IMG/VR virus record: IMGVR_UViG_3300009164_000093
Span: 1-56,376 of that record
Direction: 5' to 3' (one strand)
Length of the DNA: 56,376 nucleotides
Source: a virus
Positions 1 through 56,376 of this stretch are shown in pieces; positions within the stretch are counted from its first letter, which is position 1; each line of letters starts with the position of its first letter. The notes under the pieces are model-generated. The model was not told where the DNA came from and did not search any database. It saw only the letters and a program-made list of their open reading frames with translations. The position numbers and the translations under genes were made by a program.

Positions 1-60
1 TGGATAGGACATGATTCTTCTAAAGTCATTATAGAGGTTCGATTCCTCTACGCCGGACCA
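1..60 (+). tRNA. tRNA-Arg (anticodon TCT), 5' end cut off by the window
   Basis: The 3' part of a tRNA is visible. There is an anticodon stem TGATT/AGTCA around the loop CTTCTAA (anticodon TCT, reading AGA), a perfect T stem AGAGG/CCTCT with a TTCGATT loop, the 3' acceptor strand and an encoded CCA end. The acceptor 5' strand and most of the D arm lie outside the window. AGA is the kind of codon common in AT-rich phage genes. Confidence 0.85.
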
Positions 61-68
61 AGGATATA

Positions 69-584
69 ATGAAAGATAAGTTTGTTAATTTGTATATGGA
101 TTGGGCCAAACGTGCTAGCGAGTTGAGTTACGCTAGACGTTTAAAAGTTGGTGCTGTTATTGTAAAAGACGATACTGTTATCAGCTATGGCTACAATGGA
201 ATGCCAGCAGGCTGGGACAACAACTGTGAAGACATTTCATGGGATAAGGGTGCCGGCGGCTGGATCGATCCAGAAGAGTTCGATGCCAAGTATCCTTACG
301 AAGGATGGCACGAAGAGGCAGGTCGTGATGTACGTTATGGACTAAAAACTAAACCGGAGGTATTACATGCTGAATCAAACGCTATTGCAAAATTGGCGAA
401 GTCTAGTAACTCTGGGGATAGGGCTAGTTTATTTGTTACTCACAGTCCTTGTATCGAGTGTGCCAAGCTCATACTTCAGTCAGGTATTGGTCGTGTTTAC
501 TATGGTGAAAACTATAGAGATGATGCGGGAATTAAATTTCTAGAACAGTCAAACGTACAGGTAACAAAGTTAAATAAATTATGA
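69..584 (+). CDS. dCMP (deoxycytidylate) deaminase
   Basis: Zinc-dependent deaminase of the cytidine/deoxycytidylate deaminase family (ComEB/T4 Cd type), 171 residues, a normal length. It would convert dCMP to dUMP, feeding dTMP synthesis in the cytoplasm. The zinc and proton-shuttle motif HAE is at residues 100-102 and the second zinc motif PCxxC at 127-131 (C128, C131). The N-terminal segment with RLKVGAVIV and the YNGMP motif near 42-46 is typical. It starts 8 nt after the tRNA CCA end with little room for a leader, and its stop overlaps the next start by 4 nt. Family assignment is secure; in vivo substrate and nucleotide regulation are inferred from homology. Confidence 0.93.
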   Translation: MKDKFVNLYMDWAKRASELSYARRLKVGAVIVKDDTVISYGYNGMPAGWDNNCEDISWDKGAGGWIDPEEFDAKYPYEGWHEEAGRDVRYGLKTKPEVLHAESNAIAKLAKSSNSGDRASLFVTHSPCIECAKLILQSGIGRVYYGENYRDDAGIKFLEQSNVQVTKLNKL

Positions 585-823
585 AAACAAACGAAACACC
601 TATTTCAAATACAGACATTGAGAGACATTCTAATAACAGATTTGAAACTGTTATTGCTGGAGCAATTCGAGCAAGAGAATTACACAGAGGTCATCTGCCG
701 TTGGTCAATACCAAGTCAGTTACTAATGTAGTAAAGGCTCTAGAAGAAATTGCTGACGGTAAGATTAATATCAAAGAATACCTAGAAAAATTAAAAAAAC
801 CAAAGGACAAAAATGCACATTAA
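581..823 (+). CDS. rpoZ: RNA polymerase omega subunit-like protein
   Basis: An 80-residue protein matching the bacterial RNA polymerase omega subunit. An N-R-F-E-T-V core begins at about residue 19, followed by the helix AGAIRARELHRG, then a K-x-V-x-x-V-x-x-A-L-E-E-I-x-x-G-K-I stretch at 45-62, which is the omega arrangement (NRFxLVxxAxxRARQ then ALREIxxGxI). Omega binds the beta-prime subunit and aids assembly of the enzyme; in stringent-response bacteria it also contributes to ppGpp binding. A phage copy could replace or compete with host omega. It overlaps dCMP deaminase by 4 nt and the next gene by 11 nt, so it is translated with them. The similarity is from pattern recognition and needs a profile search. 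Confidence 0.75.
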   Translation: MKTNETPISNTDIERHSNNRFETVIAGAIRARELHRGHLPLVNTKSVTNVVKALEEIADGKINIKEYLEKLKKPKDKNAH

Positions 824-1013
824 ACCAGGCCCTAACTTTAAGTTAAGCAAACAAGCAAAGAAATTTGCGGCGTCAATTCTTGATTCGCATAAGCGTGGAG
901 AGTTTCTTCGTTCACAAGTACAAGCAGAGCTTGCCGCGGCCATTCAACCAAAGCGTGAAAAGCGCACTGACCGCCCACAGGGCAATTACGTAGCACCTAC
1001 TACAGATGAGTGA
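813..1013 (+). CDS. small basic conserved phage protein
   Basis: A 66-residue basic protein starting MHIKPGPNFKLSKQAKKF, with a helical middle (residues 28-45) and a basic proline-containing tail. No enzymatic motif is visible. Proteins with the same K-P-G-P-N-F-K start and length occur in T4-like marine phages (recollection). It overlaps the omega-like gene upstream and the methyltransferase downstream by 8 nt, consistent with one transcript. Function unknown. Confidence 0.7.
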   Translation: MHIKPGPNFKLSKQAKKFAASILDSHKRGEFLRSQVQAELAAAIQPKREKRTDRPQGNYVAPTTDE

Positions 1014-1743
1014 AGCACTGAACAATCATGTTCAATGGGGCTGGCAACGTAAAGCAGAGTTGCTCCCTGTAGTTATTAAAAGGACCAGTGGTGAAGTTTA
1101 CCAAGGGCCTTTTAAGGGCATGAAAATTCTCCCAATATACAGTTGGGGTGACGGAGATACTTGCGGTAAGTTATTAGGCCTATATGAAAATGAATTACAC
1201 GGAGCAATTGAATTTGTTTTAAAAGAATCAAATCCAGACCTGTGTATTAACATAGGGTGTGCTGAGGGGTACTACGGTCTAGGTATGGCTTTAAGAAATC
1301 CAGACATGTTGTCTGTGCTAATGGATATCAATCCAGAAGCAATTAGGATTACAAGAGAAAATGCCAAAGCCAATAGTATTAACAATGTACATTTTAGTAC
1401 AGACTGTAGTGCTGAAAATCTTCGTAGCTACTTGACAAAGTACAAACGACCATGTATAATAATGGATATAGAAGGGCACGAAAAAGTCTTGCTTGATTTG
1501 AATGTTATTCCCGAGTTAAATAAATGTTCAGTAATTGTTGAAAGTCATGATTGTATTACAGCAGGTATGACTACCCTAATTGCCGATCGCTTTAAGGAGA
1601 CGCATGATGTTCACATACTCAATCAAGGTTCCAAAAACCCTTATATTGATATTCTTCATGATTTGTGCGATAGTGATAAAATGTTGCTATGCTGTGAATC
1701 AAGACCGAGCACGATGAGTTGGATCTATTTAGATCCAAAATAA
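1006..1743 (+). CDS. class I SAM-dependent methyltransferase, FkbM-like
   Basis: A 245-residue protein with a Rossmann-type methyltransferase core. The glycine-rich SAM loop is CINIGCAEGYYGLG at about residues 80-93, an acidic end of strand 2 is followed by an N-P-E-A helix (DINPEAI near 105), and a D-I-E-G-H motif lies at about 153-157, resembling the DVEGHE motif of FkbM-family methyltransferases. The substrate cannot be read from the sequence; a small molecule, glycan or protein O-methylation is possible. It overlaps the upstream gene by 8 nt and ends 5 nt before tRNA-Val. Its coding sequence contains a perfect sigma70-like promoter at 1432-1460. Confidence 0.75.
   Translation: MSEALNNHVQWGWQRKAELLPVVIKRTSGEVYQGPFKGMKILPIYSWGDGDTCGKLLGLYENELHGAIEFVLKESNPDLCINIGCAEGYYGLGMALRNPDMLSVLMDINPEAIRITRENAKANSINNVHFSTDCSAENLRSYLTKYKRPCIIMDIEGHEKVLLDLNVIPELNKCSVIVESHDCITAGMTTLIADRFKETHDVHILNQGSKNPYIDILHDLCDSDKMLLCCESRPSTMSWIYLDPK
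1432..1460 (+). promoter_or_regulatory. internal sigma70-like promoter
   Basis: TTGACA (1432-1437), a 17-nt spacer and TATAAT (1455-1460): consensus boxes with ideal spacing, inside the methyltransferase gene. Predicted start near 1467. No start codon lies at the expected start, so it might serve tRNA-Val and the oxygenases downstream. Its location in a coding region lowers certainty. Confidence 0.5.
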
Positions 1744-1748
1744 TAATT

Positions 1749-1823
1749 GCCTTGTTAACTCAGCGGTAGAGTAGCGCCTTTACACGGCGAATGTCGGCGG
1801 TTCGATCCCGTCACAAGGTACCA
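1749..1823 (+). tRNA. tRNA-Val (anticodon TAC)
   Basis: A 75-nt cloverleaf. The acceptor stem is GCCTTGT/ACAAGGT with one G-T pair, the D loop has the AGCGGTAGA pattern, the anticodon loop is TTTACAC (anticodon TAC, reading GTA), the T loop is TTCGATC and a CCA end is encoded. It fits the 85-nt gap between two coding sequences. Confidence 0.93.
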
Positions 1824-1828
1824 AATTT

Positions 1829-2482
1829 ATGAACGATGATATTAAGATATTCGATAACATAATCCCCAAAGGGTATCAAGATGCTCTAGAGGAATTAACC
1901 ACAGACGAATTATTTGACTGGGGATATGCTAACGATGTTGTCTGGGATCAAAGTTCTTTAAGAAAAGGGCGATCCCTTAAACAGATAAATGACGGGTTTG
2001 GTCATATGCTATGTGTTCCAAAACATGAAAGCAACCATTGGCCTTTTATTAAACCTCTCATTTATCATATCAATGAAGCATTGGGAGAAGATGCTAAACA
2101 TATTTTTAGAGTCCGTGTAAACTTATTGCTAAGAGCATATCCAGAAGACATGCCTTGGAATAATGAGCACGTAGACAGCACCACTCCTCACTATACAGGT
2201 ATCTACTACGTAAACGACACTGACGGTCCTACATACATATTTGACCAAAAAGTCACAGATATCCAGCACAAAAATTGGACACAAGATGTGATCCTTAACT
2301 ATATCAACAACACAGAATTTACAGTAGCACAAGCAGTTGAACCTAAAAAAGGTAGACTAGTAGTGTTTAACGGACAGAGATTTCACGCCAGTAGCAAGCC
2401 AAGAGACAATCAAAATAGAATTGTAATTGCCTTTAACTGGCAAACAGAAAAACATTTGAGGCAACATGGGACAACTATTTAG
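1829..2482 (+). CDS. 2-oxoglutarate/Fe(II)-dependent oxygenase
   Basis: A 217-residue protein of the 2OG-Fe(II) oxygenase superfamily, probably prolyl-4-hydroxylase-like. Iron ligands are visible as H114-x-D116 and H186, with R197 placed to bind 2-oxoglutarate. The surrounding strands YTGIYYVNDTDG (122-133) and GRLVVFNGQRFHAS (175-188) have the double-stranded beta-helix pattern. Such enzymes hydroxylate proteins, nucleobases or small molecules; the target here is unknown. It starts 5 nt after tRNA-Val and overlaps the next oxygenase by 17 nt. It is one of seven oxygenase-like genes in the window. Confidence 0.88.
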   Translation: MNDDIKIFDNIIPKGYQDALEELTTDELFDWGYANDVVWDQSSLRKGRSLKQINDGFGHMLCVPKHESNHWPFIKPLIYHINEALGEDAKHIFRVRVNLLLRAYPEDMPWNNEHVDSTTPHYTGIYYVNDTDGPTYIFDQKVTDIQHKNWTQDVILNYINNTEFTVAQAVEPKKGRLVVFNGQRFHASSKPRDNQNRIVIAFNWQTEKHLRQHGTTI

Positions 2483-3101
2483 ACCGTTCGGGGATAGCAT
2501 TTATATAGGCAATGATCGTGTAGAATCTCACGAGTCTATTCGAGAACTACTTAAAACAGTATATGAAAAACACAAAGCCAATACAAAGTTTGACAGCTTC
2601 TATGCCACAGCATTTACCAGTTATGGAAAAGAACATGAAGACTTTGATCTACTAAGTTACAAAGAACTTCAGACACTACAAGAAAAAATATTCAGTAGAG
2701 CTAAACAGGTTGTGTTTGAGCAATTTGAATATAATCAAGATCTAAGGGCAAGTAAGTTTAGTAATAGGCCGTTAGAATTTAAAGAAATTTGGTTTAACTT
2801 TAATCCCCCAATGGGATATCAAGGTAAACATCATCATGCTGATTTCTTGTTTGCTGGGACGTACTATGTACAAGTTCCTCCAGAGTCGGGAGATATTCGA
2901 TTCTTTAATCCCAATAACTTTGCCATGTATAAATTGTACTCTGAAAATCGAAATCATTTAATGAAATTACAAACAGCAAGGTTTCCAGCAGAAGGTGAGT
3001 TGTATATTTGGCCTGGATTTATAGAACACGAAGTTACTACAAATTTAACTGACGATCAAAACCGTATCAGTATTAGTTTCTGCTTAGACTGGGCAGATTA
3101 A
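2466..3101 (+). CDS. 2OG-Fe(II) oxygenase, TIGR02466-like phage family
   Basis: 211 residues. The iron site is H124-x-D126 inside a histidine run (122-124), with H188 and R200 downstream. The segment VQVPPESGDIRFFNP (136-150) and the E-L-Y-I-W-P-G strand near 178-184 resemble the phage and bacterial family of putative 2OG-Fe(II) oxygenases known as TIGR02466. It overlaps the preceding oxygenase by 17 nt, implying coupled translation, and its stop lies 6 nt before a tRNA. Substrate unknown. Confidence 0.85.
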   Translation: MGQLFRPFGDSIYIGNDRVESHESIRELLKTVYEKHKANTKFDSFYATAFTSYGKEHEDFDLLSYKELQTLQEKIFSRAKQVVFEQFEYNQDLRASKFSNRPLEFKEIWFNFNPPMGYQGKHHHADFLFAGTYYVQVPPESGDIRFFNPNNFAMYKLYSENRNHLMKLQTARFPAEGELYIWPGFIEHEVTTNLTDDQNRISISFCLDWAD

Positions 3102-3107
3102 ATATTT

Positions 3108-3182
3108 GCCTCTTTAGTTCAACGGATAGAATACGAGTCTTCGAAACTTGCGATAGTGGTTCGATTCCACTAAGGGGCGCCA
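3108..3182 (+). tRNA. tRNA-Arg (anticodon TCG)
   Basis: A 75-nt cloverleaf. The acceptor stem is GCCTCTT/AAGGGGC with one T-G pair, the anticodon stem CGAGT/ACTTG encloses loop CTTCGAA (anticodon TCG, reading CGA), the T stem is AGTGG/CCACT with loop TTCGATT and a CCA end is encoded. With the partial tRNA-Arg at the window start this makes two arginine tRNAs for different codons. Confidence 0.93.
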
Positions 3183-3203
3183 AATCATTTTAAAAGGAAA
3201 ACC

Positions 3204-4163
3204 ATGTTAAAGAAAGTAATAGCAATTATGACACTAGTATTAGCAAGTCACGCACACGCTTGGGAACCAAACGGTCCAGTTAAAGCGTTTATCGGCTTTG
3301 GGCCAGGATCGGGAAATGAAATTGCATTTCGCGGTGTTGCCGCCGAAGTTGAAAGAAACAATCCTAAGGTAAATTTTGTTATTCAAACAATGCCAGGTGC
3401 AGGTGGCAATATTGCCCTAGCACATGCGGTAAAGTTGCCGGCAGACGGAATGACATTTACTGTGTCTGGTCTAAGTACTTACGCATTTGATCCAGTGTTC
3501 TATCCAGAGCTAATGAAATTTACGCAAGGAGATTTATATCCTGTACTAGGAATTGCACGTAGTCCATTTGTTATCGTTGCTCGTCCCTCGAGCAAAGTGA
3601 ACACAGTAAAAGAACTTGCGGCCCATTTAAAATCAGGTGAACAAGTCTTTATTGGAATTAGCGGGGCTGCTCCGTTCCTTGTACATAGTATGTTAATGGA
3701 AAAGGCTGGTGGAAACTATGATACTGTACAAACTGTTATGTATAAAGGTCCACAAGAATCTGCTATGGCCGCTGCAACCGGCGAAGTTGAGTTTTCTATT
3801 ATGCCAGTAACTGTGAGCGCACCTTTAATCGCAGGAGGAAAAGTTAAACTAATCGGCCTAGTAGGGGACAAGAAAATGCCACAGTTTCCAAATGCTGAAC
3901 TTGTTAAAGATACACTACCAGGTGTAGTGTTTAATGCCATGTGGAATATTACTCTACCTAAGGATACGCCCAAGGATGTAGTTGACTGGTATGTAGCAGA
4001 ATTTGGCAAGGCAATACATAGTGAAAATGTTAAAAAATACTTTGATCAAAATTATATGTACGCAGATCCTTTTAACGAACCAGTAAGTCACGCAAAATGG
4101 ATTGCTACATTTAAAAGTCAAATTATGCCAGTCGCTGAAAAAGCCAAACCTCGATTCCGCTAA
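3204..4163 (+). CDS. TctC/Bug-family periplasmic solute-binding protein
   Basis: A 319-residue exported protein. The signal peptide covers residues 1-19 (basic start, hydrophobic core, AHA cleavage site). The mature part has hallmarks of tripartite tricarboxylate transporter receptors (Bug family): a V-K-A-F-I-G-F-G-P-G-S-G-N-E start, M-P-G-A-G-G-N-I at about 64-71, then A-A-D-G-type turns and a C-terminal Q-N-Y/P-F region. Length is typical. In bacteria these capture carboxylates in the periplasm for TctAB; Burkholderiales carry very many paralogs. A strong ribosome site (AAAAGGAAA) precedes the ATG. No TctA or TctB gene is present, so the protein would work with host permeases or have another role, making it a probable host-derived auxiliary gene. 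Confidence 0.88.
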   Translation: MLKKVIAIMTLVLASHAHAWEPNGPVKAFIGFGPGSGNEIAFRGVAAEVERNNPKVNFVIQTMPGAGGNIALAHAVKLPADGMTFTVSGLSTYAFDPVFYPELMKFTQGDLYPVLGIARSPFVIVARPSSKVNTVKELAAHLKSGEQVFIGISGAAPFLVHSMLMEKAGGNYDTVQTVMYKGPQESAMAAATGEVEFSIMPVTVSAPLIAGGKVKLIGLVGDKKMPQFPNAELVKDTLPGVVFNAMWNITLPKDTPKDVVDWYVAEFGKAIHSENVKKYFDQNYMYADPFNEPVSHAKWIATFKSQIMPVAEKAKPRFR

Positions 4164-4166
4164 ATA
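4161..4166 (+). promoter_or_regulatory. TAAATA late-promoter-like box
   Basis: CTAAATA overlaps the stop codon of the binding-protein gene and lies 19 nt before the next ATG, leaving room for a short leader with the GGAGAG ribosome site. It matches the core of T4-type late promoters; no -35 box is evident. Confidence 0.35.
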
Positions 4167-4185
4167 TTGCTTATTGGAGAGCGAT

Positions 4186-4944
4186 ATGAAAGACCCTGTA
4201 GAATTTGTAGAAGAAATTTGGGAAGAAAACGAAGCCTTGTATAAGGCAAGTGAACTTCAGATTAAGGCGTTTTATGATAGTAAGCCATCTAAAGAAAAAT
4301 TGATTGCTAACTTTACTAGACGTATGGTAAATGAAAGAATGAATTTAACTGAGATTTCTAAATCAATTGCCAGTGCTGATTATTCTATGGATCCAAAAGA
4401 ATTAATGTCGCTTGCCAAGCAAGCTCTTGATGAAGCCAATCACTACCGCATTGTAAAAGATGTGGTAGAATATCTAAGTGGTGAACCAGTAGATATTGAA
4501 AAAGCAGTAACTGAAGAATTATCCGATATCAATGTCAAGGGAGCTAAACTGTTAACCAAGTACAACTGCGAGACAGATCCTATTGCTCTAGCATTGTATC
4601 AAACTATTGTAGAGGGTCATGCTAGCCGCAATTGGCAAATGATGGCTGATTGCTTAGATGATAAATTCCTATCTACTTCTTATGCTAAAATTGCCAGCGA
4701 TGAAAGATTTCACAGTAAATTAGGTCGTAGCCAATTAGTTAAGTTGTTAGATACGGCTGAGAAACAAGAGTATGCTCGTGTGCTAGCTGATAAAATTCGC
4801 AAGGATCTTTATTGGTTAAACTGTAGCGGAGGATTGGCTCTACAAGAGTCTAGAGATATCATGGATGCGTATTATGGAAAAGATTGGGTAACTGAATCTA
4901 TCGGAGATATGCCAACGGTATCTGCTAGTGAAATCTATAAATGA
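4186..4944 (+). CDS. ferritin-like di-iron protein
   Basis: 252 residues from the ATG behind TTGGAGAG; longer upstream starts would overlap the binding-protein gene. The protein is almost all helix and carries two E-x-x-H signatures: E83-A-N-H86 and E173-R-F-H176. Additional glutamates at E50 or E56 and E143 give the four-helix di-iron ligand pattern seen in ferritin-like oxygenases such as the PaaA/PaaC and MiaE groups. It would use O2 to oxidise an unknown substrate or act as a radical or oxidase cofactor. It overlaps the amidotransferase gene by 4 nt, so the two are probably co-translated. Fold inferred from motif spacing only. Confidence 0.65.
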   Translation: MKDPVEFVEEIWEENEALYKASELQIKAFYDSKPSKEKLIANFTRRMVNERMNLTEISKSIASADYSMDPKELMSLAKQALDEANHYRIVKDVVEYLSGEPVDIEKAVTEELSDINVKGAKLLTKYNCETDPIALALYQTIVEGHASRNWQMMADCLDDKFLSTSYAKIASDERFHSKLGRSQLVKLLDTAEKQEYARVLADKIRKDLYWLNCSGGLALQESRDIMDAYYGKDWVTESIGDMPTVSASEIYK

Positions 4945-5534
4945 AAATAGCAATTAGTCAACGAGAAGAAATTATAGGACAAAGCGAGCAGTCTTATGAC
5001 TGCTTGGCTAAAGTCTGGTACACATTTTTAAACAAACACGAAATTATTCCCATCCCTAATGTTGTAGTAGATCGAGACTACGACTTTGATATGCTCATCT
5101 TAAGTGGAGGTAACGCAAGCCTGGCTCGCTTACACACTGAACTAAAACTTTATAACTACGCACTAGATAACAATAAACCTATATTAGGTGTTTGTCACGG
5201 TGCGTTTTTTCTTTGCGAAATTACCGGAGGAACTTGCGGTGATATTGAAGGTCATCGAGGTGAAGAACATGTTGTTAGAATGGAAGGACACAACACCATT
5301 GTTAACAGCTGGCATGGTTCTAATATAATTACTGTTGGTACAGAGTATACATCTATTGCTACTGACTTGGACGGTAATATAGAAGGATTCAAACACAATA
5401 CTAAACCAATTTGGGGATTAGTATGGCATCCTGAAATGATGGAAGTACCTGTACTACCAGAAGAACTTAATACATTGTTAGGCATAAACAAAAATGTCTT
5501 TAACCATAACGCAGACTGGATTGAAAATTTATGA
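4941..5534 (+). CDS. class I glutamine amidotransferase-like protein
   Basis: 197 residues with a complete class I (triad) amidotransferase site: nucleophile C85 in G-V-C-H-G-A, H163 and E165 in W-H-P-E. The strand LILSGGNASL (52-61) forms the usual oxyanion region. Such domains release ammonia from glutamine or hydrolyse gamma-glutamyl amides. It has no synthetase domain of its own, so it should supply ammonia to, or act with, a partner. It overlaps the ferritin-like gene by 4 nt and the oxygenase gene after it by 4 nt, suggesting a shared pathway. Substrate unknown. Confidence 0.85.
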   Translation: MKIAISQREEIIGQSEQSYDCLAKVWYTFLNKHEIIPIPNVVVDRDYDFDMLILSGGNASLARLHTELKLYNYALDNNKPILGVCHGAFFLCEITGGTCGDIEGHRGEEHVVRMEGHNTIVNSWHGSNIITVGTEYTSIATDLDGNIEGFKHNTKPIWGLVWHPEMMEVPVLPEELNTLLGINKNVFNHNADWIENL

Positions 5535-6268
5535 ACTTACTAGAAGAATCTGCATCATTAAGTGCTTATCATTTTGACCCAACGCGAATAGATCCGAGAT
5601 TCGATGCCGTTACTGGACTAGGACAATTTAAAGGCGACTGGAGCGCGGACATGACAGACGCTATTGCTAATTCTAAACCAGTATCGATGGCAACTCGAAC
5701 TCACAACACTCTCGGACTGTCCACAGGACCGTTTAATAAAGTATCTGTCAAGCCAGTAGGTGCTGATCTAAAAGAAGTCTATTATAATCAAGAAAAAGAA
5801 TTCTTTGACACAACTGACCTAAGTTACGAAGAATACGAGATCATAAACAAATCTGATGTGTTAGGTCCCACACTAACAAAAATGGTCACAGCATTTAAAC
5901 TCGAAACTCCACTAAGCTGTGCGTTTCATGTACAGTTTACTGGGCAAGTATTTCCTTACCATATAGATTTCTTTCATAGAAGAAACGACTATGCTAACTT
6001 TCCTCCAGAAAGAATAGCACGGTACATGGTTATGTTAACAGATTGGGAACCTGGTCACATGTTCGGATACGGAAATTTTCAGTATACAGGATGGAAGGCT
6101 GGGGACTTTAGCACATTACTACATGCTCACACTCCCCACTATTCAGCCAACGGCGCATACAATCCGAGATGTATGTTGCTTATTACGGGACTGAAAACTC
6201 CAGACACAGAAAAGTTTCTTTGGGAAGCGGCGAACAATAAAACCATTAGGGTTGACGACCTTAAATAA
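5531..6268 (+). CDS. AspH/cupin-like 2OG-Fe(II) oxygenase
   Basis: 245 residues. Iron ligands H144-x-D146 and H203 with R213 are placed as in aspartyl/asparaginyl beta-hydroxylase-type oxygenases. The fold segments around FPYHIDFFHRR and R-Y-M-V-M-L-T-D-W support this. The 130-residue N-terminal part is unassigned. It is the third member of a 4-nt-overlap string with the di-iron and amidotransferase genes. The promoter of the following tRNA-like gene lies over its last codons. Confidence 0.78.
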   Translation: MNLLEESASLSAYHFDPTRIDPRFDAVTGLGQFKGDWSADMTDAIANSKPVSMATRTHNTLGLSTGPFNKVSVKPVGADLKEVYYNQEKEFFDTTDLSYEEYEIINKSDVLGPTLTKMVTAFKLETPLSCAFHVQFTGQVFPYHIDFFHRRNDYANFPPERIARYMVMLTDWEPGHMFGYGNFQYTGWKAGDFSTLLHAHTPHYSANGAYNPRCMLLITGLKTPDTEKFLWEAANNKTIRVDDLK

Positions 6269-6280
6269 AGAAGTTATACT
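6252..6280 (+). promoter_or_regulatory. sigma70-like promoter of the tRNA-like gene
   Basis: TTGACG (6252-6257), 17-nt spacer, TATACT (6275-6280). The predicted start falls at 6287, exactly the first acceptor base of the tRNA-like gene, the same geometry as the leaderless protein genes in this window. It overlaps the end of the oxygenase gene. Confidence 0.65.
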
Positions 6281-6286
6281 GTAAAT

Positions 6287-6398
6287 GTGGTCGTGACGGG
6301 AAATTGGCAGACCTCCGTTTTGTTGCAACATACAGAATTGGGATGGGGCAACGTCTTAGACAACGCCTTTGTAGGTTCGAGACCTACCGACCACACCA
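6287..6398 (+). tRNA. atypical 112-nt tRNA-like gene, possibly tRNA-Leu with an insert in the anticodon loop
   Basis: The acceptor stem GTGGTCG/CGACCAC is perfect, the T stem GTAGG/CCTAC (6371-6387) holds a TTCGAGA loop, a CCA end is encoded, and the D loop GAAATTGGCAGA is leucine-tRNA-like. The rest is too long for a normal tRNA. One reading gives a 4-bp anticodon stem CGTT/AACG (6316-6319 with 6362-6365) around 42 nt that contain a hairpin GTTGC/GCAAC (6322-6326 with 6348-6352). Removing about 35 nt (6322-6356) would leave a 7-nt loop TTTAGAC with anticodon TAG. Weak points: the D stem pairs poorly, and a leucine tRNA should have a long variable arm. A degenerate tRNA or a tRNA-like decoy is also possible. 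Confidence 0.55.
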
Positions 6399-6407
6399 AT
6401 TATAACT

Positions 6408-7028
6408 ATGAACTATAAAATATATAGAGACCCTTTTACATTTATTGTAATAGAAAATTGGTCTATACATCCAGAAAGGTATTACTCCAATACCATAGAA
6501 CTTATGCCGTTAATGAAACCTAGTGTAGTTTACGGTAACAATACACAAGTTCTTAACACCAAATACAAAAGCAGTCACAACCTATGGCTTTACAATACTC
6601 CAGAAGGTAATAACCTCGCAAAAAAGTTTGAGAAAGACTTATGGACTGCGGAGTTTAAACAGATATTGTTTGAAACAAACGACTCACTATTTCAAAGCGC
6701 CTGCTATACTGACAGCAGTCAAGTGTTGTTAAGTAGATACGAAGAAGATGATCATTACGCTTGGCACCGAGACTACAATGATACCATTACAATTAACTAT
6801 CTAATTGGTAAAGAGCCCCTAGGGTTCAAAGGTGGTGACTTTATATTTGGTGGATGGAATGACGAAGATCCTCGACATACCATAACGTTCAAACCAAATA
6901 CATTAATTGTATTTCCCAGTAGAGTTAAACATCGTGTAACTCCTGTTACAAATTTTACAGGCAATCCCGACGATGCTCGATTCACCTTACAGTATTGGGG
7001 CAAACTCAAATACGTTGTCGAGCAGTAA
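6408..7028 (+). CDS. 2OG-Fe(II) oxygenase
   Basis: 206 residues with the complete site H120-x-D122, H175 and R191, in strands YAWHRDYNDTITINYLIG and NTLIVFPSRVKHRV. The G-G-D-F-I-F-G-G turn between them is typical of prolyl-hydroxylase-like enzymes acting on macromolecules. It starts 9 nt after the tRNA-like gene with no clear ribosome site. Target unknown. Confidence 0.87.
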   Translation: MNYKIYRDPFTFIVIENWSIHPERYYSNTIELMPLMKPSVVYGNNTQVLNTKYKSSHNLWLYNTPEGNNLAKKFEKDLWTAEFKQILFETNDSLFQSACYTDSSQVLLSRYEEDDHYAWHRDYNDTITINYLIGKEPLGFKGGDFIFGGWNDEDPRHTITFKPNTLIVFPSRVKHRVTPVTNFTGNPDDARFTLQYWGKLKYVVEQ

Positions 7029-7037
7029 TATTAAATT

Positions 7038-7043
7038 TAAATA
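7038..7043 (+). promoter_or_regulatory. TAAATA late-promoter-like box
   Basis: TTTAAATA 21 nt before the ATG of the glycosyltransferase gene, followed by an AAAGGATC ribosome site. No -35 box. Confidence 0.4.
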
Positions 7044-7064
7044 AAAGAACAATAAAGGATCAGA

Positions 7065-8210
7065 ATGAGATTTCACATTTTAGGGTTACCACATACAGTA
7101 ACCAGCAAAGAGTATAACGCCTGCGCTTACACTCAAAAAGTTTTAAAGTTTGGTAAGATGATGAAAGCCCTCGGGCATACTATTATCCACTACGGTCACG
7201 AAGACAGTGATCTAGTATGTGACGAACACGTTACAGTTATTACAAACGAAGATTGGAATGTAGCTTACGGTGATCACGATTGGCGTAAAAACTTCTTTAA
7301 GTTTGACGTAAACGATCACGCATATCAAACATTCTATGCTAATGCTATTCGAGAAATTGAAAAGCGTAAGCAACCTCGGGACTTCTTACTACCATTCTGG
7401 GGATACGGAGTTAAACCTATTTGTGACGCACACCAACATGACATGATTGTAGTAGAGCCGGGTATCGGATACGCAGGCGGCCATTGGGCACGTTGGAAGA
7501 TCTTTGAAAGCTATGCTATCTATCACGCATACTACGGATTAGAGGCTGTGGGTAGTTGTAAGCAGGATTGGTATGACGCAGTTATTCCCAACTATTTTGA
7601 TCTAGACGACTTTGAATTTAGTAAAGAAAAAGAAGATTACTTTTTGTACCTCGGTCGTGTGTACTCAGGCAAGGGTACACACATTGCTATTGAAGTTACA
7701 AGAGAGATTGGTGCCAAGTTAAAGATAGCAGGACAGAACAACTTGAAGGACATGGGATACGATAAGACTCCGGATCACGTTGAGTTTATTGGTTACGCCG
7801 ACGTCGAAACTCGCAAGCGCCTAATGAGCCGTGCTAAAGGTGCGTTTGCTCCTAGTCAATATGTAGAGCCGTTTGGTGGCGTACAAATTGAAATGTTGTT
7901 AAGTGGTACTCCTACTATTACCACTGACTGGGGATCATTTACAGAAAATAATATCCACGGACTGACAGGCTATCGTTGCCGTACATTTGATCAGTTTAAA
8001 TGGGCGGCTGAAAACATTGATAAAATTGATCCACAGGCCTGTAGAGACTTTGCTGAGAAAAACTTTAGCCTAGAGCGTGTTGGTAAGATGTACGAAGAGT
8101 ATTTTCAAATGGTCATGGATGTACATACAGGCAATGGTTGGTATGAGCCACACCCAGAACGTACAGATCTAGAATGGCTGAAGCGTCACTTCCCAGGATC
8201 AGCACTATGA
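7065..8210 (+). CDS. GT4-type glycosyltransferase
   Basis: 381 residues with GT-B architecture. The C-terminal donor-binding half begins about residue 185 with [12 protein letters not shown], followed by V-E-F-I-G-Y near 244 and the [16 protein letters not shown] motif (E-x7-E) near 274, as in GT4 enzymes. The N-terminal acceptor half is divergent. It probably transfers a sugar from a nucleotide sugar to a phage or host surface molecule or to DNA. It overlaps the next glycosyltransferase by 4 nt. Confidence 0.87.
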
Positions 8211-9145
8211 AAAAGGTAGTATTCTTCTTTGAACCAGACTGGGCGTTTGGTTCTGTACACTACGAACTCTTTAAGTATCTATGGCCTGAAGGTTATAACT
8301 GTCATTTACTAGCGTGGAATAAGTCTTACACTGTGCCGGAGTTACAAGAGTTAGATAGACACGTTGACTTTTGGGTTACTACACCGCACGGATACAGATA
8401 CTTAGAGTATATCTATAAGGCTGTACCGGCTGAACGAGTAATTGCCATTGCTCACGCACCTTTAGATTTAGAAGAACTTAAACATTATCACGGTTTAAAA
8501 GACTTTGATAGATTTAGGGGTTTTGGTGTTGTTAGCGAGTACCTAAAACAGTACAGTAAAGACATGGGCATAACAAGAGAACCTATTGTATGTCCTGTTG
8601 CGCTTAACTATCACACGTACTATAATGAACCCAGCCACGAATTGAAACGTGTAGGCTACGGTGGAACATATCACGAGCGTGAAGAATTTACTCAAGCAGA
8701 TATTGATAGTAAACTAGCCCAACCTAAATTTAAAAAGCGTGGTTATTTGGTAAAAGAAATTGCCAAAAAAGCAGGACTTGAATTTGTCGTAGCACAACAT
8801 TACCACAATAGCTTTGTTACAATGGGTGGATTCTATAAAGCCGTTGATTGTGTTATTATGGCTTCAACTGAAGAAGGCGCAGGTTTACCAGTCTTAGAAG
8901 CAGGTGCGGCTGGAAAACTAGTAATTGGGACACCAGTTGGGCATTGGCCACAAAGAGTTGGCGATAAAGGTGGGATCGAAGTTCCAATTCCAGAAGAAGA
9001 ATTCGTCCGATCTTGTGTGGAAATTTTAACTTATTATAAAAATCACCCCGCAGAGTACCGTAATCGCTGTCTCCAAATACAAGAACACGCAAAAACATAC
9101 GATTGGATCCACTATTTACAACCCTGGATAACTCTGTTACAATAG
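8207..9145 (+). CDS. glycosyltransferase (GT-B fold)
   Basis: 312 residues from the ATG overlapping the previous stop. The C-terminal half holds [17 protein letters not shown] at about 226-242, equivalent to the donor-binding E-x7-E region of GT4 enzymes, and a Y-G-G-T-Y-H strand start near 160. The N-terminal half has F-F-F-E-P-D-W-A-F at 6-14. It forms a two-gene glycosylation unit with the preceding gene, closed by a terminator-like hairpin. Confidence 0.8.
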
Positions 9146-9152
9146 TTAAACA

Positions 9153-9204
9153 CCTACAAAACTAAAATTTGATTTCAAAATAAATAGTTTTGTAGGCAGT
9201 TTTT
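9153..9204 (+). terminator. rho-independent-like terminator
   Basis: A perfect 12-bp stem CCTACAAAACTA (9153-9164) / TAGTTTTGTAGG (9185-9196) with a 20-nt AT-rich loop, then CAG and five T (9200-9204), just after the glycosyltransferase pair. The loop is larger and the stem more AT-rich than in classical terminators. Confidence 0.55.
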
Positions 9205-9223
9205 CTTATTGGAAGGGGGCGAA

Positions 9224-9952
9224 ATGGCTCGAAGTGCTACATTCAACTGGAGTTTACTCACCAGGAACAATCTCATCAAAATGATGAGGGGGTGTAGCTC
9301 TCAAGTGGTCGATAAGAAACTGGCTGTAAAGGATCTGCAAAAGATTCTTTCAACACATCTCAAATCAAATCTCCCCGTTAAAGTAACTCAAGACCGAGAC
9401 TGGAAAACAGAACCAGGTTGGTGCTATGTTGGCGGATTTTATTACAGTGGAAATGATAAAAAGGGTTACCAAGCTATTGAAATACTCTTCTCATATCATC
9501 CATTAGATGAAACACTAACACTAAGTAAAAACAGATTTGAAAGAATTTGTGTAGGAGTTGCGGACACACTACTCCATGAAATTATCCACATGCGACAATA
9601 TAGATCTAGAGAATGGAAAGAGTTGCCCGGATATTCTAGCGTAGCAGAAAAAAGCAGACAACGAAACGAGCAAAATTACCTAGGGCACCCAGATGAAATA
9701 GATGCTTATTCATTTAATATTGCTTGTGGATTAAGAAGTAGATTAGCTTCTTCTACGGAAGTAGCACGTCATTTAAACTTAGATCACACAGATAAGCGTC
9801 TACGTAAAGATTCTTATTACATGTATCTAAAAACATTTGATCACAAACACAGTCACCCAGTTATCAAAAAACTAAAAAAGAGGGTAATGTACTATGTTTC
9901 TTATGCGGAACTAGGAAAGCCTTACAAAACAACTGATTGGTTAAAACGTTGA
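9224..9952 (+). CDS. HExxH zinc-peptidase-like protein
   Basis: 242 residues from the ATG behind GGAAGGGGG; a TTG 15 nt upstream would fall on the ribosome site. It carries H118-E-I-I-H122-M-R-Q, the zincin signature, and later a Y-L-G-x-x-D-E-I-x-A-Y-x-F-N-I-A block whose glutamate could be the third zinc ligand. The same two blocks occur in the next gene, so these are tandem paralogs. No signal peptide, so it should act in the cytoplasm or virion. Whether it is an active protease is not known. Confidence 0.7.
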   Translation: MARSATFNWSLLTRNNLIKMMRGCSSQVVDKKLAVKDLQKILSTHLKSNLPVKVTQDRDWKTEPGWCYVGGFYYSGNDKKGYQAIEILFSYHPLDETLTLSKNRFERICVGVADTLLHEIIHMRQYRSREWKELPGYSSVAEKSRQRNEQNYLGHPDEIDAYSFNIACGLRSRLASSTEVARHLNLDHTDKRLRKDSYYMYLKTFDHKHSHPVIKKLKKRVMYYVSYAELGKPYKTTDWLKR

Positions 9953-10671
9953 AAAAAATTAAAAAATTTAATTGTAGTCCTAAATTAAACAAGCCCGTAA
10001 TCATTCCAGATCGAAAAACGATACTGTCAATTCTTAATGAAATGCGAGATGATATAGTCGGGCACTTCCATGATTCTGAAGAATTAGTAAATGGAATGGC
10101 AGTCTTTGTCGGAGAACGTTTTAAGGTAGATATTAGTCATGCTGAAAGTCCAGAAGTGGAACAGAATGATATTGACTTTAATGCGTTCTATGACAGCGGA
10201 CTAGACGAAAATGGTGATGTGCCAATTGAAATATATTTCATTACAAATCCTTCCAACGATTTTATTATATTAGACAGTGAAGGATTTGATGTAGTGATAC
10301 GCCGATTGGCAGATAGCATTATACACGAACTTATCCATATGAAGCAAAGCCGTAGTCGAGACTTTTTAGAAGTCGACGACATGGCATATACCTGCGTAGA
10401 AGATGAACTGTTAGAGGCGCAACTATATTTGGGTAGCACAGACGAAATATATGCCTACGCTTTTAACATTGCTCACGAACTTTTAGACAAAGCTGACCTC
10501 CAAACTTGTTTAAAGAAACTAGAAAGTCCGTCCAAAATTAAAATTGAAGACAGTATTAACTTGTTCTGTTACGTGAATACATTTGCCAAAGATGTAAGTC
10601 ATCCTGTTATCAAACGGTTAATCAAAAGAGTCTACAAAACTTTGAACGAAATTGGTAAAAAATCTAATTGA
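9949..10671 (+). CDS. HExxH zinc-peptidase-like protein, paralog of the previous gene
   Basis: About 240 residues. It shares H-E-L-I-H-M-K-Q-S-R-S-R and Y-L-G-S-T-D-E-I-Y-A-Y-A-F-N-I-A with the gene before it, plus a shared S-H-P-V-I-K-(K/R)-L near the C-terminus. No ATG suits; TTG at 9949 overlaps the previous stop as TTGA, while TTG at 9937 would overlap by 16 nt. The acidic N-terminal half differs from its paralog. The promoter of the next gene overlaps its stop codon. Confidence 0.68.
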   Translation: MKKIKKFNCSPKLNKPVIIPDRKTILSILNEMRDDIVGHFHDSEELVNGMAVFVGERFKVDISHAESPEVEQNDIDFNAFYDSGLDENGDVPIEIYFITNPSNDFIILDSEGFDVVIRRLADSIIHELIHMKQSRSRDFLEVDDMAYTCVEDELLEAQLYLGSTDEIYAYAFNIAHELLDKADLQTCLKKLESPSKIKIEDSINLFCYVNTFAKDVSHPVIKRLIKRVYKTLNEIGKKSN

Positions 10672-10696
10672 CAAAACCACTTGAACCTGCTATACT
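10668..10696 (+). promoter_or_regulatory. sigma70-like promoter, leaderless geometry
   Basis: TTGACA (10668-10673), 17-nt spacer, TATACT (10691-10696), then 6 nt to the ATG at 10703. The predicted transcription start is the start codon itself. Confidence 0.8.
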
Positions 10697-10702
10697 AATA
10701 GC

Positions 10703-10939
10703 ATGTTTATAGTTAATCAAAACGATCAACCCGCAACAAAGACTGTTAAGTCTGATGATCCAAACTATTTGATTAGTGACGGAATCACTGTGTCGCCTCG
10801 GGCAGGCATTGAAGTATCACAATCTTGCCCAGAGCAAATTCGTCGAACTATTATTCACGCATACAACGAAGGTTGGATCAAACCATTCGCCGTTGTAACT
10901 TCAGAAGAATACACTTGGATGTCGTTGAGGCGCAAATGA
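10703..10939 (+). CDS. small hypothetical phage protein, leaderless
   Basis: 78 residues, no recognised domain. The middle (VSPRAGIEVSQSCPEQIRR) and the C-terminal E-G-W-I-K-P-F-A segment look like a compact mixed fold. There is no ribosome site; the ATG sits 6 nt after a TATACT box, so a leaderless message is expected. It overlaps the following lipoprotein gene by 4 nt. Confidence 0.7.
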   Translation: MFIVNQNDQPATKTVKSDDPNYLISDGITVSPRAGIEVSQSCPEQIRRTIIHAYNEGWIKPFAVVTSEEYTWMSLRRK

Positions 10940-11208
10940 ATTCATATCGAGTCAAAGAAATACTCTGGGCAATCATATTTGTACTTTACTGTATAATGGC
11001 CCTAACGGGATGTTCTACCCAAAGTTATCGTATGATGACTCCGTACGAAGTTTCGAACGTGCCAGTTGATTGCCTTAACCGCTCGGCTATTACGAACTAT
11101 TTAGACAGCCAGAAAACTTTTAAACCAACCACAGAAAGAGAACATGAACAAATCAATTCTGTCAAATATAAACTTTGGCAAATTCGTGCTGTGTGCCAGT
11201 CTATGTAG
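10936..11208 (+). CDS. small putative lipoprotein
   Basis: 90 residues from the ATG that overlaps the previous stop. The N-terminus is a signal peptide ending in a lipobox (L-T-G-C, cysteine at about residue 25), so the mature protein of about 65 residues should be lipidated and anchored to a host membrane. It has three further cysteines or fewer and no known domain. First of four consecutive exported proteins. Confidence 0.7.
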   Translation: MNSYRVKEILWAIIFVLYCIMALTGCSTQSYRMMTPYEVSNVPVDCLNRSAITNYLDSQKTFKPTTEREHEQINSVKYKLWQIRAVCQSM

Positions 11209-11482
11209 TTTGGTGGGCTGTGGTACAACTCGTTATCAAATGCCCGCAGAGAATTTGAGTACATTTGTACCAGATTGCTCTAAAGCAGAACAACAAATTG
11301 CGTGGCTTGACAGTTTGCGAACCACTAGAGAAGAACAGTTTGCCAGTCAGGTACACATGAAGACTCAAGGATTGTTTACAAATGGATATCAGGCACGTAG
11401 GGATACTGCTAACGGATTAAACAATTGGTGGATCAATACTAATATCAGAGAGGTTTATAAAAAATGCGCCGTATCGTTCTAG
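11144..11482 (+). CDS. small putative lipoprotein
   Basis: 112 residues. Signal peptide with lipobox-like L-V-G-C near residue 26, then a helical domain with D-C-S-K-A-E-Q-Q-I. It resembles the preceding lipoprotein in layout (N-terminal lipobox, then V-P-D-C). It overlaps the previous gene by 65 nt and the next by 19 nt. A later start would shorten the overlap but lose the signal peptide. Confidence 0.62.
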   Translation: MNKSILSNINFGKFVLCASLCSLVGCGTTRYQMPAENLSTFVPDCSKAEQQIAWLDSLRTTREEQFASQVHMKTQGLFTNGYQARRDTANGLNNWWINTNIREVYKKCAVSF

Positions 11483-12039
11483 TATCAGCTCTAATCTCTT
11501 TGAACGTTTTGGCACAAGGACAGGATTGTCTTATGTCCGAACGTATTGTAAGTCGCGAAGCAGGAGTCATTTCCGAAGTTCGCAACATACAAAGTAACCT
11601 AACACCGTGGAAGAATGGTAGCCAGAAGTGTACAGTTACTTTGGAAGGTAAAGTAAATGGACAATGGGCACACGGAACAGGTGAGTTTATTTGGAATGAA
11701 GATGCTAGTCCAAAGCAGGCATGTTCGGGCGCAGTCGAATTGGCAAAAAAGAACTTGCTCAATTCGCTAAAATCAAGTACAATTAGTAATGAGAGTGTGG
11801 TAGTATGTAAAGAGCAAAGTCCACGGAATGCTCCTTTGATCAATCCTCCGATTGGAACGATCATAGACAATCCAAATAGGTTGCGTAAGCATCCGGACTT
11901 TCCTAAACCATTCGTCCACAACGGAGAGGAATGCAGATGGTACCTGGAAACTGGTTTTAATGGCAAAGACATTAAGCAGTTTAACGGTGTTGTTTGTAAG
12001 TTGGCGCCCATGAAATGGGTTATTGTAGATAAGTTTTAA
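11464..12039 (+). CDS. secreted hypothetical protein
   Basis: 191 residues with an N-terminal signal peptide (R-R start, hydrophobic core, cleavage likely after L-A-Q, about residue 18). The mature part has several cysteines that could form disulfides in the periplasm and a W-K-N-G/G-Q-W-A-H-G-T-G-E-F-I-W pattern suggesting beta strands. No family recognised. Third of four exported proteins. Confidence 0.65.
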   Translation: MRRIVLVSALISLNVLAQGQDCLMSERIVSREAGVISEVRNIQSNLTPWKNGSQKCTVTLEGKVNGQWAHGTGEFIWNEDASPKQACSGAVELAKKNLLNSLKSSTISNESVVVCKEQSPRNAPLINPPIGTIIDNPNRLRKHPDFPKPFVHNGEECRWYLETGFNGKDIKQFNGVVCKLAPMKWVIVDKF

Positions 12040-12057
12040 CACACACAGGAAAGTTAT

Positions 12058-12657
12058 ATGAAACTTAAATTGCTTGCTCTTGCTTCAGTAATGGCTTTGA
12101 CCGCTTGCGGTTCAATGACTGAATTGAAAACCGAAAACGTTGAACGACGTCAAGTGCCTACATGGTACCTAGATCACGATGACTTTGGCACCAATGCTAA
12201 AGCATGGTGGAAGCCCTGGGACCGCGAAGGTATGTATTACGCCGTGGCAGAAGACGTTAGCCCTAATATGGAATTTGCCATTAAGAAGGCTACGCTGAAA
12301 GCTAAGGCTAAAATCGCTGATCGTGTTAACGGTGAGATGAACAACCGTACTACAATCAAGTATGATGAATCTGGTAGCACTGATAAGCCCACTGGCCGTA
12401 ATCAGTCGCAAGATGTTATTGTTAACTTGATTGCCGAGAACGTACTCCGCACTTATGGTGTTGAGAAGAAGATGGTTATCTTTAACCCCGAGTTGAATAA
12501 CTATCGTGTGTTTGTCATGCTGAAGATTAGTCAGAAAGACGTTGCTACTTTGGCAGAAAAGTACGACGAGAACAAGCAGGTTAAGCTCAAAGGTCGATTC
12601 GACGGTAAGACTGTTGACGAGACAGCAACCGAAGTTCTTAAACAGGCTAGACAATAA
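12058..12657 (+). CDS. LPP20-like lipoprotein
   Basis: 199 residues. A clear lipoprotein signal peptide with lipobox L-T-A-C-G (cysteine at 17). The mature part has the K-A-x-L-K-A-K-A-K-I-A-D-R-V-N-G-E helix (about 77-95) and a later V-F-V-M-L-K-I segment, the arrangement of the LPP20/LppP-like lipoprotein domain found in Gram-negative outer membranes. It has its own ribosome site (CAGGAAAG). It closes the exported-protein run and its stop overlaps the next start (TAATG). A role in modifying the infected cell surface is inference. Confidence 0.72.
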   Translation: MKLKLLALASVMALTACGSMTELKTENVERRQVPTWYLDHDDFGTNAKAWWKPWDREGMYYAVAEDVSPNMEFAIKKATLKAKAKIADRVNGEMNNRTTIKYDESGSTDKPTGRNQSQDVIVNLIAENVLRTYGVEKKMVIFNPELNNYRVFVMLKISQKDVATLAEKYDENKQVKLKGRFDGKTVDETATEVLKQARQ

Positions 12658-13124
12658 TGAAACTACTTGATGTTATTCAAGCCGCAGGAGGGCGTGTCTC
12701 CGGAGGAGATCCCTACCTGTGGCAATGCTATGGGGACAATGCCCAGTTCATGGAGTTCCGCGATACAGATGGAAGTGGGTATTGTCATTGTGTCTTTGAT
12801 ACAAAGACATATGACGTCTATGAAATACACGTTGAAGTACCGCTAATATCTAATGAAGCAGAAAGTCCAGAACAAACATTCCGTTGGATCTCCGACAATG
12901 TTAAACAGGCTTACTATAAAGAATGTGAAGAACGAAACTGTGATCCTGACATTGCTTGGGATGAAGTTAGATACACTCACGTAGACACAGAAGAACTAAT
13001 CCTTCAATATGTTAAAGATATTGGAGAAACTTATTACGACGATTTACCGTTAGTTGGCACAAGTCAAGTTATGGAGATGCCTGGTACTATAGGTGGTGCC
13101 AAGATTGTGTTTCCAGAAGAATAA
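12657..13124 (+). CDS. hypothetical phage protein
   Basis: 155 residues, acidic. No recognised domain. The first 75 residues (G-D-P-Y-L-W-Q-C-Y-G-D-N-A, then Y-D-V-Y-E-I-H-V-E-V-P) suggest a beta-rich region, then a helical W-I-S-D-N-V-K-Q-A-Y stretch. No signal peptide, so unlike its four upstream neighbours it is cytoplasmic. Translation is probably coupled through TAATG. Confidence 0.65.
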   Translation: MKLLDVIQAAGGRVSGGDPYLWQCYGDNAQFMEFRDTDGSGYCHCVFDTKTYDVYEIHVEVPLISNEAESPEQTFRWISDNVKQAYYKECEERNCDPDIAWDEVRYTHVDTEELILQYVKDIGETYYDDLPLVGTSQVMEMPGTIGGAKIVFPEE

Positions 13125-13159
13125 AACAGATAATTATAAAAACAAAGTAAAGGACTTTC

Positions 13160-13885
13160 ATGAAAAACAAACCTAAGTTTAATGTCAAGCCAACGACAGC
13201 TAAACAAGCATTTAATGTGGGACAACAACAAACACAACTTCCACAAGGTAAAGACGGTAAGCCGCCATCAGTAATGATCGCAGTTCCAGCAATGGAAATG
13301 GTCAATGCCGAGTTCGCCCAGCACCTAGCAATGTCAGCGGCCAATATGGTAGCACATGGTATTAAGATTAACTGTGCGTTCAACATTGGATCAGTGATCA
13401 CTATCGCTCGTCGAAACCTAACAGATATCTTTTTGAAGAGTGATTTTGATTACATCTTCTGGGTAGACAGCGACATGAAGTTTCCGATTGACGCACCGCT
13501 ACGTTTGCTATCACGCCAGAAGCCAATTGTAGGCGCAAACTATCGTCGTAGACGCTTTCCTAATCCAAACTTTACGGGCATGAAAGGATCTAGCGGAAAC
13601 TTTTCAGAATTCAAAACAGAAGATTCAAGTCCAGATATGGAATTGATCGATGTTCTACCACATGGATTAGTAATGGTACATCGATCAGTTTATGAAAAAA
13701 TTCCTCAACCACATTACTTACAAGAGTATATTCCAGAGTTGAATTTGGAAATTGGTGAGGACATTTACTTCTGTCAGCAAGCACAGAAGGCAGGGTATGA
13801 GATTTGGTGTGATCAAGCTCTAAGTAAAGAGGTTGCTCATATCGGTATCTTCCACTTTAACTATAATCTATCAGTTCCACAATAA
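13160..13885 (+). CDS. GT-A type glycosyltransferase
   Basis: 241 residues. After a glutamine-rich lead (about 1-35) comes a GT-A fold: V-M-I-A-V-P at about 38-43, A-R-R-N-L-T-D near 83, and the D-x-D equivalent F-W-V-D-S-D-M-K-F-P at about 100-109, where the metal and nucleotide sugar bind. E-D-I-Y-F-C-Q-Q-A near 199 is the usual E-D catalytic motif. Related proteins are common in large phages. It is near a GalE-like epimerase that could provide its donor sugar. Confidence 0.8.
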   Translation: MKNKPKFNVKPTTAKQAFNVGQQQTQLPQGKDGKPPSVMIAVPAMEMVNAEFAQHLAMSAANMVAHGIKINCAFNIGSVITIARRNLTDIFLKSDFDYIFWVDSDMKFPIDAPLRLLSRQKPIVGANYRRRRFPNPNFTGMKGSSGNFSEFKTEDSSPDMELIDVLPHGLVMVHRSVYEKIPQPHYLQEYIPELNLEIGEDIYFCQQAQKAGYEIWCDQALSKEVAHIGIFHFNYNLSVPQ

Positions 13886-13900
13886 CCGAAAGGGAAATTT

Positions 13901-14053
13901 ATGTTTGAGAGTATCGAATTACGCAAAGTTGAGAACGGTGTTATTATTGTTCTAAACACTCCGGATGGCGAAAGCAAGGAGTATGTTTACGATACTCCAC
14001 GTAAGGCCCTTCGGTTCGTCAAAGAACTCCTAGAAGGTAAAGAGGGTGTATAA
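13901..14053 (+). CDS. small hypothetical protein
   Basis: A 50-residue protein starting MFESIELRKVENG behind an AAAGGGAAA ribosome site, with an R-K-A-L-R-F-V-K-E-L-L helix at the C-terminal end. Its stop codon abuts the GTG start of the epimerase gene. No family recognised. Confidence 0.7.
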   Translation: MFESIELRKVENGVIIVLNTPDGESKEYVYDTPRKALRFVKELLEGKEGV

Positions 14054-15052
14054 GTGAGAATTCTTGTAACTGGTGGCAGTGGTTATGTAGGTAGCCATGT
14101 CGCTAGGTTTTTACACGGCGCCGGACATCAAGTATTTGTCATTGATAGAGTAGCTGACCAACGCAAATGGGTTAACCCGGGCATCAGTCATTTTACTGGA
14201 GATATTGCCGACTATCAAGGCATGGATAAAATCTTTAAAGAATATAACTTTGAAGCTGTTATTCATTTAGCCGCTAGCAGTGAAGTTGGGGCAAGTGTTA
14301 ACGACCCGTTATTTTATTATGCTAATAACGTTGCCAACTCTGCGTTGCTACTAAACATCTGCGACAAGCATAATGTTAGAAAATTAGTGTTTAGTTCAAC
14401 CAGTTCAGTGTACGGTGAGGTAGAACCTAGCTTATTGCCCACACAAGAATGGTATGAAAAGAATCCGTTAACTAGTTATGGATCAAGTAAGTTATGTGTT
14501 GAACACATGCTTCGAGATGTTGATCGTGCTCATAACATACGCTCAGTTAGTTTGAGATATTTTAATGCTAGCGGTGCGTGTCCAGATGGCGCAATTGGAG
14601 AGTTCCGTGAAAAACCGTCACACTTAATTCCTAGTCTAGCCGCAGTAGCACACGGGAAGCAAGAAGAGTTTGTTATTAACGGGGATGACTACGATACTCC
14701 GGACGGAACTGCTGTTAGAGATTACACACACGTTTGGGATATTGCTCGTGCTCATGGCATGGCGTTGGATTACTTAGACAATAATGGAAAAACAACTGCT
14801 ATAAACATAGGCGCAGGGCAAGGCAAAAGTGTATTGGAAGTGTTGAACGAGTTTCAAACTCAATGGGGAACTCCTATCTTTTTTAGATCAGGACCAAGAC
14901 GACCCGGAGATATTCCAATTAACTATGCAGATATAAGTAGAGCAAAAGAGTTGTTAGGATGGAAACCAGAACTAAGTTCCACCGAACAAATTGTTAAAGA
15001 CGCAATACGTTGGTACAGAAGTGACCTTTATATGAGGCTTATAAATGCTTGA
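14054..15052 (+). CDS. galE: UDP-glucose 4-epimerase-like (GalE) NAD-dependent sugar epimerase
   Basis: 332 residues, a usual GalE length, GTG start. The Rossmann NAD motif G-G-S-G-Y-V-G-S-H is at 7-15, S-S-T-S-S-V-Y-G at 114-121, and the catalytic Y142-x-x-x-K146. R-D-Y-T-H-V-W-D at about 216-223 and R-P-G-D near 290 match UDP-sugar epimerases. It would interconvert UDP-glucose and UDP-galactose or a related pair, supplying the phage glycosyltransferases. Substrate specificity is inferred. Confidence 0.88.
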   Translation: MRILVTGGSGYVGSHVARFLHGAGHQVFVIDRVADQRKWVNPGISHFTGDIADYQGMDKIFKEYNFEAVIHLAASSEVGASVNDPLFYYANNVANSALLLNICDKHNVRKLVFSSTSSVYGEVEPSLLPTQEWYEKNPLTSYGSSKLCVEHMLRDVDRAHNIRSVSLRYFNASGACPDGAIGEFREKPSHLIPSLAAVAHGKQEEFVINGDDYDTPDGTAVRDYTHVWDIARAHGMALDYLDNNGKTTAINIGAGQGKSVLEVLNEFQTQWGTPIFFRSGPRRPGDIPINYADISRAKELLGWKPELSSTEQIVKDAIRWYRSDLYMRLINA

Positions 15053-15410
15053 ATCAGTTTTGGCTCTACTTGTACTACTACAAATTAAACATTGGTACAT
15101 TGACTTTGTTAATCAAACAGATGAAGAAGTAAAGCACAAAGGCATATATTGTGATTGGCGAGGTGTAAAGCACTCACTCAAACACGGTATTGCTACTATG
15201 CTTTGTTTAGTATCAATTACAGGATGGGAGTACATTGTATTCTGTTTCGTCCTTGGGCTATTTGATTTTGTTTCCCACTATCACATTGATTGGGTTAAAA
15301 TGAATTACGGTAACAGGGATATTACTACTCCTGCGTTCTGGAATCACTTAGGATTAGACCAGATGGCTCACCAAATAATATACATAGGCATAGCATGGGC
15401 TATGATTTAA
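15045..15410 (+). CDS. multi-pass membrane protein, DUF3307-like
   Basis: 121 residues with about three to four hydrophobic segments (residues 2-16, 48-62, 64-80, 105-121). The conserved-looking histidines and aspartates (K-H-W-Y-I-D-F near 15-21, K-H-S-L-K-H-G, L-D-Q-M-A-H-Q near the C-terminus) resemble the DUF3307 family of inner-membrane proteins found in phages and prophages. It overlaps the epimerase gene by 8 nt. Function unknown. Confidence 0.62.
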   Translation: MLESVLALLVLLQIKHWYIDFVNQTDEEVKHKGIYCDWRGVKHSLKHGIATMLCLVSITGWEYIVFCFVLGLFDFVSHYHIDWVKMNYGNRDITTPAFWNHLGLDQMAHQIIYIGIAWAMI

Positions 15411-15411
15411 A

Positions 15412-15921
15412 ATGAAAAAAGAATACAACATTAAAGACAAGGTATGGATTCACTTAGGTGAACGTAATCTTGTAGAAGGTAGAGTTGTCGAGATTATCGA
15501 TTTTGCTCACCTAAAAGAAGGGCACAGCCCAGACAGAGAATTTTACGTTATTGAACTTAAGACAGGTATTGATGACGTTTATGAAATTCGTGACTTTGAA
15601 CAGATTAGTCCAGACGCAAAAGGGCCAATTAATCTATTTCGTAAGTTAGATATGAAACAAGTTCGTGAGAACAGTCGTTATCTAAAAAAGGTCGGAATGG
15701 CTCTTCCTGTTAATCAGCCAAATCTGCTAGAGGAGATTGCTAAGGAAATTAACGAAGAGTCAGCAGACGATTCAGAACCAACTGCTGAACAAATACACGC
15801 CGCTATCGATAGTGCTACCGCAGTACAACATACGCATATTAGCGATATTATTAAACCAACAAAACCTAAGAGGAAGTTCAATAATGCTCGCAAAAGAAAA
15901 GTCTCGCCAAAAGCAGCCTAA
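15412..15921 (+). CDS. hypothetical phage protein with SH3-like N-terminus
   Basis: 169 residues. The first 70 residues form a beta-rich stretch with K-V-W-I-H-L-G and V-E-G-R-V-V-E-I-I like KOW/SH3-type small barrels, then an acidic helix and a strongly basic tail (K-P-K-R-K-F-N-N-A-R-K-R-K) that could bind nucleic acid. It starts 1 nt after the previous stop and overlaps the next gene by 38 nt. No function assigned. Confidence 0.62.
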   Translation: MKKEYNIKDKVWIHLGERNLVEGRVVEIIDFAHLKEGHSPDREFYVIELKTGIDDVYEIRDFEQISPDAKGPINLFRKLDMKQVRENSRYLKKVGMALPVNQPNLLEEIAKEINEESADDSEPTAEQIHAAIDSATAVQHTHISDIIKPTKPKRKFNNARKRKVSPKAA

Positions 15922-16219
15922 GTACGAATGGCAAAGCCTACAGGCTGTCATGAACACATGGATGGGGAAATTGGTCACAATTACAGTAGAGCCTAAATTA
16001 TCTAAAAGAAATAATAAATGGGTACTGATGTTAGAAGAACATTGGCCCGAGGGCACCGCCTTGGGAACAAAAAATCTACTTGATGAAAGACTCGAGTGGT
16101 GTGTTGAAAAGTTAAAAGACTGGCCTGGTTGTAAGCGTATGGCATATGATCAATTTTGGTTTGATCGCAAAATAGAAGCAGAGAAATTTGTAACCTTGTA
16201 TACGCTTAATTGGCGTTAA
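15884..16219 (+). CDS. small hypothetical protein
   Basis: 111 residues from the ATG behind AGGAAGTT; this start overlaps the previous gene's basic tail. It is tryptophan-rich (N-T-W-M-G-K-L-V, E-H-W-P-E, K-D-W-P-G) with alternating strands and a helical C-terminus ending T-L-N-W-R, like the L-K-W endings of the small proteins downstream. Function unknown. Confidence 0.65.
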   Translation: MLAKEKSRQKQPKYEWQSLQAVMNTWMGKLVTITVEPKLSKRNNKWVLMLEEHWPEGTALGTKNLLDERLEWCVEKLKDWPGCKRMAYDQFWFDRKIEAEKFVTLYTLNWR

Positions 16220-16222
16220 ATA
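16217..16222 (+). promoter_or_regulatory. TAAATA box immediately before a start codon
   Basis: TAAATA overlaps the previous stop codon and ends 4 nt before the ATG at 16227. If it is a late promoter, the message would be leaderless. No ribosome site is present before this ATG. Translational coupling to the upstream gene is the alternative. Confidence 0.4.
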
Positions 16223-16226
16223 CTTA

Positions 16227-17027
16227 ATGAAGATTTTTATATACCTATTGTTATTGGTATCTAGCGTAGCGTTTTCTAAGACAAAAGGTCCTGTTCCAAG
16301 TGTATCTTTGTACAATATTACCGACAATATAACAGTTGTTAGTGAAAACACTGATGTACAAAGACCTCTTGCCAGTCTTACTAAAATAATGACCGCAATG
16401 ATTACGTTAGACCAATGGCAGACTCTCAATGAAACATTGGTACTAGATCGTAAAGTCAAGCCAGTTCTTCCCTCCGGCAAATATACTAGACTAGAATTGC
16501 TCAATGCTCTATTAGTTAGAAGCGACAATGCCGCAGCCGAAACACTGGCTGTAAATTACCCGGGTGGCCGGAGTGCCTTTTTAGAGGCAATGAACAATCG
16601 TGCTAGAATGTTAGGCATGACACAGACACATTTTGACGACCCCAGTGGTTTGGCTAGCACCAACTTATCAAGCGCACAAGATGTAAATCGAATGTTAATT
16701 GCGTCAATGAACTATCCGTTAATCAAACAGATCAGTATTCAAAAGCAAGCCCAGTTTGATGCTTACTACAAAAAGAAAGTTCGTAAGGTTGTATTGCCAA
16801 ACACTAATAGCAAACTACTGTTTGAGTTTGACAACATTGTTATTACTAAAACTGGCTACACTACTCCGGCAGGTTTCTGTTTAGGACTAGTAGTTGAACA
16901 AAATAAGAAATTCTACACCGTTGTTATTATGGGCACACCCAATCCAATGTTCCGTTTAAATCTTGCTCGTCGACTATTAAACAGTGACATTCATTACAAT
17001 TCTCTCCTTGACAGTGATTTAAAATAA
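16227..17027 (+). CDS. secreted D-alanyl-D-alanine carboxypeptidase (peptidase S11, penicillin-binding-protein type)
   Basis: 266 residues with a signal peptide (residues 1-17). All three serine DD-peptidase motifs are present: S50-L-T-K53, S99-D-N101 and K208-T-G210. Low-molecular-mass enzymes of this family trim the terminal D-alanine from peptidoglycan stem peptides in the periplasm. It lacks the C-terminal membrane-anchoring extension of host DacA-type enzymes, so it is a compact version. For a phage it could remodel the wall during infection, help lysis, or be packed in virions. The next gene's promoter lies over its last codons. Confidence 0.9.
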   Translation: MKIFIYLLLLVSSVAFSKTKGPVPSVSLYNITDNITVVSENTDVQRPLASLTKIMTAMITLDQWQTLNETLVLDRKVKPVLPSGKYTRLELLNALLVRSDNAAAETLAVNYPGGRSAFLEAMNNRARMLGMTQTHFDDPSGLASTNLSSAQDVNRMLIASMNYPLIKQISIQKQAQFDAYYKKKVRKVVLPNTNSKLLFEFDNIVITKTGYTTPAGFCLGLVVEQNKKFYTVVIMGTPNPMFRLNLARRLLNSDIHYNSLLDSDLK

Positions 17028-17036
17028 CTGTATAAT
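17008..17036 (+). promoter_or_regulatory. sigma70-like promoter, leaderless geometry
   Basis: TTGACA (17008-17013), 17-nt spacer, TATAAT (17031-17036), 6 nt to the ATG at 17043. It sits over the last codons of the carboxypeptidase gene. Confidence 0.82.
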
Positions 17037-17042
17037 AACAGT

Positions 17043-17336
17043 ATGTCAAAGGCTGTTAAACTATCGAAAGCCCAGTGGATCAAACTGGAGAACAAACTTA
17101 CGAATACTCATTCGCCCAGCGTCATGATGATTAGATCAAAAATGCGTAAGGTGTTAGGGTTTACACCACGTGAGCACCAAGCATGGACTTACGACGGAGA
17201 AGATTCTCGAGGAATATATCAAACATTTGTTTACCTCGACTTCTTTGACGACCTTAAGCAGACAATGTTCTGTTTAAAATACTCTGATTACATTCAAAAT
17301 AAAAATGAAGACCACAGTACACCATTGGTCATTTGA
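17043..17336 (+). CDS. small phage protein, first of a tandem family
   Basis: 97 residues, leaderless start. The first half is basic (K-L-S-K-A-Q-W-I-K-L), the second half has T-F-V-Y-L-D-F-F-D-D-L-K-Q-T-M-F-C-L-K-Y. That ending pattern (acidic turn, hydrophobic pair, L-K-W/Y) recurs in the next four genes. Function unknown. Confidence 0.68.
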   Translation: MSKAVKLSKAQWIKLENKLTNTHSPSVMMIRSKMRKVLGFTPREHQAWTYDGEDSRGIYQTFVYLDFFDDLKQTMFCLKYSDYIQNKNEDHSTPLVI

Positions 17337-17568
17337 AACTGGAATTCCGATCCCGGAAAAAATAAAGAGTATAATCCAAATGGATACAATGCCCCGAGGA
17401 TGGTACTGTTGGGTATACCCCGAGGACGATTATAAGTTTGAAGAATGGATGGAACGAATGTGTCCCACCGCAGATGTCACTCATCGATTTAACAGTGGTG
17501 ATCCTATGTACACCGTTTTTATTAGTGACGAAGCTGAAGCAACAACATTTCAATTATCATGGATGTAA
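17305..17568 (+). CDS. small phage protein, tandem family member 2
   Basis: 87 residues. It contains W-Y-C-W-V-Y-P-E-D-D and ends D-E-A-E-A-T-T-F-Q-L-S-W-M, matching the family ending. It overlaps the previous gene by 32 nt and the next by 10 nt. No known domain. Confidence 0.65.
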   Translation: MKTTVHHWSFETGIPIPEKIKSIIQMDTMPRGWYCWVYPEDDYKFEEWMERMCPTADVTHRFNSGDPMYTVFISDEAEATTFQLSWM

Positions 17569-17861
17569 ACGCAGTTAATCAAACAGTAGCACGGCTTACT
17601 GAAGCACTTAATAGTCACCCCTTAGAACAACTAGTGTTAAATGAAGGTACCGTTTACGGCGCAAGATACTACACAGTACAACCTATGGGTGGCGATTGGC
17701 GAGTAATAGAAAAGTGGGCAATTCAAACATACGGTGACCCGGGTGTCCATATGTGGGGTGACGGCATTGTTGACCCCGGTCAACGATGGTATATGAACAA
17801 TCGCAAGTTTTGGTTTCGCAATGAGGCAGACAGAACTTTGTTTTTATTAAAGTGGCAATGA
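17559..17861 (+). CDS. small phage protein, tandem family member 3
   Basis: 100 residues. Tryptophan- and glycine-rich centre (M-G-G-D-W-R-V-I-E-K-W, H-M-W-G-D-G-I-V) and ending E-A-D-R-T-L-F-L-L-K-W-Q. Overlaps member 4 by 4 nt. Function unknown. Confidence 0.65.
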   Translation: MDVNAVNQTVARLTEALNSHPLEQLVLNEGTVYGARYYTVQPMGGDWRVIEKWAIQTYGDPGVHMWGDGIVDPGQRWYMNNRKFWFRNEADRTLFLLKWQ

Positions 17862-18079
17862 TAGAAGTAAAGTTGCCACATCGAGATCCAAATGACATAA
17901 TGGAAATTGTGCGTGTCATTCGCTCTAAAGGATTAGTACATGGGGAAGATTTTGACTTTGCATATCACCCAACGAAGCACGATCCTATTAACGGGCATCT
18001 TATAACGGACAGATACACATCATTTTATTTTTACGACGAGAAATGGGCAACATGGCTATTACTAAAATACCAAGCATAG
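17858..18079 (+). CDS. small phage protein, tandem family member 4
   Basis: 73 residues from the ATG overlapping the previous stop (a GTG 6 nt upstream is possible). Ends D-E-K-W-A-T-W-L-L-L-K-Y-Q-A. Overlaps member 5 by 37 nt. Function unknown. Confidence 0.62.
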   Translation: MIEVKLPHRDPNDIMEIVRVIRSKGLVHGEDFDFAYHPTKHDPINGHLITDRYTSFYFYDEKWATWLLLKYQA

Positions 18080-18375
18080 AAGACGATATAATAAATCGGG
18101 CCGCAAAAGAAATTGCCCAAGAAATTAATGCTTCTATTATGGGAGATTTCTATGTAGACAATATTAAGAATCCTGTTCGATTTATAATACGTCCAGGATC
18201 TGAAACAGAGGTTGAAAAATTCTGTACTACAAAGATATCTCCTAGATCTTATTATCTACACGGTCCAAGGATTGGCGGTGAAGGTTGGCAAATACGTCCG
18301 TTGACTAAAAATGGTATTGAGGTTATAATTAATAATCAGCAACTAGCAACACTTATGATGTTAAAATGGAGTTAA
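18043..18375 (+). CDS. small phage protein, tandem family member 5
   Basis: 110 residues (an ATG at 18052 is an alternative start). A helical first third (I-I-N-R-A-A-K-E-I-A-Q-E-I), then strands including V-R-F-I-I-R-P-G, ending Q-Q-L-A-T-L-M-M-L-K-W-S. Function unknown; closes the tandem set. Confidence 0.62.
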   Translation: MGNMAITKIPSIEDDIINRAAKEIAQEINASIMGDFYVDNIKNPVRFIIRPGSETEVEKFCTTKISPRSYYLHGPRIGGEGWQIRPLTKNGIEVIINNQQLATLMMLKWS

Positions 18376-18376
18376 T

Positions 18377-18631
18377 ATGTTTGATTGGTTTGGAAGAAAG
18401 CCCGACTACACTAATGTAGTTAAATTCCCGGAACAAGTAAAGGCTCAGGCGCCTTATATAGAGCCGCCTGAAAAACCAGAACAAGAGTATTACAGCATCG
18501 GTATTACTAGTGAAAACCGCATGACTTTTAAAATGGGATACAGTACACTTACTATGAATCGACAAGGTGTAGAACATCTAATCGAACAACTAGAAGTGTT
18601 TCTAAATCAACTACCGGAAGATGAAGAATGA
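18377..18631 (+). CDS. small hypothetical phage protein
   Basis: 84 residues starting MFDWFGRK. The C-terminal half (Y-Y-S-I-G-I-T through L-E-V-F-L-N-Q-L) looks like two strands and an amphipathic helix, a pattern common in small phage proteins. Acidic end. It overlaps the next gene by 4 nt. Confidence 0.65.
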   Translation: MFDWFGRKPDYTNVVKFPEQVKAQAPYIEPPEKPEQEYYSIGITSENRMTFKMGYSTLTMNRQGVEHLIEQLEVFLNQLPEDEE

Positions 18632-18897
18632 TCAATCTACGTTTTAACATCTCACATCCTTTTGATATTAAGTTTAAAAACTTTTGGTGTAGGTCGTGGT
18701 CTACCCCTTTTAAGCATAAGTTTATTGAACTAGAGATTTGCACTACAAATGCATTAATTGAATTTAATTTTTCATTAACTACTAAACGTGATCACGCAGG
18801 ACTAGATATTGAATTATCTCTATTTGGAGTGTGTGTACACTTTGACTTCTATGATAACCGTCATTGGGATTACGCAAGGAAAGAATATGAGCACTGA
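18628..18897 (+). CDS. small hypothetical phage protein
   Basis: 89 residues, rich in phenylalanine and aromatic residues with alternating hydrophobic strands (I-E-F-N-F-S-L-T, L-D-I-E-L-S-L-F-G-V), suggesting a small beta sandwich. Overlaps the upstream gene by 4 nt and the downstream by 11 nt. Function unknown. Confidence 0.65.
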   Translation: MINLRFNISHPFDIKFKNFWCRSWSTPFKHKFIELEICTTNALIEFNFSLTTKRDHAGLDIELSLFGVCVHFDFYDNRHWDYARKEYEH

Positions 18898-19195
18898 AGA
18901 AGATAAATTTAAACATAGCAAACGTCTACTCAAAGATGAGAATGCTATCAAGAAACAGGTAAAGATTGCTAAAGAACATCGAGTAAGTGAATACAATCCT
19001 AAAGAAGTTACTCAACCTAACCGATTAAACAAACGTCATGCTATGGACTGTGGTAATCCAGAATGCTTTATGTGCGGTAATCCCCGCAAGACACATAAAG
19101 ATAAATTAACACAGCAAGAGAAAAGGTTGTTCCAGGATGTAGAAAAGTCTACAGATAGAAAGAGTAACGGATTGAAACCAGATGAAGAGATCTAA
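18887..19195 (+). CDS. conserved phage protein with a cysteine knuckle
   Basis: 102 residues from the ATG behind CAAGGAAAG; a longer reading would overlap the previous gene extensively. A C-x4-C-x2-C pattern (C55, C60, C63) lies in the block H-A-M-D-C-G-N-P-E-C-F-M-C-G-N-P-R, recurrent in T4-like marine phages (recollection). The rest is charged and helical. Its stop overlaps the end of the convergent minus-strand gene by 4 nt. Confidence 0.7.
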   Translation: MSTEEDKFKHSKRLLKDENAIKKQVKIAKEHRVSEYNPKEVTQPNRLNKRHAMDCGNPECFMCGNPRKTHKDKLTQQEKRLFQDVEKSTDRKSNGLKPDEEI

Positions 19196-19836
19196 CGATC
19201 CATCAAAGAATTAGCAAAGTCTAGCAATAACAGATAATGACTTCCGTTATGCCAATGCTGTTTCATCCAACTGTATCCATCATACCAGAACTGTTCGCTT
19301 TCTGGATGGCAACCTATTAAGCCAATTCTATTTTGAATGATTGCCATAGAGTCCCCGTTGGCATAGGTTGCTACAGTTTTAAACTTCTTATGGTTGCCCA
19401 CTAAGGCGCACCCGTCATAAAAAAACATCCTATCAGGATGTCCGTTCCATTTTATATCTATAGCCTTTGCGTGTGGGCGGCGAGTATCGGTGTTTGGTTG
19501 TGTAATATACTGTACAGCATCTACATCATCTAGGATGTTAAGGTAATTACTTCCTGCCCAATACGCTCCCATACATATTCCAAGGTAGCGTCCTCCACGT
19601 TGTACAAACTTACGAACAGGGTCAGCATTGTATCTAAACAGATTGGAGAAAGAATCAGCATCACCAATACCGCCTGGAACTGCTATCATATCAACATTGT
19701 CAAAAAATACATCTTCTAATTCATTCTTTGAGAATATTTTAAAATTGTAATCCGATGATAACGCATTAATGATTCCATTAGCAGACTGTACCGAACACTT
19801 AGGATCGTGAATGAATAATGCTATTGTTGGTTTCAC
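19192..19836 (-). CDS. class I amidotransferase-like protein (biotin-protein-ligase N-domain type)
   Basis: 214 residues, GTG start, on the minus strand. It has a triad-type site: C88 in [10 protein letters not shown] and H177/E179 in C-H-P-E, plus V-P-G-G-I-G-D-A-D near 53-61. The [10 protein letters not shown] pattern is that of the BPL_N domain family (fused to biotin-protein ligase in yeast, stand-alone in bacteria and phages). Reaction unknown. It is one of three minus-strand genes, and a TAAATA box on the minus strand ends 5 nt before its start. Confidence 0.75.
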
Positions 19837-19841
19837 AATGT

Positions 19842-19847
19842 TATTTA
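19842..19847 (-). promoter_or_regulatory. TAAATA box immediately before the GTG start (minus strand)
   Basis: On the minus strand GTTAAATA precedes the GTG of the amidotransferase-like gene by 5 nt; no ribosome site is seen. It lies only 2 nt from the plus-strand TAAATA box at 19850, forming a divergent pair. Confidence 0.42.
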
Positions 19848-19849
19848 AC

Positions 19850-19855
19850 TAAATA
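19850..19855 (+). promoter_or_regulatory. TAAATA late-promoter-like box
   Basis: CTAAATA 22 nt before the ATG at 19878, with a strong GGGAGGA ribosome site in between. Divergent partner of the minus-strand box at 19842-19847. Confidence 0.45.
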
Positions 19856-19877
19856 TATTTCTAGGGAGGACACAACC

Positions 19878-20036
19878 ATGAAACAGAAAAAGCTATTAGC
19901 TAAACTGTACAGGGCTTGCGTCGACCACGATGCCAAAAAGATTGAAGAACTTCGAATAGAAGAATTCCGAAAGATTGCGAAACACAAGGCCGAAGGTAAA
20001 CCTTTTACACACAAATGGACGTTAGTTAGGATTTAA
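19878..20036 (+). CDS. small basic hypothetical protein
   Basis: 52 residues from the ATG behind GGGAGGACACAACC. Lysine-rich and helical ([15 protein letters not shown], then [17 protein letters not shown]). Possibly nucleic-acid binding. Its stop precedes a Pho-box-like repeat. Confidence 0.68.
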
Positions 20037-20038
20037 GT

Positions 20039-20056
20039 TTGTAATAAAACTGTAAT
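20039..20056 (+). promoter_or_regulatory. Pho-box-like direct repeat upstream of the PlcP-like gene
   Basis: TTGTAAT-AAAA-CTGTAAT: two 7-bp half sites with a 4-bp A-rich spacer, the layout of the enterobacterial PhoB box (CTGTCAT, N4, CTGTCAT). Eleven bases further on is TAAATA (20068-20073), the position of the -10 box in PhoB-dependent promoters. The same block recurs at 21967-21984. PhoB binding is inferred. Confidence 0.5.
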
Positions 20057-20067
20057 CGATAGAGTGG

Positions 20068-20073
20068 TAAATA
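20068..20073 (+). promoter_or_regulatory. TAAATA box before the PlcP-like gene
   Basis: GGTAAATAC, 5 nt before the ATG at 20079 and 11 nt after the Pho-box-like repeat. Either the -10 element of a PhoB-type promoter or a T4-type late promoter. In both cases a leaderless message would result if 20079 is the start. Confidence 0.45.
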
Positions 20074-20078
20074 CTCGC

Positions 20079-20969
20079 ATGAGGACATACCGCTCTATTT
20101 TTATAAGTGATGTACACCTTGGTACTCGAGATTGTAAGGCTGACCATCTCAATAATTTTCTCAAAAATAACTCGTGCGATACTCTCTACCTAGTAGGAGA
20201 CATTATCGACGCATGGCGCATACAACAAAACAAATGGCGTTGGAAACAATCACATACCAACGTTGTAAGACGTATACTTGGACATGCCAAACGTGGCACT
20301 AGAGTAATCTACGTAGCAGGTAATCACGATGAATTCTTAAGACCATTAATGCCCTATGACATTAATTTTGGCCTTGTTGAAATACACAATCAAATAGAAC
20401 ACATAGGCGCCGACGGTAAACACTACCTTGTAGTACACGGAGATCTATTTGACGGTATTACTAGATTGGCACCATGGATCGCATTCTTAGGCGATAAGGC
20501 CTATGATTTTGTACTATCATTAAATGCCAAGTTTAATTGGATTAGACATAAGTTCGGATTTGGTTACTGGTCGTTGAGTCAGTTCTTAAAGCATCGTGTT
20601 AAAAAAGCCGTAGACTTTATGTTCCAGTTTGAAAAGAATTTAGCAGGTTATTGTAAGAAGCGAGGTTTTGATGGTGTTATATGTGGACACATACACCACG
20701 CAGAAATTAAAGAGATCGATGGTGTGACATACATGAATGACGGTGACTGGGTAGAAAGTTGTACAGCCTTGGTAGAACACCACAATGGCAAGTGGGAGAT
20801 AATTACATGGACTAAGGAGAAGGATGATGTGGTTACTGATCCTAATAGCGGTACACGCGAACAATCCCCAAGACCAGCCGGGCAGGGTAGAACTCGTGTT
20901 CCAAGATCAAAAGACTTGCGAGCAAGTCCTAAACACAATGACTTGGCAGTTGAAGTTCAAAAGTTTTAA
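20079..20969 (+). CDS. plcP: PlcP-like metallophosphoesterase (LpxH-related phospholipase C)
   Basis: 296 residues from ATG 20079 (a GTG at 20064 is possible but would include the -10-like box). Calcineurin-like phosphoesterase motifs in order: D11-x-H13, G40-D41, G81-N-H-D84, V-V-H120-G-D, G-H-I-H-H (203-207). Databases label this family UDP-2,3-diacylglucosamine diphosphatase. In marine heterotrophic bacteria a member (PlcP) releases diacylglycerol from phospholipids under phosphate starvation and is encoded beside a glycosyltransferase (Agt). Here the next gene is such a glycosyltransferase, 12 nt away, and a Pho-box-like site lies upstream. Residues 251-296 are a disordered basic tail. 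A role in lipid A synthesis is the alternative. Confidence 0.75.
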   Translation: MRTYRSIFISDVHLGTRDCKADHLNNFLKNNSCDTLYLVGDIIDAWRIQQNKWRWKQSHTNVVRRILGHAKRGTRVIYVAGNHDEFLRPLMPYDINFGLVEIHNQIEHIGADGKHYLVVHGDLFDGITRLAPWIAFLGDKAYDFVLSLNAKFNWIRHKFGFGYWSLSQFLKHRVKKAVDFMFQFEKNLAGYCKKRGFDGVICGHIHHAEIKEIDGVTYMNDGDWVESCTALVEHHNGKWEIITWTKEKDDVVTDPNSGTREQSPRPAGQGRTRVPRSKDLRASPKHNDLAVEVQKF

Positions 20970-20981
20970 GGTAGTAGGCGA

Positions 20982-21983
20982 ATGCAAAAAACAATCCTAA
21001 TTGTTACAGATAACTTACCGGAGCAAATCAATGGCGTGGTTACGACCTACAAAAATATTGAGGAACACGCGGTTCGCGATAACTATCGTGTTGTATATAT
21101 TGATCCCAGGAGGTTCCGCTATGTTGATTGCCCTGGCTACAACGAAGTCAAGATTGCCTTTCCACGGAAGGTGGGCAAGATACTTGAGGAGATCAATCCG
21201 GATCATATCCACATCGCCACGGAGGGTCCTATTGGTCTGCGTGTTAGACAATATCTTGACAAACACAATTATCGCTACAATACTGCTTATCATACTAAGT
21301 TTCCAGAAGGACTTAGAAAACTATTTGGCATTCCTGAAGCCCTTACTTGGCCTGTAGTTCGATGGTTCCACAAACACTCGGGCAAAGTATTAACTACTAC
21401 AGATTCTATGGTAGCAGAACTTAAAGAACACGGCTTTGATGGAGAACTAGTTTCATGGACTCGAGGAGTTGATCGTAGCATATTTTATCCCGGAGAGCGG
21501 GCTCCTAGTGTTAATTATATTATGGTTTGTGTTAGTCGTGTTAGCAAAGAAAAGAATTTAGAAGACTTTTTTAACTTAGATTATCCTGGCCGTAAAATTA
21601 TGGTAGGTGACGGCCCTATGTTAGAAGAATATAAAGCCAATTATCCTAGTGTTGAGTTTGTTGGAGCAAAGCGTGGCGTTGAACTAGGTGACTACTACCG
21701 TATGGCAGATGTATTTGTATTTCCAAGCCGTTGGGAAACATTTGGTATTGTTATGATAGAAGCAATGGCTTGCGGAACTCCAGTAGCGGCATATCCGGTA
21801 CAGGGCCCGTTAGATGTAATAGATGAAGGTGTTACAGGTTGTATGAATGATGAACTTAAACAAGCGGTTAAAGATGCTTTAATGTTATCTAGGAACTTAG
21901 TTTATCAAGGTAGCCAAAAATGGTCTTGGCAAAGAGCTTGGGAAATATTTAAAGATAATTTGGTATTTGTAAAATCACTGTAA
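20982..21983 (+). CDS. Agt-like GT4 glycosyltransferase (diacylglycerol glucosyltransferase type)
   Basis: 333 residues with GT-B fold. N-terminal V-T-D-N-L-P-E-Q-I-N-G-V-V-T-T-Y (about 7-22) is typical of GT4 enzymes acting on lipids (MgtA/Agt/SQD2-like). Donor half: V-C-V-S-R-V-S-K-E-K-N-L near 181-192, the G-D-G-P-M-L-E-E loop near 209, and the E-T-F-G-I-V-M-I-E-A-M-A-C-G-T-P-V-A motif near 249-266. With the PlcP-like gene it would turn phospholipid-derived diacylglycerol into glycolipids, sparing phosphorus. That pairing is the main functional evidence; the acceptor is not proven. Confidence 0.78.
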   Translation: MQKTILIVTDNLPEQINGVVTTYKNIEEHAVRDNYRVVYIDPRRFRYVDCPGYNEVKIAFPRKVGKILEEINPDHIHIATEGPIGLRVRQYLDKHNYRYNTAYHTKFPEGLRKLFGIPEALTWPVVRWFHKHSGKVLTTTDSMVAELKEHGFDGELVSWTRGVDRSIFYPGERAPSVNYIMVCVSRVSKEKNLEDFFNLDYPGRKIMVGDGPMLEEYKANYPSVEFVGAKRGVELGDYYRMADVFVFPSRWETFGIVMIEAMACGTPVAAYPVQGPLDVIDEGVTGCMNDELKQAVKDALMLSRNLVYQGSQKWSWQRAWEIFKDNLVFVKSL

Positions 21984-21984
21984 T
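21967..21984 (+). promoter_or_regulatory. second Pho-box-like direct repeat
   Basis: TTGTAAA-ATCA-CTGTAAT followed by CGAT, overlapping the end of the Agt-like gene (stop at 21981-21983). It shares CTGTAATCGAT with the copy at 20050-20060 and again lies 11 nt before TAAATA. Confidence 0.48.
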
Positions 21985-21995
21985 CGATTATCACT

Positions 21996-22001
21996 TAAAT
22001 A
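21996..22001 (+). promoter_or_regulatory. TAAATA box downstream of the second Pho-box-like repeat
   Basis: CTTAAATAAT 39 nt before the ATG at 22041. The leader contains a hairpin GTGTGC/GCACAC (22005-22010 with 22016-22021) before the AAGGAG ribosome site. Confidence 0.48.
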
Positions 22002-22040
22002 ATTGTGTGCCACAAGCACACTAACCACAAGGAGCTCAAA

Positions 22041-22358
22041 ATGAAACTTGAAATGACAGTACACGGGTTAAATGTTTTTTTAGAATTAGATGATGATGCA
22101 TACAACGGTTTAGAAGTTTTACAACATGTAAAAGATTTAGTTAATGAGTTATCAGCATACGACAAAGTTATGTTGTCAGTAGTATCAGTACCAGATGATG
22201 AAGACTTTGAACAAACTGAAGAAGAAAATGAAGATTACAAAGAAATGACAGCAGAAACACACGTTGCTCAAGCAACATGGCCTTTTCCAGAAGGTGGCCT
22301 AGATGATCAAGGTGCAGAAGTAATTGCTTTTGTTGAACCAGAACAAAAAGCGGCTTAA
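22041..22358 (+). CDS. small acidic hypothetical protein
   Basis: 105 residues from the ATG behind CAAGGAGCTC. The first 55 residues look like an alpha-beta domain (L-E-M-T-V-H-G-L-N-V-F-L-E-L, then a helix and V-M-L-S-V-V-S-V), followed by a very acidic linker and a short proline/tryptophan motif. No family recognised. It has its own TAAATA promoter with a Pho-box-like site and is followed by a terminator, so it may be an abundant single-gene transcript. Confidence 0.68.
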   Translation: MKLEMTVHGLNVFLELDDDAYNGLEVLQHVKDLVNELSAYDKVMLSVVSVPDDEDFEQTEEENEDYKEMTAETHVAQATWPFPEGGLDDQGAEVIAFVEPEQKAA

Positions 22359-22412
22359 TAGTCAGTTTAAATCGGGTACAAGATAAGGTATCGCTGGAAT
22401 TCGTAACCAGCA

Positions 22413-22440
22413 ATAGGGGCTTGACAGCTCCTATTTTTTT
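22413..22440 (+). terminator. rho-independent terminator
   Basis: Stem ATAGGGGC (22413-22420) / GCTCCTAT (22427-22434) with one G-T pair, a 6-nt loop and a T tract (22434-22440). The loop is exactly the TTGACA -35 box of the next promoter. Confidence 0.82.
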
Positions 22441-22449
22441 CACTATAAT
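22421..22449 (+). promoter_or_regulatory. sigma70-like promoter nested in a terminator, leaderless geometry
   Basis: TTGACA (22421-22426), 17-nt spacer, TATAAT (22444-22449), 6 nt to ATG 22456. The -35 box is the terminator loop and the spacer contains the terminator T tract. Confidence 0.85.
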
Positions 22450-22455
22450 AAACGC

Positions 22456-22707
22456 ATGAGTACCCTAGCTGAATATTTTGCCGCTAACCGCCCGGCTCCC
22501 AAATGGCAGTTTGGAGATCGTGTCTTTGGAAAATTACACGGAGTTCCGTTTATTGGGACCTGCGGAGGCGAAGGAATGGTAAATGAAAAAGAGGGCAGTT
22601 TGGTAACTGTATTCTTAGACCTTCCCCTTAAACACGGTAAAGAATGGCATACAACTTTTATAAAAGTTAAGCCAAAAGATTTGAAACGGTTGACAATTAT
22701 CCCGTAA
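22456..22707 (+). CDS. small hypothetical phage protein, leaderless
   Basis: 83 residues. W-Q-F-G-D-R-V-F-G-K-L-H-G-V-P-F-I-G-T and L-V-T-V-F-L-D-L-P-L suggest a small beta barrel of SH3 type. No ribosome site; the ATG is at the predicted transcription start. Function unknown. Confidence 0.7.
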   Translation: MSTLAEYFAANRPAPKWQFGDRVFGKLHGVPFIGTCGGEGMVNEKEGSLVTVFLDLPLKHGKEWHTTFIKVKPKDLKRLTIIP

Positions 22708-22718
22708 TAGTGTATAAT
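22690..22718 (+). promoter_or_regulatory. sigma70-like promoter, leaderless geometry
   Basis: TTGACA (22690-22695), 17-nt spacer, TATAAT (22713-22718), 6 nt to ATG 22725. It overlaps the end of the preceding gene. Confidence 0.85.
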
Positions 22719-22724
22719 AAGCAC

Positions 22725-22877
22725 ATGGACGAAATACTAAACACTTTAAATTATTTCCTTATTGGGTTTATACTCGGTTGGGTATGGACGCCATTGTGTA
22801 AATATGCTAAAATGTTCTACTTTGGATTTAAAGAAATGAAGCATGAATGGAATAACCCTAGAGGAAAAAATGACTAA
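22725..22877 (+). CDS. small single-pass membrane protein, leaderless
   Basis: 50 residues with one hydrophobic helix (about residues 8-24, Y-F-L-I-G-F-I-L-G-W-V-W) and a basic C-terminal tail. Leaderless ATG after TATAAT. It overlaps the MazG-like gene by 8 nt. Possibly an early host-membrane effector; no homolog recognised. Confidence 0.65.
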   Translation: MDEILNTLNYFLIGFILGWVWTPLCKYAKMFYFGFKEMKHEWNNPRGKND

Positions 22878-23238
22878 TCCCTTTCGCGACCAAGAAAAAT
22901 TTATGAAAGCCTGTGATCAAAGCACAGGTAATTGGAATGTTGAACAATTCAATTTGTATGTTGATTTGATCGAAGAAGAAACTAACGAACTTGCTGATGC
23001 TATTCGAGCGCATGATCAAGTAGAAACACTTGACGCACTAATAGATATTCTAGTTGTTACTATTGGTGCTATTCACAGCATGGGCAGTGATGCTGAAGGT
23101 GCTTGGAAAGAAGTAATGAGTACAAACTTTGCCAAGATCGGCGAAGACGGCAAAGTACGTAAACGTGAAGATGGTAAAGTGTTGAAACCCGTGGGTTGGG
23201 CACCTCCCAATCTTAAACCATTTGTTAAAGGAGATTAA
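22870..23238 (+). CDS. MazG-like nucleotide pyrophosphohydrolase
   Basis: 122 residues from the ATG behind GAGGAAAAA; an ATG 27 nt upstream lacks a ribosome site. The all-alpha NTP-PPase motif is visible: E-E-E-T-N-E (35-40) then D55-A-L-I-D59, with the helix around F-N-L-Y-V-D-L-I. Such enzymes hydrolyse NTPs or dNTPs to monophosphates; in phages they are proposed to lower ppGpp or process nucleotides from degraded host DNA. The C-terminal 35 residues (K-V-L-K-P-V-G-W-A-P-P-N-L) are typical of phage members. Exact substrate unknown. Confidence 0.85.
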   Translation: MTNPFRDQEKFMKACDQSTGNWNVEQFNLYVDLIEEETNELADAIRAHDQVETLDALIDILVVTIGAIHSMGSDAEGAWKEVMSTNFAKIGEDGKVRKREDGKVLKPVGWAPPNLKPFVKGD

Positions 23239-23239
23239 T

Positions 23240-23935
23240 ATGTTTGGTTCAAATTATATAGATAACGGTATTGTAAACTACCGTTCGGCAGAAGAAATTA
23301 ATTCAGCCATGGGCCGTGTTTACGGACACATGAGCCTGGCAGTTGTTGTGTCAATGTTGGTCAGTTACTTTGTGGGCTCTAGTCCAGAGTTGCTACAATT
23401 CTTTTTTACCGGTGTGCTAAAGTGGATTGTGATTTTCGCTCCACTGGCCGCAATATTTGGCGTTGGTTACGTACTAGGTACTAATCCTAGTAAGGGTGTA
23501 GCACAGTTATGTTTACATGGGTTTGCGGCACTAATGGGATTGAGCTTTGCTACAATCTTTGCTGTATTCACTATGGGGTCGATTGTTAGTGCCTTTATGG
23601 GTGCGGCAATTTTGTTTGGTACTATGAGCTTTTATGGATACTTTACTAAACGTAGTTTAGAAAGTCTTGGACAGTTTATGTTCATTGGTCTAATTGCCAT
23701 TATCATTGCCAGCATTGTTAACATCTTTATTGGTTCTAGTGTAATGGCAATGGTGATTAGTGCGTTGGCTATTATCATCTTTCTTGGACTTACTGCTTAC
23801 GATACACAACGAATTCGTGAGGAGTTAAGCGTAGACACTAGTCCGGCGGCCGAAGTTAGCGGTGCGTTAACTTTGTATATGGACTTTATTAACTTGTTTA
23901 TTAACCTGTTACAGATTTTTGGCGATAGAAAATGA
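23240..23935 (+). CDS. Bax inhibitor-1 (BI-1/YccA) family membrane protein
   Basis: 231 residues from the ATG behind AAAGGAGA. About seven transmembrane helices between residues 30 and 225. The C-terminal signature Y-D-T-Q-R-I-R at about 192-198 and A-L-T-L-Y-M-D-F-I-N-L-F-I-N-L-L-Q-I-F-G at about 208-227 is diagnostic of the BI-1/YbhL/YccA family. Bacterial members are inner-membrane proteins, some acting as pH-sensitive calcium leaks (YetJ) or FtsH modulators (YccA). A phage copy could protect the membrane or FtsH targets during infection. Overlaps the next gene by 4 nt. Confidence 0.92.
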   Translation: MFGSNYIDNGIVNYRSAEEINSAMGRVYGHMSLAVVVSMLVSYFVGSSPELLQFFFTGVLKWIVIFAPLAAIFGVGYVLGTNPSKGVAQLCLHGFAALMGLSFATIFAVFTMGSIVSAFMGAAILFGTMSFYGYFTKRSLESLGQFMFIGLIAIIIASIVNIFIGSSVMAMVISALAIIIFLGLTAYDTQRIREELSVDTSPAAEVSGALTLYMDFINLFINLLQIFGDRK

Positions 23936-24372
23936 TACGAGAATTTATTAATATTGTAGAAGGCATGCGTATTAATGACAATTGGTTTATAAAGGACAGT
24001 TTTAAAACCTACAAACGTCCAGCCAAAGAACATTATGAAATTGCCAGCGAACCGGGCACTATTGACACCCTTGAAGGACCAGTTAAATATCCAAAAGGAT
24101 TCTATATCATGACTGGTCCAAAAGGGGAACAGTATCCCATTAGTCCAGAAAAGTTTTCAGAACTCAAAGATGATCTGGGCAATGGCGTTTGCACACCAAA
24201 GAAGATTATCAAGTTTGCTAAGTTGGCAGATCACTCCGGATCGGTTGACACATCATGGGGTGAGAAGTTAAACTATAACTCAGGCGAGGATGTTATTGTT
24301 CGCCACGGTAAAAACGACTACGGTGTAGTCAAGAAAGATATCTTTAATCAAACTTACGAGAAAATATTATGA
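23932..24372 (+). CDS. hypothetical phage protein
   Basis: 146 residues. The centre has G-F-Y-I-M-T-G-P-K-G-E-Q-Y-P-I, a short beta motif seen in phage proteins of unknown function. The N-terminus M-I-R-E-F-I-N-I-V-E is similar to leader segments of several T4-like marine phage proteins. It overlaps both neighbours by 4 nt. Confidence 0.65.
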   Translation: MIREFINIVEGMRINDNWFIKDSFKTYKRPAKEHYEIASEPGTIDTLEGPVKYPKGFYIMTGPKGEQYPISPEKFSELKDDLGNGVCTPKKIIKFAKLADHSGSVDTSWGEKLNYNSGEDVIVRHGKNDYGVVKKDIFNQTYEKIL

Positions 24373-25211
24373 GATCAAACTATTGGTCATGTAGCAAATT
24401 TGCAGATTGGATTCGCGGCACCTCTAAGCTCAAAGTAGGCACGGCTGAAGAATGGGACAGCTGGAATACAACTGCTAAAATGAAACATAGTCTTCGTTTT
24501 TGGTTGGCTGAGGATGGCCTGGACTACGCCCAAAACTTTGTCAACTATATACCTGATCGTTTAAATGATGTACGCTACTATATTAATAACCGCTGGGTTT
24601 CTCACAGTCATGCTCTTACCGCACATCCTCGAGACATCAAACCGGGTGCTTGGAGTGATGTTGGCAGTCGCTTTCTTCCTTGTATGTTCAATGAGCTTGT
24701 GGACTTTGTGGAAATAGAACAAGCATGGCATCACTGTATGTGGAGTGATGAAGCCAAGACTCAATTCAATGTACCCTGGTATCGCAAGGGTTGGCTACGT
24801 TGGCGTACATGGCGCAGTCCAGAAGCAGGTATGGCCTACTTGACTTGGGCAAGTGGACTTACTGTAGGCGAAGACATGGGTGCCGAACCTGGTAGTAAAG
24901 GATTCGGAGAGCCTACCTGGCAAGCAAAATCCGCTAAAGAAATTATTGAGCTTTACACTTGGTGGACTGTTACCTATCGCAACCGCCCTGATCCATATGA
25001 CGCCAGTGGCTGGACTGAGTACTGCGAAGCAAGCCGTGCGGCCAATGGTGGAAGTCTTTGGGGAAGTTTGAGTGCTGATAGAACACCCGAACTTAAAAAG
25101 ATGAGCACTAAGTCACTCAATCTACTTCGTAAGATTGAAGCCGCATACGAAAAGGAAGATGAAGCAATGATGATTCGTCTTATTAAAATTCGTCAATCAC
25201 TTTGGACTTAA
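24369..25211 (+). CDS. conserved phage protein of unknown function
   Basis: 280 residues, tryptophan-rich (over a dozen W). Repeated W-x-x-W patterns (W-L-R-W-R-T-W-R), a central H-H-C-M-W and a charged helical C-terminus. Resembles large conserved T4-like phage proteins without assigned role (recollection). Four-nt overlap with the gene before. Confidence 0.65.
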   Translation: MRSNYWSCSKFADWIRGTSKLKVGTAEEWDSWNTTAKMKHSLRFWLAEDGLDYAQNFVNYIPDRLNDVRYYINNRWVSHSHALTAHPRDIKPGAWSDVGSRFLPCMFNELVDFVEIEQAWHHCMWSDEAKTQFNVPWYRKGWLRWRTWRSPEAGMAYLTWASGLTVGEDMGAEPGSKGFGEPTWQAKSAKEIIELYTWWTVTYRNRPDPYDASGWTEYCEASRAANGGSLWGSLSADRTPELKKMSTKSLNLLRKIEAAYEKEDEAMMIRLIKIRQSLWT

Positions 25212-25225
25212 CCTGAAAGATAAAA

Positions 25226-25459
25226 ATGACTGAAGAAAAGAAAATTAAAGTGGAGTTTGCTCCAGGCGCTTTTGATAGTTTCGAAGGTACACAAGAAGAA
25301 CTCGACGAGTTGATTGTCGAGATCCATCGTATGGTCGAAAACGGCGAGCTTTTAGAAAAGGGGCGGGCCGTTGACTTTGACAAACTTATGGAAGAGGATC
25401 CCGAGTACGCAGAAAAAATCATGCGTAGCCTTGACGACGATCGTCCGCCACTCCAATGA
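25226..25459 (+). CDS. small acidic conserved phage protein
   Basis: 77 residues starting MTEEKKIKVEFAPGAFDSFEG. This opening and the T-Q-E-E-L-D-E-L helix recur in T4-like cyanophage and pelagiphage proteins of unknown function (recollection). Weak ribosome site; overlaps the next gene by 4 nt. Confidence 0.72.
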   Translation: MTEEKKIKVEFAPGAFDSFEGTQEELDELIVEIHRMVENGELLEKGRAVDFDKLMEEDPEYAEKIMRSLDDDRPPLQ

Positions 25460-26028
25460 CTAAGATAGCATCAAGCCCAGATCGTTATACCTTCCAAAAA
25501 GAAGGTTACATTAAACGCTGTGAGGAAAAAGGCGAGGAGCCTAATCCCGATTACATCAAGATGTATGAGTCGTGGCGGAAACAAGAAGACGAAAATATTG
25601 TAAAGACAGAATGGCAAGCGTACAATCTAGAGTACGACCTGCGTAGTACAGACTGGGTAGTTGAAAAGTGTAAGAACGATAACTATGCCCAAAACTTATA
25701 CGCGGCTATTTGTAATAACGAGTTTGCCAAATTTACACAAACTGGCGATCGCGTAGAAACATATCGTAATATTAAAGAAGAGTATTGGGGCGCTAGTTGG
25801 AGGTCAGCTGGTGGTATTGTAGCCAATCTTCGAGGCGAAGGTGATTACATTGACTGGTACTGTAGCGGTATTGGCAATGAAGAATACGGTAACGGACTAG
25901 ATGGCACTAAACCAAAAGTAGACGAAGACGGCCGTACCTATGTGCCCGAAAGCGTTATTACAGACGAGATTCGTGACGATTTGGCAAAATTAGGTTGGGT
26001 AGGATTTCCATATAAAGATGAAGAGTAG
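25456..26028 (+). CDS. conserved phage protein of unknown function
   Basis: 190 residues, charged, with W-G-A-S-W-R-S-A-G-G-I-V-A-N-L-R-G-E-G-D-Y-I-D-W-Y-C-S-G-I near the middle and a V-P-E-S-V-I-T-D-E-I-R-D-D-L helix at the end. The same block is widespread in large phages without a known role (recollection). Coupled to the upstream gene. Confidence 0.65.
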   Translation: MTKIASSPDRYTFQKEGYIKRCEEKGEEPNPDYIKMYESWRKQEDENIVKTEWQAYNLEYDLRSTDWVVEKCKNDNYAQNLYAAICNNEFAKFTQTGDRVETYRNIKEEYWGASWRSAGGIVANLRGEGDYIDWYCSGIGNEEYGNGLDGTKPKVDEDGRTYVPESVITDEIRDDLAKLGWVGFPYKDEE

Positions 26029-26052
26029 TTGACAGATTGGTAAAACCGGCTC

Positions 26053-26081
26053 TTGACAACGTGCCAAAATGGCTGTATAAT
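26053..26081 (+). promoter_or_regulatory. sigma70-like promoter
   Basis: TTGACA (26053-26058), 17-nt spacer, TATAAT (26076-26081). Predicted start near 26088 gives a 24-nt leader containing the ribosome site AAGGAGTG before ATG 26112, unlike the leaderless set. Confidence 0.85.
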
Positions 26082-26111
26082 TAATACATATTGAACAGCA
26101 AGGAGTGAACA

Positions 26112-27293
26112 ATGGCTACTAAACTTAAACAAGCATCTATCGAAATCCGCCAAAGCAAAGGACGTGACTACAGTCCAAAGTGGGATGGCGCAACTGAATG
26201 GGATGCTAATCAATTTACTCGCCATTTTCACGCATCGATGGCCTGGTATCGTTTGGAAAGCTCTGTTAAAGAACTCAAGCCCAAACTTGTAGAATGGTGT
26301 AAACTCAACGGGTACGACCAAGACGATGTCTATACTATCCGTAAAACTAAGGACAAATATTTTAACGGGACTATGTGCTCTATTGGTGCGTGTCTGCTCA
26401 AAGGCATGCCCGAAGTACACGAAGGCTTCAACGGCGGCAAAGATACTGCCGTATGGTTGCGTAAAGAAATTGAAAAGGTGCTTGCCGAAGGTGCCAATGA
26501 CTTAGAAGAAGATGACGTTCCTAAGAAAGTTGAAAAGGTTGCTGTCTACGTTCCTACTATTCAAGATCGGTTACGAGAAGCCGCTGGAGACATGAGTGAA
26601 GAATTGGACTACGCTATTGACCAGTGGATTACGGATCCAGAAGGCTTTAACCCAAAAGAGTTTAAGGTTGTCAACTTGCTTAAAGGTAAAGGTGCCAAGG
26701 CCGCTCACGCACGGTTGATTAAAGGTTACTTCCAAAGCGGTGCTGACGAACTTGCTGAACTTGCTAGCGGAAACGCAGACGAGCAGTTGAAGGAAGCATA
26801 CAAACATGTCGCACGTAAGAATGTTAAGAAGCTGATTGAGTTTTACGAAAACATTGCCCAGGCATGTGAACAGATTGCCGCAGAACAGAAAGTGCTTAAG
26901 AAGCCTCGTGCCAAGAAAGTTAAGCCCGCAGAGGACTTGGTTAAGAAGGTCAAGTTTATGTTGAGTGAAACTAAACTTGGTATTACGTCAGTGCCGCCTG
27001 CGTCTATTATCGGTGCTCAAAGTGTTATAGTGTATAACACTAAGACTCGTAAGATTGGTGTGTATGTAAGCAAGACCAGCGCCGGCTTTGGCGTTAGAGG
27101 TACTAGCATTACAGAGTTTACTGAAAAGAGCTTTCAAAAGACCCTGCGTAAGCCGCTTGAACAACTAAAAGAGTTTAAAGAGCAGAATACGCAGAAGCGG
27201 GCCATTGATTGGTTTACTAAGATTAAAACAACCAGTGTACTGCTTAACGGACGTCTTAGTGAAGACATTGTGATTCTTAAGGCGTATAAATGA
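26112..27293 (+). CDS. large lysine-rich phage protein, unknown function
   Basis: 393 residues with its own strong promoter and ribosome site, so probably made early and in quantity. The first 120 residues include F-T-R-H-F-H-A-S-M-A-W-Y; the middle is helical and charged with a basic patch K-K-P-R-A-K-K-V-K-P; the last third has strands (V-I-V-Y-N-T-K-T-R-K-I-G-V-Y-V). It could bind nucleic acid or be structural. No domain recognised. Overlaps the oxygenase gene after it by 4 nt. Confidence 0.65.
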   Translation: MATKLKQASIEIRQSKGRDYSPKWDGATEWDANQFTRHFHASMAWYRLESSVKELKPKLVEWCKLNGYDQDDVYTIRKTKDKYFNGTMCSIGACLLKGMPEVHEGFNGGKDTAVWLRKEIEKVLAEGANDLEEDDVPKKVEKVAVYVPTIQDRLREAAGDMSEELDYAIDQWITDPEGFNPKEFKVVNLLKGKGAKAAHARLIKGYFQSGADELAELASGNADEQLKEAYKHVARKNVKKLIEFYENIAQACEQIAAEQKVLKKPRAKKVKPAEDLVKKVKFMLSETKLGITSVPPASIIGAQSVIVYNTKTRKIGVYVSKTSAGFGVRGTSITEFTEKSFQKTLRKPLEQLKEFKEQNTQKRAIDWFTKIKTTSVLLNGRLSEDIVILKAYK

Positions 27294-27868
27294 AGCCAGT
27301 TGTAATTGACAACATTATTGATCTAGCCCTACAGGAAAGTATCTGGCTAGACTCGAAAAACTTCAAATGGCTATATCATCGAAGCACTTATCGAGAAAAT
27401 ACAGGGCACACTATTACTAGTCAAATTTATGACGTTGGACAATTAGTGTGCCCTATCATTGCTCAAGATATACATGACCCGTATTTCGAGAACAGGCTAC
27501 AACCGTTAATGGAAGGTATACAAAAACATGTTAAGCCAATTGTAGGTGTACATAGGGTAAAGTTTAATCTAATGTGGAAGTGTTCTGATGTTAACAATAG
27601 GTGGTGTTCTCCTCACGTCGACACCCACGATGTAGTTAATAGGTATCTAACCAAATGGTCTGTTGTATATTATGTTAATGATGCCGACGGTGATACTGTA
27701 TTTTTTACTCCATATGAAACAATCCGTGTTACGCCAAAGCGGGGACGGGCTGTTATATTTCCTGCTAACATAAAACACGCAGGAACCAATCCATCAGTGT
27801 CGCCTGAGAGGATTACTCTAAATATTGTTGTAGATGTAGAACCTATGGAGATTCAAAATGAACTGTAA
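27290..27868 (+). CDS. 2OG-Fe(II) oxygenase
   Basis: 192 residues with H109-x-D111, H163 and R174, in strands S-P-H-V-D-T-H and G-R-A-V-I-F-P-A-N-I-K-H-A-G. The layout matches the gene at 1829 (V-V-Y-Y-V-N-D-A-D-G here, I-Y-Y-V-N-D-T-D-G there), so they may be paralogs. Overlaps the previous gene by 4 nt and a small gene by 11 nt. Target unknown. Confidence 0.87.
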   Translation: MKPVVIDNIIDLALQESIWLDSKNFKWLYHRSTYRENTGHTITSQIYDVGQLVCPIIAQDIHDPYFENRLQPLMEGIQKHVKPIVGVHRVKFNLMWKCSDVNNRWCSPHVDTHDVVNRYLTKWSVVYYVNDADGDTVFFTPYETIRVTPKRGRAVIFPANIKHAGTNPSVSPERITLNIVVDVEPMEIQNEL

Positions 27869-28010
27869 TACTTGTAATAAAGAATATTCACCCGATTGTG
27901 ATTACAGACAAGGTCGATGCCCGATGCGTCCGCCCATGCTAACAAATTATCATTTTAGATTTTATAATCTATTCCAATCAATTAAAGGACTTTTCAAACG
28001 TGGACATTGA
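27858..28010 (+). CDS. small cysteine-rich protein
   Basis: 50 residues. An N-terminal C-x2-C (C3, C6) and two more cysteines (C14, C22) could form a zinc knuckle; P-D-C-D-Y-R-Q-G-R-C-P separates them. The rest is aromatic. It lies between overlapping genes (11 nt each side), with no other use of the region. Confidence 0.6.
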   Translation: MNCNTCNKEYSPDCDYRQGRCPMRPPMLTNYHFRFYNLFQSIKGLFKRGH

Positions 28011-28173
28011 AGTACAACCTAAAGACACAAGCAAGGGACATTTTTATGTTAGTCTTGTAAAGAGTGCTATTCGTATTGTAGCAGGTGGCTGTTTGATTAC
28101 AGGCAACTTGCTAATGGCTGGTGTTTGTCTTATAATGGCAGAAATTCTCGGCATTGTCGAGGAACTGGTATGA
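28000..28173 (+). CDS. small membrane protein
   Basis: 57 residues from a GTG. A hydrophobic segment of about 30 residues (I-R-I-V-A-G-G-C-L-I-T-G-N-L-L-M-A-G-V-C-L-I) could form one or two membrane helices. Overlaps its neighbours by 11 and 4 nt. No family recognised. Confidence 0.55.
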   Translation: MDIEVQPKDTSKGHFYVSLVKSAIRIVAGGCLITGNLLMAGVCLIMAEILGIVEELV

Positions 28174-28361
28174 GTAGGAAAGAAGAAATAGCAGAAAGAA
28201 TGCAAGAGCTCATGTTGCCAATTGAAAAACAAATTTTAATGTGTGACAATAGAGAAGACCTACTAATGATGGCCTGTGCTATGTTACAGCATGTCCGAAC
28301 TATATTTGATCAAGAAATTGGCGAAGAAGGCCGACAACAAATGTTTAGAGATTTCCAATGA
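28170..28361 (+). CDS. small helical hypothetical protein
   Basis: 63 residues from the ATG in an ATGA overlap with the previous gene. Entirely helical and charged (E-E-I-A-E-R-M-Q-E-L-M-L-P-I-E-K-Q-I), ending E-G-R-Q-Q-M-F-R-D-F-Q. Overlaps the BPSL0761-like gene by 4 nt. Confidence 0.65.
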   Translation: MSRKEEIAERMQELMLPIEKQILMCDNREDLLMMACAMLQHVRTIFDQEIGEEGRQQMFRDFQ

Positions 28362-28606
28362 CACTACCAGACGAAAGATACCGTGCTGTTGTACAAACAG
28401 AAAAGTTTCTAAGAGAAATTCTTAGTACACCACGAATTCCAAAAGCAATTAAAGATAATGCTCGGTATTGTCTGCGCCACTATCCTACAACATGGGATAT
28501 GCAGCGTACAGCACTTCAGGCGCCGGATGTATTCCAAGAACGCATGGAACCATTGTATAGAATGATTGTAAAATACGAAGAGGAAAAATCCAATGGTGAT
28601 GCCTAA
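28358..28606 (+). CDS. BPSL0761-like protein
   Basis: 82 residues. The layout M-T-L-P-D-E-R-Y-R-A-V-V-Q-T-E-K-F-L-R then L-R-H-Y-P-T near 51-56 resembles the BPSL0761 family, small proteins of unknown function frequent in Burkholderiales. If right, it points to a betaproteobacterial host. Assignment is from memory. Confidence 0.6.
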   Translation: MTLPDERYRAVVQTEKFLREILSTPRIPKAIKDNARYCLRHYPTTWDMQRTALQAPDVFQERMEPLYRMIVKYEEEKSNGDA

Positions 28607-29192
28607 ACGATTGGGCCCTGCTATTGTATTTGAAGACGACTACGTATTTGATCGTAAAGTTGTAGTACCCGAACTGGAAAAATATCTAGAAAAGGTAGAT
28701 GCGCCTGCTCCGGAATTAGCTATGATCCGTATGGAAGGCTTAGACATTACAACTAGAGAAGTCAACGATACTCCACATAAACTTCCAATCTTTGAAGACT
28801 TTACCAACTGGACTTTGGAAAGAGCTAGAGGTATTTTAACTTCATGGAGATGTGATTTTAAAGACGTTGAAGTGTCTCGTAGTTGGGTTAACCGAACACG
28901 TAAAGGTGGATGGATTAACTATCATATACACCATCACACTGATCTAATTGTAGTAGCATACATTACTGCGCCGCCAGACTGCGGGGACTTACTTTTAGTG
29001 GACCCGTTAGAGTGCCATTGGTTTGGCATGTCATTAACGGGAGATAATAATAGTCTTTACACTGGTTACAAATTTCCTGTGAAGAATAACAAAGTATATT
29101 TCTTTGCTCCTTTTATTAGACACGCAACAGAGCCTAGTTCATCTGACGATGTTCGATGGTGTATTGCGCTTAACTTAAAGATTGTAAAATGA
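28593..29192 (+). CDS. TIGR02466-like 2OG-Fe(II) oxygenase, tandem copy 1
   Basis: 199 residues (an ATG 6 nt later is also possible). The family histidine cluster is H111-x-H113-H114-H115-x-D117 after the W-V-N-R-x-R-K-G-G-W-I-N-Y lead, with H177 and R188 in Y-F-F-A-P-F-I-R-H-A-T. A-P-P-D-C-G-D-L-L-L-V-D-P follows the first metal site, as in the gene at 2466. Adjacent to a clear paralog. Target unknown; this family has been poorly characterised. Confidence 0.8.
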   Translation: MVMPKRLGPAIVFEDDYVFDRKVVVPELEKYLEKVDAPAPELAMIRMEGLDITTREVNDTPHKLPIFEDFTNWTLERARGILTSWRCDFKDVEVSRSWVNRTRKGGWINYHIHHHTDLIVVAYITAPPDCGDLLLVDPLECHWFGMSLTGDNNSLYTGYKFPVKNNKVYFFAPFIRHATEPSSSDDVRWCIALNLKIVK

Positions 29193-29794
29193 TACCACGA
29201 CAGATCGGAGTGCCTCTTATCTTTGAAGAGGACTATACATTTGATAAAGCAGTAACGTTACCTAAACTTGAAAAGATTACTTCTATTAGTAAAGATTTTG
29301 ACAATTACGGTGGGACGCTTGAATTAGGAAACGCCGGTAGCACAGCGGGTAATCATCTTCACAAAATACATGAACAGCCTGAGTTCGATGACTTTTCAAT
29401 TTGGGCGTTAAAGAAGGCCCATAATATTTTGTCATATCGTTGGAACTTTGAGTTTGACTATATAGAGATAACACGAAGCTGGTCCAATAGACATAAAAAA
29501 GGTGGCTGGACAAACTATCATACTCATGCTAACTGTGACCTAGTACTGTCTGCCTATGTTCAGGCTCCCCCGGAGTGTGGAGACTTAGTGATTATAGATC
29601 CAATGGAAAATCATTGGTTTGGAATGAGTACTAAAATGAATTCAAGATCACCGTTAACTTATAACTATCCCGCACAGGATAATCGTGTTTATTTCTTTGC
29701 CCCTTTCCTGCGGCACGGAACACAGCCAAGTAATGCCGATGAAGACCGTTGGGTAATTAGTATGAATTTTAACTGCTGGAAAGGAAAACCATGA
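29189..29794 (+). CDS. TIGR02466-like 2OG-Fe(II) oxygenase, tandem copy 2
   Basis: 201 residues, paralog of the previous gene over its whole length (R-S-W-x-N-R-x-K-K-G-G-W-x-N-Y, E-N/C-H-W-F-G-M-S, V-Y-F-F-A-P-F-x-R-H). The metal motif reads H111-x-H113-x-N115 instead of histidine-rich, which is the form I recall as usual for this family. H176 and R187 are kept. Overlap with copy 1 is 4 nt. Divergence at the metal site may mean different activity. Confidence 0.8.
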   Translation: MIPRQIGVPLIFEEDYTFDKAVTLPKLEKITSISKDFDNYGGTLELGNAGSTAGNHLHKIHEQPEFDDFSIWALKKAHNILSYRWNFEFDYIEITRSWSNRHKKGGWTNYHTHANCDLVLSAYVQAPPECGDLVIIDPMENHWFGMSTKMNSRSPLTYNYPAQDNRVYFFAPFLRHGTQPSNADEDRWVISMNFNCWKGKP

Positions 29795-29982
29795 AACTAA
29801 GAAACATTATTGAAGTTGTATTTTTTGTAATTGTGATATTATCTGTTTACGCAGGCTATTTTTATCTCTTGCCCAAGCACGGTGAAGTAGTGTATAATTG
29901 CAGTATAGCAGAAATTAGTCCAGACATTCCCATTAAAGTTAAAGAGGAATGTCGTAAACTTAGAATGGAACAAATTAAATGA
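29791..29982 (+). CDS. small membrane protein
   Basis: 63 residues. One strongly hydrophobic helix (about residues 6-26) after a short basic N-terminus, then a 35-residue charged tail with two cysteines. Could be an inner-membrane anchored protein with its tail in the periplasm. Four-nt overlaps with both neighbours. Confidence 0.62.
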   Translation: MKLRNIIEVVFFVIVILSVYAGYFYLLPKHGEVVYNCSIAEISPDIPIKVKEECRKLRMEQIK

Positions 29983-30425
29983 AAATTGGTCTCAGCTACA
30001 GTCGTTGTATTCGAGATATCGTTGAGGGTATTGTAGACATTGACGATGTCCTAGTAATCATTGCTCGAACAGATTTTGATCCGCACGATGCCGAACAGTG
30101 GCGCGGAATCTGGGAAGGTTATTCAGGCGGCTCATCCGGCACCTCACTGCGAGGACTATTTGGGGGATCTAACCCAGAATGGTCGGGTACCACCGACGAA
30201 GATGAAGACAAGTATCGAAGTGTAAGTATTGAGCTGTGGGAAACTGGAAAGTTCCATCAGCCTCGCAAGTTTGGAGCACATCCTAGACGCCGTCCTGAAA
30301 TTTGGCTTGAAGCAGTTCTGCCAAGTAGTGAGCTTGAAAATAACCAAGCCGCTAAGAAAGCCTGGGATACGTTCCAAACTATTGCGGGTCTAACTAACGT
30401 TAAACTTGATAGAGAATACAAATGA
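29979..30425 (+). CDS. conserved phage protein of unknown function
   Basis: 148 residues. Opens M-K-I-G-L-S-Y-S-R-C-I-R-D-I-V-E-G and has a serine/glycine-rich centre with W-E-G-Y and a Y-R-S-V-S-I-E-L-W-E-T-G-K-F-H-Q-P strand. Recurrent in large phages (recollection), no known role. Four-nt overlaps both sides. Confidence 0.65.
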   Translation: MKIGLSYSRCIRDIVEGIVDIDDVLVIIARTDFDPHDAEQWRGIWEGYSGGSSGTSLRGLFGGSNPEWSGTTDEDEDKYRSVSIELWETGKFHQPRKFGAHPRRRPEIWLEAVLPSSELENNQAAKKAWDTFQTIAGLTNVKLDREYK

Positions 30426-31018
30426 AACAAGAACTAGACAAACTGTTGTGTGAAAAGTATCCAAAGATGATGGTTAACCGTAACCTTCACATGACCGAAA
30501 CTTGTATGTGTTGGGGATTCGAGTGTGGAGATGGTTGGTTCAATATCCTAGATCAGCTTATGGGTAATATTCAGCATCATATTGATTGGAAAGTAAAACA
30601 ACGTGAGTCTGCCATCAAGTATAATGAAATGGTAACTCAATGTCAAGCAGGTAACTTTGACCTGTTTGAAACAGATCATTTAAGTCTTAGTCAAGAATAC
30701 AAAGACAAGCGACTGGGGGAGATTATTGCCGGTGGACGCCGCGAACTGACAGAAACGGTTCCCCAAGTAACGCTGGATCAAGTTAAAGAAAAGTTTGGTA
30801 CTCTACGTTTTTACTACTCGGGCGGTGATGACTACATTAGCGGGCTTGTTAGCATGGCAGAATCAATGTCAGGCGTAATATGTGAATCGTGTGGTAATAC
30901 AGGTGAACGCAAAGGCGGAGGTTGGATTAAAACTATCTGCAAACCGTGTGAAGATAAACGTGCGGCAGAGTATGCTAGACAAACAGCAGAATACAAAAAA
31001 GAAAAGGAAACAAAATGA
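30422..31018 (+). CDS. phage protein with zinc-ribbon motif
   Basis: 198 residues. N-terminal half with [15 protein letters not shown], a conserved block of phage proteins of unknown role; then a [15 protein letters not shown] segment; near the C-terminus C-E-S-C-G-N-T-G then C-K-P-C, a C2-C2 zinc ribbon (about residues 157-183); basic helical tail. Overlaps clpP by 4 nt. Confidence 0.72.
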
Positions 31019-31608
31019 GTTTAATTCCAATGGTCATTGAAAAGACCAGTTCAGGCGAACGTGCCTTTGACATTTACAGTCGTCTGCTTAACGAACGCAT
31101 TGTGTTCTTAAACGGTCCAGTAGACGATCATAGTGCTAATGTTATTGTAGCACAGTTCTTACATTTAGAAAGTAATGACAGCGAAAAAGACATTCACTTC
31201 TACGTCAACAGTCCGGGCGGAGTTGTCACAGCAGGTATGAGCATTTATGACACAATGCAATTTATTAAACCTAATATTTGTACATACGTTATGGGGCAAG
31301 CCTGTTCTATGGGTAGTTTACTTGCCCAGGCAGGGAGTGCCGGAAAACGCTATATGTTGCCCAACGCACGACATATGATTCATCAGCCATCAGGTGGCGC
31401 AGGCGGTCAAGCTACAGACATGGAAATCCAAGTAAGAGAGATCCTAAAAATGAAGAAATCTCTAACTGAAATCTATGTTAAGCACAACAGCAAGGGCAAA
31501 ACTTACGAAGATTTTTCTCGTGATATGGAACGTGATTTCTTTATGAGCGCAGAAGAAGCTCTAGAATACGGTCTAATTGACAAAGTTGTAGAGAATCGTC
31601 TGTCATAA
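31015..31608 (+). CDS. clpP: ATP-dependent Clp protease proteolytic subunit
   Basis: 197 residues, the length of bacterial ClpP without propeptide. Catalytic triad visible: S98 in [11 protein letters not shown]123 in M-I-H-Q-P-S-G-G, and D174 in [15 protein letters not shown] at 63-69 supplies the oxyanion hole. It forms tetradecamers fed by an unfoldase (ClpX/ClpA); no unfoldase is encoded in this window, so host ClpX or a distant phage gene would be the partner. Phage ClpP homologs may redirect host proteolysis or process virion proteins. Confidence 0.95.
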
Positions 31609-31626
31609 GTCGATACTATGGTTCTG

Positions 31627-31654
31627 CTAAATAGTGCTATTAGCATCTATTTAG
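31627..31654 (+). promoter_or_regulatory. late-promoter-like box inside a hairpin at the ribosome site
   Basis: CTAAATAG (31627-31634) is perfectly complementary to CTATTTAG (31647-31654), which abuts the AGGAA ribosome site of the gene at 31667. The left arm contains TAAATA. A transcript starting about 6 nt after this box would lack the left arm and expose the ribosome site, while read-through RNA could mask it. Confidence 0.5.
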
Positions 31655-31666
31655 GAACGCAAAACC

Positions 31667-32752
31667 ATGGTAAAAACTTTTGATAACAAAGTAACAGTCG
31701 CTGAACTTGATCTACAGCACGGCGATCTCAGCGGAGACTTTATTGCCGGCGGAACAATCGCTAGATTTTCCAGCACAGGTATAAGCGATCAAGCAACTTC
31801 TACAACACTAACAATCACTGACGGTAAACTAACTGTTGACAGTATTGAAACCAAATCTGCCAAATTAGGCACAATTGAGGGCAATACTGTAATCCGCGGT
31901 GACGTTAAAGTGTATGGTATAATTGACGCGGGGTTTGTAAGAACTACAGAAATTATTACAAATCAACGTTATGAAAAGCAATATATTGAATTTGCTATGG
32001 ATAACGAGCAAGGTACCAACGTAGGTACAGGTTTGCTATGGCCAAGCCCGGGATACAACAAACAGTTTGTTTATCGTAATAATCCAGATCGGTTCTTCCT
32101 AAGTGAAACTGTTGACCTAGCGCCACAGCGTCAATTTATGATTGGTGGCAGTAGTGTTCTTAATCAAACTACCCTAGGCGGAAGTGTTACTGAAAGTAAC
32201 CTAAAGAATGTAGGAACACTACAAGCTCTAAATGTTAGCGGCAACGTTAACATTGGAGATATGGTTTTTTATGATGCTCAACAAGGTAAGTTTGCTGTGG
32301 GCAATTCAGAGCCCACGCATTTGTTCTCCGTGTACGATCTAGAAAGCGATACAGACTTCTACATCGAAGGCGATAAAGAAGGCCGTGCTAGAGTAGGTAC
32401 ATTTAATAATCGTCCAGTTGATATTGTAACTGATAACCAAGTTCGTATTAGCGTAGCAGAGCAAGGCGACATTACTCTTGGCAAAGAAGGCCGTGATAAC
32501 TCAATTACCCGTGTATACGGTAAGCTATCTGTAGGTATTAAAAATCCTGTTGAACAATTTGAAGTTGCTGGTAATATGCGTATTGCCGGGAAGTTGTTTG
32601 CCCAAGGAGACAATCCTCCAGGTGAAGGTCACTATAACAAAGGTGACGTTATTTGGAACACCAACCCAAGACCAAATGCGTTTATTGGTTGGGTATGCGT
32701 ACAAGGCGGATTTCCAGGTACATGGAAACCGTTCGGGCAGATATTTGAATAA
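31667..32752 (+). CDS. virion structural or tail-fibre-like protein
   Basis: 361 residues of repetitive beta-rich sequence (threonine, glycine, valine strands such as L-T-I-T-D-G-K-L-T-V-D-S-I-E-T-K). It includes P-T-H-L-F-S-V-Y-D and P-V-E-Q-F-E-V-A-G-N-M-R-I-A-G-K-L, patterns of trimeric tail-spike shafts where N-V-S-G-N-V-N-I-G-like repeats form rungs. Ends W-K-P-F-G-Q-I-F-E. Probably part of baseplate or fibre; exact place unknown. Confidence 0.72.
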   Translation: MVKTFDNKVTVAELDLQHGDLSGDFIAGGTIARFSSTGISDQATSTTLTITDGKLTVDSIETKSAKLGTIEGNTVIRGDVKVYGIIDAGFVRTTEIITNQRYEKQYIEFAMDNEQGTNVGTGLLWPSPGYNKQFVYRNNPDRFFLSETVDLAPQRQFMIGGSSVLNQTTLGGSVTESNLKNVGTLQALNVSGNVNIGDMVFYDAQQGKFAVGNSEPTHLFSVYDLESDTDFYIEGDKEGRARVGTFNNRPVDIVTDNQVRISVAEQGDITLGKEGRDNSITRVYGKLSVGIKNPVEQFEVAGNMRIAGKLFAQGDNPPGEGHYNKGDVIWNTNPRPNAFIGWVCVQGGFPGTWKPFGQIFE

Positions 32753-32772
32753 ACTACCGATAAAAGTTCCAG

Positions 32773-32807
32773 TGCTCCTATATTAAATATTTGCACTTAT
32801 GGGAGCA
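32773..32807 (+). promoter_or_regulatory. hairpin masking a ribosome site, with a TAAATA box in its loop
   Basis: TGCTCC (32773-32778) pairs with GGAGCA (32802-32807), which is the ribosome site of the gene at 32813. The loop carries TATTAAATA (TAAATA at 32784-32789). Transcripts from this box would start near 32795, without the left arm, leaving the ribosome site free. Confidence 0.52.
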
Positions 32808-32812
32808 ACATC

Positions 32813-33127
32813 ATGGACAAGAAACTTTCTCGCCACTTAAAAAATCTTAAACTATTTAATAATCAACGTAAAGCCTGGTTAATACTCAGCGCATTGGTAG
32901 TATTAGTAATTGGAAAAATTGTATTTGATCAAACAATTCTGGATTCTCATCATTACGTATGGGCAATGGTAGCTTTTGGTTTAACCATTTCGGTGACTTG
33001 GTGGTACTGGACAATGCGACTTATCCGCCAACTTATTGATCATCGTCAACAAGAATCTGAGATACTAGTTGACATTGTCAACTCAATTAAAGATATCAAA
33101 GAAGACGTAAAAAATCTACCGAAGTAG
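32813..33127 (+). CDS. two-pass membrane protein
   Basis: 104 residues. A basic N-terminus, membrane helices at about 22-40 and 48-68, then a coiled-coil-like charged C-terminus (L-I-D-H-R-Q-Q-E-S-E-I-L-V-D-I-V-N-S-I-K-D-I). The layout resembles small holin-like or membrane-effector proteins, but no lysis function can be assigned. Confidence 0.65.
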   Translation: MDKKLSRHLKNLKLFNNQRKAWLILSALVVLVIGKIVFDQTILDSHHYVWAMVAFGLTISVTWWYWTMRLIRQLIDHRQQESEILVDIVNSIKDIKEDVKNLPK

Positions 33128-33156
33128 TTGACACGATAAATAAAGATCTATACAAT
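33128..33156 (+). promoter_or_regulatory. sigma70-like promoter
   Basis: TTGACA (33128-33133), 17-nt spacer containing TAAATA, TACAAT (33151-33156). Predicted start near 33163 leaves an about 80-nt leader before ATG 33244, with an AAAGGAGA ribosome site. A possible second promoter use is the TAAATA at 33137. Confidence 0.7.
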
Positions 33157-33243
33157 AATTGTTAGCGGTCTTTTAACGTCATTCACCCCGCTTTATAAAT
33201 TCTGCATGTCGTCAAACTTGCTACCTTATAAAGGAGACTAGAG

Positions 33244-33750
33244 ATGGCAAATCTTCAACCCGTACAATACAAGTACACAAGCACTAAAGAATATCACGAC
33301 GCATTTCCCTGCGCCTATCGCCAATGGCGAGCTGATAGTCACTGTAATCTAAATCACGGCTATTCATTTAGCATGAAATTTTACTTTGGCACCAACGACC
33401 TAGATGTCCGCAATTGGGCGGCTGACTATGGTGGTTTAAAAGAACTAAAGAAAATCCTAGAAGACCAATTTGACCATACTACCTTGGTCAGTGCCGATGA
33501 TCCAGAATTAGAATTCTACAAAGAAATGGAACGCCGCAAGTTGGCTAAACTAACTATCCTTCCTGCTCTAGGTTGCGAAGCACTAAGCGACATGCTGTAC
33601 AAGTATGTCAATGGTGTTTACATTCCGGACATGTGGGGTGACGGTGAAAGCAAACGCCTTTGGTGCTATCGTGTAGAAGTACGTGAAACTCAAAGTAATA
33701 TGGCTTTCCGTGAAGGTCATCGTGAATGGAATGAAGACCTCTTTGCGTGA
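33244..33750 (+). CDS. divergent 6-pyruvoyl-tetrahydropterin synthase / QueD-like protein
   Basis: 168 residues. QueD/PTPS landmarks are arranged in order: H-C-N-L-N-H-G-Y-S-F at about 33-42 (zinc and substrate region, normally C-x4-HGH), D-Y-G-G-L-K-E-L-K-K at about 61-70, and F-D-H-T-T-L-V near 76-82 with D-D-P-E. QueD makes 6-carboxy-tetrahydropterin for queuosine or 7-deazaguanine DNA modification. HGH is replaced by HGY, so zinc binding may differ and activity is uncertain. No QueE or QueC gene is seen in the window. Confidence 0.65.
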   Translation: MANLQPVQYKYTSTKEYHDAFPCAYRQWRADSHCNLNHGYSFSMKFYFGTNDLDVRNWAADYGGLKELKKILEDQFDHTTLVSADDPELEFYKEMERRKLAKLTILPALGCEALSDMLYKYVNGVYIPDMWGDGESKRLWCYRVEVRETQSNMAFREGHREWNEDLFA

Positions 33751-33973
33751 ACTGTTTGATCGCTGGATTGAATGGGTTGCTACTGTATCATTTTTATGTT
33801 CAGTAGCACTGACCTCGCTTAACTATTACCCAGAGTATTTGTATCTAAGTTTGTTTACAAATTTACTTTGGTTAATAGTAGGCATGGTTTGGCGCAAGTG
33901 GTCTTTAATCTTTGTTGAAGCTGTAGTATGTGTAATGTATACTATAGGAATAATCAAATACTGGATTACCTAA
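33731..33973 (+). CDS. small membrane protein
   Basis: 80 residues from the ATG overlapping the previous gene by 20 nt (a GTG further upstream would give a less likely charged start). Two or three hydrophobic segments (about 15-30, 36-50, 56-76). Overlaps the next gene by 1 nt. Confidence 0.6.
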   Translation: MKTSLRELFDRWIEWVATVSFLCSVALTSLNYYPEYLYLSLFTNLLWLIVGMVWRKWSLIFVEAVVCVMYTIGIIKYWIT

Positions 33974-34131
33974 TGAAAAGAGTTTGGCGACTGTGGGCTA
34001 AGGCCATTGGAGAAAAAGCAGGCAATACGGACAATGAAGCTGATCGTATTGCTTGCTTTCGTACCTTAATTGTGTTAATATATGTTATCACAAACTTTTT
34101 TATAATTGCAGGCGTTATAAGGCATTGGTAA
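33973..34131 (+). CDS. small single-pass membrane protein
   Basis: 52 residues with a basic amphipathic N-terminus and one hydrophobic helix at about 30-48. TAATG overlaps join it to both neighbours, implying tightly coupled translation. Function unknown. Confidence 0.6.
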   Translation: MKRVWRLWAKAIGEKAGNTDNEADRIACFRTLIVLIYVITNFFIIAGVIRHW

Positions 34132-35150
34132 TGGGCAAACTCGGATTCGCATGTAAATGGATCGATCATCCACATCAGACAGATGGAATTAAACCTACAG
34201 ACGATTGTAAGAAATACAATACAGGATCTACTACAGTAGCCTGGCTTGATCGACAAAGTCGCGATGTAGCTGAACAAAAACTTTGGGACCTAATGGTAGG
34301 CAATATTGAAGCTGTTCAAAAACTTGTAGGTAAGGTTAGCGAACTTGATGAGCCACTTCGTATGGTTCGTATTGGCAGTGATATTCTGCCTGTTTACACT
34401 CATGCTACGTATGCGTATTATTGGCAACGCCCCGATGTTATTTCATACGCTGAAAAAGCATTTGCAAGGGTGGGAGATATTGCTCGTGCTAACAATGTTC
34501 GATTATCTTTTCATCCTGGGCAGTTTACAGTTCTAGCATCTGAAAACGATGGAATTGTAGAGCGTTCAATTGAAGAATTTGAGTATCATGCCGACATGGC
34601 CCGTATGATGGGATATGGTAAAAAGTTTCAAGACTTTAAAATTAATGTACACATTAGTGGCAAACGAGGTCCAGACGGAATTCGTGCCGCTTATAAACGA
34701 TTAAGCCCAGAAGCTCGTAACTGTATTACTATCGAAAATGAAGAAAACTCTTGGGGATTAGATGATTGCCTTACTATTAGTGACTTGGTGCCTATCGTTC
34801 TTGATATTCATCACCATTGGATTAAAACAGGAGAGTACATCTCCCCCGTGGACCCCCGTGTTGATCGGGTGGTTCAGTCTTGGCGTGGTGTCCGGCCTAC
34901 TATGCATTATTCTATTAGCCGTGAAGATTATCTTGTGGATCATGACCTACTTTGCGCTCCCAACTATACAACTCTTTTAGAAAGCGGATACAAAAAGCAA
35001 AATCTCAGAGCACACTCTGACTTTTACTGGAATAAAGAAGTTAACGACTGGGCATTACAGTTCTTAAATACACATGACATCATGTGCGAGTCTAAGGCTA
35101 AAAACTTAGCCAGCTTTGCCCTTTACGATTATTACAGGAACAAATCATGA
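34131..35150 (+). CDS. uvsE: UV damage endonuclease (UvdE family)
   Basis: 339 residues from the ATG in a TAATG overlap. TIM-barrel UVDE features: G-F-A-C-K-W-I at 5-11, R-I-G-S-D-I-L-P at about 75-82, L-S-F-H-P-G-Q-F near 122-129, N-V-H-I-S-G-K near 170, I-E-N-E-E at about 196-200, L-D-I-H-H-H-W near 218-224, and H-Y-S near 257. UvdE nicks DNA 5' of UV photoproducts and other lesions. A phage copy would repair sunlight damage to its genome. Length is typical. Confidence 0.9.
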   Translation: MGKLGFACKWIDHPHQTDGIKPTDDCKKYNTGSTTVAWLDRQSRDVAEQKLWDLMVGNIEAVQKLVGKVSELDEPLRMVRIGSDILPVYTHATYAYYWQRPDVISYAEKAFARVGDIARANNVRLSFHPGQFTVLASENDGIVERSIEEFEYHADMARMMGYGKKFQDFKINVHISGKRGPDGIRAAYKRLSPEARNCITIENEENSWGLDDCLTISDLVPIVLDIHHHWIKTGEYISPVDPRVDRVVQSWRGVRPTMHYSISREDYLVDHDLLCAPNYTTLLESGYKKQNLRAHSDFYWNKEVNDWALQFLNTHDIMCESKAKNLASFALYDYYRNKS

Positions 35151-35314
35151 CAACCGTTATCCTCGAAGAAGATCCAGAGACCGGAGAGTTGATTATGCCC
35201 ATCCCGGACAACATGTGGAAAGAGTTAGGATGGGAAATCGGAGACACACTTGTTTGGGAAGTACATCCTGACAACACAATACATCTAACTAAAAAAGAAA
35301 GTACAACTAAATGA
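35147..35314 (+). CDS. small AbrB/SpoVT-like protein
   Basis: 55 residues in a 4-nt overlap with the UvdE gene. The E-E-D-P-E-T-G-E-L-I-M-P-I-P start and E-L-G-W-E-I-G-D-T-L-V-W-E-V core are typical of small phage proteins with the AbrB/SpoVT swapped-hairpin fold. Such folds usually bind DNA or act as antitoxins; no toxin partner is seen. Overlaps the next start by 4 nt. Confidence 0.72.
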   Translation: MTTVILEEDPETGELIMPIPDNMWKELGWEIGDTLVWEVHPDNTIHLTKKESTTK

Positions 35315-36093
35315 AAACAGTTTTTTATGCCTGGCTAACAGACGATTTTAAAAATACAATTATCGACTTTGATAATTTTGAAAAGAGCTTTAAACACTTT
35401 CATCCAGATGTAGATTTGGTAGTGTTTGATACAGCAGATATTAAAAAGCTGTTTTCAGAAAAGCCCTGGCTAAACCATTGTAACTGTAAAGCATCGTTTG
35501 CCAAGTTATTGTATAACGACTACGACTTAGTTGTTAACGTAGACGCAGACTTTTACTTTTTTGATCGTCTAACAGAATTGCTCGAAGGTGATTACGACAT
35601 TGCCGCGTGTGCTAATTTTAATGTAATTAATAACAACGTTGACATTGCTGGTGGAGAACTTAATGGACTTCCTATTCCTACAGTTGATCATCCTGTTTAT
35701 ATACAGGGTGGACTAATTGCTAGTCCTAATAAGAAGTTTTGGGATCAGTACGAGGAGTACAGCAGAATCTTATCAGACGACATGCGTATTAAAGAAAACG
35801 ATGTGTTGAATGTTATTTGGCACGGCGGATACGGATACAATACCAAAGTGCTAGATGGTTCTACAGATTTCAAGTCGCCAGACTTTAAACAGTATTACAA
35901 CTGTGCTAGCCTAGGCAGAGAAGCGCAGGCCGTGATAAAAGATGGAAAAGTCCATCTTGATGACAAAGTTATGAGAAGCTACCATGTTGCTCACGGCAAC
36001 AACGGACCTCAAGGTATTCGAAAACACCGGTTGAATGAACTGTTTAGACCTGAGGTAGTAAACTGGTTCAATTCAACGGTGAATACTAATTAA
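35311..36093 (+). CDS. GT-A type glycosyltransferase
   Basis: 260 residues. The D-x-D motif V-V-N-V-D-A-D-F-Y-F-F at about 74-84 and the acceptor-side Y-I-Q-G-G-L-I-A-S-P near 130-139 and K-E-N-D-V-L-N-V near 157 fit GT8-like or related retaining enzymes. It could decorate virion proteins, host envelope or DNA. Its last bases overlap the convergent minus-strand gene by 4 nt. Confidence 0.75.
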   Translation: MKTVFYAWLTDDFKNTIIDFDNFEKSFKHFHPDVDLVVFDTADIKKLFSEKPWLNHCNCKASFAKLLYNDYDLVVNVDADFYFFDRLTELLEGDYDIAACANFNVINNNVDIAGGELNGLPIPTVDHPVYIQGGLIASPNKKFWDQYEEYSRILSDDMRIKENDVLNVIWHGGYGYNTKVLDGSTDFKSPDFKQYYNCASLGREAQAVIKDGKVHLDDKVMRSYHVAHGNNGPQGIRKHRLNELFRPEVVNWFNSTVNTN

Positions 36094-36386
36094 GCCTTTT
36101 TAGCCTTAACAGTTTTTGCTTTAGCAGGTGCCTTTGGCTTAACGGCCTTAGGTGCCTTTTCTACTTTTGCCTTAGGCGCTCTAGGAGCACGTGGCTTCTT
36201 AGTAGGAGCAGTTCCCATATCAGAAGTTTCTAGATCTAACGCAACTGCCACGGCAACTGTGTTAACTTCTGCTGGCTTCTGTACTTCTTCTACAGGAGCT
36301 GGTTGTGCCTCAACTTTATAAGGTGGTGCTGGGGTTTCTGTTGCTACTTTAGAAGTACCAAAGAAGGACTTGATGAATTTGATCAT
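36090..36386 (-). CDS. histone-H1-like lysine/alanine/proline-rich protein
   Basis: 98 residues. A short hydrophobic N-terminus, an acidic proline-rich middle, then a C-terminal K/P/A-rich tail (about 62-98: P-T-K-K-P-R-A-P-R-A-P-K-A-K and P-K-A-P-A-K-A-K repeats) like histone H1 or AlgP tails. Likely binds DNA or another polyanion; the N-terminal half may target membrane or partner. Own ribosome site and a minus-strand TAAATA box upstream. Confidence 0.68.
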   Translation of the reverse strand: MIKFIKSFFGTSKVATETPAPPYKVEAQPAPVEEVQKPAEVNTVAVAVALDLETSDMGTAPTKKPRAPRAPKAKVEKAPKAVKPKAPAKAKTVKAKKA

Positions 36387-36413
36387 ATTAATGATTCCTT
36401 TTAATTAAACATA

Positions 36414-36419
36414 TATTTA
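36414..36419 (-). promoter_or_regulatory. TAAATA late-promoter-like box (minus strand)
   Basis: GTTAAATATA on the minus strand, 27 nt upstream of the H1-like gene's ATG, with an AAAGGAA ribosome site between. Its presence on the opposite strand supports TAAATA as a true signal. Confidence 0.5.
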
Positions 36420-36437
36420 ACACAATAAGTACCGTGT

Positions 36438-36725
36438 TTAAATTTTACTTATGTCAATATTACTGTTTACAGGCGCATCCCATATAAATCTACGCTCAAC
36501 GCCCTTTTTTTGAGCAAAGCGTTTTGAATCACAATTTTTACAAACATGAAAATAATGGTTGTTTAATCGCTTGGGATTCATACGTCCCCGCTCTCTTTCA
36601 AATAGATCGCTACAGCTATCGCATCGAAATATAACAACACAGTACTCTCTCCAATGCGTGTGTTCATGTCCTAGCGTACTCTTACGAGTGAAATATCTTT
36701 TACGTGTTTCAGTTTTCAAAAACAT
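36438..36725 (-). CDS. conserved phage zinc-finger protein
   Basis: 95 residues, basic. Two C-x2-C pairs (C35-C38, C62-C65) flank F-E-R-E-R-G-R-M-N-P-K-R-L-N-N, an arrangement seen in T4-like marine phage proteins of unknown role (recollection). The end W-D-A-P-V-N-S-N-I-D-I-S-K-I is also typical. The ATG is 4 nt after a minus-strand TAAATA box and has no ribosome site. Confidence 0.72.
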   Translation of the reverse strand: MFLKTETRKRYFTRKSTLGHEHTHWREYCVVIFRCDSCSDLFERERGRMNPKRLNNHYFHVCKNCDSKRFAQKKGVERRFIWDAPVNSNIDISKI

Positions 36726-36729
36726 AAGG

Positions 36730-36735
36730 TATTTA
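36730..36735 (-). promoter_or_regulatory. TAAATA box immediately before the zinc-finger gene (minus strand)
   Basis: On the minus strand GTAAATACCTT precedes the ATG, 4 nt from box to start codon. Leaderless geometry like 16217 and 20068. Confidence 0.45.
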
Positions 36736-36759
36736 CATTAAGATTACAAAACAGTTTGG

Positions 36760-36765
36760 TAAATA
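36760..36765 (+). promoter_or_regulatory. TAAATA box upstream of the giant fibre gene
   Basis: GGTAAATAAG 32 nt before ATG 36798. With the minus-strand box at 36730-36735 it forms a second divergent promoter pair. Confidence 0.45.
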
Positions 36766-36797
36766 AGATGAACAGCACTTATTGTGAGAGACTACAC

Positions 36798-39700
36798 ATG
36801 GCAAATAAAAAAATCATTAATATCGGTAATCAAAGCAACGACGGAACTGGCGATACAATTCGCGATGCGTTCGATAAAGTCAATAGTAACTTTGATGATC
36901 TTTACAACGTAGCAGGCTTAGGAGACGGTTTACGATTTGTTAAACTACGCGAAGCACCAGCAACATTAAGTTCTAGTACCATTTTAGGTATCAATACCAG
37001 TGCTACAAAAATTGTACAACGCACATTAGTTGCCAGTACTGGTGTTCAAATTACACTAACTGATGATAGTATCATCATTGCCAACACAGCTAGTAACTTA
37101 AAATCTGATGCAAATCCAGTGTTAGGTGGCGATTTAGATGGTCTTTTCAGTCATAAAGGTATCAAATTCAGCGAACCTACTAACGATTATGATACTGTTA
37201 CTAAGAAGTGGGTCTACGATAACTTCTTAAACAGAGATGCCAAATACGAAAAGGACGACACAGTTCCTCCTGCTTATTTTGGAAATCCAGTTGCAACCGC
37301 TGAAGGTAGTACACTTAGATCCAATCCAATTGCTCTTACAACTGCTACTAAAGCCGGACATTTGGTTAATAAAGAATACGCTGACCGTAAGATCAGTCTC
37401 AAAGGCGCATACTCAGTTGATCCTGCTACAAATACCGTAAACCCAGCCATGGGTACAATGACCGGACCGTTGGTATTGTTCCGCGATCCAATTACACAAG
37501 ATGATGTAGACTTTGGTGGAAAAATTGCGGCAACTAAATCATATGTTGACAGTTCCAGCTTTGTCAGCGCGGTTAACTTCTTCGTTGCTACCACTGGACG
37601 TGATAACCGAACAGATATTCCTTCTTTTAAGAAAGGTCGTGCGCTAGCATACGCATTTAAAACTATCGGACAAGCTGGTAAAGCCGCCGAAGAGATGCTG
37701 GCTATTTCGCAAGTTGTGCTTGGACCATACCAAAAACTTATTACAACCAACAACGGACTAGCCGATGTTACGGTTAGTAATATTGTAGAAACTAGCCCCT
37801 ATGTTGCCGGCGCAAAAAGAATTAGTGTAGGATGGTCAGGCGGAGAAGGAAAAGGTACTGATGCGTATGCTAACGGAAGTTTATTTCCTGGTTGCTATAT
37901 TCTCGGAGAATCAACTGGTGCTATCGGCCTAGTTGAAAAAATTGGTTATACAACTGGTCCAAACTACGAAAACTACGATATTGTACCAGTTGACTATGCT
38001 AAGACTATTGTTAGTAAGTTAACTCAGATTCAAGCTCAGGGTAATGTTATACTACAATTTCAAACACCAAACTTAGTTAACATTCCAGAATTCTGGAAAG
38101 GCTATATTTTTAAAGTAGATGCTAGCGTTGGCGGTGGTGAAGGACAAATTGTCGATGTTGGTTACTATACCGACCCAGTTACACAAGACGTATACGATCG
38201 TATCACTGTTAACTTTACAACTCCATTAGGTAACACGAATAATATTGATGGAGACAAATGGCACGTTTATAGCGGGTACTTTCAGCTAGGTGAAAGACTA
38301 CGTTGGGGACAACGTCAAGATAAAACTCAGATCACTATTGTTATTGAATCTGGTGAACATCTAGAAAATTACCCAGTTAGATTGAGTAGAAACGTTTCTA
38401 TACGTGGAGATGAATTCCGACGTTCTATTCCTAAGCCTGCTACGTTTGTTAATAGTGACCTGTCAACAATTTCTGTTAGCCCATGGGCAAATATCTATTT
38501 CCGTCGTGATACACAAACAGACGGATTGCTAATTTCTCAATTAAACAAAGACGTTGATTATGCCGCAAATGAAGGCGGTATTCTTACAGCAACACCTGAC
38601 GGAACTGAAAATAATCGAGACACAGGCGTTGTAACATTTACAGTTTCACAAACTATTAACGGAATTCCTCAGCCAGGGTATTCATTGCCATCGTCTTGGA
38701 AAGGAAAAGTATTTGTAGGCAACGGTGGACAAGGAGAAATTTTATCTGTAACTGCTAACGTCTTTACTGTTAACTTGGCTCAAAATAGTTCTTTTGAAAG
38801 AAAGTTAACATCCAGTTCTGCATCCGTTGGAAATCAATGGCATGTGTATAACCCTGTTAACTTTGGATATCATTATCTACGTGATGCTAAACGTCCTATT
38901 AACTACGTTATTAAAAATCAAGCTGGTAACTATCTAACCAGTGCCCGTTTACTAGCATTAAACAAGGGGTATATACAAGCAGAAATTGGTGCTTACATTG
39001 ACGCAAAAATTGCTCTAGGTGTAGGCATTTGGGCTGGCTTTAGTTTAACAACTTTACAAAAACAAAAATGTGTCCGAGACGTAGGTACTATCATTGATGC
39101 TATTTGTGCTGACTTAGACGCAGGTAATATTAGTAACTGTTTAACAGTAGCTGACAGTTATAGAAATGTTCCTACCGTTCAAAATTATGAACTGTTACAG
39201 ACTGTAGATGCCATTGCTAAAATTGGAGAGCTGGCTCAACGTGTTGTTCAAAATATTCCTACAGGCGAAGGCCAAGGAATCAACTCATATTCTACTAAAG
39301 CGCAGACATTTGATAGAACAACATATCAATCTGATATGGCTGTTATTAGGCCAACAATTGGATATGCTTTAGACCCTAACAATATCAATATTATTGATGA
39401 AGGTTTAGGATATCAATTTCCCCCAACAATTAGTTTTGTAGGCGGAGGATACTCTACTATTGCCAAGGCTACTGCAAACATTGACAACGATGGAAAAATT
39501 ACAGGATTAACATTTACTGACGTGGGAGCTGGATATACATCGGCTCCTCAAATTGTCGTTATTCGAAACCAGACTGGTCTGCCAGCAGTTGAGGCTGAGA
39601 TTGAAATCCCATTGGCACCAACTGGGACTATTAAAAGTGTAGAAATAGTTCAACCCGGGCGTGGATACTATTCAACTCCCGGTGTTAAAGTTGTCGGAAA

Positions 39701-42700
39701 TCCCGGAGCAAGTAGTGGCCTTATTACTATCACTACTGGTACTGTAGGCCCATACACAGTTGTTACATCTGCTAATCTAGTCAGTGGCGGAACTGGATAT
39801 AGTGAAGCATACGTTCAACTAGACAAAGGTACTGGTACTGGTGTCGACAACAGCTTAAACTCGTTAAAGAATTTAACTGACGGCATTGGTAGTGTTGTTG
39901 GCGGAAACCCAGATTTTAACCCTCCATTGTACAACGATGAGATGGACTGTTTCTTAATGAATGACGCTAACGTTATTCGTTATGTAAGCTGTCAAGGACA
40001 TGGCGGTTTCATGAAGGTACTTGACCCCGAAGGTCAAGTTCTTGCTAAATCACCGTATACACAAACAGCATCGTCATTTAGTCGTAGTAAAAATAGACAA
40101 GTGTTCTCTGGAGGTATGTTAGTTGACGGCTTTGCTGGTAACTTACAAATGACCCCTAGACGTAACAGTCAAAATAATTTAGAAGCAGAAGCAGACTTAG
40201 AGACTGGAACACTGACTAAGATTTTTGTTGAAGGACTAAAACGCAAGCCACAGACTCCAACGTTTTTCCTACATCAAGGTATTACATTTGAAGTTAACTT
40301 TATTAGTGAATTCCAGTTAGACAGTAGTGGAGTAACGTATCAGGCAACACTAAATCTAAACCCAGCTCGTCCTGGAGGATTTTCTTCAGGTTATATTAGT
40401 GCTACGGGTTTCCAAGGAAGTAAGACACTTCCAGTATCGTTAAGTAGCCCAACGGTACCGGGAGGTGTTAAAGCCGTCGGTACAATTCAAACTGACGGTG
40501 CCGGTGCTCTAGTTGGGACTGGAATTACATTTACTAACCCAGGTGTTGGTTACGTTAATACTGCCGCTACTGTGGTAATTGGTGGTGCTATTATCAGCTT
40601 CCCAATTGATGAGAGCGGAAGTGTTGCTACTGGGTCTGTACAAATTATTAGCTCCGGTACTGGCTACACTAATGGAATGACAGTTAACTTTGCTGCATCG
40701 GGCGGCACTGGCGGAGTAAGAGCCAATGCTACTGTTATTGCAGCTACAGGTATTGGCGGTATTACAGGATTCAATTGGGTCAACACAGGTAGTGGTTATA
40801 CAACAAGTCCGGACTATTGGTTCGGTACTGGATGGAATCAGCGCCTTGCAATTACCAATGGTTTCATCGGAACACTACCAAGCACTATCGAAACGATCAC
40901 TGCCGGTAACCGTTCTATGTTGGCAAACGACTTTACACAGGTTAACGACTTAGGCTACGGTATTTTTGTAACCAACGGTGGCTTCATGGAAAACGTTTCC
41001 ATGTTTACATACTACTGCTGGACTTCATACTATGCTCTAAATGGTGCTCAGATTAGAACTATTACAGGTTCTAGTGCCTATGGTAATTACGGTTTAGTTG
41101 CTGAAGGAAGCGATCCTTTAGAAACTCCTATTGCTCTAAAGACACTATCAGACACTAATCAAATTGTTAATTTTAAAAACGCAACAGGTTATACCAACGT
41201 AGCAGGAGCAAGTATTGTTTATGCTGTTGTTAGTAACTTTGATCCATATGGCAAGAGTGAAGTTGAAGTAAACCATTACGGTGTTCGCAAAATTTACACT
41301 ATTGTTAGCGCAACAAGGATTCCAGCAGGCTCTGGAATTCCAAGCAATTACTATCTGTTTAGTTTAGATACCAATGGAGAAAAGTGGTTCCAAACAATGA
41401 CCGATGGCGAGGTATTAAACGGAACGTATCGTATCAAGTTTCAACAGAAGTTTAGTGGATTAAATCCAAGTGTTCTAACACGTACTGCTACAGTTATTAA
41501 CTACAGCGAAGATCCTCAAACAACTTATAAAATATCTAGTTTCTCTTATCAAGGCAACGATATTACTTTAGCATCGAGTAACAATGCTTACAACTATATC
41601 AGTATCCAACCTTGGGTAGAAAGTATATATCGTCAAGGTATCTACAATGTTACTAAAACTGGTGGAACAGGGTACACAGCTGGTCAGGAAGTCACACTAA
41701 CATTTAACACAATAACTCCTGTTACAGCCTACGCACAATACGCATACGCAAGCACAACTGAATCAACGTCAAGCGTTATAATTACAAATGCTACCGGACC
41801 GTTACATGTTGGTATGTTAGCAAACAGCGCCGACCTTGTTAATAACCGCGTTACTTGGGTCAACACTTCAACAAGTAGTCCAACAAGAATTGGACTAACA
41901 ACTGCTGTTAAAAATATAACTACTATTTCCCAAATTACATTTACAGGTACACGAGCAGTTGCCAAGGGAACGGCTAACAGTAGCGGAGTAATTAATTCAA
42001 TTACAGTTACAGAATCTGGCATTGGATATTCTGCCGACGACAGTGCGTCGGGCGGACCGTTACCAGCTACAGCAAGTTCTGGTAACTTAGGTGTTACTGC
42101 CGCTAAAATAGCGGGCCTAGCTAATACTACAGTTGTTAAAATTAATCAATTGAAGGCAGCAGACTCGGCAAGAATTTTAGCAGGGTTGGCAGCAAGTACT
42201 CCATACTATTATATGTTTGGATATGACGGCTTCTTGTTTAAGATTACAGGGTATCGCTCCCCAACAACTACAGGCCAACCCTGGGCAGAAATTACTATTC
42301 AAAGAATTACGCAGGCTGGCGCAGACATAACTCCTAACGGGTTACCGTCAGAGATGATGGCAAACAACTTGTACGCAGGGGTAATGCGTAATCAAGATGC
42401 AGCTATTACAGTTAAAATTTCTACGCTACGTGCTACATCGCACGATATGGTTGACATTGGTACTGGTGGCTATGCAAGTTCTAAAATTCCAAACGACTTG
42501 TTTGGACCTCCGTTGAGTGCACCAGCAGGTTCAACATCTGAAGTAATTGAACTTAGAAAAGGTCGTGTATTCTTCGTAACTACTGACCAAGACGGAACAT
42601 TTAGTGTAGGCGGTTACTTGATTGTTGATCAGGCCAAGGGACAGGTAAGTTTAAATGCGCCTGTTGCTCTTGCCAACTTACCAAGTATTAAATTACAGAA

Positions 42701-45700
42701 AGGTCAATTAATCGACGACTTTAGTGCTGACTCAGCACTAACTGGAGAAAGCAATAGTACTATTCCAACAGAACGTGCAATTGTTCAATTCGTTGAAAGA
42801 CGTCTAGGAACAAGCCGATCTGGTGCCGGCACAACATTAAACTTAATTGGACCAGGATATCTAGACTTAACTGGTGTACAGGGAATGAAAAATCGTTTGA
42901 ATATGAATTCAAACTTGATTCAGTCATTATCTAATCCAGGTAACTCAGATTATGATGCTACAAACAAATACTACGTCGATAACAGATTACACCTAGACGG
43001 AACTAACGCAGTCTGGGCCGCAGACGCAAGTGTATCATTCCCGGGCGGTGCCCATCCAGAATGGGGCAAGATGCGTGGACCATTGTGGGCAAGTGCTCAT
43101 CCAGTTGCTGGCGATCCTGCTTTACAAGTACCAACTAAACGTTATGTTGATAAAGAAACACGCCAACTATCAACATTAAGTGATGTTGTATTCACAGCTC
43201 CTCAAGACATTGACCTAGTTGGTTTTAGTTCTACAATGTACTCCGAAAGTACAGCAACTAACAAACCAATATGGCATAACACTAGACAAGTTGTTAACTT
43301 GGCCAATGATGTTACCCTACCGGTTAATACTCCTGGCAATATAGGCGGTGGTAGTGATGTTGCGTTTACAAGAACAGCCAATACACTAACTATTAAATTA
43401 ACGGGTGCTTCTGCTAGTGGAGTGTACGGTGGAACACTAGATGCTAGCAATCCTATTACTGACTATCATGTGAATAGTGCGGCTCAAATTCGTCAATACA
43501 AGTTATTGATGACCGAAGCTAAAACAACTGCTACTAATTTATCAACTATTGCTTCTCAACAAGGAAGACAGGCACATCTAGGTGTAAGTGTGTATGATAG
43601 CACAATGTTCTCAGTGACCAATGGTTATGTAACATTAGCTGATAGTACATTGCCAACGAACGGTATTGTACTAAGCAAACTACAACAAATTCCTGCTAAC
43701 GGAATTGGATCTGGAAACGCAGGCGGTCTTCTTGGTAGTGTACTAGCAACTGCCGCTAACGTTAGTATTTTAACTTCTGGAACAGTAGTAACATTCCTAC
43801 AAGCATTAACTAAGGATGGACGTCAGACACTAACTGGAAACTTAACACCCGAATTTGACGCAACTGTTGCCGCTGGTGTAACTTTAGGTAGTGTTTCAAG
43901 AACATTCAAAAATGTCTTTGCTGACACATTTACTGGAACAGCAACAAAAGCAGTTGCGTTATTAAGCAATATTACTCCACATATGTATGTTGAAGCAAGG
44001 GTGGCAACATCAAACGGCAGTATTGTACAACGTAGCGCAACTGGTAATATAACAGGTGTATACCTTGTTGACGATAGTGGATCTATAGCGCCTGCGACTA
44101 ATGAATCTCCAGATGTCGGAACTACTACAAAACGTTTCAATAACATCTACACTAAAACTATCAGTGCTGGCAGTAGCTTCAGTGGTAACTTATTTGGTTC
44201 ATGGACACTAACTGGTGTATCAGGTAGCCGACCAGAATTACTAGGTCCAGATAATGGAGTACCGGGAACTGGTGCCAATATCGGTCGTGATAACGCTGTT
44301 GGTCGAATCAATACAGTTTATACTAGAACACTAGTAGCAGAAGGCGCTAATATTGTAGGAATGACCATTACAAACGTGTTAAACGGATCTAGCGCAGTCT
44401 TTTCCGGTAATGTTACAGCAGGTTCACTGACACTGAACACTACTGCACTAGAGATTGGACAAGGTGGTACAGGTGGTCGAGATGTTGGAACAGCACTTCA
44501 AAACTTATTGCCAACTGGTATAAATCCAGGAACGGTATTGACCTTTGGTGGGTCTGGAAATTATTATTGGGGTGCCGGCGGTGGCGGCGGTGGGGACTCG
44601 GTTGGCACAGAAATTACTACATCAAGAAATTACTTCACTGCTGGGACAGCAAATGGTACAGGGTACAACGGCGATCTTTATAACTTTACACTTCCGTTAG
44701 GAGCAATATACACAGCCGGTCAAGGTCAGCTAAGAGTCTATATTAACGGTGTACGTCAGTTTGGTACTGAAATTACTGAAACTAGCGGAGGGTCAACTAG
44801 CCCGTTAACAGCGGCAACATTTAGGATTCCGTCTGGAACTACCGCTGGTGATAGCATTATGGCTGAAATTGATGCTTACTACTCATATCCAACCACTGGC
44901 GCGTCAATTACATATAGCCCAGTTGGCTCAATGAACGCAACGTACAATACTGTACAAAAGGCTATTGACTATATTGAAAACGATAAGATACGAAAGGTTG
45001 GTGGCACCTTAACGGCCGCGGCCAGCAATGGTATTGGGCTTACTATGGGAGCCGGAACTACATTACAGCTAGCGGCTGGAACAATAACTGTGCCAACAAT
45101 GAAAATTCCATCAGGTGCGTTATTAACAACACCTCAAGCAGGTGCTGTGGAATTTGACGGTAGTTTGTTATACGCAACAATAACTTCAGGAAATACTCGC
45201 AAAACAGTAGCTTTCCAAGACTGGGTTGGCGCACAGGGATTTATAACACTAACAAGTTTAAGTGTTGGATCAAATGCTGCAGCAAGTGGTTCAGGTGGAA
45301 TAGGATATGCCAGCGCAACAGGCATCTTTACATATACTCCACCAGACCTAAGTAGCTACCAAACTAAAGCTGGATCGGTTTATTTAGGATCAACTGCTGT
45401 GCCATTAAATCGTGTTAGCGGTTCGTTAGTGTTAGCTGATGTCAGTGTAGCCAGTGCTACAACTGCAGGTAGCGCAGATGCGTTAGTTATTACAACTGAC
45501 TATCAATTAGGAAGTTTAGGAGTTGGAAAGGCGGCACCGGGAAGTAACAGCATTGCAGTTAAAGGTGGTATTACAGCCGAAGGTGATATCACAGCATATT
45601 ACACTTCAGACTCTAGACTAAAAACTAAGATTGAATCGATCACTGGAGCACTAGATAAAGTTTCTAAACTAGATGGTATTACATTTAATTGGAACGAACA

Positions 45701-45896
45701 AGCCGACGGTAAAGATCAGACACGCAGAGAAGCTGGTATAATTGCTCAACAGATACAAGAAGTTCTTCCAGAAGCAGTAGCTGAAAGAGAAAACGGAATG
45801 TTAGCTGTTCGTTACGAACAAATAGTTCCACTATTGATAGAGGCTATTAAAGAGCTAAGGGCCGAAGTTGACTTTTTAAAGAAGGCAAGGAAATAA
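36798..45896 (+). CDS. giant tail-fibre protein with C-terminal S74 intramolecular chaperone
   Basis: About 3,032 residues from the ATG beginning MANKKIINIGNQSNDG; a TTG further upstream is unlikely. Domains: an N-terminal adapter (1-45, with G-D-T-I-R-D-A-F-D-K-V-N-S-N-F) shared with a later gene; long beta-rich shaft with many G-x-G-Y turns; V-D-I-G-T-G-G-Y and V-F-F-V-T-T-D-Q-D-G-T-F-S-V-G segments near the last third; C-terminal peptidase-S74 domain from about 2937 (S-D-S-R-L-K, then R-R-E-A-G-I-I-A-Q-Q-I-Q) ending in a coiled coil. S74 domains trimerise fibres and then cut themselves off. Probably the main host-contact fibre or a baseplate-attached long fibre. Confidence 0.9.
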   Translation: MANKKIINIGNQSNDGTGDTIRDAFDKVNSNFDDLYNVAGLGDGLRFVKLREAPATLSSSTILGINTSATKIVQRTLVASTGVQITLTDDSIIIANTASNLKSDANPVLGGDLDGLFSHKGIKFSEPTNDYDTVTKKWVYDNFLNRDAKYEKDDTVPPAYFGNPVATAEGSTLRSNPIALTTATKAGHLVNKEYADRKISLKGAYSVDPATNTVNPAMGTMTGPLVLFRDPITQDDVDFGGKIAATKSYVDSSSFVSAVNFFVATTGRDNRTDIPSFKKGRALAYAFKTIGQAGKAAEEMLAISQVVLGPYQKLITTNNGLADVTVSNIVETSPYVAGAKRISVGWSGGEGKGTDAYANGSLFPGCYILGESTGAIGLVEKIGYTTGPNYENYDIVPVDYAKTIVSKLTQIQAQGNVILQFQTPNLVNIPEFWKGYIFKVDASVGGGEGQIVDVGYYTDPVTQDVYDRITVNFTTPLGNTNNIDGDKWHVYSGYFQLGERLRWGQRQDKTQITIVIESGEHLENYPVRLSRNVSIRGDEFRRSIPKPATFVNSDLSTISVSPWANIYFRRDTQTDGLLISQLNKDVDYAANEGGILTATPDGTENNRDTGVVTFTVSQTINGIPQPGYSLPSSWKGKVFVGNGGQGEILSVTANVFTVNLAQNSSFERKLTSSSASVGNQWHVYNPVNFGYHYLRDAKRPINYVIKNQAGNYLTSARLLALNKGYIQAEIGAYIDAKIALGVGIWAGFSLTTLQKQKCVRDVGTIIDAICADLDAGNISNCLTVADSYRNVPTVQNYELLQTVDAIAKIGELAQRVVQNIPTGEGQGINSYSTKAQTFDRTTYQSDMAVIRPTIGYALDPNNINIIDEGLGYQFPPTISFVGGGYSTIAKATANIDNDGKITGLTFTDVGAGYTSAPQIVVIRNQTGLPAVEAEIEIPLAPTGTIKSVEIVQPGRGYYSTPGVKVVGNPGASSGLITITTGTVGPYTVVTSANLVSGGTGYSEAYVQLDKGTGTGVDNSLNSLKNLTDGIGSVVGGNPDFNPPLYNDEMDCFLMNDANVIRYVSCQGHGGFMKVLDPEGQVLAKSPYTQTASSFSRSKNRQVFSGGMLVDGFAGNLQMTPRRNSQNNLEAEADLETGTLTKIFVEGLKRKPQTPTFFLHQGITFEVNFISEFQLDSSGVTYQATLNLNPARPGGFSSGYISATGFQGSKTLPVSLSSPTVPGGVKAVGTIQTDGAGALVGTGITFTNPGVGYVNTAATVVIGGAIISFPIDESGSVATGSVQIISSGTGYTNGMTVNFAASGGTGGVRANATVIAATGIGGITGFNWVNTGSGYTTSPDYWFGTGWNQRLAITNGFIGTLPSTIETITAGNRSMLANDFTQVNDLGYGIFVTNGGFMENVSMFTYYCWTSYYALNGAQIRTITGSSAYGNYGLVAEGSDPLETPIALKTLSDTNQIVNFKNATGYTNVAGASIVYAVVSNFDPYGKSEVEVNHYGVRKIYTIVSATRIPAGSGIPSNYYLFSLDTNGEKWFQTMTDGEVLNGTYRIKFQQKFSGLNPSVLTRTATVINYSEDPQTTYKISSFSYQGNDITLASSNNAYNYISIQPWVESIYRQGIYNVTKTGGTGYTAGQEVTLTFNTITPVTAYAQYAYASTTESTSSVIITNATGPLHVGMLANSADLVNNRVTWVNTSTSSPTRIGLTTAVKNITTISQITFTGTRAVAKGTANSSGVINSITVTESGIGYSADDSASGGPLPATASSGNLGVTAAKIAGLANTTVVKINQLKAADSARILAGLAASTPYYYMFGYDGFLFKITGYRSPTTTGQPWAEITIQRITQAGADITPNGLPSEMMANNLYAGVMRNQDAAITVKISTLRATSHDMVDIGTGGYASSKIPNDLFGPPLSAPAGSTSEVIELRKGRVFFVTTDQDGTFSVGGYLIVDQAKGQVSLNAPVALANLPSIKLQKGQLIDDFSADSALTGESNSTIPTERAIVQFVERRLGTSRSGAGTTLNLIGPGYLDLTGVQGMKNRLNMNSNLIQSLSNPGNSDYDATNKYYVDNRLHLDGTNAVWAADASVSFPGGAHPEWGKMRGPLWASAHPVAGDPALQVPTKRYVDKETRQLSTLSDVVFTAPQDIDLVGFSSTMYSESTATNKPIWHNTRQVVNLANDVTLPVNTPGNIGGGSDVAFTRTANTLTIKLTGASASGVYGGTLDASNPITDYHVNSAAQIRQYKLLMTEAKTTATNLSTIASQQGRQAHLGVSVYDSTMFSVTNGYVTLADSTLPTNGIVLSKLQQIPANGIGSGNAGGLLGSVLATAANVSILTSGTVVTFLQALTKDGRQTLTGNLTPEFDATVAAGVTLGSVSRTFKNVFADTFTGTATKAVALLSNITPHMYVEARVATSNGSIVQRSATGNITGVYLVDDSGSIAPATNESPDVGTTTKRFNNIYTKTISAGSSFSGNLFGSWTLTGVSGSRPELLGPDNGVPGTGANIGRDNAVGRINTVYTRTLVAEGANIVGMTITNVLNGSSAVFSGNVTAGSLTLNTTALEIGQGGTGGRDVGTALQNLLPTGINPGTVLTFGGSGNYYWGAGGGGGGDSVGTEITTSRNYFTAGTANGTGYNGDLYNFTLPLGAIYTAGQGQLRVYINGVRQFGTEITETSGGSTSPLTAATFRIPSGTTAGDSIMAEIDAYYSYPTTGASITYSPVGSMNATYNTVQKAIDYIENDKIRKVGGTLTAAASNGIGLTMGAGTTLQLAAGTITVPTMKIPSGALLTTPQAGAVEFDGSLLYATITSGNTRKTVAFQDWVGAQGFITLTSLSVGSNAAASGSGGIGYASATGIFTYTPPDLSSYQTKAGSVYLGSTAVPLNRVSGSLVLADVSVASATTAGSADALVITTDYQLGSLGVGKAAPGSNSIAVKGGITAEGDITAYYTSDSRLKTKIESITGALDKVSKLDGITFNWNEQADGKDQTRREAGIIAQQIQEVLPEAVAERENGMLAVRYEQIVPLLIEAIKELRAEVDFLKKARK

Positions 45897-45899
45897 GAT

Positions 45900-46472
45900 A
45901 TGACAACTAAAATTAATGCTTCGGTCGTTGGCTATATAACATCAATGACTGCGAACACTATTAGGTTCACAGACAACGAAAGCACAACTCCGAACACAGG
46001 TACATTAAAATTTGGTAATGCGAATTCCATAACACTAACAGGTGGGGATGGTAAGAATTTCCAATTTGCTGGCGCAGATGTTTATGCCGAATCATCAGGG
46101 TTAGGAAAAGTATATGCTCAACTGACTAAAAATGGTGCTTTAAATAAAGGCGGTGGTGGCAATACACTTGTTGATAGCCAAAATATAGCAAAATTCTTTA
46201 ATGGTGCAAATCCTGATGACTTGCCGGCTGCGGCTTGGCCAATGGCAGTAAGCGAATATAACTATTCCAGAACTGGTCTTGCTATATTTCGTAACTATGA
46301 CGGTTACGAGGTGGTTGGACTTGGTGGTTCTGGAATTTCTGCGATAACTGCGGCCGCTACTGCAAACAATCGAGTACGAAGTTATGTGGCTTGCGGAATG
46401 ACTCCTGGTATTGTGCTAGGAACAAATAATGCCGGGGACCAGATTAAGTTTAAAATAGGACGGATTTGTTAA
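45900..46472 (+). CDS. tail structural protein, N-terminal part (frame broken at 46461)
   Basis: 190 residues that open M-T-T-K-I-N-A-S and show beta-rich structural sequence. The last normal residues are K-F-K-I-G; the frame then runs into R-I-C-stop. Skipping one base at 46461 joins it smoothly to the sequence that continues in the next frame, so the original gene spans 45900-47031 (376 residues). Likely a short fibre or baseplate-associated protein in the fibre block. Confidence 0.75.
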   Translation: MTTKINASVVGYITSMTANTIRFTDNESTTPNTGTLKFGNANSITLTGGDGKNFQFAGADVYAESSGLGKVYAQLTKNGALNKGGGGNTLVDSQNIAKFFNGANPDDLPAAAWPMAVSEYNYSRTGLAIFRNYDGYEVVGLGGSGISAITAAATANNRVRSYVACGMTPGIVLGTNNAGDQIKFKIGRIC

Positions 46473-47031
46473 TCCAGCTGATCATAACTATACCCAAGCT
46501 GGTACATTTTCTAACAAAAGCATAGGAACACCAATTCTTTACTCGAGCGTTGTTTATACAGCATCATTAAGAGCAAACAGCGTAGACGGAAATGACACAA
46601 CAACTGGAAAAATTTACGGAACATGGACGTTAGACACTGGCGCCACGTTTGCAGCTACCTACGCCGACTTGGCAGAAAAGTACACAACAGATGCTGCCTA
46701 CAAACCAGGAACTGTTCTAGTGTTTGGCGGAGACAAAGAAGTAACTGTTACCACACAAACAATGGATCGTCGAGTTGCCGGAGTAGTTAGTACTAACCCA
46801 GCATATTCAATGAACAATGAGATAGAAGGAGTCTTGATTGCTCTACAAGGGCGTGTACCTTGTAAAGTTATAGGAACAATTAAAAAAGGTGACATGCTAA
46901 TTACTAGCGGAATTGAAGGTGTTGCTACTAGCAGTGACGATCCTAAATTAGGATCTGTTATTGGCAAGGCTCTCGAAAACTATGATAGTCAATCAATTGG
47001 CGTTATTGAAGTAGCCATAGGGAGAGCATAA
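46462..47031 (+). CDS. tail structural protein, C-terminal part of the broken gene
   Basis: Open in the +1 frame from 46462 with no ATG or GTG for about 200 nt (first possible start is a TTG at 46669), which argues it is the continuation of the gene at 45900. It contains Y-A-D-L-A-E-K-Y-T-T-D-A-A-Y-K-P-G-T-V-L-V-F-G-G and R-V-A-G-V-V-S-T-N-P-A-Y, a C-terminal block common in T4-like phage structural proteins. Stop overlaps the next ATG by 1 nt. Confidence 0.72.
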   Translation, partial: GFVNPADHNYTQAGTFSNKSIGTPILYSSVVYTASLRANSVDGNDTTTGKIYGTWTLDTGATFAATYADLAEKYTTDAAYKPGTVLVFGGDKEVTVTTQTMDRRVAGVVSTNPAYSMNNEIEGVLIALQGRVPCKVIGTIKKGDMLITSGIEGVATSSDDPKLGSVIGKALENYDSQSIGVIEVAIGRA

Positions 47032-47660
47032 TGAGTGTAACTGTACAGTTTATCAACACAGGGTCTAGTGCCAACGCCGGTAACGGTGACAGCCTAAGAA
47101 CAGCGTTTAATAAAATTAATGCTAACTTTTTAGCACTGAGCACATCAAGCGGCTTTACACTGGGCACAGCAACTAACACAACACTAGGCGGTGTTAAGAT
47201 TGGTGTTGGTTTAGTGGCCAGCACTGACGGAACTATTAGTGCTACAGGAGCTAGCACCAGCGGTACTATATTTGTTCTTGATCAAACATCAGCACCAAGT
47301 GTTGACATTGTAAGTTACAGTGGTAGTACAACATTAAGCACATCAAGCGTAGAAATGTTTACATTTGACAAGACAGTTTATAGATCAGCTACAATTGACA
47401 TTAGCGCAAGGAATGTGGCCAACTCTACTGATGATGTAGCAAGTGCGTTTAGTGTTACATGGAACGCAATGACTTCAAACGCTTGGGGACTAGGGGCGGT
47501 TGCCATGGACATTGACGGGAACACTGGTAACGCTGAGTGGGATTTAGAGTGTAGCAATTTAGGAAACAATATTAGAATTAAAATGAGAAACGCTAGTGGA
47601 GCAGGAGCAAATGGCCACGTTGTCGATTGGCGTGCCAAGGTAAACTTGTTTAGGCTATAA
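47031..47660 (+). CDS. short tail-fibre protein with shared adapter
   Basis: 209 residues. The start (Q-F-I-N-T-G-S-S-A-N-A-G-N-G-D-S-L-R-T-A-F then N-K-I-N-A-N-F) is the same adapter as in the giant fibre, probably a common attachment site. A T-L-G-G-V-K-I-G-V-G turn follows, then a compact beta domain (about 95-209) that may bind receptor. Starts in a 1-nt overlap with the preceding gene. Confidence 0.78.
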   Translation: MSVTVQFINTGSSANAGNGDSLRTAFNKINANFLALSTSSGFTLGTATNTTLGGVKIGVGLVASTDGTISATGASTSGTIFVLDQTSAPSVDIVSYSGSTTLSTSSVEMFTFDKTVYRSATIDISARNVANSTDDVASAFSVTWNAMTSNAWGLGAVAMDIDGNTGNAEWDLECSNLGNNIRIKMRNASGAGANGHVVDWRAKVNLFRL

Positions 47661-47663
47661 AAT

Positions 47664-50600
47664 ATGACCGCACCAAAGTGGATCACAACTCCTGGCTTTC
47701 TTGGTACTTATACCCAAAGAATTGCTCTTAATATTCCTGTATATTACACAGGGACAGATGTTACGTTTTCTGCTATAACTGGCAAACTTCCTGACGGTCT
47801 ATCGTTAAGCGACTCAAACTGGTTGTCTAGCACATTGTACAGTGTAGGTAACAAAGTAATACATCTTAATAAGAGCTATACCTGTAAAGAAAGTCACAGA
47901 TCATCTGCTAGATTTGATCCAGCATTTTGGAACAGAACTACTAAAGTTACAACACTAACATCAACAGCATCGTCTAGTGTTACAGTATTAACTGTAAACA
48001 ATCCAACAGATTTTTACGAGTCAACATTATTAATCGGTGATGGACTGTCAACTAGCACCTACATTAAAACAAAAATAGGTAATGTAATAACATTATCAGA
48101 GCCAACTCAACCATTTAGTACATCTACTACTGTTAAGACAACTGCCAATACAGGAAGCATTGTATTATTTTTAACGTCTTTAAATAAATTTTATAAAAAT
48201 GCAGAGTTAACTGGAAGAGGATTTAGAGCCGGAACTACTATCAAGTCTGTTAATACAAACTCGATCACACTGTCAACATCAACTACAGCACGTATAACTG
48301 CTACCAGCATTATTACTGCCACTAATTATGTAATACCAGCGGGCAGTACAATTGAATCAGTATTGCCAACATCAATTAACATTATTGGAAATCCGTTTGC
48401 AGTTAGTGATGTTATTAAACACAAGTTTGTAGTTAGAGCAAAAAACTCGTCAGGTGTTGCCGATTTGACGCTAGGCATGAACATAGAGGGACCTACCGCC
48501 CCATATTGGATTACTAGTGAAGGATTTTTACCCGTAGGAACTAGTGGAGAAAATTATACAGTAAATCAACAAATTGTTGATTATCAATTTACAGCAGATG
48601 CTAATGTTCTTACTGACACAGTTAAAGTTAGATACTATATTAACGATGGAGACGGTACATTACCTCCGGGCTTAACACTAAGTGAAGATGGTAGGTTGTC
48701 GGGATATATCGACGAGAATCTTGGAACAGAAAGTGATGAAGGAATTATTGTGGGCTTTGATAATGAAAGCTATGATAGTTTCCCATATGACTTTATTGAA
48801 TTAATAGACGGACAATTACAAAAGCCAAAATTTGTTACAAAGCTATATCAATTTTATGTAACCGCTAGTGACGGGTTTACAAGTAACTCTAGACTATTTA
48901 AGATCTTGTTATTAGATCATAATATGTTTAAAGTTGACACAACTTGGATCAGAGCAGACAGTGATTATTTTGCCAACGTAGGTAGTCTGTTTACTCCAAC
49001 ATGGTTAAGTCCTGCTAACTTAGGATCACGTAGAGCCGACAACTACCAAATGGTAGAAATTTACAAGTACGATCCGTTTCCTGAAGAAGGACCTATTAAG
49101 TTTACATGGAATAACGTGGTCAATGCCGACGTTCGATGTTTAGCTGATAGCCGATTCTACGGAGCTGGAATAATAGATAGTAACGGAGACCCACTAGAAG
49201 GACAACAAATATATAACATTGGTCAAGAAAAGAACAATGTAGGCGACGACACTATCTGGGTTAGGGAATCAACTAGTGTTCCACGAGTTGGGCAATATAT
49301 CTATCTTCCGGACTTCTTTACAGACGGATTAAGATTTACAGGATTTCCAGTAAACCCAATATCTGGCGATACATGGACAGCAAACGGTTTTACCTACACA
49401 TGGAACGGATACCGATGGTTAGCTACACTATATCAAATTAAGAGTGTAACTCCGAGTACAGATACAATTGACGGTTACCAACTATCAGTTCAATATGAAC
49501 CTACAAAGAGTTTTGATCCTATCACAGGACAAATTTCTATTGTCTACAATGGAAGTAGATTAAAAACTACTATTCCAGACGGCTTGACCATGTTCATTGG
49601 CGACCTAAGCGAACAGCCGCCCGGATTTGAATTAAACGACACCACTGGTATGATGTATGGTAAAATTCCGCACATGCCTGCGTACAGTAAGAGTTATAGA
49701 TTTACAATCCGTGTTACGAAAACAGATAGCTTCTACGGAACTAGTGTTTATTCAGACAGGGTGTTTACATTAAATCTTAAAGGCGACATTGAAAGCAATA
49801 TTGTATGGGATACCGACAATAAAGTTGGATCCATTGCCAACGGGTATCAAAGTGAATTGTTTATTAAGGCGCATCATATCCAAGAAGATATTGGGGTACA
49901 ATACAAATTAGTAAGCGGAGAACTTCCTCCAGGAATGAACTTAGAAATTGACGGAACATTGTCTGGCAAGATTCCTTACAACAGTTTGACATTTTTAGAC
50001 GGAAAAACTTTCTACTTAGATGACGAGACTACCTCAATTGACCGTCAGTATGATTTTGTAGCATTGGCCAAAGACAATTACAATCTTAGCGCCGTTGCTA
50101 AGAATTTCTATATTCAAATTGCCGACTATAGTCAAACACCGTTCACTGACATTTATGTACAACCATTTATGAATAGAGATAAGCGTGTTGACTATAGAAA
50201 TTTTATTACCAGCGAAACTTTATTTGATAAGTCTCAAATATATCGCCCTTACGATCCTGCGTTTGGAATTCAGTATCAACTTAAATTATTAATTGAAGCA
50301 GGTATACAAAAATTAACACTGGCCGATTATGTGATCAGCTTACAACAATATTTCTACAACAAGCGTTTCTATTTTGGAGATGTTAAATCTATTCCAGCAA
50401 CTAATAGAGCAGGCGAAACAGTATACGAATTAGTTTATGTAGATATATTTGACGCAAGTAGCCCCACAGTAGGCGCCCCTAATAAGAGCGTAGGAATCAG
50501 TATCAACGGAAGAGCAGTTAAGGTATACCCAAATGCTATTGAAAATTGGAGATCAGCATTAGAAGCAACTCCTATTGATGGTCATGTTTTAGAAATTGAT

Positions 50601-50933
50601 GAATTTTTACGTCCAAGATTTATGAATAGTATACAAGCAGACACAGGCGCACCGCTAGGTTTTATTAAAGCAGTTCCACTTTGCTACGCAATGCCCGGAT
50701 TTGGAGCGACTATTGTAAAGAAAATTAAGCTAACAGGGTTTGATTTTAAACTTTTAGACTTTGAAGTTGACCGTTTAATTGTGGAAGAAACTTTGGAATC
50801 AAATACTGCTAAATACCTCAAGTTCCCAAGAACTCGTCTTGTTGTGCCTACTCCAGAAGTCGACAACAACCTTGCAGGCGCAGATGGTGTTCTTTGGAGT
50901 TTTGATGATAATAATACGATAACCTCGGAGTAA
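47664..50933 (+). CDS. large structural protein with Ig-like (He_PIG) domains
   Basis: 1,089 residues. Repeated L-P-D-G-L-S-L-S, L-P-P-G-L-T-L-S-E-D-G-R-L-S-G and L-P-P-G-M-N-L-E-I-D-G-T-L-S-G-K-I-P blocks are the putative-Ig (He_PIG) domain signature, at about residues 45, 325, 655 and 750. The last 200 residues (L-K-L-L-I-E-A-G and F-L-R-P-R-F-M-N-S) differ and look globular. Candidate baseplate or fibre-connecting protein. It starts 3 nt after the previous stop and ends 3 nt before the next start. Confidence 0.85.
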   Translation: MTAPKWITTPGFLGTYTQRIALNIPVYYTGTDVTFSAITGKLPDGLSLSDSNWLSSTLYSVGNKVIHLNKSYTCKESHRSSARFDPAFWNRTTKVTTLTSTASSSVTVLTVNNPTDFYESTLLIGDGLSTSTYIKTKIGNVITLSEPTQPFSTSTTVKTTANTGSIVLFLTSLNKFYKNAELTGRGFRAGTTIKSVNTNSITLSTSTTARITATSIITATNYVIPAGSTIESVLPTSINIIGNPFAVSDVIKHKFVVRAKNSSGVADLTLGMNIEGPTAPYWITSEGFLPVGTSGENYTVNQQIVDYQFTADANVLTDTVKVRYYINDGDGTLPPGLTLSEDGRLSGYIDENLGTESDEGIIVGFDNESYDSFPYDFIELIDGQLQKPKFVTKLYQFYVTASDGFTSNSRLFKILLLDHNMFKVDTTWIRADSDYFANVGSLFTPTWLSPANLGSRRADNYQMVEIYKYDPFPEEGPIKFTWNNVVNADVRCLADSRFYGAGIIDSNGDPLEGQQIYNIGQEKNNVGDDTIWVRESTSVPRVGQYIYLPDFFTDGLRFTGFPVNPISGDTWTANGFTYTWNGYRWLATLYQIKSVTPSTDTIDGYQLSVQYEPTKSFDPITGQISIVYNGSRLKTTIPDGLTMFIGDLSEQPPGFELNDTTGMMYGKIPHMPAYSKSYRFTIRVTKTDSFYGTSVYSDRVFTLNLKGDIESNIVWDTDNKVGSIANGYQSELFIKAHHIQEDIGVQYKLVSGELPPGMNLEIDGTLSGKIPYNSLTFLDGKTFYLDDETTSIDRQYDFVALAKDNYNLSAVAKNFYIQIADYSQTPFTDIYVQPFMNRDKRVDYRNFITSETLFDKSQIYRPYDPAFGIQYQLKLLIEAGIQKLTLADYVISLQQYFYNKRFYFGDVKSIPATNRAGETVYELVYVDIFDASSPTVGAPNKSVGISINGRAVKVYPNAIENWRSALEATPIDGHVLEIDEFLRPRFMNSIQADTGAPLGFIKAVPLCYAMPGFGATIVKKIKLTGFDFKLLDFEVDRLIVEETLESNTAKYLKFPRTRLVVPTPEVDNNLAGADGVLWSFDDNNTITSE

Positions 50934-50936
50934 TAG

Positions 50937-53900
50937 ATGAGCACCATTGGCAATTTAGCACCAGTAACAACCGTTACAAACGAAATTCAAATCCCCGTTG
51001 TCGATGTTGATTTCGCTACCAAAAAATTAACATTAAATCAAATTGGAGATTTTGTAGCAAGCTCAATTACAAGAGGGGCTAGCGGTGCTACGGGTGTACA
51101 AGGTGCCACTGGGTATACCGGAGCAACTGGCGCTGGCGCAACTGGTGCTACGGGTGTACAGGGTGTTCCGGGAAGTACAGGTGTTAGAGGTGCTACAGGT
51201 GTAGCAGGCCCAAAAGGAGCTACTGGATTTGAAGGTACTACAGGTGCTACTGGTTACGGATATCCCGGGGCTACTGGTTCTACAGGCTTCCGTGGCGCAC
51301 CGGGTGCTACTGGTTCTACAGGTCCACAAGGATCAACAGGTGCCACTGCGCCATTAGGTACAAGAGCAGTTCCGGGTAGTTTAAGCCCAGGTTATACACT
51401 ACTATTCGAACCATCAACTGCGGTATTTGATTTACCACAGGCTATTTTTACAACATCTAGCGTTACATTAAACAATATTACTGCTAGTAACATTACAGTA
51501 CAAAACGTATTAACTTCGCCGGAAGTTATTCAAAATACAAGACCAGTTATTGATACTATTGATTTCTCAGTAGCAGGTGACGGATTAACTGTTAGTACAG
51601 CATCTATCCGAGGCCCAAGAACGCTATTCACGCTAACAAACATTGATACGTTATCAATTGTTACAAACAGATTTCAAGGCAACTACACAACACGATCATT
51701 ATCTTTCTTAAACGCAAATGATGCCAGTAGTTTAATTGATGCTGCCGTTATAGTAAGCGGTGGTGTCGGTATTGGTAAAACATTAAGGGTTGGCGCCAAC
51801 GCATATATTGAGTCTGGGTTAGAAGTTGCTGGCGTTAATATGATGGCGTATAACACATTCACATATTATGTATCCAGCAACGGAAACGATATAAGTGGAG
51901 ACGGACGACGAGTTACTAGCGCATTTAAATCAATTGGACGAGCACTACAGGTTGCTCAACCAGGCAATACTATTGAAGTTGGGCCAGGTGATTATACTGA
52001 AACATTCCCAATGACTATTCCGCAAGGAGCAACAATTAAGGGCGGCGGTATTCGTAGTACTACAATTCGTCCAACTCCAGCATCGAACACACAAACTGCG
52101 TTCTTACTAAATGGTGAAACAACACTTAGCGATTTTAACGTTACTGGATTCTACAAACCAGGTTATGCGTTTAAGTTTGCCCCGGGCGCAAAGATCACAA
52201 CAAAGAGTCCATACATTGAACGTTTAAGTGTTCTTACAAAAGGTAGCACAACCTCAGCAAATGACCCATATGGTTATTCCGCAGGAGATGCTGGTAACGG
52301 CGCTTACATTGACGCAGGCGTTTTAGATCCAACAAGTTTAGAACCAGCAATGCTATGGAACGAAACTACGTTCATTGTTCCGAACGCTACTGGTATGTAC
52401 ATGACCAACGGTGCTCGTGCAGAGTTACTAAACGGATTCTTCTATTTTGCTGAAACAGCAATTAAAACAGAAACAGGAGCACTAGGGTATGGTGGTGTTG
52501 GTAAGACAAGACTAAAGTTAGGAGGAACTGTTACTGGAACATTTACCAGTGGTGAAACTCTAACATACAGAAACTCTGCTGGAACTATTTTAGCATCAGG
52601 TGTAATTTCTAGCACAAGCAGTGAGTACATTTATCTAGGTGGACCAGTTTGGGGATTTGAGGCGGCGACAGATCGTCCTGCTAAAACTTTATTTGCCAAC
52701 GGCGGCGCTGCACTTTCTATCTCTCAAAAGAAGTTTGGTCAAAGTAGTTTATACACAGACGGTACTGGGGATTACTTAAATTCTGCGGTATATGCTGATT
52801 TAGGATTTGGCACAGGTAATTTTACTATTGAGTTTTGGGCATACAGAACTATAACTCAGTTAGGCACTATTATTGACTTCCACCCAACCGGGGCGGGAAA
52901 CTATCATCAAGTCAACCTAAGTTCTACAGGCGTTCTGCGTTATGGTATTAACGGTGCGACAGTCATCACTGGAACAACATTAGTTGCCAATGCATGGCAG
53001 CATGTTGCCATTACCAGAAGTGGTACTAGTGTTAAGATGTTCTTAAACGGAACACAAGTTGGCACTACTTATACAGACAGCACAGATTTTCCAACAAGTG
53101 CTATTACTATTGGAGCAACTAACTTAGGTGCTAGCGGTTACGGTGGCTATTTAGATGAAATTAGAATTAGTAAGGGGTCGGCTCGTTACACCACTACATT
53201 CTCAGTAGCAACTGTACCATTTGTATCAGATGACTCTGCTGTACTAATGCTTCACTTAAATGGTCCTGATACTTCAGTTAACATTGTAGATGATTCTATC
53301 AGCGTACAGGATATTAGGTCTTCGGGCGGAGCAACTTCTACTAGAGTATTACTGGCCGACTATCATCAGTTTGGTGCTGAACTACGTTGTATTGGTAGTG
53401 CAGCTGTGTTTGGTAATAGAGGTGTTGTAGCAAACGGAACTGGTACTGATTTAAAATTAATTGCCTTTAACATGAGCCACATTGGTTCTGCTGGTGATTT
53501 ATCAGATGATGTAACACTATCTATACAGGCAAACGAAGTTATTCAAACCAATGGTGGTAAGATTTACTATCAAACAGTTGACCAAAACGGCGACTTCCGT
53601 GTTGGGTCTAGCTTCTTGGTTAATCAGCGTACAGGTAACGTTACATTTGGTAGTGCTAATATTAACCTAACAAGTTTACAAAGTTTGATAATCACAGACG
53701 GATCTATTACAACTAACGTACAACCTGGTAGTATTACAGTTGGAAACTTACTATTAGCAAACAATAACATTAGCACACTAGCAGGTGATTTAACATTAGA
53801 TCCAAACGGATCATTAAATGTTAACCCTGATATGAATGTGTCGGGTGTAGCATCGTTCAACAATTTAGTTTATGCCAATAACGTGCTTAACGCTACATCA

Positions 53901-55091
53901 ACAACTAACGGTTCGTTAGTAGTAACTGGTGGAGTCGGAATTGCCAAAGACGTTTACATTGGTGGAACGCTATATCAAAACGGTAGTACAACCGTTGGCG
54001 GGGGAATGACTGTTACTAACGAGTTAGCAATCCTAAGCGTAACAGAATCAACAACAACTGCCACAGGCGCACTAAAAGTCAATGGTGGAGTAGGTGTCGG
54101 TGGTAACGTTAATGTCAAAGGTAACTTACAAGTTATTGGAACAGCCTTAACCGCATCTAACGCAACCGCAATATTCAGCAGTATTCAAAACACACCAGTA
54201 GGTAGTGTAACAAGCTCAACTGGTAGATTTACAACACTATACGGTAACGCAGGTAGTTTAAACAATATCACTATTGGTCTAACCGGTAAAGCCGCTGGTA
54301 CATTTACAAGCCTAACTGCTGATACAATCAGCGTTGGTGGTGGTGGATTAAACGGAGTTGATGTAGGTTTACTAACAGCCGCACAAGGAACATTTACTAA
54401 CTTAACTGCTACAGAAAACATTAACTTAAGAGCAGGTGCCGCAAAACAATTTGTAATCAATGCCGTAGCAACTGGTAACATTGATAACATGAACATCGGT
54501 CTTACAACCAAGGCCGCTGGTACATTTACAACAATTACAGCCGATACCTTAAACGTAGGTGGCGGTGGATTAAACGGTGTTACTGTAGGTTTAACAACAC
54601 CTGCCGCAGGCAGTTTTACCAGCTTAACAGCACAGAGTATCAGCGTAGGTGGTGGTGGATTAAACGGAGTATCAGTAGGTGCCGTAACTCCAAGCACTGG
54701 TGCGTTTACTACTTTAAGTGCCAATACAACAACAAACAGCATAAGCACAACAACAGGCGGTCTAGTAGTAACAGGTGGAGTTGGAATTGGCCAAGACGTC
54801 TTTGTAGGCGGTCAAATCTACGGTCCAACAACAGCAACAGTATACATTACAGCAAGCGCTGGTGGTGGATCAATAAATACTATATTAGGAAATTATTATA
54901 CCAAGACACAGGTGGATGATTTAATTGGGTATACAACTTTACCAATTGACCAAGATTGGGGATTAGTAGATTCGATAGATCCGGCAAACGCCGTGGACGC
55001 AACAAGAAGTCAAGATTGGGGTTCAATTACTGACGCACTTGATTACGGTCTATCTGAAGATTGGGATATTAACACGCCTTCAACGGTTTAA
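50937..55091 (+). CDS. collagen-like tail fibre with beta-helix and LamG-type domains
   Basis: 1,384 residues in modules: N-terminal attachment (1-46), collagen-like G-x-y tract (47-136), beta shaft, parallel beta-helix start ([14 protein letters not shown] then [12 protein letters not shown] at about 308-360), concanavalin A/LamG-like module (about 600-770, with [30 protein letters not shown]), then repeats [10 protein letters not shown] (about 1137-1242) and an acidic D-W-G-rich tail. LamG folds bind glycans, so this fibre may hold the receptor-binding head. It ends 30 nt before the last gene. Confidence 0.88.
51075..51344 (+). repeat. collagen-like G-x-y repeat tract
   Basis: Codes for about 90 residues of G-A-T, G-S-T, G-V-Q-type triplets (residues 47-136 of the fibre). 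Such tracts form triple helices in phage fibres. Repetitive DNA here may vary in copy number between relatives. Confidence 0.9.
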
Positions 55092-55121
55092 TATATAACA
55101 GGAATGTAACAGGAGCATTTA

Positions 55122-56376
55122 ATGTCAGCAAAACAAGTACAATTAAGAAGAGGTACTACAGGTCAATTAGCAACCTTTAGTGGAGCACTCGGAGAAGTAA
55201 TCTATGATTCAACTAAGAAAACCTTAGTTGCCATGGATGGATCTACTGTTGGTGGATTTCCTTTAGCCAGAGCAGATCAGGCTGTAACACTAGGAACAAC
55301 TGCTACAAGCACAGTATTAGGTACTGTTAAGATTGGTACAAACATACAGGCCGCAGGCGATGGCACTATCAACATTGGTACTGCTGGATTTGCTGTAACC
55401 AACGGAACACTAACTGCAGGTGCTGCAACATTCACTGGTGGTCTAGCCCTTAATACTAGTGGTAGTATAACAACTGATCAAACAAGTGGTTCTCTGTTTA
55501 ATGCAACTGTTACAACACTAAACATTGGTGGTGCGGCAACAAGTATCTTAATGGGATCAGGTAGTGCGGGTACGCTGACAATTAATAACCCAACTATTGC
55601 TACCGGAGTCACTGCTGGTACACTAGCCCTGTTTAACACAGGCCTAACCGGTACACTAAGCATTGGTGGGGCTGCTGGTACTATTGGACTAGGCTCTAGC
55701 GCAAGTTCATTAACAGTTGGTTCAACAATACTAGGTGCCGCTACTACACAGAACGTTTTTAATACTGTGGCAACAACAGTGAATGCGTTTGGGGCGGCAA
55801 CTACTATCAGTCTTGGCGGTGCCACTGGCACAATGACATTAAAGAACCCAACTATTGTTGGATCAAGCGCAAGTCAAGATTTATTCAATACCGTAGCAAC
55901 TACATTTAACTTTGGCGGAGCCGCAACTGCTCTAGCAGTAGGTGCCGCTACTGGAACATTAACACTAAACAATCCGACGATTGTTGGCAATGCTAGTAAC
56001 ACAAGTGTTACATTATGGAACACTGTAGCTACTACAGTAAATGCATTTGGTGCTGCATCAACACTAAACATTGGCGCAGCCAGTGGAACATTAACCTTTG
56101 GCAACGCAACACTAACAGGTACCAATGCCGCTACATTTAACATGAACGGTAGTAACCCTTCAATTGTTACAACTAACGCAGGTACTGCGGCAGTATTCAA
56201 TACTAACGCAACCACTGGTAATTTGTTTGGTGGGGCAAGCACAGCGGTTAACATTGGTAACGCAAGTGGTACAATGACTCTACGTAGTCCAACTATTGTC
56301 GGTAGTCAGACTACCCAAGCATTGTTTGATACCGTGGCCACAACAATGAACTTTGCTGGTGCGGCTACTACATTAA
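55122..56376 (+). CDS. tail fibre with Mtd-like N-terminal domain, 3' end outside the window
   Basis: At least 418 residues, open to the window end, from the ATG behind AGGAGC. The N-terminus V-Q-L-R-R-G-T-T-G-Q-L-A-T-F-S-G-A-L-G-E-V with L-V-A-M-D-G-S-T-V-G-G-F-P-L resembles the N-terminal domain of the major tropism determinant and other phage fibres. Then about 40-residue repeats follow, with F-N-T-V-A-T-T-V-N-A-F-G-A-A and G-T-L-T-L-N-N-P-T-I-V-G. Last gene of the fibre block visible; no reverse transcriptase or variable repeat is seen here, so Mtd-type diversification is not implied. Confidence 0.85.
   Translation, partial: MSAKQVQLRRGTTGQLATFSGALGEVIYDSTKKTLVAMDGSTVGGFPLARADQAVTLGTTATSTVLGTVKIGTNIQAAGDGTINIGTAGFAVTNGTLTAGAATFTGGLALNTSGSITTDQTSGSLFNATVTTLNIGGAATSILMGSGSAGTLTINNPTIATGVTAGTLALFNTGLTGTLSIGGAAGTIGLGSSASSLTVGSTILGAATTQNVFNTVATTVNAFGAATTISLGGATGTMTLKNPTIVGSSASQDLFNTVATTFNFGGAATALAVGAATGTLTLNNPTIVGNASNTSVTLWNTVATTVNAFGAASTLNIGAASGTLTFGNATLTGTNAATFNMNGSNPSIVTTNAGTAAVFNTNATTGNLFGGASTAVNIGNASGTMTLRSPTIVGSQTTQALFDTVATTMNFAGAATTL
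55750..56376 (+). repeat. imperfect repeats of about 125-130 nt in the last fibre gene
   Basis: Units encoding F-N-T-V-A-T-T-x-N-x-F-G-A-A, with G-T-x-T-L-x-N-P-T-I-V-G, begin near 55752, 55879 and 56010, with a diverged later unit near 56318. They probably form rungs of a fibre shaft. Confidence 0.7.

Follow-up and report, generated by a model that had tools for sequence, protein, structure and literature searches.

The window analysed here, the whole 56,376-bp stretch of the virus record IMGVR_UViG_3300009164_000093, carries a plcP-like esterase gene and an agt-like glycosyltransferase gene side by side, downstream of a Pho-box-like repeat; a second such repeat precedes a short gene, hereafter referred to as gene X. 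The features are as follows.

20039-20056, + strand: TTGTAATAAAACTGTAAT, a tandem Pho-box-like repeat of the half-site TGTAAY with an 11-bp period, found by upstream comparison
20068-20073, + strand: TAAATA, presumed -10 element, separated from the box by exactly 11 nt and from the ATG by 5 nt
20079-20969, + strand: plcP-like metallophosphoesterase (open reading frame, Pfam, identity, motifs, tree)
20982-21983, + strand: agt-like GT4 glycosyltransferase, GT-B fold (open reading frame, Pfam, identity, tree, structure model)
21967-21984, + strand: second, weaker Pho-box-like repeat TTGTAAAATCACTGTAAT, one mismatch, overlapping the glycosyltransferase stop codon
22041-22358, + strand: gene X, 105 aa, no known family, after the second box

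ATG 20079 is the likelier start codon of plcP, as the alternative, GTG 20064, falls inside the promoter. With TAAATA so near this ATG, the mRNA is possibly near-leaderless.

The contig also encodes a ClpP-type head protease, 72% identical to that of Agrobacterium jumbo phage Atu_ph07, a baseplate wedge protein and tail proteins; the operon therefore sits on a phage contig. We assign the virus to a jumbo-phage lineage near Atu_ph07, and contigs with relatives of the plcP/GT4 pair reach 367 kb. Several other phage-borne genes were noted in the window: a TctC-type tripartite tricarboxylate receptor-like protein (3204-4163; PF03401), a Bax-inhibitor-1 family membrane protein (23222-23935; PF01027, 6e-54) and a D-alanyl-D-alanine carboxypeptidase-like protein (16227-17027; Peptidase_S11, 2e-36). 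Three further genes (2466-3101, 6408-7028 and 28593-29794), all within this one 56-kb fragment, match phage 2OG-Fe(II) oxygenase families.

Pfam identified a Metallophos domain in the esterase (8e-11). All of the calcineurin-type metal motifs are present (D16, H18, D46, N87, H88, H125, H209 and H211, numbered from the GTG), and the metal ligands are invariant across 46 homologues. The protein is 54% identical to the P. aeruginosa plcP product over 252 aa, 46-50% identical to relatives from Sinorhizobium, Sphingomonas and Mitsuaria, and 49% identical to the product of a plcP-like gene of the SAR11 phage Mosig; its identity to E. coli LpxH is 23%, partial, over 120 aa. In a tree of 92 proteins, 21 LpxH proteins split off on one side with a support of 100, whereas the viral esterases formed a clade of 27 rows (SH-aLRT 99) nested in a PlcP-type radiation that includes P. 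aeruginosa PlcP and S. meliloti PlcP-type rows. The motif GNRD was found in 21/21 LpxH proteins, and GNHD in 52/53 viral and 40/43 other PlcP-type rows. The window esterase thus has the complete metal motifs with GNH(D/E) and groups with a genetically proven PlcP apart from LpxH, as expected of a PlcP, and has none of the three marks of an LpxH, namely membership of the LpxH clade, the GNRD motif and a score above the NCBIfam cut-off. The viral plcP genes are under purifying selection (median dN/dS 0.048). We conclude that the window esterase is a PlcP-type phospholipase; its phospholipase C activity is inferred.

Automatic annotation offers a different reading, in which the first gene encodes the lipid A enzyme LpxH and the second an enzyme that modifies LPS. 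In its favour, public records call close relatives UDP-2,3-diacylglucosamine diphosphatase, and a Foldseek search with a structure model of PlcP returned LpxH as the nearest solved fold. The model is good in its core, to about residue 250, and poor in a helical insertion (about residues 132-190) and in the tail; the match to LpxH therefore counts at the fold level only. Against this reading stand the separate LpxH clade, the GNRD/GNHD difference and the scores with the NCBIfam LpxH models (45 and 34 bits, against cut-offs of 134 and 190), as well as genomes such as G078, G082 and G086, which hold plcP and lpxH as separate genes. At the level of sequence, this reading is all but excluded.

The glycosyltransferase gave GT4 domains in Pfam (1e-21 to 5e-13), and its structure model showed a GT-B fold (pLDDT 89.6). 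It is 37% identical over its full length to the glycosyltransferase adjoining P. aeruginosa plcP, 43% identical to the Sphingomonas glycosyltransferase beside plcP and 45-46% identical to SAR86 relatives. A scan of genome contigs with the glycosyltransferase alone reached only SAR86-like relatives. In the tree, the window GT4 grouped with glycosyltransferases encoded downstream of bacterial plcP, P. aeruginosa Agt1 among them; the viral GT4 clade had a support of 100 and was joined with SAR86-type Agt and the protein of locus L205 (support 95-99). WaaG, WaaB, WcaI and WcaC, together with two other GT4s of the window, fell outside this Agt group. The window GT4 is thus placed with plcP-linked Agt and outside the LPS GT4s, with the caveats that the root branch has a support of 92, that the outgroup branches are long and that only the tested LPS and colanic-acid GT4s are excluded. 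The viral GT4 genes, too, are under purifying selection (median dN/dS 0.146). These results identify the protein as an Agt-type glycosyltransferase; that it synthesizes MGDG or GADG from diacylglycerol, and which sugar it adds, are inferred.

The GT4 gene starts 12 nt after the plcP stop, both genes lying on the + strand, so that plcP is followed directly by a lipid glycosyltransferase gene, the arrangement of a PlcP-Agt operon. A pattern search of IMG/VR with the viral PlcP gave at least 600 places, 599 of them confirmed relatives. A corresponding search with the glycosyltransferase gave 405 GT-like places. GT4 was present in 104 of the 159 viral plcP loci and, in 101 of these 104, lay directly downstream in the same order. 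The pair is thus widespread in viral metagenomes, although the loci are best-scoring matches, some sharing a contig, and the counts are not frequencies. Among the closest bacterial relatives examined, a GT4 relative lies beside plcP in 29/33. Chance open reading frames were ruled out by the conservation across homologues and the dN/dS values. As a separate observation, loci L154 and L157 combine a divergent PlcP (57% identical to that of the window) with a GT4 that falls in the usual viral clade, possibly by replacement of plcP through recombination. A first-pass annotation of the window had described an LpxH/PlcP-type metallophosphoesterase with all metal motifs and a GT4 gene 12 nt downstream. 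Both descriptions held (20982 follows the stop at 20969), and the esterase is now resolved as PlcP-type by the tree, the GNHD motif and the identities. Neither of the sequence-level outcomes that the annotation had named as refuting it was observed: the esterase does not group with lipid A LpxH (support 100), nor the glycosyltransferase with the LPS enzymes tested.

GT4 is not the only partner of viral plcP. When 80 loci were picked by plcP alone, 28 contained GT4, 49 contained a glycosyltransferase of the GT2 family and three contained neither, one of the three being truncated by the contig end; none of the 80 had both. The GT2 gene (PF00535, 2e-22) starts 22-127 nt after plcP in the 49 loci, where it is 77-100% conserved; one example lies at L006:4922-5638, and 48 other viral loci are alike. 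We found no GT4 anywhere on 12 contigs of the plcP-without-GT4 type (up to 353 kb), and no GT2 beside plcP in 398 Pseudomonadota genomes, in which the relatives of this GT2 are only 27-36% identical. By parsimony, the partner changed 10 times along the viral plcP tree, but only a single change is forced by well-supported branches. Because phage plcP nearly always precedes a glycosyltransferase gene of one or the other of these unrelated families, we infer that the diacylglycerol produced by PlcP is meant for glycosylation.

The region upstream of plcP was compared among 75 distinct viral loci. The box was perfect in 44 and had one mismatch in 18 (62/75 in total), as against expectations from dinucleotide shuffles of 0 perfect boxes and 0.8 with at most one mismatch. 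In 40 of the 62 boxed upstream regions, 11 nt separate the box from TAAATA; in 18, the gap is longer by a helical turn (21-22 nt). A scan with the E. coli consensus had given only weak scores upstream of plcP; the TGTAAY form emerged from the comparison of loci. Across 40 whole contigs, whose listed lengths add up to 5.8 Mb, 38 sites matched the full pattern with no more than one mismatch, and 2 sites matched a reversed control pattern. Thirty of the sites were classified: 16 precede plcP, four pstS, two gene X, two a gene for an MRL-type repeat protein and one a GNAT gene, and five lie in other stretches. A scan of the locus set with a similar pattern gave 57 plcP sites and 36 others, more than 20 of which precede pstS. 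In the related jumbo phages L289, L288 and L290, Pho-box-like sites were seen before a GNAT acetyltransferase gene and a gene for a repetitive MRLEDLAARL-type protein. We rejected the idea that the box is a general phage promoter, as it occurs almost exclusively before plcP and pstS. The hexamer TAAATA occurs 23 times in the window against 38 expected and is not over-represented, with many copies lying just before genes; that it is a T4-type late promoter remains possible, the window counts not settling the matter.

Bacterial pstS promoters contain CTGTCAY repeats with the same 11-bp period. Because of this shared period and the specificity for pstS and plcP, we interpret the repeat in the phages as a Pho box of the host type, PhoB binding being inferred. 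A tandem 11-bp repeat at a fixed distance before a -10 element, as expected of a Pho regulon member, is present, albeit with TGTAAY half-sites. In a published test on a cyanophage, the prediction of a Pho box was not a reliable guide to PhoB binding (PMC10976474). Upstream of the closest bacterial plcP genes examined (250 nt), such a box was absent at the stringency of our pattern, except in P. aeruginosa and one other.

Alternatively, the repeat could be the site of a phage-encoded or other regulator rather than of host PhoB, leaving a lipid-remodelling pair without phosphate control. In support of this, the phage half-sites are mostly TGTAAY and not the TGTCAY of the sampled bacterial pstS boxes, and a small number of sites lie before genes not obviously concerned with phosphate (those for the GNAT and MRL-type proteins and gene X). 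On the other side, the period is that of bacteria and the distance to the -10-like element is fixed, some phage copies do read TGTCAY (e.g. L028, L036 and L109), pstS is the other main target, and phage Mosig has an analogous single site. We therefore regard a regulator other than PhoB as unlikely and retain the reading as a host-type Pho box.

The association with phosphate uptake is also genetic. A phage pstS lay within the fetched flanks in 29/161 loci, often directly before plcP, and carries the same box as plcP; the window fragment itself has no pstS. One phage PstS is 73-76% identical to the PstS proteins of bacterial genomes G255 and G043. The 16S sequence of G255 is 96% identical to that of Variovorax, and G255 is therefore a Burkholderiales bacterium, probably of the Comamonadaceae. 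This likeness raises the possibility, without proving it, that the pstS-bearing relatives have Burkholderiales hosts; the host of the window's virus is unknown. In the window, the second box is followed after 11 nt by another TAAATA (21996-22001). Homologues of gene X were found in 14 viral loci, two of which had the same box arrangement upstream in the whole-contig scan, and gene X may be a further member of the box-controlled set. In Mosig, plcP and a PstS-like gene are oriented divergently, with the sole YTTAAC-N5-YTTAAC repeat of the 141-kb genome in the region between them (L001:5863-6012). Its sequence is similar to the PyTTAAPyPy(T/A) Pho box of cyanobacteria given in PMC10976474, and we infer from this that the repeat is possibly the Pho box of a SAR11 phage.

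The biochemistry of the two enzyme families is established: PlcP releases the phosphorylated head group of a phospholipid and leaves diacylglycerol, to which Agt transfers a sugar from a UDP-sugar. Phages that assist phosphate uptake by starving hosts are known. We propose as likely that the operon of the window renovates membrane lipids in the manner of bacterial PlcP-Agt and is expressed under phosphate starvation of the host. In a phosphate-limited cell, active PhoB would bind the box at 20039-20056 and boost plcP-agt transcription from the adjacent TAAATA promoter. From membrane phospholipids, phage PlcP would release the phosphorylated head group, either glycerol phosphate or phosphoethanolamine, and the phosphorus in it would re-enter host metabolism. 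To the diacylglycerol left behind, GT4, or GT2 in related phages, would add a sugar; the resulting glycolipid would contain no phosphorus and would maintain the integrity of the membrane. In this way the phage would tap host phospholipid phosphorus during genome synthesis, and in its relatives the boxed pstS would contribute phosphate uptake. Since PlcP frees head groups and not phosphate, phosphorus would reach the phage only after the action of further host enzymes. It is equally possible that the phage keeps the host's renovation programme going after host shut-off. There is no biochemical, lipidomic or expression evidence for the operon, and the case rests on sequence.

Another explanation accepts the enzymes as PlcP and Agt and places the gain in a change of the envelope (superinfection exclusion, receptor masking, resistance to cationic peptides or tuned lysis) instead of in phosphorus. 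Glycolipids do alter polymyxin sensitivity (PMC8528852), and aminolipids or glycosphingolipids alter phage adsorption in other bacteria (PMC9938194; PMC6445935). This explanation is nevertheless improbable in our judgement, because the box is common to the phosphate-uptake gene pstS and nearly absent elsewhere in the genomes, and because the linkage of plcP with pstS recurs in Mosig.

The phosphate-supply reading bears on the remaining claims of the first-pass annotation. Its proposal of a PlcP-Agt-like lipid-remodelling cassette on a phage is supported, and is strengthened by the box and the pstS linkage, although no glycolipid has been shown. Its statement that the pathway releases phosphate held in part, given the further enzymes needed. 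Its marine framing also held in part; the bacterial sequences nearest to the phage PstS point to Burkholderiales, and the setting is therefore not only marine. It had missed the promoter with the Pho-box-like repeat, which plcP has in common with phage pstS and which speaks independently for a role in phosphate starvation. Its remark that it was not aware of a description of the pair in phages agrees with the literature searched: we found no description of a phage PlcP-Agt or PlcP-GT2 in open-access papers, most subscription papers and preprints being outside the scope of the search.

If the proposal is true, phages appear to draw on membrane phospholipids, a large cellular store of phosphorus, only when phosphate is scarce. 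Many uncultured freshwater phages with giant genomes carry the two-gene operon, apparently switched by the phosphate-starvation signal of the host. Viruses would then take part in the remodelling of membrane lipids in lakes and seas, and lipid biomarkers would be tied to infection. Viral surveys of Lake Baikal (PMC9611531) and of surface and subsurface offshore oligotrophic waters (PMC10653327) list lpxH as an auxiliary metabolic gene for lipopolysaccharide; we infer that some of these may be misnamed plcP. A bolder reading is that an aquatic jumbo-phage lineage possesses its own small phosphate regulon (pstS, plcP with an interchangeable GT4 or GT2, and gene X), with a box read by host PhoB and used almost nowhere else in the genome. 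Such phages would rebuild the host membrane without phosphorus during infection, glycolipid synthesis in the GT2 form would rely on a plcP-GT pairing that bacteria are not known to have, and some 'lpxH' auxiliary genes of aquatic surveys would be such plcP genes. Taken jointly, these statements seem to us slightly less likely than not to hold.

Both bacterial PlcP-Agt and phage pstS under PhoB are already known. In bacteria, plcP followed by agt is the commonest plcP neighbourhood, and SAR11 Agt makes MGDG and GADG in E. coli (PMC4796936); for PA3219-PA3218 of P. aeruginosa, plcP and its adjoining glycosyltransferase gene, mutants and expression have demonstrated the synthesis of glycolipids (PMC8528852). 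The phage operon resembles the bacterial pathway, as found in Phaeobacter MED193, SAR11 HTCC7211 and P. aeruginosa (PMC4796936, PMC8528852), in its enzyme families, gene order, short spacing, PhoB-type promoter box and sequence clades. It differs in being virus-encoded, in having a box with TGTAAY half-sites very near the start codon and in its linkage to viral pstS; moreover, many phages swap GT4 for GT2, a partner unseen beside plcP in the Pseudomonadota genomes sampled. LpxH (UDP-2,3-diacylglucosamine hydrolase) shares the calcineurin-type fold and metal motifs, but belongs to a separate clade with GNRD instead of GNHD and is about 20% identical. The phosphate genes of cyanophages (pstS and phoA, PhoB-controlled; PMC10976474) likewise serve viral phosphorus supply and are apparently read by host PhoBR, whereas PlcP-Agt would target the host's own membrane lipids and not uptake or an extracellular phosphatase. 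The Pelagibacter phage Mosig EXVC030M (MT647606) is like the relatives of the window's virus in encoding PlcP beside a PstS-like protein with a single tandem 11-bp repeat between them. It differs in that its PlcP is annotated as UDP-2,3-diacylglucosamine hydrolase, the genome announcement (PMC7892664) not discussing the gene, in having no glycosyltransferase gene beside plcP and in the letters of its box.
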